Source: Gemmatimonas groenlandica
GTDB taxonomy: Bacteria; Gemmatimonadota; Gemmatimonadetes; Gemmatimonadales; Gemmatimonadaceae
Length of the DNA stretch: 64,000 nucleotides
Assembly (NCBI RefSeq): GCF_013004105.1
Contig: NZ_CP053085.1
Location: 1,302,001 to 1,366,000, forward strand
Reading direction: 5' to 3'
In this document: positions 1-64,000 of the stretch, piece by piece
How the letters are laid out: the number at the start of each line of letters is the position of its first letter
Position numbering within the stretch: position 1 is the stretch's first letter
Notes under the pieces: generated by a model
The model's database searches: none
The model's input: the letters and a program-made list of their open reading frames with translations, nothing else
Told to the model about the DNA's origin: nothing
Program-made: the position numbers and the translations under genes

Positions 1-420
1 TTGTACAGCAAGATCATCGCGGTGGCCGATGGCTTCGATGCCGCCACGACGACGCGCGTCTATCAGGACGTGCCATGGACGCCGGCGGACGTGTTGCGCG
101 GCATGCGGGACAACACGCGCCTCGGACTCGATCCCGTGGTCGTGAAGGCATTCATCAATCTTACGGGCATTTATCCGGTCGGCACGCTCGTGGTCCTCGA
201 CACCTTCGCGCTCGCGATGGTGGTCGCGGCCAATCCTGATCCGACCGCGCTGTCGCGTCCGCTCGTGCGCATGATCACGGATGCCCAGGGCAACCGTCTT
301 CAGGATCTCCAGATCTATGACCTGACATCATGCGACGCATCGGGCCAATTTTCCTATACCATCATTCGGACCGAGGATCCTCAACGCTATGGCATCAACA
401 TCGGTGATTACTTCGCCTGA
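1..420 (+). CDS. HD-GYP domain protein, C-terminal fragment (5' end outside window)
   Basis: The frame is open from the first base, so the start lies upstream; 139 residues remain. The visible part matches the C-terminal half of HD-GYP phosphodiesterase domains: a DGFDAATT segment (the family's D-x-F-D-A-x-T block), then a GLDP-VVKAF helix and the closing GIYPVGTLVVL strand typical of these proteins. The HD and GYP metal-binding motifs would be upstream and cannot be seen. HD-GYP proteins usually hydrolyse cyclic di-GMP, but activity cannot be judged here. The 3' end overlaps the proposed trpA start by 32 bases in another frame. Confidence 0.75.
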   Translation: MYSKIIAVADGFDAATTTRVYQDVPWTPADVLRGMRDNTRLGLDPVVVKAFINLTGIYPVGTLVVLDTFALAMVVAANPDPTALSRPLVRMITDAQGNRLQDLQIYDLTSCDASGQFSYTIIRTEDPQRYGINIGDYFA

Positions 421-1210
421 CGTTTCCGTCCCGTCCGCCTCACGGCTGTCCGCGCGCTTTGCCGCGCTGGCGGCCGAAGGGCGTCGGGCGCTTGTCTGCT
501 ATGTCACGGCAGGACATCCCGACCCCGAGCAGAGTGTCACGCTCCTCCGTGGCATCGCCGCGGCGGGCGCCGACGTGATCGAGGTGGGCGTACCATTCTC
601 TGATCCGATGGCCGACGGTCCGGTTATTCAGCAAAGCTCGCAAGTAGCGCTCGACCACGGTGTGAGCCTCGAGCGCACGCTGCAGATCGTGAGCGAGGCC
701 GCGCTCGACGTGCCGGTGGTGCTGTTCAGCTATCTCAATCCGATCATCGCCGGTGGACCGGACGTGCTGGCGCGCGCGCGCGCCGCCGGTGTCGACGGCG
801 TCCTCGTCACCGACCTCCCGGTCGGTGCCGATCCCGCGCGTGAAGCATGGTTTGGTGAGAGTGGACTCGACTTCGTGCGCTTGGTGGCGCCGACCACGCC
901 GGCCCCGCGCATGGAGGAGATCGCGCGACACGGCGGCGGATTCGTGTATCTGATCAGCCGACTCGGTGTGACCGGGGAACGGGCGTCGCTGCCCGACGAT
1001 CTGCCGGACACGGTCGCGCGGCTCCGCGCGTCCACGTCGCTGCCGATCTGCATCGGCTTTGGCATCTCGACCCCGGAGCAGGCCAAGGCCGCGGCGCTGT
1101 TGGGTGATGGCGTCGTCGTCGGAAGCGCGCTCGTGCGCGCCGCGGGGCGTTCAGTGCAGGACGCCATCGCCCTGACAGCAGCGCTGCGCGCTGCAATCGA
1201 CGAAATCTGA
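389..1210 (+). CDS. trpA: Tryptophan synthase alpha subunit
   Basis: This subunit cleaves indole-3-glycerol phosphate to indole and glyceraldehyde 3-phosphate and passes indole to TrpB. The 273-residue TIM barrel has the family's catalytic pair, Glu65 in VIEVGVPF and Asp76 in SDPMADGP, with the same spacing as Glu49/Asp60 of E. coli. The conserved PTTP and GFGIS phosphate-binding loops follow. ATG at 389 has a GAGG 12 bases upstream; it gives an N-terminal extension of about 15 residues, and GTG at 404 is an alternative. trpB is not adjacent. Stop is 8 bases before the next gene, so cotranscription with it is likely. Confidence 0.93.
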   Translation: MASTSVITSPDVSVPSASRLSARFAALAAEGRRALVCYVTAGHPDPEQSVTLLRGIAAAGADVIEVGVPFSDPMADGPVIQQSSQVALDHGVSLERTLQIVSEAALDVPVVLFSYLNPIIAGGPDVLARARAAGVDGVLVTDLPVGADPAREAWFGESGLDFVRLVAPTTPAPRMEEIARHGGGFVYLISRLGVTGERASLPDDLPDTVARLRASTSLPICIGFGISTPEQAKAAALLGDGVVVGSALVRAAGRSVQDAIALTAALRAAIDEI

Positions 1211-1218
1211 CGACCGCT

Positions 1219-1779
1219 GTGACGTCTGATTCGCACCTCGACGGGTCGCACCTCGAGCTGCCGGCCTGGTCGATCGTCACGGACAAACGGCGTGCGCACA
1301 TCGCGCGCGTCGTGGCCGTGTTGCGTACGTGGGCCGCGGCGCTGGCGCTCTCGCCGGCCGAGGTGCAGGCTTGGGTGGATGCCGGCACGTGGCATGACGC
1401 ATTGCGGGACGCCGACGAACCGATATTGCGCGCAGCGACCGGCGATCACACGCGGCCGTTCGGCATGCTGCACGGCCCGGCGGCCGCGATCCGGCTCGCC
1501 GCGCTCGGCGAAGCGCGTCAAGAGGTCCTCGACGCGATTCGTTGGCACACTGTTGGGCAGCCCGACTGGGCTCGCGTCGGTCGCGCGCTGTACATGGCGG
1601 ATTTTCTCGAACCGGGCCGCTCGTTCATGCAAGCGGATCGCGCATTTCTCGCCAGCTCGGTGCCTTTCGCCTTCGACGATGTCTTCCGTCAGGTGGTTCG
1701 GATGCGGCTCGAGTGGGCGATTCGTGAAGGGAAGGGGCTCGCGCTCGAGACGGTCGCGCTGTGGGAGACGGTGCGATGA
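1219..1779 (+). CDS. HD-domain phosphohydrolase, YqeK-like
   Basis: A 186-residue protein with an HD-type metal site: His27 in the first helix, His59-Asp60 in WHD, and a later RWHTVGQP block followed by ADFLEPGR. The last two blocks resemble the YqeK family, which hydrolyses diadenosine tetraphosphate symmetrically and often sits near LytR-type and ribosome-silencing genes. The start is GTG at 1219, 8 bases after trpA. The stop overlaps the next ATG (ATGA). The family assignment rests on motif spacing only; another HD hydrolase function is possible. Confidence 0.7.
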   Translation: MTSDSHLDGSHLELPAWSIVTDKRRAHIARVVAVLRTWAAALALSPAEVQAWVDAGTWHDALRDADEPILRAATGDHTRPFGMLHGPAAAIRLAALGEARQEVLDAIRWHTVGQPDWARVGRALYMADFLEPGRSFMQADRAFLASSVPFAFDDVFRQVVRMRLEWAIREGKGLALETVALWETVR

Positions 1780-2279
1780 GTACGTCGCCCGGGTGGCCGT
1801 CGATGCCCGCGCCGGACGTGCCGCGTCGCACGCGGCGTGGCTGGTTGATTCTCGCGCTGTTGACCGTTGTCGTGGTCGGCGCCGGCGCGGCGTGGTGGCT
1901 AGATCGGGGCGCGCCCGTGGTCGCGTCCGCGAACGGCACGATGGCGGCCGTCGATGATTCGCTTGCTCGTGCGCCGAACGACAGCCGCGTGCGCGTGCGC
2001 GTACTCAATTCATCGGGCACGCGCGGCTACGCGCGACGCGCCACCCTCGAGCTGCGCGACCGGGGGTTCGACGTCGTCGAGTACGAGACCGAAAGGGGCA
2101 AGCCTCGCAATGGCACGCTGATCGTATCGCATACGGGCCATGGGGACTGGGCCGACCGACTGCGCCGCGCCGTAGGGACCGGCAGCATCGAGGCGCGCCC
2201 CGATTCACTACGCTACGTGGACCTCACCATCTTCGTGGGTCGTGACTGGAAGCCGTCGTCCGAGACGCTCCGTCCTTAA
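1776..2279 (+). CDS. LytR_C-domain single-pass membrane protein
   Basis: A 167-residue protein with a Pro/Arg-rich cytoplasmic N-terminus, one membrane helix at about residues 23-41 ending in AAWW, and an exported C-terminal domain. That domain begins with VRVRVLNSSGTRGYA and ends with VDLTIFVGRDW, the pattern of the LytR_C domain found at the end of LytR/CpsA/Psr cell-wall ligases or alone. No catalytic LCP domain is present, so an enzyme role is not supported. The ATG overlaps the upstream stop by four bases. The last 72 bases overlap the end of rlmN on the other strand. Confidence 0.75.
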   Translation: MSTSPGWPSMPAPDVPRRTRRGWLILALLTVVVVGAGAAWWLDRGAPVVASANGTMAAVDDSLARAPNDSRVRVRVLNSSGTRGYARRATLELRDRGFDVVEYETERGKPRNGTLIVSHTGHGDWADRLRRAVGTGSIEARPDSLRYVDLTIFVGRDWKPSSETLRP

Positions 2280-3302
2280 CTGACCACAGGCCGCGGCGAT
2301 ATCCAGTCCGCGGCTGCGACGGACGGCGGTTTCCACCCCACGTGCACGCAACGCCCGTGCGAAGGACGAAATCGCCGATGCCGTCGACGGGACGAAGCCC
2401 ATCGTTCCGCCGGGGTGCAGTGGAATCAGATTCACGAACGCGCGGCACTCGCGCGCCAATTGCGCCAGCTGAGCCGAGTGCGACGGCTGGTCATTGACGC
2501 CGCCGAGCATCACGTATTCGAAGGTCACGCGTCGATCGAACTTGGCCGCCGCGGCAATGACGTCAGCAAGCGGATACTTCGTGTTGACCGGCATCAACGA
2601 CTTGCGCAGCTCGTCACTGGGCGCATGAATCGAGATCGCGAGTCGGAACTGCTCGGGACGCTCGGACAATGCCACGATGCCCGGCAGCACGCCGACCGTC
2701 GAAATCGTGATGTGGCGCGCGCCGATGCCCAGCGCGCGGGGGTCGTTGAGCAGCGAAAGCGTCGGATCAACCGCCTTCCAATTCATCATCGGCTCGCCCA
2801 TGCCCATGAACACGATGTTCGTGGGAATGATCGGCGGTGACAGCAGTCGCAACTCGCGGACCTGTCCGGCGATTTCCGATGGCGTGAGGTTGCGCTGAAA
2901 ACCCATCGCGCCAGTGGCGCAAAAGGCGCACTGGAGCGCGCACCCAGCCTGTGAGGAAATGCAGAAGGTGATCCGGTCGCCGTCGGGAATGGACACCGTC
3001 TCGATGAGCTGACCGTCCGCCATTCTGAACAGGAACTTTTCGGTGCCGTCGGTCGATGTCTGTCGCGTCGCGAGTTCGAGCTGGGGAAGCGCGAACGACT
3101 TCGCGAGTGCTTCTCGGAGCGCTTTGGGCAGTTCGGTGATCTCGTCGAACGAGCGGACCGGACGCTGCCAGAGGCGCGCAAAAATCTGCGCCGCCCGATA
3201 CGACGGCTCACCACGATCACTCAGCCACGCCAAGAGACGAGACAGGGCAGCGTCGGGCGAGAGGTCGAGCAGGTTTTCGGTCGCGATCGTGTCTGACATC
3301 AT
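2208..3302 (-). CDS. rlmN: Dual-specificity 23S rRNA/tRNA m2A methyltransferase RlmN
   Basis: Radical-SAM enzyme that methylates C2 of A2503 in 23S rRNA and A37 in some tRNAs. The 364-residue protein has the CxxxCxxC iron-sulfur site at Cys121/125/128. Cys114 and Cys339 (AACGQL) correspond to the conserved cysteines Cys118 and Cys355 of E. coli; Cys355 carries the methyl group. GEPMMN and the N-terminal accessory domain are also present. ATG at 3302 gives an ATGA overlap with the upstream outer-membrane gene; a second ATG follows at once. Its 3' end overlaps the convergent LytR_C gene by 72 bases. Confidence 0.95.
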   Translation of the reverse strand: MMSDTIATENLLDLSPDAALSRLLAWLSDRGEPSYRAAQIFARLWQRPVRSFDEITELPKALREALAKSFALPQLELATRQTSTDGTEKFLFRMADGQLIETVSIPDGDRITFCISSQAGCALQCAFCATGAMGFQRNLTPSEIAGQVRELRLLSPPIIPTNIVFMGMGEPMMNWKAVDPTLSLLNDPRALGIGARHITISTVGVLPGIVALSERPEQFRLAISIHAPSDELRKSLMPVNTKYPLADVIAAAAKFDRRVTFEYVMLGGVNDQPSHSAQLAQLARECRAFVNLIPLHPGGTMGFVPSTASAISSFARALRARGVETAVRRSRGLDIAAACGQLRTERLGRRLPVTTHEDGEVHVA

Positions 3303-4198
3303 TCCTTGAGGATCGAACTGAGCGTGAACTGATAAACGGGTCCGAGCCCGGAGATGCCTTCCTCGCGCGCGACGCCGACCACGTACCGTGCATAGTACAC
3401 CGCCAGCCCCGAGCGGATACGCGTCACCGTGCTGCCGCCGGCCGAGGCGCGTACGATGGCTGCGCGGGCCTCCAGTCGATCCAGTCGTCCCGACAGGAAC
3501 GGTCCGCGCTCGGTGGCCCCTCGATTGACGTCGTTCTGGCTGAGTCCGAGCCGCAGCTCGCGCGACGCCGAATCGCCGATCACCCTGGCATCTACCGCGG
3601 CCACGAACGCGGGTCGATCGTCAATCTCACGACCCGGACGCCACAGAAAGCTCGAGAGCGCGACGCGCGCGTTCTGCCACGGCAGATCGTGGATGACCAC
3701 GCCGAGATCGGCTGCGATCGCCGTGTTCACCGCCTGGTCGGCACGACCTTCGCGCCAGCGCACCGCCAATCCGCCGGTGACATGCGGCATCAGCGTCTTG
3801 GCCGCTGTGGCACTGACCAGCACGCTGGCGTAGCTAATGTCACCGACGCTCTGCGGATCGCTCTCGGTGCGCACCAGGCCCGCAACCGAGGTTCGGGCCA
3901 CGGACAGACCGAGCGTCGTCCCAGACGCGCGCCGAATGGACGCGGAGAGCAATTGGCCGTCGACGCCCTGCTGCGCGCCGGTCGACAACGACGCCACTCC
4001 GAGTCGAATCCGCTCTCCAGGTCGGAGCGCGGACGCCGCCGGATTCCACAGGCCGGCACCAGGCTCCGCCGCGAGCGCCGCCGGCTCGAGCACGGCGCCG
4101 AGCGGGAACTCCCAAAGATCGCGAGCGGGTACTGGCTGCGCGGCGAGCCCGCGGGCCCAGCAACACGCGGCCATCCCGCAGATGAGCAGGCGTCGCAT
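3299..4198 (-). CDS. Exported outer-membrane beta-barrel protein, PorV/UPF0164-like
   Basis: A 299-residue protein starting at MRRLLICG, with a signal peptide ending near GLAAQ. The mature part opens with a WNPAAS box like the NPA motif of PorV/PorQ-type barrels, then alternating polar/hydrophobic strands, and ends with a GLGPVYQF-type terminal strand. No enzyme motif is visible. The frame runs on upstream to 4573, but that part is antisense to aspS and lacks a signal peptide, so ATG 4198 is chosen. Its stop overlaps the rlmN start, so the two are probably one operon. The family call is by fold pattern only. Confidence 0.6.
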   Translation of the reverse strand: MRRLLICGMAACCWARGLAAQPVPARDLWEFPLGAVLEPAALAAEPGAGLWNPAASALRPGERIRLGVASLSTGAQQGVDGQLLSASIRRASGTTLGLSVARTSVAGLVRTESDPQSVGDISYASVLVSATAAKTLMPHVTGGLAVRWREGRADQAVNTAIAADLGVVIHDLPWQNARVALSSFLWRPGREIDDRPAFVAAVDARVIGDSASRELRLGLSQNDVNRGATERGPFLSGRLDRLEARAAIVRASAGGSTVTRIRSGLAVYYARYVVGVAREEGISGLGPVYQFTLSSILKE

Positions 4199-4352
4199 AG
4201 GGGACACTAACGGCCCTCGCCTTGGCGGGTCAAGCGAATGCGCATGGCCAATCGCTACCGAGACTGACGTAAATCGTTTAACTTTGACCGTTTGCGGCCG
4301 TTCATCGGCCCATGAACTTCCCTGATTCGCCCCGTCCGGAGCGCCGCGCGTA

Positions 4353-6155
4353 ATGTCGTCTTCGCCAGAACAGTCCGTGCTCGCCACGTCCCTTCGTACC
4401 GACACCTGCGGCCTACTGCGCGCGCAGGATGTGGGTCGCACCGTTCGCCTTGGCGGATGGGTGCACCGGAGCCGCGATCTGGGCGGCCTCGTGTTCATCG
4501 ATCTGCGCGACCGTACGGGTCTGGTGCAGTTGGCCTTCGGGCCGGCATGGAGCGATGCGGAGACGTTGCGCATCGCGGCGGCCGTGGGTGTGGAGTCGGT
4601 CGTGTTGTGCGAGGGTGAGGTCGTCGCGCGTGAGCCGGAACGTCAGAATCCCGATATGCTCACCGGCACGATCGAAGTACGCGTGACGTCGCTGCGTGTG
4701 GTCGGTCCCGCCGTCACGCCGGCGCTGCCGGTGGCCCGTGGACGCGGCGAAAAGATGGCGGCCGAAGAACTGCGCTTGCGTCATCGGTATCTCGACCTGC
4801 GCCGTCCGGAATTACAGGAGAATCTGGTACTGCGCCATCGGCTGCTGCAGGTCTCGCGTCGGTTTCTCAGCGATCGCGGCTATCTCGAACTCGAGACGCC
4901 GATTCTCACCAAGCCGACACCGGAAGGCGCGCGCGACTACCTCGTGCCGAGCCGTGTGCACCCGGGTGAATTCTACGCGTTGCCGCAGTCGCCGCAGATC
5001 TACAAGCAGCTGTTCATGTGTTGCGGCTTCGATCGCTACTTCCAGATCGCGCGCTGCTTTCGCGACGAGGATCTTCGTGCCGATCGGCAGCCGGAGTTCA
5101 CGCAGATCGACATCGAAGCGTCGTTCATCGAGCGCGAAGATATTCTGGCGCTCGCCGAAGGGTTGATCGGCGCGCTCTGGACCGAGGCGGGCCACAGCAT
5201 CCCGGCGCACTTCGATCGGATGAGCTATCGCGATGCCATGGAGTTCTATGGCTGCGATCGCCCTGATCTGCGATACGACCTCAGACTCGCCGACTACACC
5301 GCCGTCTTTGCCGGCCTCGATTTCGCGGTGACCACGAGCGCCATCGCCAACGGCGCGCGCGTGCGCGGACTGATCGTGCCGGGCGGTGCCGCCTGGAGCC
5401 GCAAGCAGGTGGACGAGTTGGAGGCGCTCGCCAAGAGCGCGGGCGCGGGTGGCCTGCTGCGGCTGCGGCACGCCGACGGCGCCTACGACGGCCCGTTGGC
5501 CAAGTTCCTCACCGACGATGCACGCGCGGCCTTCGCGCTCGCCGACGGCGATCTCGCCCTGTTCGTGGCCGCACCCGATCGCGTCTCCAGTCCCGCGCTC
5601 GATCGCGTACGGCAGGAGTGTGCGCGACGCCTCGAGCTGGTCGACGACAAGCTGCAGCGCTTCATCGTCGTGATGGACTTTCCGATGTTCGAGGAAGATC
5701 CCACCACCGGTTCGCTCGCGGCCGTGCACCACCCGTTCACGGCGCCCCATGCCGAAGACATGCAGACGTTCCCCGACCAGCCGGCACGTTGGCGTGCGTT
5801 GGCCTACGATGTCGTGCTCAACGGCACCGAACTCGGTGGTGGCAGCATCCGCATCAGCGATCCTGCTATGCAGTCGCGCATGTTCTCTCTGCTCGGGATC
5901 GGTGATGTCGCCGATCAGGAGCGGCGCTTCGGCTTCCTGCTCGAAGGTCTCCGGGCCGGCGCACCGCCGCATGGTGGTATCGCCTTCGGCTTCGATCGGA
6001 TCGCCATGTTGCTGTCCGGCGCGCCATCACTGCGCGACGTCATCGCGTTTCCGAAAACGACCGCGGCGCGCTCGCTCTTCGAGGGGGCGCCGGTTGCCGT
6101 GCCGCCGGAAGATCTGGCGGAGTTGCACCTTACCGTCACCGGGAGCGACGCGTGA
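4353..6155 (+). CDS. aspS: Aspartyl-tRNA synthetase (bacterial type)
   Basis: Charges tRNA-Asp with aspartate. The 600-residue protein has the N-terminal OB anticodon-binding domain (GWVHRSRDLGGL), class II motif 2 (FRDEDLRADRQPEFTQIDIE) and motif 3 (GIAFGFDRIAML), with the bacterial GAD insertion between them. Residue 43 is Leu at the position where E. coli has Leu30 and non-discriminating enzymes often have His; by this one site it looks tRNA-Asp specific. The ATG at 4353 begins a co-directional run through phoH and ybeY with overlapping junctions. Confidence 0.97.
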   Translation: MSSSPEQSVLATSLRTDTCGLLRAQDVGRTVRLGGWVHRSRDLGGLVFIDLRDRTGLVQLAFGPAWSDAETLRIAAAVGVESVVLCEGEVVAREPERQNPDMLTGTIEVRVTSLRVVGPAVTPALPVARGRGEKMAAEELRLRHRYLDLRRPELQENLVLRHRLLQVSRRFLSDRGYLELETPILTKPTPEGARDYLVPSRVHPGEFYALPQSPQIYKQLFMCCGFDRYFQIARCFRDEDLRADRQPEFTQIDIEASFIEREDILALAEGLIGALWTEAGHSIPAHFDRMSYRDAMEFYGCDRPDLRYDLRLADYTAVFAGLDFAVTTSAIANGARVRGLIVPGGAAWSRKQVDELEALAKSAGAGGLLRLRHADGAYDGPLAKFLTDDARAAFALADGDLALFVAAPDRVSSPALDRVRQECARRLELVDDKLQRFIVVMDFPMFEEDPTTGSLAAVHHPFTAPHAEDMQTFPDQPARWRALAYDVVLNGTELGGGSIRISDPAMQSRMFSLLGIGDVADQERRFGFLLEGLRAGAPPHGGIAFGFDRIAMLLSGAPSLRDVIAFPKTTAARSLFEGAPVAVPPEDLAELHLTVTGSDA

Positions 6156-7123
6156 CGGGCAATGATCGCGCACCCGAGACAGTCACCACGCGCGTCTCGG
6201 TCGAGGGCGCGGATATGCAGGTGCTCGCGGGCGCCAACGACGCCAATCTCGTGGAACTCGGGCGCGCCACCGGCACCCGCGTCGCCCTACGCGGTGACAG
6301 TCTCACGATCACTGGTGATCTCGACAACGTCACGCGCGCGGAGCCCATCGCGACGGCGATGGTGACGCTGGTGCGCGAGGGCAAGTCCCTGAACGCCGAC
6401 GATGTGCTGCGGTTGTCGCTGACCGAACGACCGGCCGACGCACCGGCGGCGACCAACGGCGCACTCGTGCTGCCGGGAGCGCGGCGCGGCGTCCAGCCGA
6501 AAACGCCTGGACAGGCCGAGTACCTCAAGCAGATCGGCGAGCATGACATCGTGGTCGGCGTCGGCCCGGCAGGGACAGGCAAGACGTATCTTGCCGTCGC
6601 CGCGGCGGTCGATGCGCTCATGCGGAAGCGCGTGCGGCGCATCGTGCTGGCGCGTCCCGCCGTCGAGGCGGGTGAGAGCCTTGGCTTCTTGCCAGGCGAC
6701 ATGCAGGCCAAGATCGATCCGTATCTGCGCCCGCTGTACGACGCCCTCGATGATCTCATTCCGGTGGAACGCCTTCAGAAGCTCATTGAAACGCGCACCA
6801 TCGAAGTCGCGCCGTTGGCGTTCATGCGCGGTCGTACACTCAGCGATTCGTTCGTCATTCTCGACGAAGCGCAGAATGCGACGGGGCTGCAGATGAAGAT
6901 GTTCCTCACGCGTCTGGGTGTGAACTCGAAGATCGTGATCACGGGCGACAAGACGCAGGTCGACTTGCCGCGACGAGAAGACTCGGGACTCATGCAGATC
7001 GAACGCATTCTGCATGGCATCGAAGGGATTTCGTTCCACTACTTCACCGATGCCGACGTGGTGCGCCATCGTCTGGTGCGAGACATCATTCGCGCGTACA
7101 ACGCCGATGCGGCCGGCGCATGA
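6152..7123 (+). CDS. ybeZ: PhoH-like P-loop ATPase (YbeZ)
   Basis: A 323-residue PhoH family protein. An N-terminal KH-like region (about 20-80) precedes the P-loop GPAGTGKT at 138-145 and a Walker B FVILDEAQ. YbeZ-type proteins bind RNA and work with YbeY in ribosome maturation and stress; the gene directly downstream here is ybeY, which fits. The GTG start overlaps the aspS stop by four bases (GTGA) and its own stop overlaps the ybeY start (ATGA), so the three are translationally coupled. Confidence 0.9.
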   Translation: MTGNDRAPETVTTRVSVEGADMQVLAGANDANLVELGRATGTRVALRGDSLTITGDLDNVTRAEPIATAMVTLVREGKSLNADDVLRLSLTERPADAPAATNGALVLPGARRGVQPKTPGQAEYLKQIGEHDIVVGVGPAGTGKTYLAVAAAVDALMRKRVRRIVLARPAVEAGESLGFLPGDMQAKIDPYLRPLYDALDDLIPVERLQKLIETRTIEVAPLAFMRGRTLSDSFVILDEAQNATGLQMKMFLTRLGVNSKIVITGDKTQVDLPRREDSGLMQIERILHGIEGISFHYFTDADVVRHRLVRDIIRAYNADAAGA

Positions 7124-7590
7124 GCCGTATGCGTGAGGATCCCCGCGCCGTGTCGGTGCAAGCCGACGGGGTTCGCGTACCGGTCGCCGCCGATCGCCTC
7201 GCCGAACTGTCGCGCCGCGTCCTCCGCGCGCTCAAGGTGTCGCGCGCCATGATCAGCGTGACATTCGTCTCGTCGCGCGCCAGTGCCACGCTCAATCGAC
7301 GGCATCTCGGTCATCGTGGACCCACCGACGTGATTACCTTCGCGTTGGGCGCCGATCCCGCGGGGACCGTCATCGCCGACATCTACATCTGCCCTGACGT
7401 TGCGCGTCTGCAGGCGAAAGACTTCGGGGTTGGCGTACGAGAGGAGATTGCGCGCCTCGTCGTACACGGAATGCTGCACGCCTGCGGGTGGGAACACCCC
7501 GAGGGCGACGCACGGATGACGTCGCCGATGTGGCGGCGCCAGGAGCAATTGCTGCACCGCTTCTGGATCACGCCGACCCGTACCGCATGA
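7120..7590 (+). CDS. ybeY: Endoribonuclease/rRNA maturation factor YbeY
   Basis: Single-strand endoribonuclease of 156 residues needed for 16S rRNA 3' end processing and ribosome quality control. The zinc signature is clear: HGMLHACGWEH, giving the three-histidine H-x3-H-x5-H site, with R-x-LNRRHLGHRGPTDV upstream as in the family. The start overlaps phoH and the stop overlaps the CBS membrane-protein gene by four bases, a common bacterial phoH-ybeY-CNNM arrangement. Confidence 0.95.
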   Translation: MSRMREDPRAVSVQADGVRVPVAADRLAELSRRVLRALKVSRAMISVTFVSSRASATLNRRHLGHRGPTDVITFALGADPAGTVIADIYICPDVARLQAKDFGVGVREEIARLVVHGMLHACGWEHPEGDARMTSPMWRRQEQLLHRFWITPTRTA

Positions 7591-8861
7591 GTGTAGTCGC
7601 GTGGGGGCTGGCGACAGGCGGTGCCGTCGTTGCCGCACTCGCCGCCGTCGCCGATGGTGCGCTGCTCTCCGAGCCGCCGCTATCGTCGATCCCGGTCGAG
7701 CGTTCCACGCTCGCACCCCCGGCTCCGGTGGTGCCGCGACCTGTGCCCTCTCGCGAACGAACCCACCGCGCACTGGCGTTCGCGCGGGTGCTCGGACATC
7801 TCGCGGCCGGATCCGGTATCGCGGTGGGCCTCGACCTGTCAGGCCGCGCCACGCTGTCCACCGTCGCCTTGCTGTTCGGCTTGGGCTTGGTCGTGGTGCT
7901 TGCCGCCGAAACCACGGCGCGCGTGGTCGGCGATGCCCTCGGCGAAGATGCCGAAGATCGCCTTGCCTGGTTTTCCAACGGAGCGGAGAAGCTGTTCGCG
8001 CCGGTTGTGCGCCTGGGTAATTGGGTCGATGCCGCGTTCGCCGAGGTGGTCTCCGACGCCGAGGCCACGATCGAGCGCCGGGAGGAAGCGGCGGCCCAGT
8101 TCCGTGAAGTGATCACAAGCGAAGCGGACGTCTCGCGTGACGAGCGCGACCTGCTGCTTGGCGTCTTCGAGTTCGGCGAGACCACCGTCGAAGAAGTGAT
8201 GGTGCCGCGCGTGGACATCGTCGGGATCGAGCAGGAAACGGCGTGGTCGGAGATGCTCGACCGCGTACGCAGCGCACAGCATTCGCGCGTGCCGGTGTTC
8301 GAGGACACGATCGATGAGATCGTCGGCATCCTCTACGTGAAGGATCTGCTGCCCTCGGTTCTGGCCGACGAGGAGCCGGACGGTGGATGGCAGACGCTGC
8401 TGCGTCCGCCCGCGTTCATTCCGCCGTCGAAGCGCATCGCGGATCTCCTCCGCGAGTTCCGCGTCGCCGGTCGGCACATCGCGGTAGTGGCGGACGAATA
8501 CGGCGGCACCGCGGGACTGGTGACGATCGAGGATGTGCTCGAGGAGCTGGTCGGCGAGATCCGCGATGAGTACGACCAAGAGGAGCGGCAGGTCGAAAGT
8601 GAAGATGGGGTGCGCTTCTGGGTTTCGGGCCGCCTCACACTCGATGACTTGTCGGAAGCCCTGTCGCACGACTTCCGGCGCGATGACGTGTCGACCGTCG
8701 GCGGGCTGGTGCTCGAACTACTGGGCCGCGTGCCCCGCGCCGGCGAGACACTGGCGGTCGGCCCGTTCAAGGTGATCGTCGAGCGCGTCGTGCGCCGCAA
8801 GATCGAGCGGGTCTACCTCGAGCGTGTACATCCGCTCGACACCAGCGTGGGAGAGAGCTGA
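7587..8861 (+). CDS. CNNM/HlyC-CorC family membrane protein with CBS pair
   Basis: A 424-residue protein with an N-terminal DUF21-like membrane part (hydrophobic stretches near 1-20 and 75-120), a linker, a CBS pair at roughly 195-320 (MVPRVDIVGI, HSRVPVFEDT, GGTAGLVTIEDVLEELVGEI) and a C-terminal CorC_HlyC domain from about 330. Such proteins are linked to magnesium or cobalt efflux and nucleotide sensing. ATG 7587 overlaps the ybeY stop (ATGA); an in-frame start 99 bases earlier would lie inside ybeY and is rejected. The DUF21 part is short and Pro/Ala-rich in the middle. Confidence 0.85.
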   Translation: MSVVAWGLATGGAVVAALAAVADGALLSEPPLSSIPVERSTLAPPAPVVPRPVPSRERTHRALAFARVLGHLAAGSGIAVGLDLSGRATLSTVALLFGLGLVVVLAAETTARVVGDALGEDAEDRLAWFSNGAEKLFAPVVRLGNWVDAAFAEVVSDAEATIERREEAAAQFREVITSEADVSRDERDLLLGVFEFGETTVEEVMVPRVDIVGIEQETAWSEMLDRVRSAQHSRVPVFEDTIDEIVGILYVKDLLPSVLADEEPDGGWQTLLRPPAFIPPSKRIADLLREFRVAGRHIAVVADEYGGTAGLVTIEDVLEELVGEIRDEYDQEERQVESEDGVRFWVSGRLTLDDLSEALSHDFRRDDVSTVGGLVLELLGRVPRAGETLAVGPFKVIVERVVRRKIERVYLERVHPLDTSVGES

Positions 8862-9808
8862 TGCCACTCCTCCTCACGCTGCTCTCGGTCGCGCTCGTGG
8901 CGACCCTCACGCTCGCCGCCACGGCGGTACGCGCCGTGAGTCGCCTGTGGTTGCGACATTGGATCGAGCGACGTCACGGCGGCACAGGCGCGATGGCGCG
9001 TTACCTCGAGCGTCCGGCTCGCCTGCTTCACGCCGCCGCTACGGCGAGCATGCTGACCGTATTCGCGACCGGTTCCATGATCGCCATGGCCGACGGACTT
9101 CGCGCGTGGGAGTTTCTGGTCGACGTCCTGCTGTATCTCACGTTGTTGGTGCTTGTGGGGCAGCTGCTGCCGCGCGCCGTGGGTCGTCGCTGGGCACCGC
9201 AACTCGTGCCGGTCCTCGTGCCACTGCTGCGCCTCGTCGATCTTCTCCTGACACCGTTTCACGTTGTCGCCGACCTCGTACGCCGCCTGATGACGTCGGG
9301 GCCTGCGTCGGCCACCGACGACGATGCGCGCGAAGGGCTCGAGGAGCTGCTGCGCGATGGCGCGTTCGACGACATCAGCACGACCGAGGAGATGGCAATC
9401 ATTTCCGGCGTGGTGCAGTTCGGTGACAAAGTCGTGCACGACGTCATGTCGACGCGCGCCACCATCTTCGCGTTGCCCGATGGATTGCCGGCGGCGGAGT
9501 TGGCGTCGCGCGTCGCGCAGGCCGGCTACAGTCGCGTGCCGATCTATCGCGACACGCCCGATCAGATCATCGGGATGGTGCATGTGTTCGACGTGTTCGT
9601 ACGCAGTGGTGAGACGTTACCACCCATTCGTCCGGTCACCGTCACCACGTCCACGAAGTCCGCAAAAGAATTGCTGTTCGAGCTGCTGCGTTCGCGGCGA
9701 CAGTTGGCGATCGTGCAGGATGACGCAACGGTCGTCGGGCTGGTGACGCTCGAAGATCTGCTCGAGGAGTTGGTAGGCGACATCCGCGATGAACACGACG
9801 ACGAGTGA
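8861..9808 (+). CDS. Second CNNM-like CBS membrane protein, lacking the CorC_HlyC domain
   Basis: A 315-residue paralogue of the preceding gene. It has hydrophobic segments near 3-27, 55-75 and 85-105, then a CBS pair containing VQFGDKVVHDVMSTRA, YSRVPIYRDTPDQIIG and VTLEDLLEELVGDIRDE. It stops right after the second CBS motif, so the C-terminal CorC_HlyC domain of its neighbour is absent. The ATG shares one base with the upstream stop (TGATG). The two proteins may form a heteromer; this is inference from adjacency. Confidence 0.8.
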   Translation: MPLLLTLLSVALVATLTLAATAVRAVSRLWLRHWIERRHGGTGAMARYLERPARLLHAAATASMLTVFATGSMIAMADGLRAWEFLVDVLLYLTLLVLVGQLLPRAVGRRWAPQLVPVLVPLLRLVDLLLTPFHVVADLVRRLMTSGPASATDDDAREGLEELLRDGAFDDISTTEEMAIISGVVQFGDKVVHDVMSTRATIFALPDGLPAAELASRVAQAGYSRVPIYRDTPDQIIGMVHVFDVFVRSGETLPPIRPVTVTTSTKSAKELLFELLRSRRQLAIVQDDATVVGLVTLEDLLEELVGDIRDEHDDE

Positions 9809-10926
9809 TGATGACTGAAGCGATGGCTCGACTGATGGACCAGTTTCGTGCAGGGAAGCCCGCGGCGCTCGCGCGTGCGGTCAGCATTGTGGAGAATCAT
9901 CGTCCGGGCTTTGAGCAGATTCTCGCCGTCGTGCATCCCACGCTTGGTCGCGCGCGTCGCATCGGCATCACCGGCCCGCCGGGCGCGGGCAAGAGCACGC
10001 TCACCACGCGCCTCGCCCGACGCTATCGCAACGCGGGATGGCGCGTCGGCATCGTGGCGGTCGATCCCACGTCGCCGTTCACCGGTGGTGCGCTGCTGGG
10101 TGATCGCATCCGGATGGAGGAAGTCGCGCTCGACCCGGGCGTGTTCATTCGCTCCATGGCCACGCGCGGATCGCTGGGCGGATTGGCCACGGCGACGCGC
10201 GAAGTGTGCGACGTGCTCGACGGCTTCGGTATGGATGTGATTCTGCTCGAGACCGTGGGGGTGGGACAGAGCGAGCTGGATATCTCCAGAGCCGCCGACA
10301 CCACGCTCGTGGTGCTCGTTCCGGAGTCGGGCGACTCCATCCAGACGCTCAAGGCCGGTGTGATGGAAATCGCCGACGTCTTCGCCGTCAACAAGGCGGA
10401 TCGCCCCGGGGCGGATCGCCTGCGCAACGACATCGAACTGATGCTCGGCCTGCGGGCCGGCGCGTCGATGCAGAACGTTCCGGCCCACCATGGCGTAGAT
10501 CTTCGGAACCTGCCGGACCGGGACGCCCTCCGGGACGCCATGAATCCGGCGCGCGCCGCTCGGGCCGCAGCCAGTGCCGAACAGCCGGAGCAGTGGACCC
10601 CGCCCGTGCTGCGCGTCATCGCCGCCCAGAACGAGGGGGTCGATGAGGTCGTCGACGCCCTCGATCGACACGTGCGCTATCTTGAGAGCAGCGGAGAGCT
10701 CCGGTCCCGTCGACGGGCTCGCCTGCGTGAGCGCGTCATGGAAGTGGTGGAACAGCAGCTCCGTCGGCGATTGTGGCAGGATCAGGACACCCTCACGTGG
10801 GTGGATGAACGACTCGATGCGCTCGAGGCTGGCACGCAGGTTCCGTTTGCGGTCGCCGATGCCCTCCGGGCCCGCAGTGCAGCACTTCTCACCGGCGCCG
10901 AATACGCGCCGCTTCAGGATGGATGA
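9808..10926 (+). CDS. meaB: MeaB/ArgK-type G3E GTPase, cobalamin-mutase chaperone
   Basis: G3E-family GTPase that protects and reloads adenosylcobalamin-dependent acyl-CoA mutases. It has the P-loop [27 protein letters not shown], the ETVGVGQSE switch and the NKAD guanine-specificity motif, with a C-terminal helical dimerisation arm (about residues 290-370). The start is ambiguous: GTG 9805, ATG 9808 and ATG 9811 are consecutive codons; ATG 9808 gives TGATG with the previous gene. The mutase large subunit starts four bases after its stop, so the chaperone and its client are coupled. Confidence 0.92.
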
Positions 10927-10930
10927 GCGC

Positions 10931-12625
<1,695 letters not shown>

Positions 12626-12631
12626 CGCCGA

Positions 12632-13084
12632 CTAGTCGGTCAGCAGGCGTTCCATCGCGGCGACTTCGCGCAGAAACGCCGACGCCTGCTGACCGCTCAT
12701 GTTCGCGGGATCGAAGTGGCGGGAGCCGGAATGTTTGAGGAGCACCGTCTGTCGCGCCGCTGTGACGGCGTCATTCCAGTCCACGATCTTCATCGACCAT
12801 TCCGCGAAGTCGCGCGTACTGATCTCCTCGACGCTCAACACTTGGCAGTTCGAGTGTCGCGGATCGGTGGCGATGTGATGGTACAGCGCGTTCACGGCGA
12901 GCCGCTCTCCTTCGAGCGCCTGCAGGAACTGGCCACCGCCGTAGCACAGGATGCCGGTGATCGCGCGCTCGCGGTTCGTCTCGGCCGCGGTGTCCATGAT
13001 CGTGATGAAATCACGGTAGCGCAGGTCCTCACGCGCATCGCTTGTATAGATCAGACGGATTGTATGCACGGCATTCCCACTCAC
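12632..13084 (-). CDS. BLUF blue-light photoreceptor protein
   Basis: A 150-residue single-domain flavin photoreceptor. All key residues align with AppA by exact spacing: Tyr13 (Tyr21), Asn37 (Asn45), Gln55 in FLQALEG (Gln63), Trp96 and Met98 in WSM (Trp104, Met106). The C-terminal 45 residues are helical and form no recognised output domain, so it belongs to the short BLUF type that signals through a partner protein. The start is GTG 13084; GTG 13069 is an alternative. It is convergent with the mutase (6 bases apart) and divergent from a methyltransferase. Confidence 0.92.
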   Translation of the reverse strand: MSGNAVHTIRLIYTSDAREDLRYRDFITIMDTAAETNRERAITGILCYGGGQFLQALEGERLAVNALYHHIATDPRHSNCQVLSVEEISTRDFAEWSMKIVDWNDAVTAARQTVLLKHSGSRHFDPANMSGQQASAFLREVAAMERLLTD

Positions 13085-13172
13085 GTTCGAGATCGGTCCT
13101 TCCCGTCAGCGACCCCGGCGGCGGGAGGCTAGGCGACTTGTGTGGGACCGTGGGGTTATCTAGCGTGTCCAG

Positions 13173-13928
13173 ATGAAGACGACCAGCCCTTGGTGGGCAA
13201 CACACTTTGACGCGCAGTACCTCCACGAGTACGAACCCCTGTTCAATCTCGTACAGGATCGTCGCGAGGTATCGCGTCTGCTCGACGTGCTCGAGCTGCC
13301 CTCGGGCGCGCGCCTGCTCGACTGCCCCTGCGGTCAGGGGCGCCACGCGCACCTGCTGGCCGAAGCGGGTTTCGATGTCGATGGACTCGACTACTCCAAG
13401 CCGCTGCTCGAGGTCGCCAAGCGCCGAGGCGCTGGTAAGACCCTGCGATACACCCAGGGCGACATGCGGAAGTTGCCGGCCAAGTGGACCGGCCGTTTCG
13501 ATGCCGTGCTCAACCTCTTTACGTCCTTCGGGTTCTTCGACGATCCCTACGATGACCGGAAGGTCCTGGCCCAGTTTGCGCGGGTCCTGAAGCCGGGGGG
13601 CGTGCTGATCTGGCACGGCGGCAGTCGTGACGGCGTCATGGCGCGCTTTCTGTCCCGTGACTGGTGGAGCACCGAGGACGGGACCGTGTTCGGTCAGGAA
13701 CGGCGTTTCGACCCATTGTCGGGCTTCCTTGAGATCACGTCCACCTGGCGCGGTCCAAAGGGAGACGGGGAGCGCACGCACCGCATCCGCCTGTATTCGG
13801 CGTCGGAGTTGGCGGCCCGAATGCAGGAGGTCGGTCTGGTGGTCGAGCAGGCGTTCGACGCGTGGACCGAGCGCCCGCTGACACGTAAATCCAGCGAAAT
13901 GCTGCTGGTGGCGCGTAAGGACGGGTGA
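13173..13928 (+). CDS. Class I SAM-dependent methyltransferase
   Basis: A 251-residue protein with the SAM-binding motif I LLDCPCGQGRHA, an acidic residue at the end of strand 2 (VDGLDYS), motif II GDMRKLP, motif IV RFDAVLNLFTSFGFF and post-I VLKPGGVL. This is the Methyltransf_25/11-type Rossmann fold. The N-terminus has a WWATHFD start typical of small-molecule methyltransferases. The substrate cannot be deduced. It is divergent from the BLUF gene, with 88 bases between their starts, and lies 76 bases before the B12-binding subunit gene, so it may be transcribed with the acyl-CoA genes. Confidence 0.85.
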   Translation: MKTTSPWWATHFDAQYLHEYEPLFNLVQDRREVSRLLDVLELPSGARLLDCPCGQGRHAHLLAEAGFDVDGLDYSKPLLEVAKRRGAGKTLRYTQGDMRKLPAKWTGRFDAVLNLFTSFGFFDDPYDDRKVLAQFARVLKPGGVLIWHGGSRDGVMARFLSRDWWSTEDGTVFGQERRFDPLSGFLEITSTWRGPKGDGERTHRIRLYSASELAARMQEVGLVVEQAFDAWTERPLTRKSSEMLLVARKDG

Positions 13929-14004
13929 GTAGCTTGAAGGGCTGCCGCGCGGAATCCTCGCGTCGGCGGCGCCCGACCCCGGGTCCTTTCCCGTTTGCCC
14001 TCCG

Positions 14005-14418
14005 ATGACTCGACCGATTCGCGTGCTCGTGGCCAAGCCTGGCCTCGACGGCCATGATCGCGGCGCCAAGGTGGTGGCTGCCGCGCTCCGTGACGCCGGC
14101 ATGGAAGTGATCTACACCGGTTTGCACCAGACTCCCGAAATGATCGCCTCGGCGGCCATTCAGGAAGACGTGGACGTCGTGGGCCTCTCGATTCTGAGCG
14201 GCGCCCATATGACCCTCTTCCCGCGTGTCCGCGACCTCCTCGTTGAGGCAGGACGCGACGATATCCTGCTGACTGGCGGTGGGATCATTCCGAAGGAAGA
14301 CATGGATGCCCTCCAGCAGCGCGGCGTGGCCCGCCTGTTCGGTCCGGGGACCAGTACGCAGGACCTCGTCGAGTACATCCGCGACTGGTTCGCGTCCCGT
14401 CAGCAGCAGGACGCGTGA
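14005..14418 (+). CDS. icmB: Cobalamin-binding small subunit of acyl-CoA mutase
   Basis: A 137-residue B12-binding domain with the base-off signature DxHxxG at Asp15-His17-Gly20, the SILSGAH loop and the [11 protein letters not shown] segment. This size matches IcmB (about 136 residues) rather than a domain fused to a full-length mutase. It should pair with the large subunit at 10931-12625, although the two genes are separated here by the BLUF and methyltransferase genes. Its stop overlaps the carboxylase start by four bases (GTGA). Confidence 0.9.
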
Positions 14419-16049
14419 GCGGGCGGCTACGCCAGCTCGCTGACGACGTTCGCGCGCTGGAAGCCCGCCTCCGACTCGGGGGCGGACCGGACAAGATCGA
14501 GAAGCAGCACAAGCAAGGAAAGCTGACCGCCCGCGAACGTGTCGAGCGCCTCGCCGATCCCGGAACGCCGTTCCTCGAGATCGGCCTGCTCGTCGCCTAC
14601 GACCGCTACGAAGGGCAGGCACCCGGTGCCGGCGTAATCACCGGCATTGCGATCGTCGACGGGCGTGAGGTGGTCGTCGTCGCCAACGACGCGACGGTGA
14701 AGGCCGGCTCGTGGTGGCCCGAGACGATCACCAAGATTCTGCGCGCGCAGGAAGTTGCGATGCGCTGCCGGATCCCGATCATCTATCTCGTCGACTCGGC
14801 GGGCGTGAACCTGCCGTATCAGGGCGGTGTGTTTCCCGGCCAGTTCGGTGCCGCGCGCATTTTCTACTACAACTCCATCATGCGGCGCTATCTGCGGATT
14901 CCGCAGTTCTCCGCAGTGATGGGGCAGTGTGTCGCTGGCGGTGCCTATCTCCCCGCCTTGAGTGATGTGATCCTGATGGTGAAGGGCACGTCGTTCATGG
15001 GCTTGGGCGGCCCGAACCTCGTCAAGGGCGCGACCGGGCAGACGGTCGACGGCGAGACGTTGGGCGGCGCGATCACGCATACGGAGATTTCGGGCGTGGC
15101 GCACTACGCACTCGACGACGATACGCAGTGCCTCGACAAGCTGCGTGAGCTCGTGGCGCGACTGCCCAAGCCGTTTCGTGGTGTGCCTGCGACGTATCGG
15201 CCGCCTGCGGTCCCGCCGTCGGCGCTGTACGACGTGCTGCCGGCCGATCACCGCATGTCATACGACATGCATGCGGTGCTCAAGGCGGTTCTCGATGACG
15301 GCGCGATCGACGAGTTCCAGCCGCACTTGGCCAAGGAAATGATCTGCGGCGATGCGCGCATTGAAGGCATTCCGGTGGGCATCGTGGCGAACCAGCGTGG
15401 TCTCATCAAGGGGCGCGCCGGCGAACGCCCGCGCTTCGGTGGCATCATTTACGCCGAGAGCGCGGAGAAAGTCGCGTACTTCATCGAGCGCTGTGATCGG
15501 CAGGGTCTGCCCATCGTCTTCGTGCAGGACGTCTCGGGCTTCATGGTAGGTCCCGACGCCGAGCACGAAGGTATCATCCGCGCTGGCGCGCGCTTCGTCG
15601 AAGCGATGGCCTGCGCGCGCGTGCCCAAGATTGTCCTCACGGTCAATCACGCGAGTGGTGCCGGATACTACGCGATGGCCGGGCAGGGATTCGATCCCGA
15701 CTTCATCCTCAGCTGGCCGACCGGCCGCATGGCGGTGATGGAGGGCGAAGCGGCCGTTGGTGCGGTGCATGGCCCCGCGCTCGATGCGGCGAAGAAGGCC
15801 GGCGTCGATCCGTCAGCGGAAGTGCTCGAGTCGGCCGCACAGATGCGCGCAGACTACGAAACGCAACTCGATGCTCGCTACGCCGCCGCGCGTGGCTTCG
15901 TCGATGCGATCTGCTATCCCGAAGACACCCGCACGATATTGGCGCTTGCGCTGCGTGCGGCGGCCCAGAATCCGGGGCCGCATCTCGGTGCCTTCGTTTT
16001 GCCCCCCATGCCGACCTACGGCGCGCCGGTTCCCGGCACGGAGTACTGA
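14415..16049 (+). CDS. Acyl-CoA carboxylase beta (carboxyltransferase) subunit, MCC-like
   Basis: A 544-residue carboxyltransferase of the crotonase superfamily that moves CO2 from biotin to an acyl-CoA. Its N-half has [23 protein letters not shown] and [16 protein letters not shown]; the C-half has [11 protein letters not shown] and [12 protein letters not shown]. The [12 protein letters not shown] and [11 protein letters not shown] blocks look closer to methylcrotonyl- or geranyl-CoA carboxylase than to propionyl-CoA carboxylase. No biotin carboxylase or biotin carrier gene is in the window, so an unlinked alpha subunit is required. GTG 14415 overlaps the B12 subunit stop; the stop overlaps AtuA (TGATG). 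Confidence 0.88.
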
Positions 16050-17419
16050 TGTCTGATTCATCGCGCGTGGTGCGCGTCGCCAGCGGTCAGGGCTTCTGGG
16101 GCGATTGGCTCGAAGCCCCTCGTCGCCAGGTGGAAGGTGGTCAGGTCGATTATCTGATGCTCGACTACCTCGCGGAAGTCACGATGTCGATTCTGCAGAA
16201 GCAGAAAGAGCGTGATCCCCGAATGGGCTACGCGCGTGACTTCATCGGCGCCATGGAAAGCGTGTTTCCGGCCGTCGCCGAACGTGGCGTGAAGGTCATC
16301 GCAAACGCGGGCGGCGTGAATCCCGTGGCATGCGCCGAGGCGCTGCTCGATGCGGCCGCGAAGCACGGCGTGCGCGGCAAGATCCGTATTGGCGTGGTGA
16401 CGGGCGATGATATTCTCGCCAGGCTCGATGACCTCATGGCCGCCGGCCATGAACTCAAGAACATGGACACCGGTGAGCCACTCTCGACGATTCGCGATCG
16501 CGTGATGTCGGCGAACGCATACATCGGATCTGAGCCGATCGTCGAAGCGCTCGCACAGGGTGCGAACGTCGTCGTGATCGGGCGCAGCACCGATACGGCG
16601 CTCACGATGGCACCGCTGCGTCATGAATTTGGATGGGCGGCAGACGACTGGAACAAGATGGCCTCTGGCATCATCGCCGGGCACATTCTCGAGTGCGGTG
16701 CGCAGTCGTCGGGTGGCAATTGCATGCACGAGTGGCGCACCATCCCCGACATGGCGAACGTCGGCTACCCGATCGCCGAGGCCTCCGAAGACGGCACGTT
16801 CGTCATCACGAAGCACGCCGGTACGGGCGGACGCGTGAGCGTGCCGAGCGTGTCCGAGCAGCTGGTGTACGAGATGGGCGATCCGCATGCGTACATCACG
16901 CCCGATGTAGTCGCCGATTTCACCAGCATTCAGCTCGCGCCCGATGGTGAGAACCGCGTGCGCGTGCACGGCATCACCGGCGGTCCGCCGACCCCGTTCC
17001 TCAAGGTGTCGATCGCGTATCGCGCGGGGTACAAGGCCGTGGGATCGCTGGTGTACTCGTGGCCCGACGCGATGGAGAAGGCGCAGATGGCTGATCGCAT
17101 TCTCCGCGAACGTCTCGACAATCTCGGACTGAAGTTCGATCAGGTGCTGACGGAGTTTGTCGGCGCCACATCGACGCACGGGGCATTGGCGGGCGACGGC
17201 CATGACGCGCCCGAAGTGATGTTCCGCATCGGCGTGCGCGGTGAAAATCGCGCCGACATCGAGCGGTTCACCCGTGAGATCGTGCCGTTGGTGCTGAATG
17301 GCCCGCCGAGCGTGACCGGTTTTGCTGGCGGTCGCCCGAAGGTGGAAGAGATTGTGGCCTACTGGCCTGCGCTGCTCGACAAGCGAGCCGTGTCCACCGC
17401 CGTCACGATCATGGAGTAA
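16049..17419 (+). CDS. AtuA family protein (acyclic terpene utilisation, DUF1446)
   Basis: A 456-residue protein of the AtuA/DUF1446 family. Marks include RVASGQGFWGD near the start, ANAGGVNP, VVIGRSTDTAL, SGIIAGHILECGAQSSGGN and TKHAGTGGRVS. The biochemical role of AtuA is not settled; it was named from the citronellol/geraniol operon of pseudomonads, where it lies with geranyl-CoA carboxylase. Here it directly follows a carboxyltransferase of that type, which supports a shared acyl-CoA pathway. The ATG shares one base with the upstream stop. Confidence 0.88.
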   Translation: MSDSSRVVRVASGQGFWGDWLEAPRRQVEGGQVDYLMLDYLAEVTMSILQKQKERDPRMGYARDFIGAMESVFPAVAERGVKVIANAGGVNPVACAEALLDAAAKHGVRGKIRIGVVTGDDILARLDDLMAAGHELKNMDTGEPLSTIRDRVMSANAYIGSEPIVEALAQGANVVVIGRSTDTALTMAPLRHEFGWAADDWNKMASGIIAGHILECGAQSSGGNCMHEWRTIPDMANVGYPIAEASEDGTFVITKHAGTGGRVSVPSVSEQLVYEMGDPHAYITPDVVADFTSIQLAPDGENRVRVHGITGGPPTPFLKVSIAYRAGYKAVGSLVYSWPDAMEKAQMADRILRERLDNLGLKFDQVLTEFVGATSTHGALAGDGHDAPEVMFRIGVRGENRADIERFTREIVPLVLNGPPSVTGFAGGRPKVEEIVAYWPALLDKRAVSTAVTIME

Positions 17420-17424
17420 CGGCC

Positions 17425-17778
17425 ATGCACATTCGCTTGCTCGATATCGCACATGCCCGCAGCGGCGACAAAGGCGACACCGCCAATGTCGGCGTGATTG
17501 CGCTCAAGCCCGAGTGGTATCCGACCCTCGTGACGTACGTGACGCGCGACCGCGTAGCGCAGCACTTCTCAGGACAGATCAACGGCGGCGTCGACCGCTT
17601 CGAACTGCCCAACCTCCACGCCCTGAACTTTCTGCTGCATGGCGCCCTTGATGGCGGCGGGACGCTGTCGCTCAAGACGGACGCCCAGGGCAAGGTCTAC
17701 TCGACCGCGCTTCTGCGCATGGTGATCGACGTGCCCGACGCCGAGGCCGTCGCGGCAGGGCTTCCGGCTTTCGCATGA
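17425..17778 (+). CDS. AtuA-associated small ferredoxin-fold protein
   Basis: A 117-residue protein beginning MHIRLLDIAHARSGDKGDT, the conserved opening of the small domain that is fused to AtuA in many bacteria or encoded right after it. HFSGQINGGVDRFELPN and ALNFLLHGALDGGG follow, as in that family. It probably completes AtuA as a separate subunit; the function is unknown. It begins 5 bases after AtuA and its stop overlaps a tiny membrane-protein ORF (ATGA). Confidence 0.8.
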   Translation: MHIRLLDIAHARSGDKGDTANVGVIALKPEWYPTLVTYVTRDRVAQHFSGQINGGVDRFELPNLHALNFLLHGALDGGGTLSLKTDAQGKVYSTALLRMVIDVPDAEAVAAGLPAFA

Positions 17779-17933
17779 TGGCCCTGCGATTGGCTCTTAT
17801 TGGTGCCGGTGTCATGGCGTTTGTCTTCGCCCTGCGCACCGGGACCGAATGGGTCCGTTGGGTCGGCATCGGCTGCCTCGCAGGTGCGCTGATCATCAGG
17901 TTGGTGGAACGCCTCCGGTCGCGGCCGCGGTAG
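17775..17933 (+). CDS. Small two-helix membrane protein (52 aa)
   Basis: A short frame of 52 residues starting MMALRLALIG, overlapping the previous stop (ATGA, with a second ATG next). It has hydrophobic stretches at about 3-20 and 29-42, split by a short RTGTEWVRW loop, and ends in an Arg-rich tail RLVERLRSRPR that would face the cytoplasm. No family is recognised. The tight junction and clean membrane-protein composition argue that it is real. The palindromic element starts three bases after its stop. Confidence 0.55.
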   Translation: MMALRLALIGAGVMAFVFALRTGTEWVRWVGIGCLAGALIIRLVERLRSRPR

Positions 17934-17935
17934 CG

Positions 17936-18086
17936 AACGCGGGATTGCCCACCGGAAGCTGTTTGGAGGGCAACGTGTGTGGGGCGCGGGAAGTACTACG
18001 GCGAACAGTTCCCCCGTCGCCACCGGTACTTCCCCCGCCGCCCACACGTTCGCCACCGCCGGGCTTCCGGTCGGAAATCACGCGTT
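17936..18086. repeat. Long imperfect inverted repeat (about 61-bp arms)
   Basis: The arms at 17936-17996 and 18026-18086 are inverted copies with a few mismatches and one-base gaps. Shared blocks, read on the left arm, include AACGCG, ACCGGAAGC, AACGTGTG and GGAAGTAC. The 29-base loop holds a further small stem (GGCGA/TCGCC). A transcript would fold into a rod of about 150 bases. It fills nearly all of the gap between the 52-residue gene and the U32 gene. It could be a palindromic repeat element (REP/MITE type) or a large RNA hairpin; no transposase or target duplication is seen. Confidence 0.7.
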
Positions 18087-18110
18087 GGCCACCGTGGTTA
18101 GGTTTGAGGG

Positions 18111-20621
18111 ATGTCTCGCACCCCCGTCCCTGAACTCCTCGCCCCGGCCGGCACACTCGACGCCGTCCGCGCTGCCGTCGCCAATGGCGCCAACGCGGTC
18201 TATCTGGGCGCCTCGATGTACAATGCCCGCGATGAGGGCGCCCAGCTCTCGCTGGATGAGCTCGCACTCGCCTGCGCGATCGCGCATGCTCGCGGCGCCC
18301 GGGTGTACCTCACGTTCAACGTGCTCATCAAGCCCGAGGAGCTCGGGGAGGCCCTCGCCTATCTCGGCGAATGCGTCGACCGCGGGATCGATGCGGCCAT
18401 CGTGCAGGATCTGGGCGTGGTGCGGCTCATCCAACAGGTTTATCCGCAGCTCGAGGTGCACGGCTCGACGCAGATGACGGTGCACGACGCCGCCGGCGCG
18501 CGGGTCATGCAGCGCCTCGGCGTGGAACGCGTCGTACTGGCGCGCGAAAACACGCTCGAGGACATTCGGGCGATCCGGCAAGCGGTACCGGAACTCGGCC
18601 TCGAAACGTTCGTGCACGGTGCGCTCTGCATTTCGTACTCCGGCCAGTGCTTCATGTCCGGTATGATCAGCGAACGCTCGGCGAACCGGGGCTCATGCGC
18701 GCAGTCGTGCCGCAAGGACTACACGCTCACCGACGAAGCGACCGGCGCCACGCTCGACAGCGGGTACCTCATCTCGGCGAAGGATCTCGCGGCACATGAT
18801 CACCTTGAGCAACTCGCTGAACTCGGGATCGGCTGCCTCAAAGTCGAAGGGCGAAAGAAGAAGCCGGAATACGTCGCGACCGTCACGAAGGCCTATCGCG
18901 GGTGGCTCGATGCGCTGGCGCGTGGCGAACGCGAACTGGCGCCGTCGATCGAGGAAGTCGAGCCCCTCGTGCAGATCTTCAGCCGCGGCAACACCGGCGG
19001 TATGTACGGCGGACGCGAGGGACGGGAGTACATCACGCGCACGCAGCCGGACAATCGCGGATTGCCCATCGGTAAGGTGGTCGGCCATGAGGGCGCGGAA
19101 CTGATCGTCGAGACTACGCACGCGATCGCGGTCGGTGATGGTCTCGGCTTCGAATCGCCGGAGCTGACATCGTCGGCCACGATGGGCGGCTCGGTGCAGA
19201 ATGTTCGGCACGTGTGGACGCGCAATGGTACCCATCGACAGGTCGTGAGCGTACGGTTGAGCGCCGCACGATCGCGGGTGCCCGACGGATGGCGCGTCGT
19301 GCGCACGAGCGATGCCACCCTGCTTCGGCAGGCACAGGAATCGTTCGCCAGCGTAGCGGTGCCCGAGCGTGTCGGTGCCCTGCGTATTGATGTGCGTGTG
19401 TTCGGGCACAGCGGCGGCCCGCTCAAGACGATCTGGAATTCCGGCGAGATGGAAGTCACGGTGCGTGGCGAAGTCCCGCTGAGCGTCGCCAGCAAACGTG
19501 CGCTCGATGTGCCGCAGCTTCGTGAACAGCTCGGACGACTGGGAGGCACGGCCTTCAAGCTGGGAACGGTTGACGTGGCCGGTTTGGCCGACGGACTGTT
19601 CCTGCCGGTAAGCGAACTGAATCGCATCCGTCAGGACGCGGTCGCGCAGCTCGAAGAGCAACTCGGCTGGGCGCGTCAGAGTGATGTGGCGGTGCGTGAA
19701 GCGCGCATCGCCGAGGTGGTCGACACGGTTGCGTCGTCGATCCCGTCGGCGGTCACCGACGCGTCCTTTGCGCTGCGTGCCATCGTGTGCGATCTCGACA
19801 CCGCGCGCGAGGCCGCCGCGGGTGGCGCAACGGAGATCGTGCTGGATCCGTTCTTACGCCATCCCACGCCACCTCTCGCCCGCGTGCACGCGCTACGCGA
19901 GGAACTCGCCGCGGCTGGCGTTACGCTGCGTCTCCGCACGCCAACGATCGTGCGCCCCGAGGAACGCAAGCGACTTGAGAAGTGGCTGGCACTCGACCTG
20001 CCGCTGCTGACCGGCCATCTGGGCCTGCTCGCCGAGTTTGGTGGGGCAGGGCGAGATGTCATCGCCGATTACGCGACGAACGTGTTCAACCAGCACACGG
20101 CACAGCTGCTGTTCGAGCTCGGGGCGTCGCGACTGGTTGCGTCGATCGAGCTGACGACCGAGGAACTCGGGCAGCTCACCGACCCGTGGCGCGGCCGCAA
20201 TTTCGACGTGCTCGTCTACGGGCGTACTGAGGGCATGACCATCGAGCATTGCGTCCTGTCGGCGGCGTTCGATCGCGAGCCGACCACGTGCCGCGATCTC
20301 TGCGTGCAAAAGCACACCAACGTGTCGTTGACCGATCCAGCCGGTTACACCTTCGCGGTGGCCACCGACTCGGCGTGCCGCAACCGACTGCTGCATTCGC
20401 GCCCCATCGATGGATCTGAGTATCTGCCGGACCTCTGGGCACAGGGCGTGCGCGGCTATCAGATGGTCTTCAACGTTCCTGGTGATCCCGTGCAACAGAT
20501 TGTTCGTGCCTATCGCGACATGCTCGATGCGCTTGCCGGCAACGTCTTGCCGGAGATGACCGCGACCCGCCGCCTGCTCGACGGCGCGTTTACACGCGGG
20601 CATTTTGCGAGGGCCGTCTGA
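18111..20621 (+). CDS. U32 family peptidase / RlhA-like protein, long form
   Basis: An 836-residue U32 protein. It starts PELLAPAGTLDAVRAAVANGANAVYLG and has HGALCISYSGQCFMS and RGSCAQSCRKDY, the cysteine-rich block of the family; RlhA of E. coli uses this fold to hydroxylate C2501 of 23S rRNA. The middle (about 370-520) matches the accessory domain with the EVTVRGEVP block. The C-terminal 300 residues repeat a barrel-like part with C-rich HCVLSAAFDREPTTCRDLC. It is longer than E. coli RlhA (about 650). A ribosome-modification role is more likely than proteolysis, but this is inference. Confidence 0.8.
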   Translation: MSRTPVPELLAPAGTLDAVRAAVANGANAVYLGASMYNARDEGAQLSLDELALACAIAHARGARVYLTFNVLIKPEELGEALAYLGECVDRGIDAAIVQDLGVVRLIQQVYPQLEVHGSTQMTVHDAAGARVMQRLGVERVVLARENTLEDIRAIRQAVPELGLETFVHGALCISYSGQCFMSGMISERSANRGSCAQSCRKDYTLTDEATGATLDSGYLISAKDLAAHDHLEQLAELGIGCLKVEGRKKKPEYVATVTKAYRGWLDALARGERELAPSIEEVEPLVQIFSRGNTGGMYGGREGREYITRTQPDNRGLPIGKVVGHEGAELIVETTHAIAVGDGLGFESPELTSSATMGGSVQNVRHVWTRNGTHRQVVSVRLSAARSRVPDGWRVVRTSDATLLRQAQESFASVAVPERVGALRIDVRVFGHSGGPLKTIWNSGEMEVTVRGEVPLSVASKRALDVPQLREQLGRLGGTAFKLGTVDVAGLADGLFLPVSELNRIRQDAVAQLEEQLGWARQSDVAVREARIAEVVDTVASSIPSAVTDASFALRAIVCDLDTAREAAAGGATEIVLDPFLRHPTPPLARVHALREELAAAGVTLRLRTPTIVRPEERKRLEKWLALDLPLLTGHLGLLAEFGGAGRDVIADYATNVFNQHTAQLLFELGASRLVASIELTTEELGQLTDPWRGRNFDVLVYGRTEGMTIEHCVLSAAFDREPTTCRDLCVQKHTNVSLTDPAGYTFAVATDSACRNRLLHSRPIDGSEYLPDLWAQGVRGYQMVFNVPGDPVQQIVRAYRDMLDALAGNVLPEMTATRRLLDGAFTRGHFARAV

Positions 20622-20622
20622 C

Positions 20623-20820
20623 ATGAAGCGACTGTTTCGCACTCTCATGCCGCTGCTGCCGATCGGGCTGGCGATCCTCGCCGGGATCGACGCCGTTACG
20701 GCCTTCCAGACTGAACGTACGGGGCGTGGCGCGTTCAAAGTGCTGAGCGTGCTGGTGTGGTTGTTCATCGCATACATGCTGTACGAGACCAACAAGCGCA
20801 TTCCGACCGACGAGAAGTAG
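20623..20820 (+). CDS. Small membrane protein (65 aa)
   Basis: A 65-residue protein, MKRLFRTLMPLLPIGLAIL..., with two hydrophobic helices at about 8-25 and 40-56 and a charged tail ETNKRIPTDEK. It starts two bases after the U32 stop, so it is probably cotranscribed. No family is recognised. An in-frame TTG start 18 bases earlier exists but would overlap the U32 gene. Confidence 0.55.
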   Translation: MKRLFRTLMPLLPIGLAILAGIDAVTAFQTERTGRGAFKVLSVLVWLFIAYMLYETNKRIPTDEK

Positions 20821-20891
20821 TTGGCGTTGGCGTGATGACGCGCGCGTTCTTTGGATGACGTGCGCGACGGAGGGATGCGCTAGCGTGCGGC

Positions 20892-22685
20892 ATGCCGATC
20901 GCACGCACCACATCAGCCGGTTACGGCACGCTGGAACTCGCCCGCGTCACGCTGCGTGAGACGTTTGGCTATCCGGATTTCCGGCCGCCGCAGATCCGTG
21001 CGGTGCAGTCGGTGGTCTCCGGTCGCGATGCGCTGCTCGTACTCCCGACCGGCGGTGGCAAGTCACTCTGCTATCAGGTGCCCGCGCTCGTCCGAAACGG
21101 ACTGACGGTGGTGATCTCGCCGCTGATCTCGCTGATGAAGGATCAGGTCGATGCGCTCCAGCGCAAAGGCGTGTCGGCGGCGTTCATCAATAGCACGCTG
21201 AGCGTGAGCGAGGTCGCGGACCGTATGGCGCGGGCGCGCGACGGCTCGCTCAAATTGCTCTATCTCGCGCCCGAGCGACTGGAGGCCGGCCGCGTGCTGC
21301 AGCAACTCGTGGAGGTCGGCGTGCAACTGCTGGCCGTCGACGAAGCGCACTGCATCAGCGAATGGGGACACGACTTCCGGCCGAGCTATCGGCGAATCGG
21401 CCTGATTCGCGAGCGACTGGGTACACCGCAAACCGTTGCCCTCACAGCAACCGCCACACCCGATGTCCGGAGGGACATCGTGCGTCAACTCGCGCTCCGT
21501 GACGTCGAGGTGGTCGTGGCCGGTTTCGATCGTACTAATCTCACGTATTACGTGACACCGGTGCGCACGCAGCCCGATAAGGACCGAGCAGCGATCCGTC
21601 TGCTTCGCACCTTCGACGCGCCCGCGATCGTGTACGCACCCACGCGCAAGGCGGTGGAACGCGTGACGTCGGTCTTGGTGCGCGGTCGAATCCGCGCCGT
21701 CGCCTATCACGCCGGATTGGATGACGCGCTGCGCCAGCGCGCGCAGGATGCCTTCATGCAGGAGCGCGCCCGCGTGATCGTGGCCACCAGTGCGTTCGGT
21801 ATGGGCATCGACAAGCCGGATGTCCGCCTGGTCGTTCATCACTCCATGCCCGGCTCTCTCGAGGCGTATTATCAGGAAGCGGGACGTGCCGGTCGCGACG
21901 GCGAGCCGAGTACGTGCGTGTTGCTCCACGCATATCCCGATCGCTTCACGCACGAATTCTTCATCGGCAGTGCACACCCGGAGCGATCCGTCATTGAGCG
22001 CACATGGCGGATGCTGCGATCGCTCGTCGACCGGCACGGACTTGTCGCATTCACCGTTGACGAGCTGGCGAAGCGGGCGCCGGCGTCACTAGGCGAGCGC
22101 AAAGTCGGGGCGGCCCTTCGCGTACTGATCAAAGCCGGCGCCTGCAAAGCCGAGGCGGCACCTATGGGTCGCGTCTCCGTCCGGCTCCTCGCATCTCCGG
22201 AACGGATCATCGGCGAGCTCACGGGCGACCGCGCGTTCGATCGGGAAGTGCTCCGGGCGCTGTGGCGTGCGGTCGGCAGCAAACTGGAGCTCGGTGCGAC
22301 CATTGACCTCGACCGGCTATCTCGAGGGCTCGGTGGATCGATGGCGCTCGTCCCTGTTTTGGAGCGGCTGGCAGCGCAGCAGTTCGTCACGTGGACGCGA
22401 ACGGGGGCAGCTGTGCGCCTCGATCCGCGCGCGAAGCGCGCGGACTGGCTGCCGGTCGAGTGGACGGCGATCGATCGGCGGCGCAGATCCGATCTGAACC
22501 GTCTCGATGCAATGCAGCGATATGCGCAGACGCGCTATTGCCGAAGAGCGTTCGTCCTGCGCTATTTCGGAGACCCCGAAGTGCGCTCCCAGTGCGCTGC
22601 CTGCGATCGTTGCTTGGGCACCACTGAAGTCCTTCCACCGGCCAGCACGAAGCAGTCCGATCGTGGCCGGTCCCGCCCGCTCTGA
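20892..22685 (+). CDS. RecQ-family ATP-dependent DNA helicase
   Basis: A 597-residue superfamily 2 helicase. Walker A LPTGGGKS is at 51-58, DEAH at 150-153 in [19 protein letters not shown], with TATAT and the [12 protein letters not shown] and [10 protein letters not shown] motifs in the second RecA lobe. Four cysteines that match the RecQ zinc site (Cys550, 568, 571, 574; YFGD between) are at the very C-terminus, after about 190 residues of winged-helix-like sequence. E. coli RecQ has this site directly after the helicase core. No HRDC domain is seen. It likely acts in recombination repair. Confidence 0.88.
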
Positions 22686-22699
22686 CCTCGACGTCTTCC

Positions 22700-23917
22700 A
22701 TGGACGATAGTCTTTATTTCAACGAGCAGCATCTCGCCGTGCGCGACATGGTCCGCAGTTTTGCGCGAGAGCAGGTTGCCCCCGTCGCCTCGCAACACGA
22801 TGAGGACTCGACGTTCCCCTGGGTGAATGTGAAGGCCATGGGTGATCTCGGACTCCTCGGTATTCCGTGGTCCGAGGATGTCGGTGGTGCCGGATTCGAT
22901 ACGATCAGCTTCATGATCGCGATCGAGGAGCTCGCGAAAGTGTGCGCCTCGCATTCCATCACGATCAGCGCGCACACGACGCTGGGCACCTCGCCCATCG
23001 TGAATTTTGGTACGCCGGCGCAGATCGCGCAGTACGTGCCGCTGCTGGCCAGCGGCAAGGTCCTTGGCGGCTTCGGTCTCACCGAAGAGAGCGCCGGAAG
23101 CGATGCCGGCGGCACGCGTACGACGGCGGAGAAGAAGGACGGCTACTACCTGCTGAACGGCTCCAAGCGGTTCATCACGCATGCCGGTGTCGGTGAGGTG
23201 TTCGTCGTCACCGCGGTGACCGACCCGTCCAAGGGCACGAAGGGCATCTCGTCCTTCATCCTGAACAAGGAGAGCTGCGATCTCGAGCAGTGCCGTGTGC
23301 TAGGCGTCGGTCACGACGACTCGTTGAAGCCGATGAAGGGCTTCACGTCGGGCAAGAAGGAAAACAAGCTCGGATGGCGCGCGTCCGACACGCGGGAACT
23401 GTTGTTCGACAACGTCGAAGTGCCGGCGGAGAATCTGTTGGGCACCGAGGGCCTCGGCTTCATCAACTTCATGAAGACGCTCGATGCCGGACGTATCGGG
23501 ATCGCTTCGCTCTCGATCGGCATTGCGCAGGGAGCACTCGAGGAGTCGCTCAAGTACGCGTCGGTCCGCAAGCAGTTCGGGGCGGCCATTGCCACGTTTC
23601 AGGGCATCCAGTTCCAGCTGTCCGACATGGCGACGGAGATCGAAGCCGGCCGCCATCTGGTTTATCACGCGGCGTGGCTGGCCCAGCAGGGCAAGCCGTT
23701 TGGCAAGGAAGCCGCGATGGCCAAGCTGTTCTGCTCGGAACTGGCGATGCGAGCCACGATCAAGGCTATCCAGATCCACGGCGGGTACGGCTACACGAAG
23801 GACTATCCCGTTGAGCGCTACATGCGCGATGCGAAGATCTGCGAAATCGGCGAAGGGACGAGCGAGATCCAGCGTATGGTGATCGCGAGGCACCTGCTGA
23901 AGGGACTGATGGACTGA
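22700..23917 (+). CDS. Acyl-CoA dehydrogenase (short/branched-chain type)
   Basis: A 405-residue FAD enzyme that introduces the alpha-beta double bond in acyl-CoAs and passes electrons to ETF. It has the [14 protein letters not shown] flavin/substrate motif, KRFITHAG, and the C-terminal [21 protein letters not shown] segment followed by EGTSEIQR. Glu385 in EGT is the catalytic base position of butyryl-CoA and short-chain dehydrogenases. It starts 14 bases after the RecQ-like gene. Together with the mutase/carboxylase locus 5 kb upstream it could serve branched-chain or butyryl-CoA oxidation. Confidence 0.92.
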
Positions 23918-24389
23918 GTCACCGGGACGGACCGCCCTGGGTGTATTGCGGGAGACGTTCGGTCCCGTGTACTCTTCCTTGGTAGTTCGTTTTGGCAGGA
24001 CCCCGCAGTTTCCGTAGCCGTCGCTTCCGGCGCCGGCGGCCCGTGCGACTCACGGGCCGTTTGCGTTTGTGGTGGGGGCGGATCGGCGCCAGCGTGCAGC
24101 CATCCGACGCCTTCCACACGTCCCACCGCACGACACACCCCGTGTGTCGATCGCGGGCAATCGCGTTTGTCCTGAGGCCTGCGCCTCCCGCCGCTATCGA
24201 AGCGCGGGACGGTCCGCGGTATTCGGGCGCGAGTCGCCCGTCCGATCAGTCGTGCTGGCTGGGGGAGCCCCGTGACGTCGTCCGTGTCGCCGCCTTCTGG
24301 CGCGCTCGGGCAGCCTCTGTTCGATCACCGTGTTCGTCGCCGCATCGGTCCAGTGGGGTCGCCACCGCCGAGGCGCGCGGCACGTCAGA
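23918..24389. other. 472-bp gene-free stretch before the RNase E/G gene
   Basis: No convincing gene is seen. It holds a terminator-like hairpin near 24037-24065 (listed separately) and then about 325 bases of GC-rich sequence up to the RNase E/G ATG. A long structured 5' leader would fit the known autoregulation of RNase E in enterobacteria, but no conserved leader motif or strong -35/-10 pair could be identified by eye. Confidence 0.4.
24037..24065 (+). terminator. Terminator-like hairpin after acyl-CoA dehydrogenase
   Basis: A perfect 9-bp stem, CGGCCCGTG with CACGGGCCG, closes a 5-base loop (24046-24050) and is followed by a T-rich GTTTGCGTTTG tract. It lies 120 bases after the acyl-CoA dehydrogenase stop. 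The T tract is interrupted, so efficiency is uncertain. Confidence 0.55.
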
Positions 24390-25961
24390 ATGAAGCGAGA
24401 AATCCTGGTGAACGCGACGCCGCGCGAGACGCGCGTCGCTATTCTCGAGGACGGCCAGTTGGTGGAGTTGCTGGTGGATCGACCCGATGCGCGTCGCATG
24501 GTTGGCGATGTGTATCTCGGGAAGGTCGAAGCCGTGCTCCCCGGTATTCAGGCCGCCTTCGTGAACATCGGCACCGAAAAGTCCGCATTCCTGCACGCCG
24601 CCGACGTGGTGGTGGAGGATGCGCCGGTGGCCGACGACGAAGATGATGACGAGGACGAGGCCGGCGAGGATGCCGGTGGCGGGAGCGCCGGCGGTGGTCG
24701 CCGCGGTCGCCGCGAAGTCCGCCCCATTCAGGACCTCCTGAAGCGCGGCCAAGACATCCTCGTGCAAATCACAAAGGAACCGATTTCGACCAAGGGCCCG
24801 CGTGTGACCGCACAGGTCTCTCTCGCCGGTCGGTTCCTGGTGTACATGCCGTTCGCGTCCAAGGTCGGCGTCAGCCGAAAGATCGACGAGCGTTCCGAGC
24901 GACAGCGCCTGCGGGCGATGGTCTCCGAGATGCTGCCCGATGATGTGGGCGGGGTCATCATCCGCACCGTCTCGGAAGACGCGACCAAGGAAGTGTTCGA
25001 GCGTGAGCTCAACACCCTCATCAACAACTGGAAGCGGATCAAGCGGAAAACGCAGTTCACTCGGGCGCCCGCGCTGGTACACCGCGAGACGAACGTGACC
25101 CGCGGTCTCGTGCGCGATCTGTTCAGTGCGAAGGTCGAGGGCGTGACCGTCGACTCCCGTCAGGTCTTCAACGAGATCACGGAGTATCTCACGGGAATCG
25201 CCCCCGAGCTCGTCGAGCGCGTCAAGCTGTACGAGGATACGGTGCCGTTGTTCGACAAGGCGGATATCGAAACGGAAATCCGCGATATCTTCAAGCGGCG
25301 CTGTGACCTGCCGAGTGGCGGCTACCTGATCATCGAGCCGACCGAGGCGCTCGTCTCGATCGACGTGAATTCCGGTCGCTACACGGGCAAGCGTGACCCC
25401 GAGAAGACGGTGTTCAAGACGAACACCGAGGCGGCACGTGAAATTGCCCGTCAGCTCCGGTTGCGCGACGTTGGCGGCATCATCGTCTGTGATTTCATCG
25501 ATATGGAAACGCAGGGGAATCGCGACAAGGTGATTCACGAGCTGCGTACGCACCTCGGTCGAGATCGCGCCCGTACCAAGGCGCATGCGGTCTCCGACCT
25601 GGGCCTGGTGGAGATGACGCGCCAGCGCGTGCGGCAGAGCCACTGGCAAAGCATGACCGAGTCGTGCCCTACCTGCAGCGGAACCGGTCGTGTGTTCACG
25701 CCCGAAACGATCGTCCGGCGGACGGAGCGGGCCGTGCGCCGTATGTCGGCGGAGGGACGCCGCGAGCCGGTGATCCTCCGGCTCCATCCGGAGGTCGCCC
25801 TTCACGTGCTCGAGCAGGAACACGACTTCGTGAAGCGCTTGGAGAAGCTGGCCGGATTCCCGATCGAGCTGCGGGACGATCCTTTGCTCCGACCGGATGA
25901 AATGAAGCTCGTTATGCGGGGCGCCCAGCGGGACGTCACGCAGCAGTACGCCCTGGCCTGA
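24390..25961 (+). CDS. RNase E/G family ribonuclease
   Basis: A 523-residue Rne/Rng-type endoribonuclease for rRNA processing and mRNA decay. The N-terminal S1 domain is interrupted at about residues 74-112 by a very acidic then Gly/Arg-rich insert (DDEDDDEDE, GRRGRRE). Catalytic Asp325 (SIDVNSGR) and Asp368 (CDFIDM) match Asp303 and Asp346 of E. coli RNase E, and Cys426/Cys429 (CPTC) form the zinc link. There is no long degradosome scaffold, so it is RNase G-like in size. ATG 24390 starts MKREILVN as in the family. Confidence 0.92.
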   Translation: MKREILVNATPRETRVAILEDGQLVELLVDRPDARRMVGDVYLGKVEAVLPGIQAAFVNIGTEKSAFLHAADVVVEDAPVADDEDDDEDEAGEDAGGGSAGGGRRGRREVRPIQDLLKRGQDILVQITKEPISTKGPRVTAQVSLAGRFLVYMPFASKVGVSRKIDERSERQRLRAMVSEMLPDDVGGVIIRTVSEDATKEVFERELNTLINNWKRIKRKTQFTRAPALVHRETNVTRGLVRDLFSAKVEGVTVDSRQVFNEITEYLTGIAPELVERVKLYEDTVPLFDKADIETEIRDIFKRRCDLPSGGYLIIEPTEALVSIDVNSGRYTGKRDPEKTVFKTNTEAAREIARQLRLRDVGGIIVCDFIDMETQGNRDKVIHELRTHLGRDRARTKAHAVSDLGLVEMTRQRVRQSHWQSMTESCPTCSGTGRVFTPETIVRRTERAVRRMSAEGRREPVILRLHPEVALHVLEQEHDFVKRLEKLAGFPIELRDDPLLRPDEMKLVMRGAQRDVTQQYALA

Positions 25962-25989
25962 AACCGGCCAAAAACTCACGTTCCCACAT

Positions 25990-26015
25990 GCGCCTGAGGC
26001 TGGTCTCAGGCGCTT
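25990..26015 (+). terminator. Hairpin terminator after RNase E/G gene
   Basis: A perfect 9-bp stem, GCGCCTGAG (25990-25998) with CTCAGGCGC (26005-26013), and a 6-base loop. Only two T residues follow before the TTGACA of the next promoter overlaps its 3' edge. It can separate the RNase gene from rplU. Confidence 0.6.
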
Positions 26016-26042
26016 GACAGCTAAAGCGAAGCCGGATAAGCT
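26014..26042 (+). promoter_or_regulatory. Sigma-70-type promoter for rplU-rpmA
   Basis: A perfect -35 TTGACA at 26014-26019, a 17-base spacer and a -10 TAAGCT at 26037-26042 that keeps the key first, second and last bases of TATAAT. It lies about 50 bases before the rplU ATG and directly abuts the upstream terminator stem. Confidence 0.6.
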
Positions 26043-26090
26043 TTAAGGCTACGTTTGAAGCCTGCAGAATACGATTTAACAGATAGAGCC

Positions 26091-26408
26091 ATGAGCTACG
26101 CGATCATTCGCACCGGCGGCAAGCAGTTCCGTGCCGAGCCGGGCAAGTCCCTCAGGATTCCCTCGTTGCTGGGCGATGCCGGCACGGCCGTCGAGTTCAA
26201 CGACGTCCTTATCGGCAACGACGGCACCGGTGTCCGCATGGGCGTGCCCACGCTCAGCGGTGCCAAGGTCACCGGCGAGATCGTGAAGCACGGCCTCGAA
26301 GACAAGATCATCGTCTTCAAGTTCAAGCGCCGTAAGAACTATGCCCGCAAGCAGGGTCATCGGCAGAAGTTCACGGAAGTCCGCATTAACGAAATCACCC
26401 TCGGCTGA
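26091..26408 (+). CDS. rplU: 50S ribosomal protein L21
   Basis: A 105-residue L21 with the conserved start [17 protein letters not shown] and the closing [21 protein letters not shown] segment that binds 23S rRNA domain I. ATG 26091 is chosen because MSYAII aligns with the family start; a frame-extending ATG at 26055 would add 12 unlikely residues and start next to the promoter. It is followed after 50 bases by rpmA, the usual L21-L27 pair. Confidence 0.97.
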
Positions 26409-26458
26409 TCGCCGGCGGCGCGCCTCACTGTCGCGCCTCCTTTTCCGGAGTAAGAGCA

Positions 26459-26752
26459 ATGGCACATAAGAAAGGCGTCGGCTCATCACGCAACGGTCGC
26501 GATTCGAATCCGAAGTTTCGCGGCATTAAGAAGTACGGTGGTGAGTTCGTAACGGCTGGCAACATCATCGCGCGTCAGTGCGGTACGAAGTGGCATCCCG
26601 GCAGCAATGTCGGCATGGGCACGGACTACACGATCTACTCGCTCGTCGATGGCGTCGTGCAGTTCCAGCACCACAACAAGAAGAAGTACAAGATCAGCGT
26701 GCTTCCCGTCGAGTTCGTCGAGATGATCGTCGAGGAAGTGGTCGAGGCCTGA
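26459..26752 (+). CDS. rpmA: 50S ribosomal protein L27
   Basis: A 97-residue L27 starting [16 protein letters not shown], so the lysine/glycine-rich tail that reaches the peptidyl-transferase centre begins at residue 2 and no Firmicutes-type cleaved leader is present. [18 protein letters not shown] is the family signature. A GGAG sits 8 bases before the ATG. A strong hairpin follows at 26780. Confidence 0.98.
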
Positions 26753-26779
26753 GCCTCACCGCGCGTTCGTTGTATTCAG

Positions 26780-26808
26780 GAAGCCTCCGCCTCGCGGGGG
26801 CTTCTTGC
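26780..26808 (+). terminator. Rho-independent terminator after rpmA
   Basis: A 10-bp stem with one G-T pair, GAAGCCTCCG (26780-26789) with CGGGGGCTTC (26795-26804), a 5-base loop and a short TTG tail. It ends the rplU-rpmA transcript. Confidence 0.7.
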
Positions 26809-26883
26809 GTTCTCCGGCGTAACTTCTCCGCGTCGCTTCACGTAGGTTCTCTGCATCACTCACACTTTGCGGAGAAGCGAGTC

Positions 26884-27258
26884 ATGGCGATCTGGGATAA
26901 GGTCAAGCAGGGGATCGATAAGGCCGGCAAGGCCGCGCAGGACGTCTTCGACGAGGGCAAGCTGCGCCTCGACGCCTATCGCGCCCGCGAACAGACTGAT
27001 AAGGCGGCCGAGGCGCTCGGCTACGCTGTGTTCCGTGCCGCTGATGCAGGCGGTGAGCTCGCCGCCGATGCGCGCGAGCGGCTCATCGCGGCCATGCGGG
27101 CGCTGGATGCCGAGGCACGTCGCCTTGAGACTGAGCTGGCCGCGGCGCGCGCCGCCAACGGCACGACGGAGGCTGACACGGCCGCCGGATCGGTGCCGAC
27201 GGCCCCCGTGCAGCCGCCTGTGCAGCAGTCCGCGCCGCCGACGGATACTCAGGGATAG
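26884..27258 (+). CDS. Hypothetical coiled-coil protein
   Basis: A 124-residue soluble protein. Residues 5-95 are almost entirely helical and charged (KVKQGIDKAGKAAQDVFDEGK, ARERLIAAMRALDAEARRLETEL), and the last 30 residues are Pro/Gln/Thr-rich. No known domain is recognised. The ATG is preceded by GCGGAGAAG. An upstream extension of the frame to 26578 overlaps rpmA and is rejected. Its last 10 bases overlap the end of the convergent glycerophosphodiesterase gene. Confidence 0.6.
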   Translation: MAIWDKVKQGIDKAGKAAQDVFDEGKLRLDAYRAREQTDKAAEALGYAVFRAADAGGELAADARERLIAAMRALDAEARRLETELAAARAANGTTEADTAAGSVPTAPVQPPVQQSAPPTDTQG

Positions 27259-27947
27259 AACGCCGCCCGGATGGTCGCTGGCACATCGGTGCAAAGGCCA
27301 TCCACGCCCCATGACGCGAGCAGATGCGCGCGCACCGGATCGTTCTCGGTCCACGCGATGACCTTGGTCCCGCGTTCGTGAGCCGAGATCACGAGCGCTT
27401 CGTCGATGAGATGGGTGTATTGCCAGAGTGCGCCCGGCGCGGTGGGGCGAAGCATGCCGGCCGGGTCAATGAGATACGAGTCGGACAAGAACCCGATTTC
27501 GGTCGTCGGACGAATCATCCGGACCGCCGCGGGAATGCGGTGGTCGAACGAATGCACCGCCGTTCGCACGGTGGGGTGGCGGTCGAGCAGGGCGGCGACC
27601 GCCGCCTCGATGCGCGGGGCCTTCACCTCGATGTAGACCGTGGCCTTCGTCCCGACCAGCGCGAGCACGTCGTCGAGCAGCGGTACCGGATGCCCGCCGC
27701 GAAGCTGTGCGCGGCGGAGCTCAGGCAGGGTCAGCTCTCGGATCGCGGCGGCGCCCCCGGCGTCGCCACCCCGCTCGAGGGTGAGCACCGGGTCGTGGTG
27801 CACGACCACGTGGCCGTCGGCCGTGCCGTGTACGTCGAGCTCGATGCCGTCCGCCTGCTGTTCGAGGGCACGGGTGAAGGCGGCGAGAGTGTTCTCGAGG
27901 CACTCGCGTGACGAGCCGCGATGGGCGATGATGTCTGGTATATGCAT
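27249..27947 (-). CDS. Glycerophosphodiester phosphodiesterase
   Basis: A 232-residue GDPD TIM barrel that splits glycerophosphodiesters into sn-glycerol 3-phosphate and an alcohol. The metal/catalytic motifs are AHRGSS, ENTLAAF, ELDVHGTADGHVVVHHD and YIEVK. There is no signal peptide, so it is probably cytosolic, like UgpQ. A GGGAGAG precedes the ATG. It is divergent from the ECF sigma gene, with 146 bases between them. Confidence 0.92.
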   Translation of the reverse strand: MHIPDIIAHRGSSRECLENTLAAFTRALEQQADGIELDVHGTADGHVVVHHDPVLTLERGGDAGGAAAIRELTLPELRRAQLRGGHPVPLLDDVLALVGTKATVYIEVKAPRIEAAVAALLDRHPTVRTAVHSFDHRIPAAVRMIRPTTEIGFLSDSYLIDPAGMLRPTAPGALWQYTHLIDEALVISAHERGTKVIAWTENDPVRAHLLASWGVDGLCTDVPATIRAAFYP

Positions 27948-28093
27948 GTCTGCTCTCCCTGTCGCGTCGTCGTTGCCCGAGTCCCAGCCCGAACCGCTCC
28001 GGCGGCCAAGCTGCGGTGCCCGACCTCGTCAGGTCAATGGCGTGCCACGGCCTTAACGATACCCGCCGGGCGTCGTCCAATAGGTCGAAGCGT

Positions 28094-28648
28094 ATGATCC
28101 AAGCCGAACAGACCGATGACGCGTCCGTCGATAGCGCCCTCATTGCGCAGTGGATAGCGGGTGACGAGCGGGCCGCCACGGCGATAGTCGAACGGCACGC
28201 GGGCGCTCTGGCGCGCTTCGCGGTCCGTTTGGGGGTCGAGGAGGATGTCGACGAGTTGGTGCAGGACACGTTCATCAGGGCATTTTCGGCGCTCGGCTCG
28301 TTTCGGTCGGATAGTTCGCTTCGCACGTGGCTGTTCACCATCGAACGTCGTCTCGTCATCGATCGGCGACGATCGACGGCCAGACGGGGACGCGAGGTCG
28401 AGGTAGACGACGGTCATGCGGCCACCGAGTACGACGCGCTCGACGCCTTGGTGGCTGACGAAGCGGCGCAGCGGATGGCGTCGGCGATCGGTCGATTGAC
28501 ACGCATGCAGCGTGAGGTGTTCACGCTGCGTGTGCAGGAAGGGCGGAGTTACAAGGAAATCGCGGAGATCCTCGACAGTTCCGAGGGCGCCGCCCGGGTG
28601 CACTACCACAACGCGATGCGAGCCGTGAAGGAGTTTCTCGATGACTGA
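28094..28648 (+). CDS. ECF-type RNA polymerase sigma factor
   Basis: A 184-residue sigma factor with only regions 2 and 4. Region 2 contains DELVQDTFIRAFSALGSFR and the R-TWLFTIERRLVIDRRR helix; region 4 contains LTRMQREVFTLRVQEGRSYKEIAEIL. ATG 28094 is preferred over a start 78 bases upstream because the family begins near here. The next gene, an anti-sigma factor, overlaps it by 8 bases. It likely directs an envelope-stress regulon that includes its own operon. Confidence 0.93.
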   Translation: MIQAEQTDDASVDSALIAQWIAGDERAATAIVERHAGALARFAVRLGVEEDVDELVQDTFIRAFSALGSFRSDSSLRTWLFTIERRLVIDRRRSTARRGREVEVDDGHAATEYDALDALVADEAAQRMASAIGRLTRMQREVFTLRVQEGRSYKEIAEILDSSEGAARVHYHNAMRAVKEFLDD

Positions 28649-29348
28649 GTGCCGGACACCGGAGATGCAGGACCTGTTACCCGACTATGTGTCGGCGTCG
28701 CTCGATGCGACCGCCGCGGCATTGGTGGAGCAGCACCTGTCGATCTGCGACCCGTGTCGCGACGACATCGCCCTGTTGCGCCTGGCGCGCGCGGTTCGCC
28801 CAACGGCCGTGACGGTCGACGTTGCGAAAATCGTGGCGAATCTGCCGCGGCCTACGCCGACGTTGAGACTCGTCCGCTCGTCCAGCGATGCGTCGACGGA
28901 GTCCACCTCGTCGCGAGCAACAGCGGCCGCCATCGTGTCGCGTCCGCGACGTCGCTGGTCGTCCTCGGTGTGGCAGGTTGCGGCGGCGGTCGGGGTGATG
29001 GTCGTCGGTGGCACCTCGCTGATCGTCTCGCGGAGCAGCCCGACCAGTCTCACCGGCGCCCGCTCGAGCGACGCCCAGTTGGCGGAAGCTGCCGAGAGTG
29101 CCTTGGCGCGGACGCCGGCGTCGGCGACGCTGCCCGCGGCGACGGTGGCGGTACTGGATTCGCCCTCGAACATCGGCACCGCTGGTCGCGACACAAAGGT
29201 CTCGGTCTCGTATGGCGATCTCGGTGATTACTCCGAGGCTGAGCTGCAACGCATGCTCGATCGCCTCGAGAAATGGGATGGTACCAGCTCGGCCGAGCCG
29301 TTGCCGACGTTGCCTGTTGTTTCGACTTCTGGAGGTTCCGCACCATGA
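28641..29348 (+). CDS. Zinc-binding anti-sigma factor, single-pass membrane protein
   Basis: A 235-residue protein. The N-terminus carries an anti-sigma zinc motif, VEQHLSICDPC (H-x3-C-x2-C), which would bind the ECF factor encoded just upstream. One membrane helix follows at about residues 110-130 (VAAAVGVMVVGGTSLIV), then a low-complexity extracytoplasmic part ending in a short acidic helix. It starts inside the sigma gene (8-base overlap) and ends overlapping the next ATG, so all three are coupled. Confidence 0.82.
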   Translation: MTECRTPEMQDLLPDYVSASLDATAAALVEQHLSICDPCRDDIALLRLARAVRPTAVTVDVAKIVANLPRPTPTLRLVRSSSDASTESTSSRATAAAIVSRPRRRWSSSVWQVAAAVGVMVVGGTSLIVSRSSPTSLTGARSSDAQLAEAAESALARTPASATLPAATVAVLDSPSNIGTAGRDTKVSVSYGDLGDYSEAELQRMLDRLEKWDGTSSAEPLPTLPVVSTSGGSAP

Positions 29349-29935
29349 TTTCGCCGCGATGCCGTTGGCTGGTCGCCGTCGCACTTGTCGCGATGAGCGG
29401 TTCGCCCGACGTGGCGTTCGCGCAGGGCATGCCGCCTCGCGCGAACGATCGCGCGGGCGCGTCTCGCATGAATGATCAGCAGCGCGAGGTCCTTGAGAAG
29501 CGCTTCAAGGAACGCATTGATGCGATCGTCAAGGCGCGTCTGCGTCTCACCGACGATCAGCAGGTCAAGCTGCGCGAGGTGGCCTCACGCGCGGAGGAAT
29601 CGCGGCGCGTGTTGCGTCGTGAGGAGTTCGTCCTGCGGACCTCACTGCGCGAGGAGATGAAAGCCGGCGACAAGGCGAACGAGTCCAGGGTCGGAGAACT
29701 GCTCGACCAGATGCCTCGCTTGGAGCGTCGAAAGCTGGATTTAATGGAGTCCGAGCAACGCGATCTGGCGAAGTTCCTGTCGCCGACGCAGCGGGCGCGC
29801 TACTTCGGGCTGCAGGATGAGCTGCGCCGGGGCATGCAGGACCTGCAGCGTCGACGCATGGGTATGGACGATTCGACGTCCGGCCCGCCTGACAGTCGCG
29901 GCTACCGGCGACGCGGGACTCCACCGCCGATATAA
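29345..29935 (+). CDS. Periplasmic Spy/CpxP/ZraP-like LTXXQ protein
   Basis: A 196-residue exported protein with a signal peptide ending near AFAQ. It has two LTXXQ-type segments, LTDDQQVKL and LSPTQRARY, separated by a long helical stretch, as in Spy, CpxP and CnrX-like sensor chaperones. The tail is Arg/Gly/Pro-rich. It is the last gene of the sigma/anti-sigma operon (ATGA overlap) and may act as the periplasmic sensor that controls the anti-sigma factor. That role is inference from context. Confidence 0.72.
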   Translation: MISPRCRWLVAVALVAMSGSPDVAFAQGMPPRANDRAGASRMNDQQREVLEKRFKERIDAIVKARLRLTDDQQVKLREVASRAEESRRVLRREEFVLRTSLREEMKAGDKANESRVGELLDQMPRLERRKLDLMESEQRDLAKFLSPTQRARYFGLQDELRRGMQDLQRRRMGMDDSTSGPPDSRGYRRRGTPPPI

Positions 29936-29996
29936 TCGCCCCCCGTGGCGTCGCTTTCGCTAACCGTGTACACTTAGCCGGGCAGGGATGGTGTAC

Positions 29997-30080
29997 GCCC
30001 AGATGGCGGAACTGGCAGACGCACGGGACTCAAAATCCCGCGCCCGCAAGGGCTTCCGAGTTCGACCCTCGGTCTGGGCA
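29997..30080 (+). tRNA. tRNA-Leu (CAA)
   Basis: An 84-base tRNA. The acceptor stem GCCCAGA pairs with TCTGGGC; the discriminator is A and CCA is not encoded. The anticodon stem CGGGA/TCCCG closes the loop CTCAAAA with anticodon CAA. A long variable arm (GCCCGCAAGGGC) and the TTCGA T-loop fit a class II leucine tRNA. Confidence 0.95.
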
Positions 30081-30121
30081 TCGTTGGTGGGTTACGTGGC
30101 AAGTGTGCGGGATTAAGCGGA

Positions 30122-31798
30122 TCACGTATTGGGAATGGCCAGCGCCGCCGGAGATTTCCTCGAGCGCAAAATGTCCAGCAGGATCGCGATCTTCAGTGGC
30201 TTGACGGTGTGCGCATCGAAGCCAACCTCGCGCGACCGACGAACGTCTTGATCCTGGCCGAACCCCGACATGGCGATGATTTGCACGTCGGCAAGGCCTC
30301 GCGCGCGCGTTCGGCGACACACCTCGTAGCCATCCATGCCCGGGAGTCCGATATCGAGCAACATCACATCGGGCGTCTCCTGGTCGATCATTTCCAGCCC
30401 CGTCTCGCCATCGTAAGCCACGCGCACGTGATGACCATGCAGCGTGAGCAATGCTGCCATGCTTTCTGCGGAGTCGCGATTATCATCGACGATGAGCACG
30501 CGTGCCCCGCGCGGAGCTGCACCATCGGCCAGCGCCGTTTGGCCGCGTTGGACTACCCGTACGCCGGTGGTGATGGCCGGAAGCTCGATCGTGAATTCGC
30601 TGCCCATACCCAGCCCGTCGCTACGTGCACGAACCGTCCCGCCGTGGAGCTCCACCAGCGTACGCACCAAGGACAAGCCGACACCAAGTCCACCCTGCGA
30701 GCGTTCCACGGAACGTTCGCCCTGAGCAAACAACTCGAAAATTGATTCGATCGTGACGGGCGTCATGCCGACGCCTCGATCACGAACGTGCAGTTGCGCG
30801 CGATCTCCAACCCGCTCAACAACGATGTCAATGACCCCGTACGGAAGCTGATATTTGGCCGCGTTATTGAGCAGGTTGGCGATAACCTGCGTGAGTCGCG
30901 TCGGATCACCGAGCAATCGCACTGGTCTCTTGGGCATCGATACGTGCAACTGATGATGGTGCGCGTCGATTTGCGGTCGACAGGTTTCCACTGCACTTGT
31001 AACCAGCGCCGAGAGGTCTACCTCTTCGGGTCGCAGCACGATCTTCCCGTGCGTAATGCGCGACACATCGAGGAGGTCATCGACTAAACGCGCCAGTTGA
31101 TGCGACTGACGCTCAATGACATCGCGGCACCAGCGCAGCTCCGCGTCTTCGATCTGCTTGTATTGCATGATGCTCACCGCGTTCTGCACCGGCGCCAACG
31201 GGTTTCGAAGCTCGTGCGCCAGCAGTGCGAGGAACTCATCCTTCTTGCGATCGGCGTCGCGTAATTGCGTGGTGAGCTCGACTTGACGTGTCATGGCCGC
31301 CTCGAGCTCCGCCGTGCGTTCGAGCACGCGCTGCTCGAGCTCCCGCGTGAGGCGTTCCGATTCACGTGTCTTCCGATACAGTTCCGTGAACACGCGCACC
31401 TTGGCCCGCAACAGTTCGGGTACGACCGGCACCGAGACGTAGTCGACAGCACCTGATTCATAGCCCTTCAGCTGATCGATGTCGGTGAGATGCACCGCCG
31501 ATACGAAGATGATTGCGGTTTTTGAATAGCGAGGATGATCGCGAATGATCCCGGCCAGCTCGAAGCCGTCCAGATCGGGCATACTGACATCCATCAGAAT
31601 CAACGTGACGTCATGCTTGAGCAGCAGGTCGAGTGCGGCCCGGCCCGAGTTGGCCTTGAGCAAGTGCTCGCCAAGCGACTCCAACATCGCCTCGTACGTG
31701 AGCAACTTCCCCGGCTGGTCATCCACCAGCAGGATGCTGACCGGGTCTAATGAACTCGACGCGGATGTCGGTGGAACGGCGGTCGGCGTCATGGTCAT
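30122..31798 (-). CDS. Hybrid sensor histidine kinase (REC-HisKA-HATPase-REC)
   Basis: A 558-residue soluble kinase. The N-terminal receiver (about 20-140) has DD26-27 and acceptor Asp70, but the usual Lys near its end is Val123 (YVSVPVVP), so its switch may be atypical. A coiled coil (145-185) leads to HisKA with His195 (LLAHELRNP), the ATPase with NLLNNAAKY and GGLGVGLSLV, and a full C-terminal receiver (LIVDDN, MLLDIGLPGMDG, TVKPL). ATG 31798 shares one base with the giant kinase stop (TGATG), so both should be made together. No membrane segment is present. Confidence 0.92.
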   Translation of the reverse strand: MTMTPTAVPPTSASSSLDPVSILLVDDQPGKLLTYEAMLESLGEHLLKANSGRAALDLLLKHDVTLILMDVSMPDLDGFELAGIIRDHPRYSKTAIIFVSAVHLTDIDQLKGYESGAVDYVSVPVVPELLRAKVRVFTELYRKTRESERLTRELEQRVLERTAELEAAMTRQVELTTQLRDADRKKDEFLALLAHELRNPLAPVQNAVSIMQYKQIEDAELRWCRDVIERQSHQLARLVDDLLDVSRITHGKIVLRPEEVDLSALVTSAVETCRPQIDAHHHQLHVSMPKRPVRLLGDPTRLTQVIANLLNNAAKYQLPYGVIDIVVERVGDRAQLHVRDRGVGMTPVTIESIFELFAQGERSVERSQGGLGVGLSLVRTLVELHGGTVRARSDGLGMGSEFTIELPAITTGVRVVQRGQTALADGAAPRGARVLIVDDNRDSAESMAALLTLHGHHVRVAYDGETGLEMIDQETPDVMLLDIGLPGMDGYEVCRRTRARGLADVQIIAMSGFGQDQDVRRSREVGFDAHTVKPLKIAILLDILRSRKSPAALAIPNT

Positions 31799-34700
31799 CA
31801 GCGGTGGAGCCAGAGTCGCAATGCCGATAGCAACTGCTCGGTGTTCACGGGCTTGGCCAGATAGTCGGACGCACCCGCTTCCAAACACTTCTCCCGATCA
31901 CCCTTCATGGCTTTCGCCGTCAGCGCCACGATCGGAAGCCGACGCATCTCGGGCTTGTGACGGATGGCCTGCATGGTCTGATACCCATCCATCTCCGGCA
32001 TCATGATGTCCATGAGCACGATGGAGACATCGTGCGTGCGCTCGAGAATCGCGATGGCCTCGTAGCCAGTCCCGGCCGTCAACACCTGCATGCCACGGCG
32101 CTCGAGCACGCTGCTCAGCGCAAAGATGTTGCGCACGTCATCATCGACGACGAGCACCTTTTTGCCGATCAGATCATCGTCGGAACGATGCAGGCGATCC
32201 AGCATCCTCTGCTTTTCCGGCGGGAGATCGCCGACAATACGGTGCAGAAACAGTGCGGTCTCGTCGAGCAGGCGCTCTGGCGACTCGACGCCCTTTACAA
32301 CTACGCTGCGTGCCAGCGTGTGCAGTCGGGCATCTTCGTCGGGCGACAGTTCTTGACCGGTAAATACGACGACGGGCAGGTCCGCCAGGCGGGCATCATC
32401 GCGGATGTGTTCGAGCACGGCGAATCCAGACATATCCGGGAGGCGTAGGTCCAGCACTGCACAGTCGAATGATTCGGCGCGTAGTCGTTGCAGCGCATCT
32501 CGCCCTGATTCGGCTATCTGTATCTCCAGGTCTTCGTGGCCTAGTAACTCGCGGATGCTGAGGGCCTCTCCAGGGTTGTCTTCGATCACCAGTAGTCGGC
32601 GATGCCGTGGCTCCGCGAATTCCTTGATGCGCGCAAAGGCGACATCAAGTCCGCTGGTACTCGTCGGCTTGGTAAGAAAGCTGAACGCACCGCGTGCGAG
32701 GCCGTGTTGCCGGTCCTCATCGAGCGTGACCATCTGCACGGGGATATGGCGAAGCGATGGATCTTGCTTGAGTTGATTCAATACGCTCCACCCGAGCATG
32801 TCGGGGAGGAACACGTCGAGCGTGATGGCCGTAGGCCGGAAGGTACGCGCCAGCACCAGTGCATCGGCTCCGCGCATCGCCACCAGAACCTTGAAGCCGT
32901 GAAGTCTTCCTTGGTCGAGCAGGATTCGTGCGTAGTGCGGATCATCCTCGACGACCAACAGCACGGTATCGCCCGCGAGGATGTTGTCGCGATCATCAGG
33001 GAGCTGGGTAACCATCCGTTCGGCTCCCCGACCGGCACCGTTGCCCGCGCCGAGCGCGGCGAACTCTGCGCTATGCACTCGCTGGGCATGCATCGACGGC
33101 GCTGGTGACATCGTCGAGGTCGGACCGACGTACGCGAGCGGCAGGAAGAGTGTGAATGTGCTTCCCACCCCAACTGTACTGCGTAGCTGAATCTCACCGC
33201 CCAACAACGCGGCCAGCTCGCGACTGATGGCAAGGCCGAGACCCGTGCCGCCGTATTTACGGCTCGTACCGGCGTCGGCCTGCTGAAACGCCTCGAAAAT
33301 GATACGCTGCTTCTCGAGCGGGATGCCAATGCCGGTGTCAGACACCGAGAACGCCATGACACCGGAGGCGCGACTCAGTACTGGATGATCGGTCGACCAC
33401 CCGGAGGTCACGGGTGCCACGGAAAGGCGTACGGCTCCTTGTTCGGTAAACTTGAAGGCGTTCGATAGCAGATTCTTGAGCACCTGCTGCAATCGCTTCG
33501 CGTCGGTGACGATGTTGGGCAGTGAATCGGTGGACACTTCGTCGGCGACCTCAACGTCGAGGACAAGCTTTCTGTTGTCGGCCTCGTGGCGGAACGGTCG
33601 GGCCACCGCTTCCATAAGATTCTGCAGCGCGACTTCCTCGGCTACTACGGTGACCGTACCCGATTCGATCTTGGACAGATCAAGAATGTCCGTGATCAGA
33701 TTGAGCAGGTCGGTACCAGCGCCGTGGATAGTGCGCGCAAATTCGACCTGTTTCGGCAGTAGATTGCCTTCCGAGTTTTCGCCAAGTTGTTGGCCAAGGA
33801 TCAGAATGCTGTTGAGCGGCGTGCGTAGTTCGTGCGACATGTTGGCCAGGAACTCAGACTTGTACTTCGAGGTAAGCGCCAGTTCCGTGGCCTTCTCTTC
33901 CACGGCGCGACGAGCCTGCTCGATTTCCTGGTTCTTGCGTTCGACCTCGGCGTTCTGCTCGGCCAACTGTTGTGCCTTTTGCGCAAGCTGCTCATTCGTT
34001 TGCTGCAGTTCGCGTTGCTGTGTTTGCAGTTCGGTTGCGAGCTGCTGCGACTGCTTCAGCAAGTTTTCTGTTTGCATCGTGGCCTCGATGCTATTGAGCA
34101 CGATGCCGATACTCGTCGTCAGCTGTTCAAGGAACGACAAGTGTGCCGGTGCAAAGTCTCCCAGCGATGCCAGTCCGAGCACCGCCTTGATTTCCCCCTC
34201 GAAGACCACGGGAAAAACGACAAGGCTTTTGGGCAGCGCGTCCAGGAAGACGGTGCCGATCCGTACCGTTTCAACCGGGATATCCGTCACGAGAATGAAG
34301 CGCTTGTCCTGCGCGCATTGGCCAAGGAACGATCCGCCAAGCGGCAGTCGATCGGGATAGCCGTCCACGTGCGCGTTCGCGTATGACGCCAGGAGCGAGA
34401 GTGCGGTGGCGTCGTCGCCGGTACCGACTTGGTAGATGACGCCTTGCTGACCATTCACGAGCGGCACCAGTTCGGAGAGCAACAGCGCACCCACCGTACT
34501 CAAGTCACGCTGGCCCTGTAGCATGCCGGTGAAGCGCGCGAGGTTGGTCTTGAGCCAGTCTTCTTCGGTGTTTCGCTCCGTTGTCAGGCGAAGATTGTCA
34601 ATCATGGTATTGATATTGTCCTTCAGCTCCGACACCTCACCGCGTGCTTCGACCTGAATCGATCGCGTGAGATCGCCTTGCGTCACAGCGGTGGCGACTT

Positions 34701-37700
34701 CGGCGATCGCGCGCACCTGTGTCGTCAGGTTCGCGGCCAGCAGATTCACATTGCCCGTCAGGTCTTTCCACGTACCGGCGGCACCAGGCACATTGGCCTG
34801 TCCGCCCAGTCGGCCTTCTACGCCCACCTCGCGCGCGACCGTGGTGACCTGGTCAGCAAAGGTGGCCAGCGTACCGGTCATGTCGTTGATGGTTTCCGCG
34901 AGAGCCGCCACCTCACCTTTGGCATTCACGGTGAGCTTCGGCTTGAGGTCGCCATTGGCCACGGCGGTCACCACCTTCACGATACCGCGCACCTGCTCGG
35001 TCAGGTTCACCGCCATCACGTTCACGTTGTCGGTGAGATCCTTCCACGTACCAGCAACGCCAGGCACCTGCGCCTGTCCGCCCAGCTTGCCCTCCGTGCC
35101 GACCTCTTTCGCCACACGTGTTACTTCGGCCGCGAAGGCATTCAGCTGATCCACCATCGTATTGATGGTCAGCTTGAGCTCGAGGATCTCGCCTTTCACC
35201 TGCACGGTGATCTTGCGAGACAGGTCACCTCGGGCCACGGCGGTTGTGACTTCGGCGATGTTTCGCACCTGCGTGGTGAGGTTGGCGGCCAGCAGATTCA
35301 CGTTGTCGGTGAGATCCTTCCACGTTCCCGCTACGCCGGTCACGTTCGCCTGGCCACCGAGCTTGCCGTCCGTACCGACCTCGCGCGCAACGCGCGTGAC
35401 TTCAGCCGCGAACGATCGCAGCTGCTCCACCATCTTGTTCAGCGTTTCCTTGAGGTTCAACAGCTCGCCGCGGACGTCTACGGTGATCTTCTTTGACAGG
35501 TCGCCGTTGGCGATGGCGGTTGCGACTTCGGCAATATTTCGAACTTGTGCGGTGAGGTTGGAGGCCATGGAGTTCACGGAGTCGGTGAGATCCTTCCACG
35601 TTCCCGCAACACCGGGCACCTCGGCTTGTCCGCCAAGCTTTCCTTCGGTACCGACTTCGCGCGCGACACGCGTCACTTCACCGGCGAATCCGTTCAGCTG
35701 ATCGACCATCGTGTTGATGGTGTTCTTGAGCTCCAGGATCTCGCCTGACACGTTCACGGTGATTTTACGCGACAGGTCACCGCGTGCGACGGCCGTCGTG
35801 ACCTCGGCGATATTCCGAACCTGCGCCGTGAGATTACCGGCCATGAAGTTCACGTTGTCCGTGAGTCCCTTCCACGTGCCGGCCACACCTGGTACTTGGG
35901 CCTGTCCACCGAGCTTCCCCTCAGTACCGACTTCACGCGCCACGCGCGTCACTTCGGAGGCGAAGGCATTGAGTTGATCGACCATCGTGTTCAGCGTGTT
36001 CTTCAACTCGAGGATTTCACCGCTCACGTCGACGGTGATCTTCTTCGACAAGTCACCGTTTGCGATAGCCGTCGCTACTTCGGCAATGTTGCGCACCTGC
36101 GCGGTGAGATTCGACGCCATGAAGTTCACGGAGTCGGTGAGGTCCTTCCAGGTACCGCCCACTCCCGGTACGAGTGCTTGTCCGCCAAGGCGACCATCGG
36201 TGCCGACTTCGCGGGCCACACGCGTGACTTCCGACGCGAAGGCGTTGAGCTGGTCGACCATCGTGTTCAGCGTGTCCTTGAGCTCGAGAATCTCGCCCTT
36301 CACATCGACCGTGATCTTTCGTGACAGGTCACCTCGCGCTACGGCGGTGGCGACTTCTACGATATTACGAACCTGACCTGTCAAATTTGACGCCATCGAA
36401 TTCACAGAGTCCGTGAGGTCTTTCCACGTGCCGGCGACACCGGGTACTTGCGCCTGTCCACCGAGCTTTCCTTCGGTACCGACCTCACGTGCCACGCGAG
36501 TGACTTCAGCGGCAAATGCGTTGAGCTGGTCTACCATGGTATTGATGGTGACCTTGAGCTCGAGCACTTCACCTTTCACGTCAACCGTGATCTTTCGCGA
36601 GAGGTCGCCGCGCGCCACCGCGGTCGTGACCTCGGCGATGTTGCGCACTTGCGTCGTGAGATTGGCCGCCAACAGGTTCACGTTGTCCGTGAGGTCCTTC
36701 CACGTGCCGGCAACACCGGGCACTGCTGCCTGTCCGCCCAATCGACCTTCGGTTCCGACTTCGCGCGCCACGCGCGTGACTTCTGACGCGAATCCATTGA
36801 GCTGGTCCACCATCGTATTGAGCGTTTCCTTCAACTGCAGAATCTCGCCGGACACGCTAACCGTGATCTTCTTCGAGAGGTCACCTCGGGCAATAGCCGT
36901 GGCCACCTCGGCGATGTTTCGCACTTGCGCCGTGAGATTTGACGTCATGAAGTTGACGTTATCTGTGACGTCTTTCCATGTACCGCCCACGCCGGGTACG
37001 TCGGCGACGCCGCCGAGTTTGCCTTCGGTGCCGACTTCGCGCGCGACGCGCGTCACTTCGCCGGCGAACGCGTTGAGCTGGTCCACCATCGTGTTGATGG
37101 TGTCCTTGAGCGCCAGGATTTCGCCGCTCACATTGACCGTGATTTTGCGAGAGAGGTCGCCGCGGGCCACAGCCGTTGTGACCTCGGCGATGTTGCGGAC
37201 CTGGGCCGTCAGGTTTCCGGCCATGGCGTTCACGGAGTCGGTGAGGTCTTTCCAGGTGCCAGCCACACCGGGGACCACCGCCTGTCCACCGAGCTTACCT
37301 TCGGTGCCCACCTCGCGGGCCACACGAGTGACTTCGGAGGCGAACGATCGCAGCTGATCAACCATCGTGTTGATCGCTTCCTTCAGCTGCAGGATCTCGC
37401 CGCGCACATCTACCGTGATCTTACGCGACAGGTCGCCGCTGGCCACGGCGATGGTCACCTCGGAAATATTGCGAACCTGCGCCGTGAGGTTCGACGCCAT
37501 GGAATTCACCGAGTCGGTGAGATCCTTCCACACACCGCTTACGCCCGGCACTTGTGCCTGACCGCCCAGCTTTCCATCGGAACCAACTTCGCGCGCCACG
37601 CGCGTGACCTCAGAGGTGAACACGCCGAGCTGCTGGATCATCGTGTTTACGATGGTCGCGGAGCGCAGGAATTCGCCTTCGAGCGGGCGACCTTCAACAT

Positions 37701-38217
37701 CCAGTCGAATCGTCTGCGTCAGATGCCCGCGTGCCACCGCGGCGATGGCGCCGGTGACTTCGATGGTGGGGCGGAGCAGGTCGTCGATGAGGGTGTTTAC
37801 GGAGGTCTCCATCTCGCCCCACGACCCGCGCGACTGATCGAACTTGGCCCGCTCTCGCGTCTTGCCCTGAATGCCAACCACTTCACCCACGCGCTGGAGC
37901 TCGCTCGCCATCCGTTGGTTCTGGAGCACGATGTCGTTGAACGCGTCAGCGATCTTCCCGTTCAGTCCGGTCCAGTCGCCGGGTAGCTGCACCGAGAAAT
38001 CGCCGTTTCGCATGCTCTGTAATGCGAGCAGCAGCATGCGACGATCGAGCTGCGCAACATCCGTCGGCTCGACGCGGTCTCTTCTCCGGCGCGCCGCGGC
38101 GATTGGACCATTGGCGACGATGACGTCGCGCTCGGCCTCGAGCGCCTGTTCAGGCACTTCGGAATCATCCGCCAGTAATGTCTGGCTCCCGCCATTCTGT
38201 CGACTTGCTCTGGGCAT
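31798..38217 (-). CDS. Giant poly-HAMP hybrid histidine kinase (2139 aa, Nik1-like)
   Basis: Domains in order: an N-terminal helical/HAMP-like part (60-199), eleven 92-residue HAMP repeats (200-1211), a GAF domain (about 1220-1375), a Gln-rich coiled coil (1380-1450), HisKA with His1462 ([12 protein letters not shown]), an ATPase ([20 protein letters not shown]), and three receivers with Asp1801, Asp1923 and Asp2070. There is no signal or membrane helix, so it is cytosolic. The repeat unit ([37 protein letters not shown]) is the one known from fungal group III kinases (Nik1/Os-1). ATG 38217 has GAGAAAG five bases upstream; a longer frame to 38337 is less likely. Confidence 0.93.
34585..37620 (-). 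repeat. Eleven tandem 276-bp repeats encoding HAMP units
   Basis: The central 3036 bases of the giant kinase gene are eleven exact-length 276-bp units, each encoding 92 residues from F-x-EVTRVA to TINTMVDQL. The units differ by scattered substitutions but not in length. Such arrays can expand or collapse by recombination and can be misassembled from short reads. Each unit appears to hold one canonical HAMP (around GDLSRKITV) and one divergent HAMP (around GTWKDLTD). Confidence 0.95.
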
Positions 38218-38266
38218 GCGTGCTTTCTCGTGGTGAGCGCAGCGGAAATGCAAAAAGCGCCCTCCG

Positions 38267-38292
38267 CCGATGCGCGTGAGCACGCGCATCGG
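38267..38292 (-). promoter_or_regulatory. Perfect 12-bp-arm palindrome in kinase leader
   Basis: CCGATGCGCGTG and its exact inverse CACGCGCATCGG are separated by two bases. The pair lies 50 bases upstream of the giant kinase ATG and is flanked by AAAAGCGCC copies in the same orientation. It may be an operator for a dimeric regulator or a leader hairpin. Confidence 0.5.
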
Positions 38293-38310
38293 TGAAAAGC
38301 GCCTTCGACT

Positions 38311-38331
38311 GTCGGGGTCCGAGCCCCCGAC
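38311..38331 (-). promoter_or_regulatory. Second hairpin in kinase leader
   Basis: A 7-bp perfect stem, GTCGGGG with CCCCGAC, and a 7-base loop, about 95 bases upstream of the kinase ATG. No T tract follows in the direction of transcription, so it is not a simple terminator. Confidence 0.4.
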
Positions 38332-38375
38332 CGACAAGACATACGCCTGAGACAGCCAGCGTTCGAACCGAGTCC

Positions 38376-38404
38376 AGACTACACTTTTGCGATTAATCCC
38401 GCAA
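38376..38404 (-). promoter_or_regulatory. Candidate promoter for the two-kinase operon
   Basis: On the minus strand, TTGCGG (38404-38399) is 17 bases before TAGTCT (38381-38376), which keeps the first, second and last bases of the -10 consensus. It would give a leader of about 150 bases that contains both hairpins. The match is weak. Confidence 0.3.
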
Positions 38405-38545
38405 GCGTGACGGTTTGGCGTCGTTTGACTGTTGACAAAGCCCCTTCGGAGTCTTCTCCGCTGGGCGAAGAATCTTCCAGACCAAGCATTGCCTTTGGCC
38501 GTCGCTGGAGTCGATATTGTCCGTGTTGGGCTGGTACTGGGTTGA

Positions 38546-38617
38546 TGGGGTGTAGCTCAATGGCAGAGCACTCGACTGTTAATCGAGCGGTTGTAGGTTC
38601 GACTCCTACCGCCCCAG
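38546..38617 (+). tRNA. tRNA-Asn (GTT)
   Basis: A 72-base tRNA. TGGGGTG pairs with CGCCCCA (one T-G pair), the discriminator is G, and CCA is not encoded. The anticodon stem CTCGA/TCGAG closes the loop CTGTTAA with anticodon GTT. D-loop and TTCGA T-loop are normal. Confidence 0.95.
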
Positions 38618-38826
38618 TTGTTGCTGCATGGAACGCCCGGTTTTCCTCTCGGAAAGCCGGGCGTTCTGTGTTCCGGGCGTCATTCGTTGCTGGTGGCCGC
38701 TCGCCTCGCTTGCCGCGCCCGCCGGTGAATGCCTAGCTTCCCGTCTTCTGATGGTGCACGCCCCACGACTCATGGGTGATCCGCGACGATGCGGTATCGC
38801 CACCCCCCTCTGCGCCGATTGCGTCC
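38618..38826. other. 209-bp gap between tRNA-Asn and leucyl aminopeptidase
   Basis: It holds the terminator hairpin at 38631 and then about 160 bases of GC-rich sequence. No gene is supported. In-frame upstream extension of the aminopeptidase to 38776 is possible but not conserved-looking. Confidence 0.4.
38631..38672 (+). terminator. Strong terminator-like hairpin after tRNA-Asn
   Basis: A 16-bp stem with one T-G pair: GAACGCCCGG TTTTCC with GGAAAG CCGGGCGTTC around a 4-base TCTC loop (38647-38650). The downstream tail is TGTGTT. It lies 13 bases after the tRNA and would end its transcript. Confidence 0.7.
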
Positions 38827-40314
38827 ATGCCTTTTTCGCTCCAGCTCAGTCACGCCGCTCCGGCCTCGGTCGACTCGCCGTTGTTGGCGATCGTGCTGTC
38901 TCAGGACCCGTCACTCGACGACGCCCTACGCGCGGTCGACACGCCGTTGGCTGGCGCGATTCAGCGGTCGATCGCCCGACGCGATTTCCGTGGCGGACGC
39001 GATGAGACCATGCTGTTCGTTGGTGGCGACACCGGCGCCCAGCGCGTTCTGCTGGTCGGGCGCGGATCGGCACCGCTGACGCGTGCCGTGGCGCGGCGTG
39101 CTGCGGCTATCGCGGCCCGCCAAGCGGGTAAGCTGGGAACGGGCGCCATGCACATCGTGCTCGCTGGCGCGAACGGTGACGCCGATGCCTCCGAAGGGCT
39201 CGCGCTTGGGGCGGCCGCTGGTAGCTGGGCCTATCCCGATCTGCAGACTCAGCCGCCCGAGAAGGATCGGCGGGCGCGACTGGAGTCGGTCACGGTGCTC
39301 GGGGCCGACACCGATGCGGTGCGGGCGGGCTTCGCGGCCGGCGCCGCGGTGGCTGAGGGGCAGGCGATCGCCAAGCGGCTCGGCATGATGCCCGGCAACG
39401 TGTGCACGCCCGAGACGTTCGTGGAAGTGGGCCGCGATATCGCCGCGCGGCATGGGATGACCATCACGGTGCTGGGACGCGCCGAGATGGAGCAAGAGAA
39501 GATGGGATCCTTTCTGTGCGTCGCGCAGGGGACGCCGGAGGAGCCGCGCCTCGTCGCGCTGGAGTACCGGGGTGGCGCGCCGGATCAGCAGCCGGTGGTG
39601 CTGATCGGCAAGGGACTCTGCTTCGACACCGGTGGCATCTCCATCAAGCCGGCGCCGGAGATGGAATGGATGAAGTTCGACATGTCGGGCGCCGGCGGTG
39701 TAATGGGCGCGATGGAAGCCATCGGTCGTCTCAAGCTGCCCGTCAACGTGGTGGGCATCATCGGATCGACCACCAACATGCCGTCCGGAACGGCCGTGAA
39801 GCCGGGTGACGTGGTGCGGGCCTCGAACGGTAAAACGATCGAGATCATCAACACCGACGCGGAAGGCCGCCTCGTGCTGGCCGACCTGTTGGTGTTCGCC
39901 AAGCGCTTTAACCCGGCGATCGCGATCGATGCGGCGACGCTCACGGGAGCCATCGTGATCGGTCTGGGCGCGAATGCCGTGGGTGTCTTCGGCAAAGACC
40001 AGTCGGCGGTCGACGAAGTCCTGGCCGCCGGATCGGCCGCGGGTGAACCCGGATGGCCCCTTCCGTTGTGGGATGAGTACAAGGAGCAGATCAAATCCGA
40101 TGTGGCCGACCTGAAGAACACGGGCGGCCGCGCGGCGGGCGCCATTACCGCTGCTCTCTTCCTGCAGGAATTCGTGGACGGTTATCCGTGGGTGCACCTC
40201 GACGTTGCTGGTACGGCCTATTCGCAGGTCGATCTCGGTTGGATTCCGAAGGGACCGACGGGTACGCCCGTGGGCACGTTCGTCGAAATCGTACGGGCGC
40301 GCGCGCGTCGGTGA
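38827..40314 (+). CDS. pepA: Leucyl aminopeptidase (M17 family)
   Basis: A 495-residue cytosol aminopeptidase that removes N-terminal residues from peptides using two metal ions. The C-terminal catalytic domain has GKGLCFDTGGISIKP (catalytic Lys and metal Asp), FDMSGAGGV and the M17 signature NTDAEGRLVLADLL. The N-terminal 160 residues are the usual regulatory domain. ATG 38827 (MPFSLQL) is preferred; a start at 38776 adds 17 residues of no family character. Its stop overlaps the GTG of the TonB-plug gene (GTGA). Confidence 0.94.
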   Translation: MPFSLQLSHAAPASVDSPLLAIVLSQDPSLDDALRAVDTPLAGAIQRSIARRDFRGGRDETMLFVGGDTGAQRVLLVGRGSAPLTRAVARRAAAIAARQAGKLGTGAMHIVLAGANGDADASEGLALGAAAGSWAYPDLQTQPPEKDRRARLESVTVLGADTDAVRAGFAAGAAVAEGQAIAKRLGMMPGNVCTPETFVEVGRDIAARHGMTITVLGRAEMEQEKMGSFLCVAQGTPEEPRLVALEYRGGAPDQQPVVLIGKGLCFDTGGISIKPAPEMEWMKFDMSGAGGVMGAMEAIGRLKLPVNVVGIIGSTTNMPSGTAVKPGDVVRASNGKTIEIINTDAEGRLVLADLLVFAKRFNPAIAIDAATLTGAIVIGLGANAVGVFGKDQSAVDEVLAAGSAAGEPGWPLPLWDEYKEQIKSDVADLKNTGGRAAGAITAALFLQEFVDGYPWVHLDVAGTAYSQVDLGWIPKGPTGTPVGTFVEIVRARARR

Positions 40315-42248
40315 TCCGCCACGTTCGGCTTATGGCCGCCAGCCTGCTGGTGGCCATCGCGGTGCCGGCGTTCGCGTCGGCACAGGTTCGTCCCGACTCG
40401 GTGCGGAAGGACACGGTACGAGTATCGGTGCCCGTGCCACCGCCGCCCGGTGTGGACACGCTGCCCAAGCGCACGATTGCCAGCGACTCGGCGGTTTTCC
40501 GGCGTGAGGTCGCGCGTACGGATAGCATCAAACGCGCGATCGCGGGCGACACGATCAAGGCGCCGCTTGCGCGCTTCGAGCGACCGGACGATTTCGAGAC
40601 GTCGCCGAGACTGCGCTTTTCGCGTGAGGAGATTCTCTCGTCGGGCGCCGTGAACCTGGCGGATCTCCTCGATCGGGTACCGGGCGTCACGACGTATCGC
40701 AGCGGCTGGATCGCCGGTGTGCACGCCGCCTCTTTCGCCGGAGACACGCGGCGGCTCCGTCTGTTCGTCGACGGCGTCGAGATGGATGCGATCGAGCCGC
40801 GCAATGGCGGCACGATCGATCTCACCGATGTGCCGTTGTGGACACTTGATGAGTTGGTCGTGGAGCGAGCGGCCGGCGAGGTGCGCGTCTGGATGCGCAC
40901 GTGGACCGTCGAGCGCACGACGCCATATACACGGGCCGACATCTTCACGGGTGACCTGAACACCAACGCGTTCCGCGGGCTCTTCGCCCGCCGATGGCGC
41001 AACGGCGTGCTCCTACAGCTCGGTGGACAGCAGGTGGCGACGCAGAGTGGACGCGTCAATGCGTTTACGGGCGCGGAGAGCTCGGCCGGACGCGGTGACG
41101 GAACGGTGCAGGGATTCATGGCGCGCATCGGCTGGTCGAAGCGTCGCGTCAGCGTCGATCTGTTCGCGAACGCCAGCGCGCGTGAACGCGATCCGCACAC
41201 GGCGCGCGAAGGATTCACCGACCTGCTGGCGTACAAGGGCTCGCGTCGGGATGCGTATCTGCGCGTCGGATACGGCGACACGCTGCGCGGGTTCTGGTCA
41301 CAGGCGATCATCGGCGTCGTGCGCACTCGCCTCGAAGGAATCGGCGAAGCGGTTGCGGAAACCGACTCGACGCCCGCCGTCGTAACGGACACGATTCGTG
41401 GGCGCACGCAGCAGCTGTTGGCGGCAGGGTATCGCACGTCGCGCTGGTCGGTGTCGATGACGGATCGCGTGCGACCGATCGACGGCACGGCATTCCATGC
41501 GCCCGCGGTACGTGGTCGACTGGGTGGCTCACGCTACGCGATCGGTGCATTCGCCGAAGAGAATGGGGCGGACTCCACGCGTCGCATCGATTTGTCGGCC
41601 CGTGCGCAGCCGTTTTCGTGGCTGATCCTCACCGGCGCGCAGAGCACACGCACCCCGGACTCGGCGACCGGTCGCGTGAGTGGAAACACGTTGCGGGCCG
41701 AGGCCGCGCTCAAGGTCGGCCGACTGTGGATCGGCGGCGGCGTCATCCGGGACAACGCCAATCGCTTCGAGTCGCCAGTCATTTTGGGCACGCCCGCGGC
41801 GCTCGTGTCGTCGGTCGATGCTCAGGGTGTCCTGGCCTCGGCCGCCGGTCGTCTCTACAAAGACGTGCGCCTCGATGTGCAGGCGATTCGATGGGATGGA
41901 TCGCAGTACAATCGGCCGCAGCTGCACGTGCGTACGGAGATCGCGTTGATCAGCGATTGGCGCCGCCGATTCCCTCGTGGTGAGTTCTCGATCAACGCGC
42001 GAATCTGGCATGAGTTGCGCGACGGCGTGCCGTTCTTCTACGGCACGGAGGCCGGCAGCAGTACGCCTGATGTGCGCATCACCGAGCGCGCGAATGTCAT
42101 GACCGGCTTGCTCGAACTGCGCATCCAGCGCGCGACACTGTTCTACCAGTACCGCAACCTGACCGGCGGTGCGTACGAGCAGATTCGCGGCATTACCATG
42201 CCGCCTGCCGTGCAGATGTACGGCGTGCGTTGGGAGTTCTGGAACTGA
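40311..42248 (+). CDS. TonB-dependent receptor plug-domain outer-membrane protein
   Basis: A 645-residue exported protein with a signal peptide (LMAASLLVAIAVPAFASAQ). After a Pro/Val linker, residues about 90-190 are a plug domain: SGAVNLADLLDRVPGV, RLFVDGVEMD and LDELVVERA. The rest is an amphipathic beta-barrel ending in VRWEFWN, with aromatic residues suited to Bam recognition. It is shorter than full TonB receptors, and no clear TonB box is seen. The start is GTG 40311, overlapping pepA; ATG 40332 is possible. The substrate is unknown. Confidence 0.72.
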   Translation: MIRHVRLMAASLLVAIAVPAFASAQVRPDSVRKDTVRVSVPVPPPPGVDTLPKRTIASDSAVFRREVARTDSIKRAIAGDTIKAPLARFERPDDFETSPRLRFSREEILSSGAVNLADLLDRVPGVTTYRSGWIAGVHAASFAGDTRRLRLFVDGVEMDAIEPRNGGTIDLTDVPLWTLDELVVERAAGEVRVWMRTWTVERTTPYTRADIFTGDLNTNAFRGLFARRWRNGVLLQLGGQQVATQSGRVNAFTGAESSAGRGDGTVQGFMARIGWSKRRVSVDLFANASARERDPHTAREGFTDLLAYKGSRRDAYLRVGYGDTLRGFWSQAIIGVVRTRLEGIGEAVAETDSTPAVVTDTIRGRTQQLLAAGYRTSRWSVSMTDRVRPIDGTAFHAPAVRGRLGGSRYAIGAFAEENGADSTRRIDLSARAQPFSWLILTGAQSTRTPDSATGRVSGNTLRAEAALKVGRLWIGGGVIRDNANRFESPVILGTPAALVSSVDAQGVLASAAGRLYKDVRLDVQAIRWDGSQYNRPQLHVRTEIALISDWRRRFPRGEFSINARIWHELRDGVPFFYGTEAGSSTPDVRITERANVMTGLLELRIQRATLFYQYRNLTGGAYEQIRGITMPPAVQMYGVRWEFWN

Positions 42249-42291
42249 TGCGGTTGACCTACTCGGACGTGCGCGTTTCATTGCCGATCGC

Positions 42292-43173
42292 ATGATTCGT
42301 TCAATGACGGGCTTCGGCCAGGCGGAAGGCACAGTCGGCACCTCCCGGGTGCTGGTCGAAGTGCGCACGGTCAACCATCGCTTCTTCTCGCCCAGCATCA
42401 AGTTGCCGGGCGCCTATGGGCGCTGGGAAACCGAGGTGCGCGAGGCGATGCGCCTCAAGGTCAGTCGCGGGCACGTGACGTTGACCGCTCGGAGCGAGCG
42501 ACTGGCCACCCAGGCCATCGCCATCGACGACGAGCGGTTCGCCGCGGTCGTCTCGCAGCTGCGCGATCTGCACGATCGGCACGGACTCTCCGGGGGCATC
42601 GATCTCGCCACGGTGTTGCGGATGCCTGACGTCATGTCGGCGCCGCGCGAGGAGGAGGACACCGGCACCGTGGCGGACCTCATCGCCGTCGTGGACCGGG
42701 CGCTCGACCACCTGGGGCGCGCCCGAGCCGAGGAGGGCGCGCGGCTCGCGGCGGTCTTGCGGGAGCGGTTGGATCTGGTGGACGCGGCGTTGCAGCGCAT
42801 TGCGCTCCGGGCGCCCGAACGCCTGCTGGCCCAGCGGGATCGCCTTCGGGCCGCCGTGAAGGAGCTGGCCGATGGGCTGGCCGTGGACGAGGTCCGTTTG
42901 GCGCAGGAGATCGCCATTCTGGCCGATCGCATGGATGTGAGCGAAGAGCTCGATCGGTTTCGGTCGCACATCACCGCGTTTCACGGCGTTCTGGCCGACG
43001 CGGACGCGGGCGGGGAACCGGTGGGCAAGCGCTTGGGCTTTCTCCTTCAGGAAATGCTCCGGGAGGCGAATACCACCGGCAGCAAGGCGGCCGATGCCAC
43101 GATCCTTCACGACGTGGTGGGCGTGAAGGAAGAGCTGGAGCGTATCCGGGAGCAGGTCGAGAACCTCGAGTGA
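42292..43173 (+). CDS. yicC: YicC-family endoribonuclease
   Basis: A 293-residue YicC protein starting MIRSMTGFGQAEG, with the conserved VEVRTVNHRF and the C-terminal GKRLGFLLQEMLREANTTGSKA block (DUF1732). YicC family members are RNases. Upstream extension of the frame into the TonB-plug gene is rejected because MIRSMTGFG is the universal start. It overlaps gmk by four bases (GTGA), the usual yicC-gmk-rpoZ order. Confidence 0.95.
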   Translation: MIRSMTGFGQAEGTVGTSRVLVEVRTVNHRFFSPSIKLPGAYGRWETEVREAMRLKVSRGHVTLTARSERLATQAIAIDDERFAAVVSQLRDLHDRHGLSGGIDLATVLRMPDVMSAPREEEDTGTVADLIAVVDRALDHLGRARAEEGARLAAVLRERLDLVDAALQRIALRAPERLLAQRDRLRAAVKELADGLAVDEVRLAQEIAILADRMDVSEELDRFRSHITAFHGVLADADAGGEPVGKRLGFLLQEMLREANTTGSKAADATILHDVVGVKEELERIREQVENLE

Positions 43174-43817
43174 GCCCATTTCCGGTCATCCTGTCCGCCC
43201 CCTCCGGGGGTGGAAAAACCACAATTGCGCGTCGCGTGCTGGAGCGGCGGGCCGATGTGGGTTATTCTGTTAGCTGTACGACGCGTGCTCCACGGGATGG
43301 TGAGGTGGACGGACGCGACTACCGCTTTATCAGTCTCGAAGCGTTTGCGGCCGCGCGCGATGCGGGCGAATTCGCGGAGTGGGCTGAAGTGCACGGCAAT
43401 TTCTACGGAACGATGCGATCCGAAATTCAGCGGGTGCTGAGTGGCGGGCAGCATGTCCTGATGGACATCGACGTTCAGGGGGCACGACAGTTCCACATCG
43501 CGTTTCCCGATACGGTGCTGATCTTCGTGTTGCCGCCGTCGGGCGAGGTGCTGAAGTCACGGCTCTCGGCGCGGAAAAGCGAGAATCGTGAGCGGTTGCT
43601 CGTACGCCTGCGGAACGCCCGTGCGGAGTTGGGAGAAGTCGGGCGCTACCACTACGTGGTGGTGAACGATGATCTCGAGCGGGCGGTCGATCAGGTCAGC
43701 GCAATTATCGATGCGGAAGGACTGCGGCACGACCGGGTAGATGAAGTCGAGGCGCAGGTCGAGGCGCTCATCGCGCAGCTCGAACAGGAAATTCACGTTT
43801 TCAGCAAGGGCGACTGA
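43170..43817 (+). CDS. gmk: Guanylate kinase
   Basis: A 215-residue enzyme that phosphorylates GMP to GDP. The P-loop APSGGGKTT differs slightly from the common GPSGAGKST but keeps the needed Gly/Lys/Thr residues. The GMP-binding YSVSCTTRAPRDGEVDGRDY, FAEWAEVHGNFYGT and MDIDVQGA segments are typical. The GTG start overlaps yicC; rpoZ follows after three bases. Confidence 0.96.
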   Translation: MSPFPVILSAPSGGGKTTIARRVLERRADVGYSVSCTTRAPRDGEVDGRDYRFISLEAFAAARDAGEFAEWAEVHGNFYGTMRSEIQRVLSGGQHVLMDIDVQGARQFHIAFPDTVLIFVLPPSGEVLKSRLSARKSENRERLLVRLRNARAELGEVGRYHYVVVNDDLERAVDQVSAIIDAEGLRHDRVDEVEAQVEALIAQLEQEIHVFSKGD

Positions 43818-43820
43818 CGC

Positions 43821-44027
43821 ATGCAGGTTTTTACTCCGTCCGACGTGTCGAAGCACGCGGCCAACAAGTATCTGAGCGTGCTCATCGCGGCGAAGTTCGC
43901 GCGCGTGCTCAACGAATTCCCCCGCGATCGCTCGGCGCACGAAAAGAAGCTGACGACGCGCGCGCTCGAAGAGCTCGCTCACGGTGAGATCGAGTATCGC
44001 GTGGTGCCGCGCCGACGTCCGGGCTGA
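43821..44027 (+). CDS. rpoZ: RNA polymerase omega subunit
   Basis: A 68-residue omega subunit that helps fold and attach beta-prime. KYLSVLIAAKFARVLNE and KKLTTRALEELAHGEIEY are the recognisable segments, in the order seen in other short omegas. It follows gmk by three bases, as in many bacteria. A strong terminator starts 24 bases after its stop. Confidence 0.92.
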   Translation: MQVFTPSDVSKHAANKYLSVLIAAKFARVLNEFPRDRSAHEKKLTTRALEELAHGEIEYRVVPRRRPG

Positions 44028-44050
44028 GTTCACACCGCTTGCTGGACCCC

Positions 44051-44090
44051 GCGCCGCGCCGTGACGATCGTCCCGGCGCGGCGCCTTTTC
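44051..44090 (+). terminator. Rho-independent terminator/attenuator between rpoZ and coaBC
   Basis: A perfect 11-bp stem, GCGCCGCGCCG (44051-44061) with CGGCGCGGCGC (44074-44084), followed by CTTTTC. It ends less than 35 bases before the coaBC start, leaving no room for a normal promoter between them. Confidence 0.8.
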
Positions 44091-44118
44091 TCTCCCCTCA
44101 GCGCCCTCGCCTGCTCCT

Positions 44119-45324
44119 GTGCGTCCTTTCGACCGTCAGCGCATTCTGCTCGGGGTCACCGGCGGCATCGCGTCCTACAAGGCCGCGTGGCTGGCGCGCC
44201 TGCTGACGCAGGCTGGTGCCGAGGTCGACGTGGTGCTCACGCGCGCGGCATCGGAGTTCATCGGCGCAATCACGTTCGAGGCCCTCACCGGCCGGCCGGT
44301 GCACACCGCGCTCATCGCGCCGGGGCATGCGCTCGATCACATTAAGCTCGCCCGCGCGGCGCAGCTCGTGGTCGTGGCACCAGCGACCGCTGATTTTCTC
44401 GCGCGCGCGGTCGGTGGGCACGCTGATGATCTGCTGTCGGCCTGCTTGCTTGCGACGAGCGCACCGGCGCTGCTCGTTCCGGCGATGAACGATCGCATGT
44501 GGGCGCATCCCCAGGTGCGGCGCAACGCTGACGCGGCGCGGGAAATTGGATACCACGTGCTCGATCCCGACAACGGCGCGCTCGCGGTCGGCGAGGGCAG
44601 TGGCCCCGGCCGCATGCCGGAACCCGAGACCATTGTGGCGTACTGCGCGCGATTGCTCGAGCCGCCGACGGTGCTGGAAGGTCGCTCCATCGTCGTCACG
44701 GCCGGTCCGACGCGTGAGCCCCTCGATCCGGTGCGCTTTCTTTCGAATCGGAGTAGCGGAAAAATGGGCGTGGCGATTGCCGCTGCGGCATGGCGACGCG
44801 GTGCCGATGTTACGCTGATTGCTGGCCCACTCGATGTCGCCACGCCTCCTGGTTTACGAATCATCACCGTCGAGACGACGTCGCAGATGCGTGACGCCGT
44901 GTCGCAGGCGCTGCCTGGCGCTGCCGCGCTCGTCATGGCCGCAGCTCCTGCGGATTTTACCGCGGCGTTGCCGGCAAGCACCAAGATCAAGAAGGCAGAC
45001 GCTGGCGATGCACTCGCGCTCGTGCGCACCGATGATATTCTCGCCACAACCCGAGAGTCGCGCCCAGCGTCCTGCGTGACCGTGGGTTTCGCCCTCGAAA
45101 CGGGCGATGCCCGGGTCGAGGCGCGTCGCAAACTGGTCGACAAGGGGCTCGACTTCATCGTCGCCAATGACGCGCTCGAAGACGGTGCCGGTTTTGGCGT
45201 TGATACGAATCGTGTGACGATCGTGCACGCGGACGGACGCGAAGAACAGCTTCCGCTGCAAAGCAAAACGCAGGTAGCGGATCAGATTCTCGACCGCGTT
45301 GAGGTGCTGCTGCATGGACGCTAA
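44119..45324 (+). CDS. coaBC: Bifunctional phosphopantothenoylcysteine decarboxylase/synthetase
   Basis: A 401-residue fusion that makes 4'-phosphopantetheine from phosphopantothenate for coenzyme A. The CoaC flavoprotein part (1-180) has LLGVTGGIASYKA, VVAPATADF and PAMNDRMW; the CoaB part (190-401) has VVTAGPTREPLDPVRFLSNRSSGKMG and FALETGD. The start is GTG 44119 with no clear Shine-Dalgarno. It overlaps the downstream glycosylase gene by 11 bases. Confidence 0.95.
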   Translation: MRPFDRQRILLGVTGGIASYKAAWLARLLTQAGAEVDVVLTRAASEFIGAITFEALTGRPVHTALIAPGHALDHIKLARAAQLVVVAPATADFLARAVGGHADDLLSACLLATSAPALLVPAMNDRMWAHPQVRRNADAAREIGYHVLDPDNGALAVGEGSGPGRMPEPETIVAYCARLLEPPTVLEGRSIVVTAGPTREPLDPVRFLSNRSSGKMGVAIAAAAWRRGADVTLIAGPLDVATPPGLRIITVETTSQMRDAVSQALPGAAALVMAAAPADFTAALPASTKIKKADAGDALALVRTDDILATTRESRPASCVTVGFALETGDARVEARRKLVDKGLDFIVANDALEDGAGFGVDTNRVTIVHADGREEQLPLQSKTQVADQILDRVEVLLHGR

Positions 45325-46450
45325 GGATCGTCTCCGCCGGTATCTCGAGCAGCGCCGTGAGCTGGGCGAGTCTGAGCTCGTGCTGGATAGCCTCTCCGTC
45401 GAGGACGTGATGAAGATGGTCGGCGCGAAGTCGTCCGCGCCGAAGATTGCCGACGCGCCTGCAGCGCCGGCTACAAAATCGAAAGTGCGGACACCGGTCG
45501 AGCGGGACGCCGACGCGCCACCGCCCGAAGCGCCGAGTGATCTGCCGTCGGCGCCGGTCGCGCCGCCGCCCGAGCCCGGCGTGCGCTTCGATCGAGGCGC
45601 GACGACCGACTGGCGTGAGGCGTTGCGCAATGCCGGCGCAATGCGGCCAAGTGATGCGTTGGCTCCGCCCCCAATCGTGCCGACGACGTCTGCCGCGACT
45701 GCTGCTGGGGCTGGTGCCGGAGCAACCAATCCAGTTCCGGCCGCGAACACGACGATGGCCGATACGCCGGTGAAAGATCTGCCGGTGTGGTTGTCGGCGC
45801 TTGAACTCCCACTCGGGATCGAAGCCGGCCGACTGCGTGTGATCGATGCGGCACCCGAGGTGGCCAGTCTGCCCACCCTCGAGGAGATCGCCCAGCACGT
45901 GGCCAGCTGCACGCGCTGCGCGCTGTACAAGTCAGCCAAGCATCACGTACCGGGCGAAGGAAATCCACAGGCCGAACTGCTCTGCGTGGGCGAAGCGCCG
46001 GGAGCAAACGAAGATGAACAAGGTCGGCCATTCGTCGGCGAGGCCGGCCAGTTGCTGACCAAGATTCTTGGGGCGATTCAGCTGTCGCGCGAGGACGTCT
46101 TCATCTGCAACGTGCTGAAGCATCGGCCGCCAGGCAATCGCGATCCGCTGCCGGATGAAGTCATCGCGTGCCAGCCGTACCTGCTGCGACAGATCGAACT
46201 CGTGCGCCCGCGCGTCATCCTGGCGCTCGGTCGATTCGCGGCGCAGACGCTCCTGCAGACCACCACCGGTATCGGTGCGCTGCGGGGCCGCATACACCGG
46301 TTTCACGGCGTCCCGCTCATCGTCACGTACCATCCGGCGGCGTTGCTGCGCAACGAAGCGTGGAAGCGTCCCACGTGGGACGATGTGAAGCTCGCCCGTC
46401 GCATTCTCGATGCATCGCGCGCTGCCAGCGCGGACTCAACCGCTCCATGA
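45314..46450 (+). CDS. Family 4-type uracil-DNA glycosylase with long N-terminal extension
   Basis: A 378-residue protein. The C-terminal 190 residues are the iron-sulfur UDG fold: GEAPGANEDEQGRPFVG (catalytic loop), NVLKHRPPGNRDPLP and TYHPAALLR. Cysteines expected to bind the 4Fe-4S cluster are Cys199, Cys202 and Cys286; the fourth canonical position (K-C-RPP) is His270, with Cys265 nearby. Residues 35-155 are a Pro/Ala-rich disordered region after a short N-terminal helix. It removes uracil from DNA. ATG 45314 lies inside coaBC; the stop overlaps dnaB. Confidence 0.88.
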   Translation: MDAKDRLRRYLEQRRELGESELVLDSLSVEDVMKMVGAKSSAPKIADAPAAPATKSKVRTPVERDADAPPPEAPSDLPSAPVAPPPEPGVRFDRGATTDWREALRNAGAMRPSDALAPPPIVPTTSAATAAGAGAGATNPVPAANTTMADTPVKDLPVWLSALELPLGIEAGRLRVIDAAPEVASLPTLEEIAQHVASCTRCALYKSAKHHVPGEGNPQAELLCVGEAPGANEDEQGRPFVGEAGQLLTKILGAIQLSREDVFICNVLKHRPPGNRDPLPDEVIACQPYLLRQIELVRPRVILALGRFAAQTLLQTTTGIGALRGRIHRFHGVPLIVTYHPAALLRNEAWKRPTWDDVKLARRILDASRAASADSTAP

Positions 46451-47943
46451 CCAGTCTCGTCGTCCCCAATACTGCCACCCCGGCCCCGCGCGATCCGTTC
46501 AAGGAACGCCGGCCCCCCTGGTCTGAGGAGGCCGAGCAGGCCGTGCTCGGCGCCATGTTGCTCGACGCCGACGCCGTGATGCGTGCGGCGGAGCATGTCG
46601 ACGACACGATGTTCTACCGCGAGGGACATCGTCGCCTCTTCCGCGCCATGATCTCGATAACGGAGCGCGGCGGCGTCATCGATCCGCTCACGCTCGCCGA
46701 TGAACTGGAGCGCCGCGGTGAACTCGAACACGCCGGTGGCCGCGAGTATCTCGGATTTCTGCTCGATGCCGTGCCGACGGTCGCGAACGTGGAGTATCAT
46801 GCGCGCATCGTCAAAGAGCGCGCCCTGCTGCGCCGACTCATCGAAGTGTCGACCGAAATCGTATCGGAGGCCTTCGAAGGACGCACGGCTGCGTCGGATC
46901 TGCTCGACTCGGCGGAATCACGCATCTTTTCGTTGAGCCAAACGAGAGAACGGACCGGCTTCTCGCGCATCAAGGAGCTGCTCTGGCCGGCGATGGAGAA
47001 GTTGGAGCTGCTCGCGCAACGCGAGGCGGCCATCACCGGTGTGCCGAGCGGGTTCAATGAACTCGATTTCATGACCTCCGGTTTTCAGCCGGCAGACCTC
47101 GTGATCGTGGCCGCGCGTCCGTCCATGGGTAAGACCGCCTTCACGCTCAACATCGCACAGCACGCTGCCATAACGGCCAAGGTGCCGGTGGCGTTCTTCT
47201 CGCTCGAAATGAGCAAGGAGTCGCTCGTGCAGCGTATGCTCGCCTCGGAGGCGCTCATCGACGCGCAGGCGTTGCGTAAAGGCGGTAGGGCGCTCGACGA
47301 ATCGATGCCACGTTTGGCGCAGGCCGCTGGTATCCTGAGCCATGCGCCCATCTTCATTGACGACACGCCCGGCATCACCCTGCTCGACATGCGCGCCAAG
47401 GCGCGGCGACTCAAGTCCGAACACGACCTCGGGCTCATCATCGTCGACTACTTGCAGCTCATGACGGGGCCTGCCGGTGTCGAGAACCGACAGCAGGAAG
47501 TCTCCCAGATCTCGCGCGGCCTCAAGGCGCTCGCGAAGGAACTCGGCGTGCCGGTGGTGGCGCTGTCGCAGCTGTCGCGTGCGCCGGAGCAACGCACCGG
47601 TGATGACAAGGGACGTCCGCAGCTCTCCGACCTTCGTGAGTCCGGCGCCATCGAGCAGGACGCCGACGTCATCATGTTCATCTTCCGGCAGGAAGTGTAC
47701 GCTGAGCGCGACGAGAATGGCCGACTCAAGGATCCGGACCTCGAGGGACGTGCGGAGATCATCATCGGCAAGCAGCGTAACGGTCCGATCGGCAGCGCGC
47801 GATTGTACTTCCACAAGCAGTACACGCGTTTCGACAACTTTTCGGCCCGGCAAGCGCCCAACGATTTTGGTGGACCGAAGTCGGATTTCGGCGGACCGAA
47901 GCTGGTGAAGGGCGCCGATGATTTCGGCGGGACGCCCTTCTGA
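46447..47943 (+). CDS. dnaB: Replicative DNA helicase DnaB
   Basis: A 498-residue hexameric helicase that unwinds DNA at the fork. The N-terminal primase-interacting domain starts at EAEQAVLGAMLLD; the RecA-like motor has ARPSMGKTAF (Walker A), FFSLEMSKE, LIIVDYLQLM (Walker B), QISRGLKALAKEL and DLRESGAIEQDADV. The C-terminus carries repeated FGGPK segments that look disordered. ATG 46447 overlaps the upstream stop (ATGA). No intein is seen. Confidence 0.97.
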   Translation: MTSLVVPNTATPAPRDPFKERRPPWSEEAEQAVLGAMLLDADAVMRAAEHVDDTMFYREGHRRLFRAMISITERGGVIDPLTLADELERRGELEHAGGREYLGFLLDAVPTVANVEYHARIVKERALLRRLIEVSTEIVSEAFEGRTAASDLLDSAESRIFSLSQTRERTGFSRIKELLWPAMEKLELLAQREAAITGVPSGFNELDFMTSGFQPADLVIVAARPSMGKTAFTLNIAQHAAITAKVPVAFFSLEMSKESLVQRMLASEALIDAQALRKGGRALDESMPRLAQAAGILSHAPIFIDDTPGITLLDMRAKARRLKSEHDLGLIIVDYLQLMTGPAGVENRQQEVSQISRGLKALAKELGVPVVALSQLSRAPEQRTGDDKGRPQLSDLRESGAIEQDADVIMFIFRQEVYAERDENGRLKDPDLEGRAEIIIGKQRNGPIGSARLYFHKQYTRFDNFSARQAPNDFGGPKSDFGGPKLVKGADDFGGTPF

Positions 47944-47953
47944 TTTCGCGGTA

Positions 47954-49351
47954 ATGGCTAAGGCGAAGACGGTCTATCGTTGCACCGAATGCGGCGCGGA
48001 GTTTCCCAAGTGGGCGGGACGCTGCGAGAGCTGTGACGCGTGGAATACCCTCGGCGAAGAGATGGTCTCCAACGCGCCGACCAGCAAGCGCACGGCAGCG
48101 CGGAGTGTGCCCGGCATCGCCGCCGCGACGGTCACCCTCGGTCGAGTTACGGCGGCAGATACGCCGCGCTGGACCACGCAGCTCAACGAGTTCGATTTCG
48201 TGCTTGGTGGTGGCCTTGTGCCCGGCAGCATGGTGCTTGTGGGCGGCGAGCCCGGTATCGGCAAGAGCACGCTGCTGCTGCAGGTGGCCGCTCGACTTGA
48301 GAACGCCGGACTGGCCACATTGTACGTGTCCGGCGAAGAGAGCGCGCTGCAGGTGCGACTGCGCGCTGATCGGTTGGCAGAGGACGCATCGTCGGTCGCG
48401 CTGCTCACGGAAACGTCACTCGAAACGATTCTCGCCACGGCATCGCAGCCGGCGGCCGACGGTCGGCGCATCAGTGTGCTGATCGTCGACTCGATTCAGA
48501 CTGTGCACACCGAGCTGCTCGAAGGCGCACCGGGCAACGTGGGACAGGTACGCGAGTGCGCTGCGCGTCTCATGCGCTTTGCGAAGGACACAGGGACGGC
48601 CGTGTTCGTGATCGGTCACGTGACCAAGGGCGGCGGGATTGCCGGTCCGAAAACGCTCGAGCACATCGTCGACACCGTGCTGTACTTCGAAGGCGATGGG
48701 ACGCTCGATCATCGCGTGCTGCGCGCCACGAAGAATCGCTTCGGCTCGGTCGACGAGATCGGCGTGTTCCGCATGGTTGGCACGGGACTGATTCCCGTGG
48801 AGAATCCGTCGGCACTCTTTCTCGGCGATCGACGTGACGTGGCCAGCGGAAGTGCGGTCTGCGCTCTCATGGAAGGCACGCGACCAGTGCTCGTGGAAGT
48901 GCAGGCGCTCGCTGCGCGGGCCGGGTTCGGTACACCGCAACGCGTCGCGAACGGCATCGACGCGCGCCGACTGGCACTGCTGCTGGCCGTGCTCGACAAG
49001 CGTGGCGGCTTTTCGTGTGCGCATCTCGACGTGTTCTGCAACATCGTCGGCGGTATGCGCGTGCAGGAGCCAAGCGTGGATCTTGCCATCGTGGCCGCCA
49101 TTGCCTCGAGCGTGGTCGACAAGCCGCTCCCGGCGCAGGCCATCTTCCTCGGCGAAGTCGGGCTGGGAGGCGAAGTGCGTCCGGTGTCGCAGGTTGAGCG
49201 GCGCCTGGCCGAAGCGGCAAAGCTCGGTATGACGCGTGCCTATCTCTCGGACCGTGCGATCCCGCGACGTGTGCCGGGTGACATCACGCTGGTTGGCGTG
49301 CGGACGTTGGCGGATGTGCTACAAAAAACGGTCGGTAAGGATGCAACATGA
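47954..49351 (+). CDS. radA: DNA repair protein RadA (Sms)
   Basis: A 465-residue RecA-like ATPase that drives branch migration in recombination. The N-terminal zinc finger is CTECGAEFPKWAGRCESC, Walker A GGEPGIGKST follows, then the RadA-specific KNRFG motif and a C-terminal Lon-like domain with GEVGLGGEVRPV. ATG 47954 begins MAKAKTVYRC, the family start; it lies 10 bases after dnaB. Its stop overlaps ispD by four bases. Confidence 0.97.
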   Translation: MAKAKTVYRCTECGAEFPKWAGRCESCDAWNTLGEEMVSNAPTSKRTAARSVPGIAAATVTLGRVTAADTPRWTTQLNEFDFVLGGGLVPGSMVLVGGEPGIGKSTLLLQVAARLENAGLATLYVSGEESALQVRLRADRLAEDASSVALLTETSLETILATASQPAADGRRISVLIVDSIQTVHTELLEGAPGNVGQVRECAARLMRFAKDTGTAVFVIGHVTKGGGIAGPKTLEHIVDTVLYFEGDGTLDHRVLRATKNRFGSVDEIGVFRMVGTGLIPVENPSALFLGDRRDVASGSAVCALMEGTRPVLVEVQALAARAGFGTPQRVANGIDARRLALLLAVLDKRGGFSCAHLDVFCNIVGGMRVQEPSVDLAIVAAIASSVVDKPLPAQAIFLGEVGLGGEVRPVSQVERRLAEAAKLGMTRAYLSDRAIPRRVPGDITLVGVRTLADVLQKTVGKDAT

Positions 49352-50124
49352 GTGAGTCGCCAGCAGCGCCGCGCCGCGTGATTCCGCCGCCAGTGATCAC
49401 GTCACGAGGCGACGAGGCCATCGCACATGATGGTGTCGTTCGTGACGTCGGCGTGGTGATCGTGGCCGGTGGCTCAGGCTCGCGCACGGGCAGTGCGGAG
49501 CTCAAGCAGTTCCGTTGGGTGGCGGGAAAGCCGGCGCTGCTGCACAGTGTGCAGTCGTTCATGGCGCGCCCCGATGTGGCGATCGTCGTGGTGGTGCTGC
49601 CGAAGGCGTACGCGGCCGATCCGCCGCCGTGGCTGTTCCAGTGCGATGTGGACCGGTTGTTGGTATCGGTGGGCGGTCGCGAGCGGCACGAAAGCGTCGT
49701 GAACGGACTCGAAGATCTCCCCGAGGAGGTGGTCATCGCCGTTGTCCACGATGCGGCGCGACCGCTGGTGACGGATGCCACGATCGACCGGGTGATCGCC
49801 GAAGCTCGCAAAGGGCACGGCGCCGTAGCGGCGCTTCCCGTGGTCGATACGCTGAAGGAAGTCGACGCCGACGGCCGCATCGTACGCACGGTGGATCGCA
49901 CGAATCTGTGGCGCGCGCAAACACCGCAGGCGTTTCCGCGTACGATGCTCGAGCAGGCGCACATCGCGGCGCGGCGCGATGGCGTCGGGGCGACCGACGA
50001 CGCCGGGCTGTGTGAGCGCCTCGGGTTACCCGTCGTTGTGGTACGTGGTAGCGAACGCGGCATGAAGATCACCGAGGACGTCGATTTCGCTCGCGCCGAC
50101 GCTCTCAGCCTGCTGCCGGAGTAG
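49348..50124 (+). CDS. ispD: 2-C-methyl-D-erythritol 4-phosphate cytidylyltransferase
   Basis: A 258-residue enzyme of the MEP isoprenoid pathway that couples CTP to methylerythritol phosphate. VIVAGGSGSRTGSAELKQF is the nucleotide-binding loop (Pro of the usual PKQF replaced by Leu), and VHDAARPL, DTLKEV, LWRAQTPQAF, TDDAG and ITEDVDF follow in family order. About 30 extra residues precede the domain. ATG 49348 overlaps radA. No fused IspF is present. Confidence 0.92.
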   Translation: MSESPAAPRRVIPPPVITSRGDEAIAHDGVVRDVGVVIVAGGSGSRTGSAELKQFRWVAGKPALLHSVQSFMARPDVAIVVVVLPKAYAADPPPWLFQCDVDRLLVSVGGRERHESVVNGLEDLPEEVVIAVVHDAARPLVTDATIDRVIAEARKGHGAVAALPVVDTLKEVDADGRIVRTVDRTNLWRAQTPQAFPRTMLEQAHIAARRDGVGATDDAGLCERLGLPVVVVRGSERGMKITEDVDFARADALSLLPE

Positions 50125-50130
50125 GCGGCC

Positions 50131-50808
50131 GTGTCGGTGCATCGTGAGGCGCTCACCGTGCCCTTCTGGTCTCCTGTCGAGGTCGAGGGGGCGCTACGTG
50201 ATGCGATTGTGCACCTCAGCGAACGGCGCGTCCTCGCGTACCCGACCGAGACCGTATACGGCTTCGGAACGGCCGTCGACCACGAGTCCGTCGAAGCGCT
50301 GGTGCAGCTGAAGGGTCGGCCGCCGGGAAAGCCATTCCTGCTGCTCATCAACGATCCGGCGCAGATTGCGCGACTCGATCTACATCTGCCGACTTATGCC
50401 TCGACGTTGGCGGCTCGTTTTTGGCCTGGACCGCTCACGCTGGTGCTCCGCGGGGGCGATCAGCGCGTGTCGCCGCGCTTACGCGGACCGGAGGGTGGTG
50501 TGGCGGTACGGTGGACGCCGCACGTCGGGCTGCAGCGCCTCCTCGCAGCCTACGGCGAGCCGATCACGAGTACGAGCGCGAATCGACCCGGGGTTCCGCC
50601 GGCGATGACGGCCGCTGAAATTGTACAGCAGTGGCCCGACGCAATTCATCGCGGACTGCTGCACGTGCTCGACGGGGGTCGGCTGGCGCCGTCGCGCTCG
50701 TCTACGGTGGTGGATTGCACCGGCCGTCGCGCTCGTGTGATCCGCCCTGGAGTACTGACAGCGATCCAGTTGCGTGAATGCGTGCCGGATCTCGTGGGCG
50801 ATACCTAG
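50131..50808 (+). CDS. tsaC: L-threonylcarbamoyladenylate synthase (TsaC/Sua5 type)
   Basis: A 225-residue YrdC-domain enzyme that makes threonylcarbamoyl-AMP for the t6A37 modification of tRNAs. PTETVYGFG, LKGRPPGKPF, RFWPGPLTLVL, VAVRWTPH and TSTSANRPG are the conserved blocks. There is no second Sua5 domain. The start is GTG 50131, six bases after ispD. Confidence 0.93.
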   Translation: MSVHREALTVPFWSPVEVEGALRDAIVHLSERRVLAYPTETVYGFGTAVDHESVEALVQLKGRPPGKPFLLLINDPAQIARLDLHLPTYASTLAARFWPGPLTLVLRGGDQRVSPRLRGPEGGVAVRWTPHVGLQRLLAAYGEPITSTSANRPGVPPAMTAAEIVQQWPDAIHRGLLHVLDGGRLAPSRSSTVVDCTGRRARVIRPGVLTAIQLRECVPDLVGDT

Positions 50809-50832
50809 CAAACGCCGAGGGGCGCGCTACGC

Positions 50833-51297
50833 ATGCATCTGCTCTTCGTCTGTACCGGTAATACCTGTCGCAGTCCGCTCGCCGAGGCAATCGCGCGGCG
50901 GATGATTGCCGATCGTGGCATCACGGATCTCACGGTGGGAAGCGCCGGCACCAGTGCGTGGGCCGATGCGCCGGCGTCCGACGGCGCGCTGTTGGTCGCG
51001 CTCGAGCATGGCATCGATCTCGGCGATCATCGATCGCGCCCGCTCGCGCAAGAACTCGTGAGCGGCGCGCAGCTCATTCTCACCATGGGCCCGCATCATC
51101 TCGATCGGGCGGAGGCGCTTGGCGGCACGGGCCGATCGTGGCTCCTGACCGACTTCTCCGGTGGCACGCCTCGTCCGGTAAGTGATCCGTTCGGTGGTGA
51201 CCTCGACGTGTACCGTGCCACGTTCGTGGAGCTCGAGCAAGCCATCGGCCCCGTGCTCGATCGGATCGTCGCTGATCGTTCCCGCAGCGCGCACTGA
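50833..51297 (+). CDS. Low-molecular-weight protein-tyrosine phosphatase
   Basis: A 154-residue phosphatase. The catalytic P-loop CTGNTCRS (Cys-x5-Arg) is next to the N-terminus and the general-acid Asp is in the VSDPFGG motif near residue 118. Related proteins act on arginine or tyrosine phosphate; the substrate cannot be told here. It lies 24 bases after tsaC, a pairing common in many bacteria. Confidence 0.92.
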   Translation: MHLLFVCTGNTCRSPLAEAIARRMIADRGITDLTVGSAGTSAWADAPASDGALLVALEHGIDLGDHRSRPLAQELVSGAQLILTMGPHHLDRAEALGGTGRSWLLTDFSGGTPRPVSDPFGGDLDVYRATFVELEQAIGPVLDRIVADRSRSAH

Positions 51298-51307
51298 GTC
51301 GTTGCCC

Positions 51308-52189
51308 GTGACGGAGCATCGTCAGGAGCGCGTGGTCCGTGCGGCGGAGCGCCCGTCGCGTCTGGTCATCCTCGGTCACCCGGTGGCGCACTCGCTCTCA
51401 CCGGTCTTCCAGAACGCGGCGTTGCTCGAGACGGCTATTCCCCTCGTGTACGACCGGGAGGACGTCGCGCCCGATGGGCTGGCCGACGCGCTGAGACGAC
51501 TCGCGGCGGAGGGGGCAGGCGGGAACATCACGATCCCGCACAAAGAAGCGGCGACCGCGCTGGTCGCGAGGTGCACGCCAGTCGCGCTTCGAACCGGCGC
51601 CGTGAATACGTTCTGGACGGAGCAGGGCGATCTCATCGGCCATAACACCGATGTCGACGGCGCGGCCGCCACGATTCGTGCGCTCCTCCCGGTGGACAGC
51701 TCCGCGGCAGGTGACACATCCGTCGTGCTTCTCGGCGCCGGTGGGTCGGCGGCGGCGACATTGGTTGCGCTCCACTCCCTGGGCTATCACCGCCTCACGA
51801 TTGTGGCCCGGACCACCGCGCGTGCGCACGCTTTGTCGGAACGCCTATCCATTCCCGCCGAGATCGTGCCGCCCGACGCGATCGAGCGAGTCGTTCGCCG
51901 TGCGGGCCTGGTCATCAATGCGACGCCGATCGGCCTGCGCGACGACGCGCTTCCGATGCCGGTCGCATTCCTGCCTGCTCGCTGTGCCGTCTTCGATCTG
52001 GTGTATCGACGCGGACTCACGCCGTGGATCGCCGCCGTCCGCGAGGCCGGACATCGTGCCGAAGACGGGCTCCGCATGCTCGTGGAGCAGGGGGCCTCGG
52101 CTTTCGAAACGTGGTTCGACGTACCGGCTCCGCGTGAGACGATGTGGGGGGCGCTCGACGCCGCACCACCGACCCATGGCAGTCCATGA
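51308..52189 (+). CDS. aroE: Shikimate 5-dehydrogenase
   Basis: A 293-residue NADPH enzyme that reduces 3-dehydroshikimate in aromatic amino-acid synthesis. The substrate site HSLSPVFQNAAL, the catalytic Lys in NITIPHKEA and Asp in HNTDVDG, the LLGAGGSAAA nucleotide loop and INATPIGL are clear. A His commonly found after SPxx is Gln here. GTG 51308 lies 10 bases after the phosphatase; the frame extends upstream, but that part overlaps the previous gene. The stop overlaps comF. Confidence 0.92.
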   Translation: MTEHRQERVVRAAERPSRLVILGHPVAHSLSPVFQNAALLETAIPLVYDREDVAPDGLADALRRLAAEGAGGNITIPHKEAATALVARCTPVALRTGAVNTFWTEQGDLIGHNTDVDGAAATIRALLPVDSSAAGDTSVVLLGAGGSAAATLVALHSLGYHRLTIVARTTARAHALSERLSIPAEIVPPDAIERVVRRAGLVINATPIGLRDDALPMPVAFLPARCAVFDLVYRRGLTPWIAAVREAGHRAEDGLRMLVEQGASAFETWFDVPAPRETMWGALDAAPPTHGSP

Positions 52190-53055
52190 CGGGCCGTGAC
52201 GAACCGCGGCGCCGTCCCGAACGCCGGTTCGCGGCGGTCGCACGTGTGGCGCGAGAGACGGCGCAGGGCATGGTGGACCTGCTGCTGCCGTCGGCCTGCG
52301 CCATTTGCCGTTCGTTGCACCGCGCAGACGCCGATGGCATCGTCTGTCAGGCGTGCCTGGCCCGGGTGGTGCGCCTCAGTTGGCCCCAGTGCGGACGTTG
52401 CGGGCAGCCTCGCCTGTCGCCGTCGATGCCGTTGCCGGTCGAGGCCAGCCCCTCGGGTGTGATCCCGCCGTGCCGTTGGTGCAGCCGGCTGGCGCCGACC
52501 ATCCGTGCCGTGCGCTCCGTGTGCCGTATGGACGAAGGGACGGGCGCGGCGCTGGTCCACGCGCTCAAGTACGACGGATGGCACGCCGTCGCGAAGCCGA
52601 TGGCCCGACGCATGGCCCGTCTGGAATGGCCGCCGGATGTGGTGCGCGAGCGCTCGGCGCTCGTACCTGTGCCGCTCTCGATCACCCGACAGCGTGAACG
52701 CGGCTACAATCAGGCGGAACGACTCGCCAGTGCCCTGTCCGACGAATGGCGGATACCAGTGTGGACCGACGTGCTCGAGCGCAATCGCAACACCAGATCG
52801 CAGGTGCGGTTGACACCGTTGGAGAGGGCAAGCAACGTTTCCGGTGCGTTCGTGGCGGTAGGTCGCGCCCATACGCGTCTCCGGGGGGCACACATCGTGC
52901 TGGTTGACGATGTGATCACCACGGCGGCGACGATCAACGCGTGCGCTCAGGCTCTGGCGGACGGCGGCGCGCGCATCATCTCCTGTGTGACGTTCGGACG
53001 TGCGCCTGAACCGGGCGACCGTGCCGTTTCTGACTACGACTTCCTCCGGAACTGA
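52186..53055 (+). CDS. comF: ComF family phosphoribosyltransferase-like protein
   Basis: A 289-residue protein. The N-terminal part has three Cys pairs (CAIC, CQAC, CGRCGQ) and CRWC, a zinc-ribbon arrangement; the C-terminal part is a PRTase fold with VPVPLS, RERGYNQAERLA and the PRPP loop VLVDDVITTAAT. ComF proteins act in DNA uptake, with an ATPase-linked role in the competence machinery or in recombination of the strand taken up. ATG 52186 overlaps the aroE stop (ATGA). Confidence 0.9.
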   Translation: MTGRDEPRRRPERRFAAVARVARETAQGMVDLLLPSACAICRSLHRADADGIVCQACLARVVRLSWPQCGRCGQPRLSPSMPLPVEASPSGVIPPCRWCSRLAPTIRAVRSVCRMDEGTGAALVHALKYDGWHAVAKPMARRMARLEWPPDVVRERSALVPVPLSITRQRERGYNQAERLASALSDEWRIPVWTDVLERNRNTRSQVRLTPLERASNVSGAFVAVGRAHTRLRGAHIVLVDDVITTAATINACAQALADGGARIISCVTFGRAPEPGDRAVSDYDFLRN

Positions 53056-53060
53056 CACGA

Positions 53061-54071
53061 ATGGCTATTCGCGTAGGCATCAACGGCTTCGGCCGCATCG
53101 GCCGCCAGGTGCTTCGCGCCGCCAAGCAGCAGGGCGTCGCTGACCTCGACTTCGTTGCCATCAACGACCTCACTGACACCGCCACGTTGGCGCACCTCTT
53201 CAAGTATGACTCGGTGCACGGGCGCTACGACGGCGAGGTCAGTCATGATGCCGAGAGCATCACGATCGACGGTGATCGTATCCGCATTCTGGCCGAGCGC
53301 GACCCGGCCAAGCTTGGCTGGGGCGAAATGGGCGTCGACATCGTCCTCGAATCGACCGGCCGCTTCACGGTGGCCGCCGATGCCAAGAAGCACATGGACG
53401 CGGGCGCCAAGAAGGTCATCATTTCGGCACCGGCCACGAACGAAGACATCACGATCGTGATGGGTGTGAACAGCGACAAGTACGATCCGGCGTCGCATCA
53501 CATCATCTCCAATGCGTCGTGCACGACCAACTGTCTCGTGCCGATGGTCAAGATCATCCGTGACAATTTCGGCTTTGTGCACGGATCGATGGTGACGATC
53601 CACAGCTACACGAACGATCAGTCCATCCTCGATCTTCCGCACAAGGACTTGCGTCGCGCCCGTGCAGCCGCCGTGTCGATGATCCCGACGACGACGGGTG
53701 CCGCCAAGGCCACGTCGCTCGTGATTCCGGAAGTGAAGGGCAAGATCGATGGTATCGCCGTGCGCGTGCCGACGCCCGATGTCTCGCTCACCGACCTCAC
53801 GTGCGTCGTCGAGCGCAAGGTCACGAAGGAAGAAGTCAATGCGGCGTTCAGGAGCGCCTCGGAGACCTCCCTTGTTGGCATCGTGGGCTACAGCGAGGTG
53901 CCGCTGGTCTCCATCGATTATGTCGGCGATCCGCATTCGTGCACACTTGACGCGCTCAGCACGATCGTCATCGACGGCACGCTCGTGAAGATCTCCGGCT
54001 GGTACGACAACGAGTGGGGCTACTCGTCGCGATGCGTCGACATGCTTCGCTTCGTCGGCGCTCGCCTCTAA
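53061..54071 (+). CDS. gap: Glyceraldehyde-3-phosphate dehydrogenase (type I)
   Basis: A 336-residue glycolytic enzyme, with GINGFGRIGRQVLRA for NAD binding, catalytic Cys154 in SNASCTTNCL and the GWYDNEWGYS end. INDL after strand 2 suggests NAD preference. It starts six bases after comF, and pgk and tpiA follow in order. A hairpin lies between gap and pgk. Confidence 0.98.
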   Translation: MAIRVGINGFGRIGRQVLRAAKQQGVADLDFVAINDLTDTATLAHLFKYDSVHGRYDGEVSHDAESITIDGDRIRILAERDPAKLGWGEMGVDIVLESTGRFTVAADAKKHMDAGAKKVIISAPATNEDITIVMGVNSDKYDPASHHIISNASCTTNCLVPMVKIIRDNFGFVHGSMVTIHSYTNDQSILDLPHKDLRRARAAAVSMIPTTTGAAKATSLVIPEVKGKIDGIAVRVPTPDVSLTDLTCVVERKVTKEEVNAAFRSASETSLVGIVGYSEVPLVSIDYVGDPHSCTLDALSTIVIDGTLVKISGWYDNEWGYSSRCVDMLRFVGARL

Positions 54072-54124
54072 GCGCTCCGGGCGTTCGCACGCGGTCGTTC
54101 GTTCAACCTGTTCGCGTGTTCGTT

Positions 54125-54158
54125 CACGAGCCCCGGTGCCTGCGTGCCGGGGCTCGTG
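54125..54158 (+). terminator. Hairpin between gap and pgk
   Basis: A perfect 12-bp stem at 54125-54136 and 54147-54158 around a 10-base loop, 54 bases after the gap stop. No T tract follows. It is therefore more likely a processing or stability element that sets different gap and pgk mRNA levels than a full terminator. Confidence 0.5.
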
Positions 54159-54208
54159 CGTCGCTGGGCCGTTCGCTCGCGACATCACTTCCGTCGTAAT
54201 TTCCCGCC

Positions 54209-55405
54209 ATGACGACTCGCACCATTCGCGATCTTTCCGCTGCCGACCTTGCTGGCAAGCGCGCCCTCGTGCGCGTCGACTTCAACGTGCCGCTCGACGA
54301 GGCCGGTGCGGTCAGCGACGACACCCGTATCACGGCCGCGCTGCCCACGATCACGACCCTGCTCGATCAGGGTGCGAAGGTGGTGTTGCTGGCGCACTTC
54401 GGACGGCCCAAGGGAGCGCCGGAGGCCAAGTATTCACTGGCCCCCGTTGCTACTCGGCTGAAGCAATTGCTCCCGCGCCCCGTACACTTTCTCGGCGAGA
54501 CGATCGGTGCGGCTGCCGTCGCGGCGACACATGCGCTTGCCGACGGGGAAGTCCTGTTGCTGGAGAATACCCGCTTCCTCGCCGGCGAGGAGAAGAACGA
54601 TGACGCGCTTTCGCAGCAGCTTGCCGAGTTGGGCGATCTGTACGTGAACGACGCGTTCGGTGCGGCGCATCGCGCGCACGCGAGCACCGCCGGCGTGGCG
54701 AAGTACTGCCGGCCTGCGGTTGCAGGTTTGTTGATGGAGCGGGAGCTCGCCTATCTCGGCGGCGCGCTCGCGGCGCCGGCACGTCCGTTCGTGGCCATTC
54801 TCGGCGGTTCCAAGATTTCGGGGAAGATCGACGTGGTGGAGGCGCTGCTTCCGAAGGTCGACCACCTGCTGATCGGCGGCGCGATGGCCTGCACGTTCTT
54901 TCGCGCGATGGGCTGCGAAACCGGCAACTCGCTGGTCGAGCCTGATCGACTCGAGATGGCGAAGGACTTGCTGGCGCGAGCTGGTGACAAGCTGGTGCTG
55001 CCGGTCGATGCGATGATCGCGCCGTCGATGGACGCGGGAAGCGACGCGCGCGTGGTCGGTCGTGAGTCCATTCCGGCCGGCGAGGCTATGTTCGACATCG
55101 GCCCGGCCAGCGTCGCACAGTACCGCGCCTTGATCGAGTCGGCGCGCACGGTGCTCTGGAATGGACCGATGGGCGTGTTCGAGAAGCCGCCGTTCGACGC
55201 GGGTACCTTCGCGGTGGCGCGGGCGATGGCGGTGGCCACCGATCATGGGGCGACCACGATCATTGGCGGTGGCGATTCCGCCGCTGCCGTCGCCGAAGCC
55301 GGGCTCGAGTCGAAGATGTCGCATGTGTCGACGGGTGGCGGCGCCTCGCTCGAGTTCCTCGAGGGGAAGGACCTGCCTGGCGTCTCCGCGCTCGACCTTC
55401 GCTGA
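54209..55405 (+). CDS. pgk: Phosphoglycerate kinase
   Basis: A 398-residue glycolytic kinase that makes ATP from 1,3-bisphosphoglycerate. [38 protein letters not shown] and the C-terminal [21 protein letters not shown] blocks are all in family order. ATG 54209 fits the family start. tpiA follows after 60 bases. Confidence 0.98.
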
Positions 55406-55465
55406 TCTCCGATCCGCGATTCGCGCGCCTCCCCTACTTCACACTTCATCGGTCTTCTACCGCTC

Positions 55466-56221
55466 ATGCATCACAAGCCCGTCATCGCCGCCAACTGGAA
55501 GCTGAATCACGGCCCGACCGACGCGAAAGCGTTTCTCCAGCGCTTCCTCGCGCAGGCGCCGAAGATGAACGACCGCACGCTGGTCTTCTTTCCCTCGGCC
55601 ATCACGGTGACGACGGTCGTGGATGGTCTGCGCGAGCGACCGGACATCTGGGTGGGCGTGCAGAACGTCCACTCCGAGGCGCAGGGCGCGTTCACCGGCG
55701 AAAACTCGGTGCTGATGGCACGTGATGTGGGCGCTCGCGTGGTGCTGGTCGGTCACTCCGAGCGTCGGCACGTCTTCGGCGAAACGGACGAGATGACGAC
55801 CAAGAAGATGGCGTTGATCTGCCAGGCGCGTCTCGTCCCGATGCTCTGCGTCGGCGAAACACTGGAAGAGCGCGAAGCGGGGGCTACGGCGTCGGTCGTC
55901 GAACGTCAGTTGACCGCGGGTCTCGCCGAGCTCGACGACAGTCAGGCGGCTGGGATCATGCTCGCGTATGAGCCAGTGTGGGCCATCGGTACCGGGCGGA
56001 CGGCCACCCCTGAGGACGCCAGCGCCATTCACAGTGTGCTCCGCGCCGCACTTGGCAGTCGCTTGGGAGAGAAGGCGGCAGCGGGCGTTCCCATTCTGTA
56101 CGGCGGGTCGGTAAACCGAGGGAACGCGGCGACGCTGTTGTCGGCAGCGGATGTTGATGGGCTTCTCGTGGGCGGTGCGTCGCTCGACGCCGACAGTTGG
56201 GCGAGCATCGTTCGTAGCTGA
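55466..56221 (+). CDS. tpiA: Triosephosphate isomerase
   Basis: A 251-residue TIM barrel interconverting dihydroxyacetone phosphate and glyceraldehyde 3-phosphate. AANWKLN (catalytic Lys), VGHSERR (catalytic His), [11 protein letters not shown] (catalytic Glu and loop 6) and YGGSVN (phosphate site) are intact. It is the last of the gap-pgk-tpiA set; secG follows after 136 bases. Confidence 0.98.
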
Positions 56222-56357
56222 GTCTTTCCCACTACCTACCCAATTCGTCGCAACTGTTGGGTGGGGAAGGACTTGCCTCGGCACATTTCCTCAGCCATGT
56301 TTGAAGGCTGGCGCGACTTTCGCGCACTCAGAACGCACTCGATTCCGGCTTCGTGAC

Positions 56358-56738
56358 ATGTACACGTTCCTGCTGACTCTGCTCATCCTCGACGCGATCA
56401 TTCTGGCGATCGCCGTGCTCCTTCAGTCCGGTAAGGGCGGTGGGTTGGCGGCCAGCTTTGGCGGGGCCAGCTCGTCGTCTGACTCCGTAATCGGCACGCG
56501 TCAGGCGGGCAACCTGCTCACGAAGGCGAGCTGGTGGTGTGGTGGCCTGTTCCTCGGCCTCGCGTTCATTCTGCAGATCATGTCCTCGCGTGGCACGTCG
56601 CCCAAGTCGGTGCTCGACAAGCTGGCGACGCCGAGCGCGCCGTCGTCCGCGCCCGCTGGCGGTGCCGCTCCCGCCGCGCCGCTGACGCAGCAGCCCGCCG
56701 CTCCGGCCGCGCCGGCGGCACCCGCCAAGCAGCCGTAA
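56358..56738 (+). CDS. secG: Preprotein translocase subunit SecG
   Basis: A 126-residue inner-membrane protein of the SecYEG channel. Two helices (about 2-22 and 52-73) flank the conserved loop [16 protein letters not shown]. The last 40 residues are an Ala/Pro-rich tail not needed in other species. ATG 56358 begins [10 protein letters not shown]; the frame extends upstream through the intergenic region without family character. Position after tpiA is the usual one. Confidence 0.94.
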
Positions 56739-56745
56739 CCGACGC

Positions 56746-57858
56746 GTGAGCACGTTGCCTCCCAAGGGGTTCCTCCTCCTCGAGGACGGAACCCTTTTTC
56801 TCGGCCGACTCGTCGGACCGACAGCGCCCACCGTGGCGGAAGTGGTTTTCACTACGAACATGACCGGCTACCAGGAGGTCTTCACCGACCCCTCGTATCG
56901 CGGACAGACGGTCGTGCTGACGGCTCCGCAGATCGGCAATTACGGCGTGAACACCGAAGATCCCGAATCGGCGAAGCCCCAGGTCGCGGGCGTCGTGGTT
57001 CGTGAGCTCTCGCCGACCTACTCGAACTGGCGCGCCACCGGCGGCCTGCGCGAATGGCTCGAGGAGCATCAGGTACCGGTGCTGACCGAGGTCGACACGC
57101 GTCGCCTCACCAAGCATCTCCGTTCCGCCGGAGTCATGCGTGGCGTCATCGGGGTTGGTGACACGCCGTCCCGCGAAGCGCTGGCGGTGCTGGAAGGCTG
57201 CCCGAGTATGGAAGGGCTCGATCTGGCGACGGTGGTGTCTACCCGGGAGGTCTACTCCTGGGGGAAACCCGACGCCACCTATCACGTCGTGGCCTATGAC
57301 TATGGGATCAAGCGAAATATTCTGCGCTTGTTCGAGGCACACGACTGCCGTGTGACCGTGGTGCCGTCGGATACCCCAGCCGACCGCGTGCTCGCGATGA
57401 ACCCGGACGGGGTGTTCCTGTCCAACGGTCCGGGGGATCCGGACGCGGTGATCTACGCGCCGGCAGCGATTCGTGAGATCGCGGCGACCAAGACGCCCAT
57501 GTTCGGTATCTGTCTCGGTCATCAGCTGATCGGTTTGTCTTTCGGGGCACGCACCGAGAAGATGCCGTTCGGACACCGGGGGGGAAACCAGCCGGTCAAG
57601 GATCTGGAAACCGGCAAGGTGCTCATCACCTCGCAGAACCACGGCTTCGCCGTGGTGGGTTCAGTCGAGGGAGTCGAGGGGGCACCGGATCTCGCGATTA
57701 CCCACGTCAACCTCAACGATGGCACCGTCGAAGGGTTGCGTCACCGGACGCTGCCGATCTTCGCGGTGCAGTACCATCCTGAGGCGGCGCCGGGACCACA
57801 CGATGCGGTCCCCCTGTTCGATCGGTTTCTCGAGGCCCTTAGAAATCGTCGTCAGTGA
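56746..57858 (+). CDS. carA: Carbamoyl-phosphate synthase small (glutaminase) subunit
   Basis: A 370-residue subunit that frees ammonia from glutamine for CarB. The N-terminal domain has [17 protein letters not shown]; the class I amidotransferase domain has FLSNGPGDP, the nucleophile in FGICLGHQL and the His/Glu of [10 protein letters not shown]. The GTG start is seven bases after secG. carB is not next to it; an HU gene with its own promoter follows. Confidence 0.96.
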
Positions 57859-57872
57859 AGTGACCCAAACGC

Positions 57873-57901
57873 TTGACTGATAAGCACTAAGGTCATACGT
57901 T
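57873..57901 (+). promoter_or_regulatory. Candidate sigma-70 promoter for the HU gene
   Basis: A -35 TTGACT at 57873-57878, a 17-base spacer and TACGTT at 57896-57901 (first, second and last consensus bases kept). It lies about 80 bases before the HU start, directly after carA, and has the same spacing as the rplU promoter. Confidence 0.45.
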
Positions 57902-57979
57902 CGCTTCCTTCGCTTGATCTTCGATGCGTGCCAGCAGCTCCCGACACTGGGACGGCACGTCGACCCCTTGGTAGAGTCC

Positions 57980-58324
57980 ATGACGAAAGCCGATCTGGTT
58001 GAGAACGTCACGGCGCGTATCGCGCGGACGGCCGGACCGACCATCTCTAAGAAGGATTGTGCGCGGGTGGTTGACGCCTTTCTTGACGCGATCAAGGAAG
58101 CCCTTCAGGAGCAAAAAAATATCGAAGTGCGTGGTTTCGGCACGTTCAAGATCAGGCAGCGCAAGACGCGGATGGCGCGAAATCCGCGCACCGGCTCCCC
58201 CGTCGAGGTGTCAGCGCGTCCTGTCCCAGTCTTCAAGCCGAGCAAGGAGCTGCGGGCGATGGTGGCCGGCGTGGACGAGAGCATGCTCGAGGACGAAGAA
58301 GGCGACGAGATGAACGAGGCGTAA
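57980..58324 (+). CDS. HU/IHF-family DNA-binding protein with acidic tail
   Basis: A 114-residue nucleoid protein. The HU fold is clear: MTKADLVENV start, ISKKDCARVVDAFLDAI, the EVRGFGTFKIRQRKTRMARNPRTG arm and VPVFKPSKELR. It is followed by a 15-residue acidic tail (EDEEGDEMNEA) that normal HU lacks and that may weaken or tune DNA binding. ATG 57980 matches the family start; an upstream in-frame ATG at 57914 is not favoured. Confidence 0.92.
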   Translation: MTKADLVENVTARIARTAGPTISKKDCARVVDAFLDAIKEALQEQKNIEVRGFGTFKIRQRKTRMARNPRTGSPVEVSARPVPVFKPSKELRAMVAGVDESMLEDEEGDEMNEA

Positions 58325-58358
58325 CTCGCCGTCGTCGCACGATCGCATCGCCATGCAA

Positions 58359-58405
58359 CGCCCCGCCGCGCGTCACGCGAGCGGGGCGCTGCTGTTTGTG
58401 TAGTT
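58359..58405 (+). terminator. Terminator-like hairpin after the HU gene
   Basis: An 8-bp stem, CGCCCCGC (58359-58366) with GCGGGGCG (58381-58388), followed by CTGCTGTTTGTGTAGTTT. The loop holds a smaller CGCG stem. The T tract is broken but rich. Confidence 0.55.
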
Positions 58406-58448
58406 TCACGGAACCGAACGCGGTACCGAGGGCTATCTTGTACACGAC

Positions 58449-58691
58449 ATGAGCATTCCCGTCCTGCTGTTCGCTTCGTATGCCGACGCTTTTGGCGCCC
58501 GTCGCCTCGAGGTACCTCTCGAGGCGCCCTGCCAAGTGGCCGACCTCGTGCGCGTCATCCGAACGATGCCCGGTGGGGATCGGCTGCCGGCGGCGCCATT
58601 AGTTGCCGTGAATCGCACCTGGGTGCGCGAAGACTCGGCCGTGCAGGTCGGCGATGAGATCGCGCTGATCCCACCGGTGGCGGGAGGATGA
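58449..58691 (+). CDS. moaD: Molybdopterin synthase small subunit (sulfur carrier)
   Basis: An 80-residue ubiquitin-like protein ending in the required Gly-Gly (PPVAGG), the site of the thiocarboxylate that donates sulfur to precursor Z. VAVNRTWV and DEIALIPP are typical. It overlaps moaE at its stop region, and moaA follows. Confidence 0.93.
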   Translation: MSIPVLLFASYADAFGARRLEVPLEAPCQVADLVRVIRTMPGGDRLPAAPLVAVNRTWVREDSAVQVGDEIALIPPVAGG

Positions 58692-58693
58692 CG

Positions 58694-59137
58694 ATGTCTG
58701 CGCATGGTGTGTTGCATGTGGCGATCGTCACGACGCCGATCGATGTGGGAGCGCTGTTGTCGCGCGCGCAGGCGCCGGGTGTCGGCGCCGTGTCGATGTT
58801 CCTGGGCACCGTGCGTGATCTGAACGACGGACGACCGGTAAGCGGTATGGAGTACGAGGCCTACGCGCCCATGGCGGAGTCGGAGCTACGGGCAATCGCG
58901 GAAGAAACGTGCGCGCGTACCGCCGGCCTGCGGTTGGTGGTTGAGCACCGGGTCGGTACGCTCGAGATCGGTGAGGCAAGCGTCGCGATCGTCGCAGCGC
59001 ACGCGCATCGCGCGCAAGCGATGGACGGAGCACGCGACGTGATCGAAGCGCTCAAGCAGCGCGTACCGATCTGGAAGCGCGAGCACTACGTGAGCGGTGA
59101 TCGCGAGTGGATCGATCCGACGAAGGTGCGCGCATGA
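58694..59137 (+). CDS. moaE: Molybdopterin synthase large subunit
   Basis: A 147-residue MoaE that inserts sulfur into cyclic pyranopterin monophosphate. GAVSMFLGTVRD, LEYEAY-like MEYEAYAPMAE, VVEHRVGTLEIGE and the catalytic Lys in PIWKREH are present. Two ATGs compete: 58688 touches the GGGAGG directly, while 58694 is placed six bases after it and is preferred. The stop overlaps moaA (ATGA). Confidence 0.95.
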   Translation: MSAHGVLHVAIVTTPIDVGALLSRAQAPGVGAVSMFLGTVRDLNDGRPVSGMEYEAYAPMAESELRAIAEETCARTAGLRLVVEHRVGTLEIGEASVAIVAAHAHRAQAMDGARDVIEALKQRVPIWKREHYVSGDREWIDPTKVRA

Positions 59138-60144
59138 GCGCACCCGTTATGCCGACGCCCGTGCTCGGTGAGTCGCATGATCAGTTCGGTCGGAAGATCG
59201 AGTATCTGCGCATATCCGTCACCGATCGCTGCAACTTCCGCTGCCAGTACTGCATGCCGCTGGAAGGACTCCCGTGGCTGCCGAAAACGGAGATTTTGCG
59301 CTACGAGGAGATCGCCGATGTGGTGCGGCAGCTCGCGCCCATGGGGTTGCGACGGCTTCGCATTACGGGCGGCGAACCCACGATCCGACCGCAACTTGCC
59401 ACGCTGGTACGCATGTTACGCGACATCCCGGGGATCGAGGATATCGCGCTCTCCACCAACGGCGTAAAGCTGCCGACGATGGCCGCTGAACTGGCTGACG
59501 CGGGTCTCGATCGCGTCAACATCAGCGCCGACTCGCTGCGTCCCGATCGTGTGGTCAAGATCGCGCGTCGCGATCTCCACTTCGATTTGGTCGCATCGGC
59601 CAAGGCCGCGCAGGACGCAGGACTTGGACCGATCAAGATCAATGTCGTCGTGATGCGTGGGATCAATGACGACGAGATCGCCGACTTTGCGGCGCTGACC
59701 CGCGAGAATCCTTGGCACGTGCGCTTCATCGAGCTCATGCCGGTGGGGGAATTGCGCGAGCTGACCTTCGATCACGTGGTCCCGACGGATGAGGTGCTCG
59801 CCCGCATTCGTGCCGTCGACGCGTTGCAGCCGGATTCCGGACCGGCGCGCGGGAACGGACCGGCGGTCTACTACCGCTATCCCGACGCGGCCGGCACCGT
59901 TGGCGTGATCACGCCGATGACACACACGTACTGCGAGCGGTGCAACCGCGTGCGCCTCACGGCCGACGGGAGACTACGCACCTGTTTGTTCGGCGACCAT
60001 GAAGTTCTGCTGCGCGATGCGATCCGCAGCGGTACGCCGCTCGCGCCTTTGTTTCTCCAGGCGTTGGCCGAGAAGCCAAAGGCCCACGAGCTCCTCCAGA
60101 TGCGCGTAGGCGGTCTGCGGGCGCTCAGTCAGGTCGGCGGCTAA
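59134..60144 (+). CDS. moaA: GTP 3',8-cyclase MoaA
   Basis: A 336-residue radical-SAM enzyme that starts molybdenum-cofactor synthesis from GTP. The N-terminal cluster is Cys33/Cys37/Cys40 (CNFRCQYC), the second cluster is in YCERCNRVRLTADGRLRTC, and GGEPT is present. The C-terminus ends in Gly-Gly as required for activity. The order moaD-moaE-moaA with overlaps marks one operon. Confidence 0.96.
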   Translation: MSAPVMPTPVLGESHDQFGRKIEYLRISVTDRCNFRCQYCMPLEGLPWLPKTEILRYEEIADVVRQLAPMGLRRLRITGGEPTIRPQLATLVRMLRDIPGIEDIALSTNGVKLPTMAAELADAGLDRVNISADSLRPDRVVKIARRDLHFDLVASAKAAQDAGLGPIKINVVVMRGINDDEIADFAALTRENPWHVRFIELMPVGELRELTFDHVVPTDEVLARIRAVDALQPDSGPARGNGPAVYYRYPDAAGTVGVITPMTHTYCERCNRVRLTADGRLRTCLFGDHEVLLRDAIRSGTPLAPLFLQALAEKPKAHELLQMRVGGLRALSQVGG

Positions 60145-60261
60145 CCGCTCGGCGGGCATTCTCGGTATCAGCGTGGCCGCTCGTGTTGCTCGCGTCGGTG
60201 CAGCCCTCTATGTTGCGATTGCTGTCCTCTTCGCAGCGACGATGTGTGACTAACCGTCTAA

Positions 60262-61266
<1,005 letters not shown>

Positions 61267-61276
61267 TTCTGACGGG

Positions 61277-61319
61277 ACCGGCGCGATCACCACGGTGAAC
61301 GCGCCGGTTTCTTCTTCTG
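61277..61319 (+). terminator. Rho-independent terminator/attenuator between mdh and sdhC
   Basis: A perfect 9-bp stem, ACCGGCGCG (61277-61285) with CGCGCCGGT (61300-61308), then TTCTTCTTCT. It ends about 10-20 bases before the sdhC ATG, so a promoter for sdhC would have to overlap it or lie inside mdh. Confidence 0.78.
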
Positions 61320-61328
61320 ACCCAGCCT

Positions 61329-62051
61329 ATGTACGTTCTCTCGCGTTTCTGGCAAAGCACGATCGGCAAGAAGATCGTGATGGCGGTGACCGGGATCATC
61401 GGGATCCTGTTCGTCATTGGCCACATGTCCGGCAATCTGCTCATGTTCAAGGGGCAGGAGGCCATGTATCACTACGCGCTCCTGCTGCGCACGAGCATGC
61501 CGTTGCTCTGGGCGGTTCGTGTGGCGCTCATTGCCGCGGTGGTTCTCCATGCGGTGGCCGCGTACCAGCTCACGATGCTGTCGCGCGCCGCCCGCCCGGA
61601 AGGGTACGCGGATCGCCGTCCGCAGGTCACCACGTTCGCCGCGCGCACGATCCGTTGGGGCGGCGTGTTGCTGCTGGTCTTCATTGTAGCGCACCTGCTG
61701 CAGCTCACGATCGGCGCGATTCATCCGGACTTCACACACCTCGATCCGTACAACAACGTACGCATCCTATTGTCGAATCCGCTGATGGCGGCGTTCTATG
61801 TCCTGGCGATGGCCGCGCTCGGCTTGCACTTGTATCACGGCAGCTGGGCCGTCGTGCGCACGCTGGGTGTAGCCCGACCGTCGGCACATCCGCTGAAGCG
61901 TCGCGTGGCGCTGGCCATCGCGATCATCGTCGCCGCCGGTTTCATGATCATCCCGATTGCCGCCGTGCTCGGCAAGTTTGCGCCGGCACCACCGCTTGCC
62001 GAATCGTCGGCGGCCACTGCGCTGGCGACGCCCGCTGCGGAGACCCACTGA
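61329..62051 (+). CDS. sdhC: Succinate dehydrogenase cytochrome b subunit (B-type)
   Basis: A 240-residue five-helix membrane anchor of the B-type (Bacteroidetes/Wolinella FrdC-like) complex II, in which one polypeptide carries two hemes. Candidate heme ligands are histidines in [22 protein letters not shown] and LHLYHGSW. Helices are near 14-38, 60-82, 112-132, 157-178 and 200-222. No Shine-Dalgarno is obvious. sdhA starts two bases after its stop, sdhB follows. Confidence 0.93.
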
Positions 62052-62052
62052 T

Positions 62053-63965
<1,913 letters not shown>

Positions 63966-63966
<1 letters not shown>

Positions 63967-64000
63967 TGAAGCTCACACTGAACGTCTGGCGTCAGCCGGC
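63966..64000 (+). CDS. sdhB: Succinate dehydrogenase iron-sulfur subunit, N-terminal fragment (cut by window)
   Basis: Only the first eleven residues, MKLTLNVWRQP, are visible; this matches the start of B-type SdhB/FrdB and the position after sdhA. The ATG shares its A with the sdhA stop. The rest is outside the window. Confidence 0.7.

Follow-up and report, generated by a model that had tools for sequence, protein, structure and literature searches.

A PixD-type BLUF gene lies antisense within a conserved cobalamin-dependent mutase operon of Gemmatimonas

Results and Discussion

A BLUF gene between the subunit genes of a B12-dependent mutase

The window, by which we mean the whole 64,000-nucleotide stretch analysed here, belongs to the genome of Gemmatimonas groenlandica, a single contig of 5,179,092 bases. 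On its plus strand, the gene for a MeaB-type GTPase chaperone (meaB, 9805..10926; TIGR00750, 336 bits) is followed by mcmA, encoding the large subunit of an acyl-CoA mutase of split, HcmA/IcmA-like architecture (10919..12625; Pfam MM_CoA_mutase, 753 bits). Farther along the same strand lie a SAM methyltransferase gene (MT, 13173..13928), mcmB for the B12-binding small subunit of the mutase (14005..14418; TIGR00640, 177 bits), a carboxyltransferase subunit gene (ACC, 14415..16049; Pfam Carboxyl_trans, 454 bits), an AtuA-family gene (16049..17419; Pfam AtuA, 510 bits), and a gene for an AtuA ferredoxin-like domain protein (17425..17778), with which the conserved operon ends. Between mcmA and MT, on the minus strand, sits a 453-base open reading frame (12632..13084) that runs from a GTG at 13084 to a stop at 12632 and encodes a BLUF protein of 150 amino acids. 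The BLUF core is conserved from residue 6 on, and the GTG at 13069 may be the true start instead. The original prediction had placed a BLUF gene and a methyltransferase gene between the large and small subunits of a B12 enzyme, with acyl-CoA and B12 genes as the close neighbours. The gene order bears this out (12625 < BLUF < MT < 14005), as do the identities of mcmA, MT, mcmB, meaB, the carboxyltransferase and AtuA; the observation of an intact BLUF gene in a B12-mutase locus is thus confirmed.

The closest PDB match of the large subunit is that of 2-hydroxyisobutyryl-CoA mutase (HcmA, 1e-165). At two positions where human methylmalonyl-CoA mutase has Tyr/Arg and HCM has Ile/Gln, the window protein carries Phe/Gln, which we take to be the isobutyryl-CoA mutase pair. 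As in the split adenosylcobalamin (AdoCbl) acyl-CoA mutases HcmA/HcmB and IcmA/IcmB, the large and B12-binding subunits are separate and accompanied by MeaB; unlike in those systems, a methyltransferase gene stands between the subunit genes, an arrangement conserved across most of the Gemmatimonas family. MT was found in 79 of the 99 family genomes searched, and for the mutase it may be of greater consequence than BLUF. Parts of the operon are missing from two Gemmatimonas genomes (loci L037/L039): G021 lacks mcmA there, with meaB and mcmB still in place, and G004 lacks meaB, mcmA and mcmB and keeps MT, ACC and AtuA.

The BLUF protein is of the short, PixD type

The window protein scores 102 bits on the Pfam BLUF model (PF04940; curated cut-off 25) over model positions 2-92 of 92 and aligns over nearly its full length with PixD of Thermosynechococcus (Tll0078/TePixD, 1e-25) and Synechocystis (Slr1694, 2e-24). 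An AlphaFold2 model built with 29 sequences (mean pLDDT 90) superposes on TePixD/Slr1694 with a TM-score of about 0.9 and an rmsd of about 1.1 Å, both C-terminal helices (109-119 and 131-149) included. We judged the residues by Tyr8, Asn32 and Gln50 of PixD, which surround the flavin, together with the Trp/Met pair; the window protein has all of them, as Tyr13, Asn37, Gln55, Trp96 and Met98. The Pfam score, the PixD alignment, the superposition of the model and the conserved residues together identify a PixD-type short BLUF, in agreement with the prediction of a BLUF receptor whose photochemical residues are intact. The same five residues are intact in each BLUF at this locus that is readable to its start (the G011 copy is cut at a contig end). 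The predicted lack of an output domain also holds, since BLUF is the sole Pfam family matched.

The resemblance to PixD extends to length, domain layout, predicted whole-chain fold and the residues of the FAD-Gln-Tyr triad, at about 37% identity. What sets the window gene apart is its address, antisense in a B12-mutase operon and without an adjacent pixE. BlsA of Acinetobacter baumannii, another short BLUF, works by protein-protein contact; it is further from the window protein (TM about 0.8, 30% identity), and no candidate repressor lies near the window gene. The product is best explained as a working photoreceptor of the PixD-type short BLUF class, with photochemistry that we infer. Such a receptor would combine a FAD-Gln-Tyr switch with a pair of C-terminal helices through which it could form oligomers or bind a partner.

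The insertion recurs within Gemmatimonas

Among 30 Gemmatimonas genomes, the locus could be read in 25, and BLUF stood between mcmA and MT in 16 of these, always on the opposite strand. Conservation of the neighbourhood in related genomes, which the original prediction had proposed as a check, was thereby found. In G022, the junction holds a tandem pair of BLUF genes that have diverged from each other (L047:5267-6300). The G010 locus copy was considered as a pseudogene and this was ruled out, the TAG in question standing just before its ATG. The BLUFs at this locus share 50-88% identity with the window copy; for the surrounding operon proteins the figure is mostly 80-99%. Between close relatives, BLUF dN/dS is 0.07-0.15, compared with mostly 0.01-0.05 for the neighbours. 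The gene is therefore under purifying selection, much looser than that on the operon enzymes. Its recurrence in 16 of 25 loci and this degree of constraint indicate that the arrangement is more than chance.

Looser constraint would be expected if BLUF were a neutral passenger, kept by chance and of no present importance, and its probable repeated loss from the locus points the same way. We nevertheless regard a passenger as very improbable, as dN/dS lies far below 1 in all pairs and the photochemical residues are kept in every copy readable to its start.

Elsewhere in the family, 20 loci read from other genera mostly have the gene order meaB-mcmA-MT-mcmB-ACC-AtuA on one strand, and none of the 20 has BLUF at the mcmA-MT junction. 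Sixteen show an mcmA-MT gap of 0-146 bp, and the mcmA side was unrecovered in one. In the remaining three (G101, G115 and G136) the gap is filled by 1.7-3.5 kb of unrelated genes, which we judged by eye from sequence to encode a carboxypeptidase-regulatory-like protein, an aldo/keto reductase with a second regulatory-domain-like protein, and a beta-helix-like protein. These inserts indicate that the junction tolerates insertions, and BLUF appears to be one of several that it has received. Among the best 80 loci of a scan of genome contigs, Gemmatimonas alone (8 loci) showed the BLUF-mutase neighbourhood, and genes of the mutase operon were near BLUF in 0 of 71 loci outside the genus, again among the best loci of the scan.

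A promoter-like element accompanies the insertion

BLUF converges with mcmA, their stops being 6 bp apart, and diverges from MT across 88 bp, a geometry that splits the operon. In BLUF-bearing Gemmatimonas the mcmA-BLUF stop distance ranges from a few to about 130 bp, and Gemmatimonas genomes that have mcmA and lack BLUF show an mcmA-MT gap of 86 bp or less. Within the divergent region we noticed a putative -35 hexamer for MT, CTTGTG (13137..13142, plus strand), and a putative -10 hexamer, TAGCGT (13161..13166, plus strand), which begins 18 nt after CTTGTG and ends 6 nt before the MT ATG. CTTGTG is invariant and the spacing the same in all 15 BLUF-bearing genomes with a readable MT start, the common form being CTTGTG-N18-TA(G/C)CGT-N6-ATG. 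None of the 9 BLUF-free genomes examined has the element. The position of the putative -10 would give a leaderless mRNA.

A consensus scan of 12500-13300 called neither a sigma-70 promoter nor an intrinsic terminator, and the promoter-like element was likewise uncalled. Allowing one mismatch, CTTGTG-N14-TATCTA occurred once in the genome, below its backward control, and a looser leaderless form of the element showed no enrichment (2 versus 1 in the control; 2/460 versus 1/1319, p 0.17). As genome-wide enrichment is absent, we rejected the element as a genome-wide or regulon motif; these counts demonstrate no ordinary class of promoter and no light regulon. Most simply read, the operon was split by BLUF into the halves hlyC-meaB-mcmA and MT-mcmB-ACC-AtuA, and the downstream half, of which MT is the first gene, has its own, possibly leaderless, putative promoter between BLUF and MT, from which it is probably transcribed.

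Such a layout invites the idea that BLUF makes the MT-mcmB-ACC-AtuA half responsive to blue light, either through an unlinked regulator or by attaching directly to MeaB or the mutase, and so protects or adjusts an enzyme with a photolabile AdoCbl cofactor. In this form, position and orientation fixed in 16 genomes would make sense, as would a B12-binding subunit behind its own invariant promoter-like element that is present just with BLUF. There is also a precedent for a short BLUF steering a catabolic operon via a repressor, as BlsA binds AcoN and relieves repression of acetoin catabolism (PMC6595428); a metabolic target is thus possible in principle. However, the genes scanned within about 12 kb on each side included no recognised transcription regulator, a few small open reading frames there being matchless or unscanned. 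We consider such local control unlikely, and more doubtful still its bolder version, in which BLUF was captured in phototrophic Gemmatimonas to place the half-operon with the B12-binding subunit under a new blue-light-responsive promoter, so that the enzyme with the photolabile cofactor is made or switched by light.

Association with phototrophy and the light response

All 16 genomes with the locus BLUF have reaction-centre (Photo_RC) genes. Of the nine without it, G002, G004, G007, G008, G021 and G026 gave no Photo_RC match, and G001, G012 and G023 have Photo_RC genes. The locus BLUF is thus found in 16 of 19 genomes with reaction-centre genes versus 0 of 6 without them. A Fisher test gave p 0.0005, ignoring kinship. 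In a phylogeny built from four proteins of the operon, the BLUF and phototrophy traits each change at least five times, and correcting for the tree leaves about four independent pairs, about 3/4 in the same direction and none opposite (p 0.125-0.5). We therefore do not rely on the Fisher value, which ignores kinship, the tree-based test being not significant.

These counts are compatible with local control, and also with a receptor that works in trans for the phototrophic lifestyle, perhaps sensing light intensity on behalf of the photosynthetic apparatus, and is lost with photosynthesis, the mutase locus being a mere address. In favour of the latter reading, every readable genome without Photo_RC genes lacks the locus BLUF. 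Yet G007, which has no reaction-centre match in an assembly that is 79% complete, keeps a BLUF with intact Tyr, Asn, Gln, Trp and Met at another site. The converse cases G001, G012 and G023, with reaction-centre genes and no BLUF in the operon, speak against both readings, and the small number of independent pairs weakens local control in particular.

Gemmatimonas phototrophica carries the same BLUF insert. A published study of its dark-to-light transcriptomes counted just 35-41 genes that responded at 100 umol, and 128 for the 100/200 umol set; expression of TCA and respiratory genes fell, and photosynthesis genes were barely light-regulated (PMC11406998). The main text of that study, which does not name every gene, contains no mention of the BLUF gene or the mutase locus; the minimal response is for this reason weak negative evidence against local control. 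That photosynthesis genes themselves hardly respond also counts against a photosynthetic accessory, which we hold to be a rather poor prospect.

The BLUF lineage at other addresses

Phylogenetic analysis of the BLUFs groups the locus copies together (support 87/85) with BLUFs encoded elsewhere in G007 and G010. The G007 gene adjoins an EamA transporter gene, the mutase site of that genome being empty of BLUF, and the G010 gene adjoins an alpha/beta-hydrolase gene. A clade of locus copies only was rejected (p-AU 0.02), the group having been chosen with the earlier tree known. The simplest reading is that BLUF entered the mcmA-MT junction of an old conserved operon once, early in Gemmatimonas, and would later have been lost from it several times. 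The original prediction had named, as speaking against light control of the B12 locus, BLUF genes at unrelated places in related genomes together with no light effect on the locus. Half of this is what we see, in that the G007 and G010 genes at unrelated places are nested in the locus clade. Light control of the mutase is accordingly a possible, unsupported suggestion.

Outside the locus group, the BLUFs of G006, G009, G018 and G029 adjoin a cheA-cheW-MCP operon, and so do BLUFs of two other genera (G032 and G088; G101 and G137). The eight cheA-linked BLUFs do not form one clade in the best tree, and such a clade was not rejected (p 0.22). Their neighbours suggest that a motility context is likely the older one for the family. 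Motility-signalling neighbours, typical for PixD-type proteins and not strictly defining them, were absent from the window copy and the locus copies. In the cheA-linked BLUF of G088 (L208:7040-7504), Glu replaces the flavin-facing Gln. The source genome has another short BLUF among chemotaxis/response-regulator-like genes at about 2.55 Mb (L065:7097-7531, minus strand); a CheA-like match falls at about 2.553 Mb.

A sensor that probably acts in trans

In PixD, blue light rearranges the FAD-Gln-Tyr hydrogen bonds, PixE is released in a light-dependent manner, and phototaxis is affected (PMC5899715). Proteins with the PixE-like PATAN domain (PF14332) occur in 27 of the 30 Gemmatimonas genomes, with or without BLUF; those of the source genome lie at 1.71 Mb. 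We therefore rejected PATAN proteins as a BLUF-specific, PixE-like partner, and this distribution singles out no partner.

On balance, we think it somewhat probable that the locus BLUF is a working PixD-type sensor acting in trans, most plausibly on motility or chemotaxis signalling, and lodged at an insertion-tolerant junction. Blue light would alter its binding to a partner encoded elsewhere, and the adjacent mutase genes would not be specifically controlled by it. We prefer this reading to local control, a photosynthetic accessory or a passenger given the lack of a recognised regulator nearby and the minimal light response published for G. phototrophica. It draws further weight from the presence of the same BLUF lineage elsewhere in G007 and G010, and from other PixD-like BLUFs of the family beside cheA-cheW-MCP in three genera. 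Against it, 16 species keep the place and orientation, all with reaction-centre genes, so that the place could matter; the locus copies themselves show no cheA link, and the PATAN proteins, occurring independently of BLUF, point to no partner. A divergent region such as the 88 bp between BLUF and MT is moreover a classic layout of local regulation, which also counts against action in trans.

While the protein type was already known, three features are confined to Gemmatimonas within what was searched: where the gene sits, the splitting of the operon, and the promoter-like element. None of the three was found in the literature searched. That literature, as far as accessible, gave no sign of a Gemmatimonas BLUF study, BLUF being cited just for comparison with the side chain of a tryptophan. 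The locus, where a photoreceptor gene runs antisense inside a conserved operon and a promoter-like element is tied to its presence, is a clean natural experiment on how operons break up. Local light control, if true, would be the first link between a flavin photoreceptor of the BLUF type and an AdoCbl enzyme within the literature searched; if false, the locus would be a warning against inferring function from neighbourhood, even one conserved across a genus.

With AppA, a BLUF-SCHIC protein, the window protein shares the BLUF fold and residues and not the domain layout, since the SCHIC or B12-binding domain is missing. A different gene of the source genome, at about 3.80 Mb (L066:6188-7252, minus strand), encodes a 354-aa protein with BLUF, weak C-terminal matches to AppA_SCHIC/B12-binding and an E-x-H-x-x-G motif. 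Six other Gemmatimonas genomes have genes resembling it, and this BLUF-SCHIC-like protein offers a more direct lead to a connection between BLUF and cobalamin than the window gene does.
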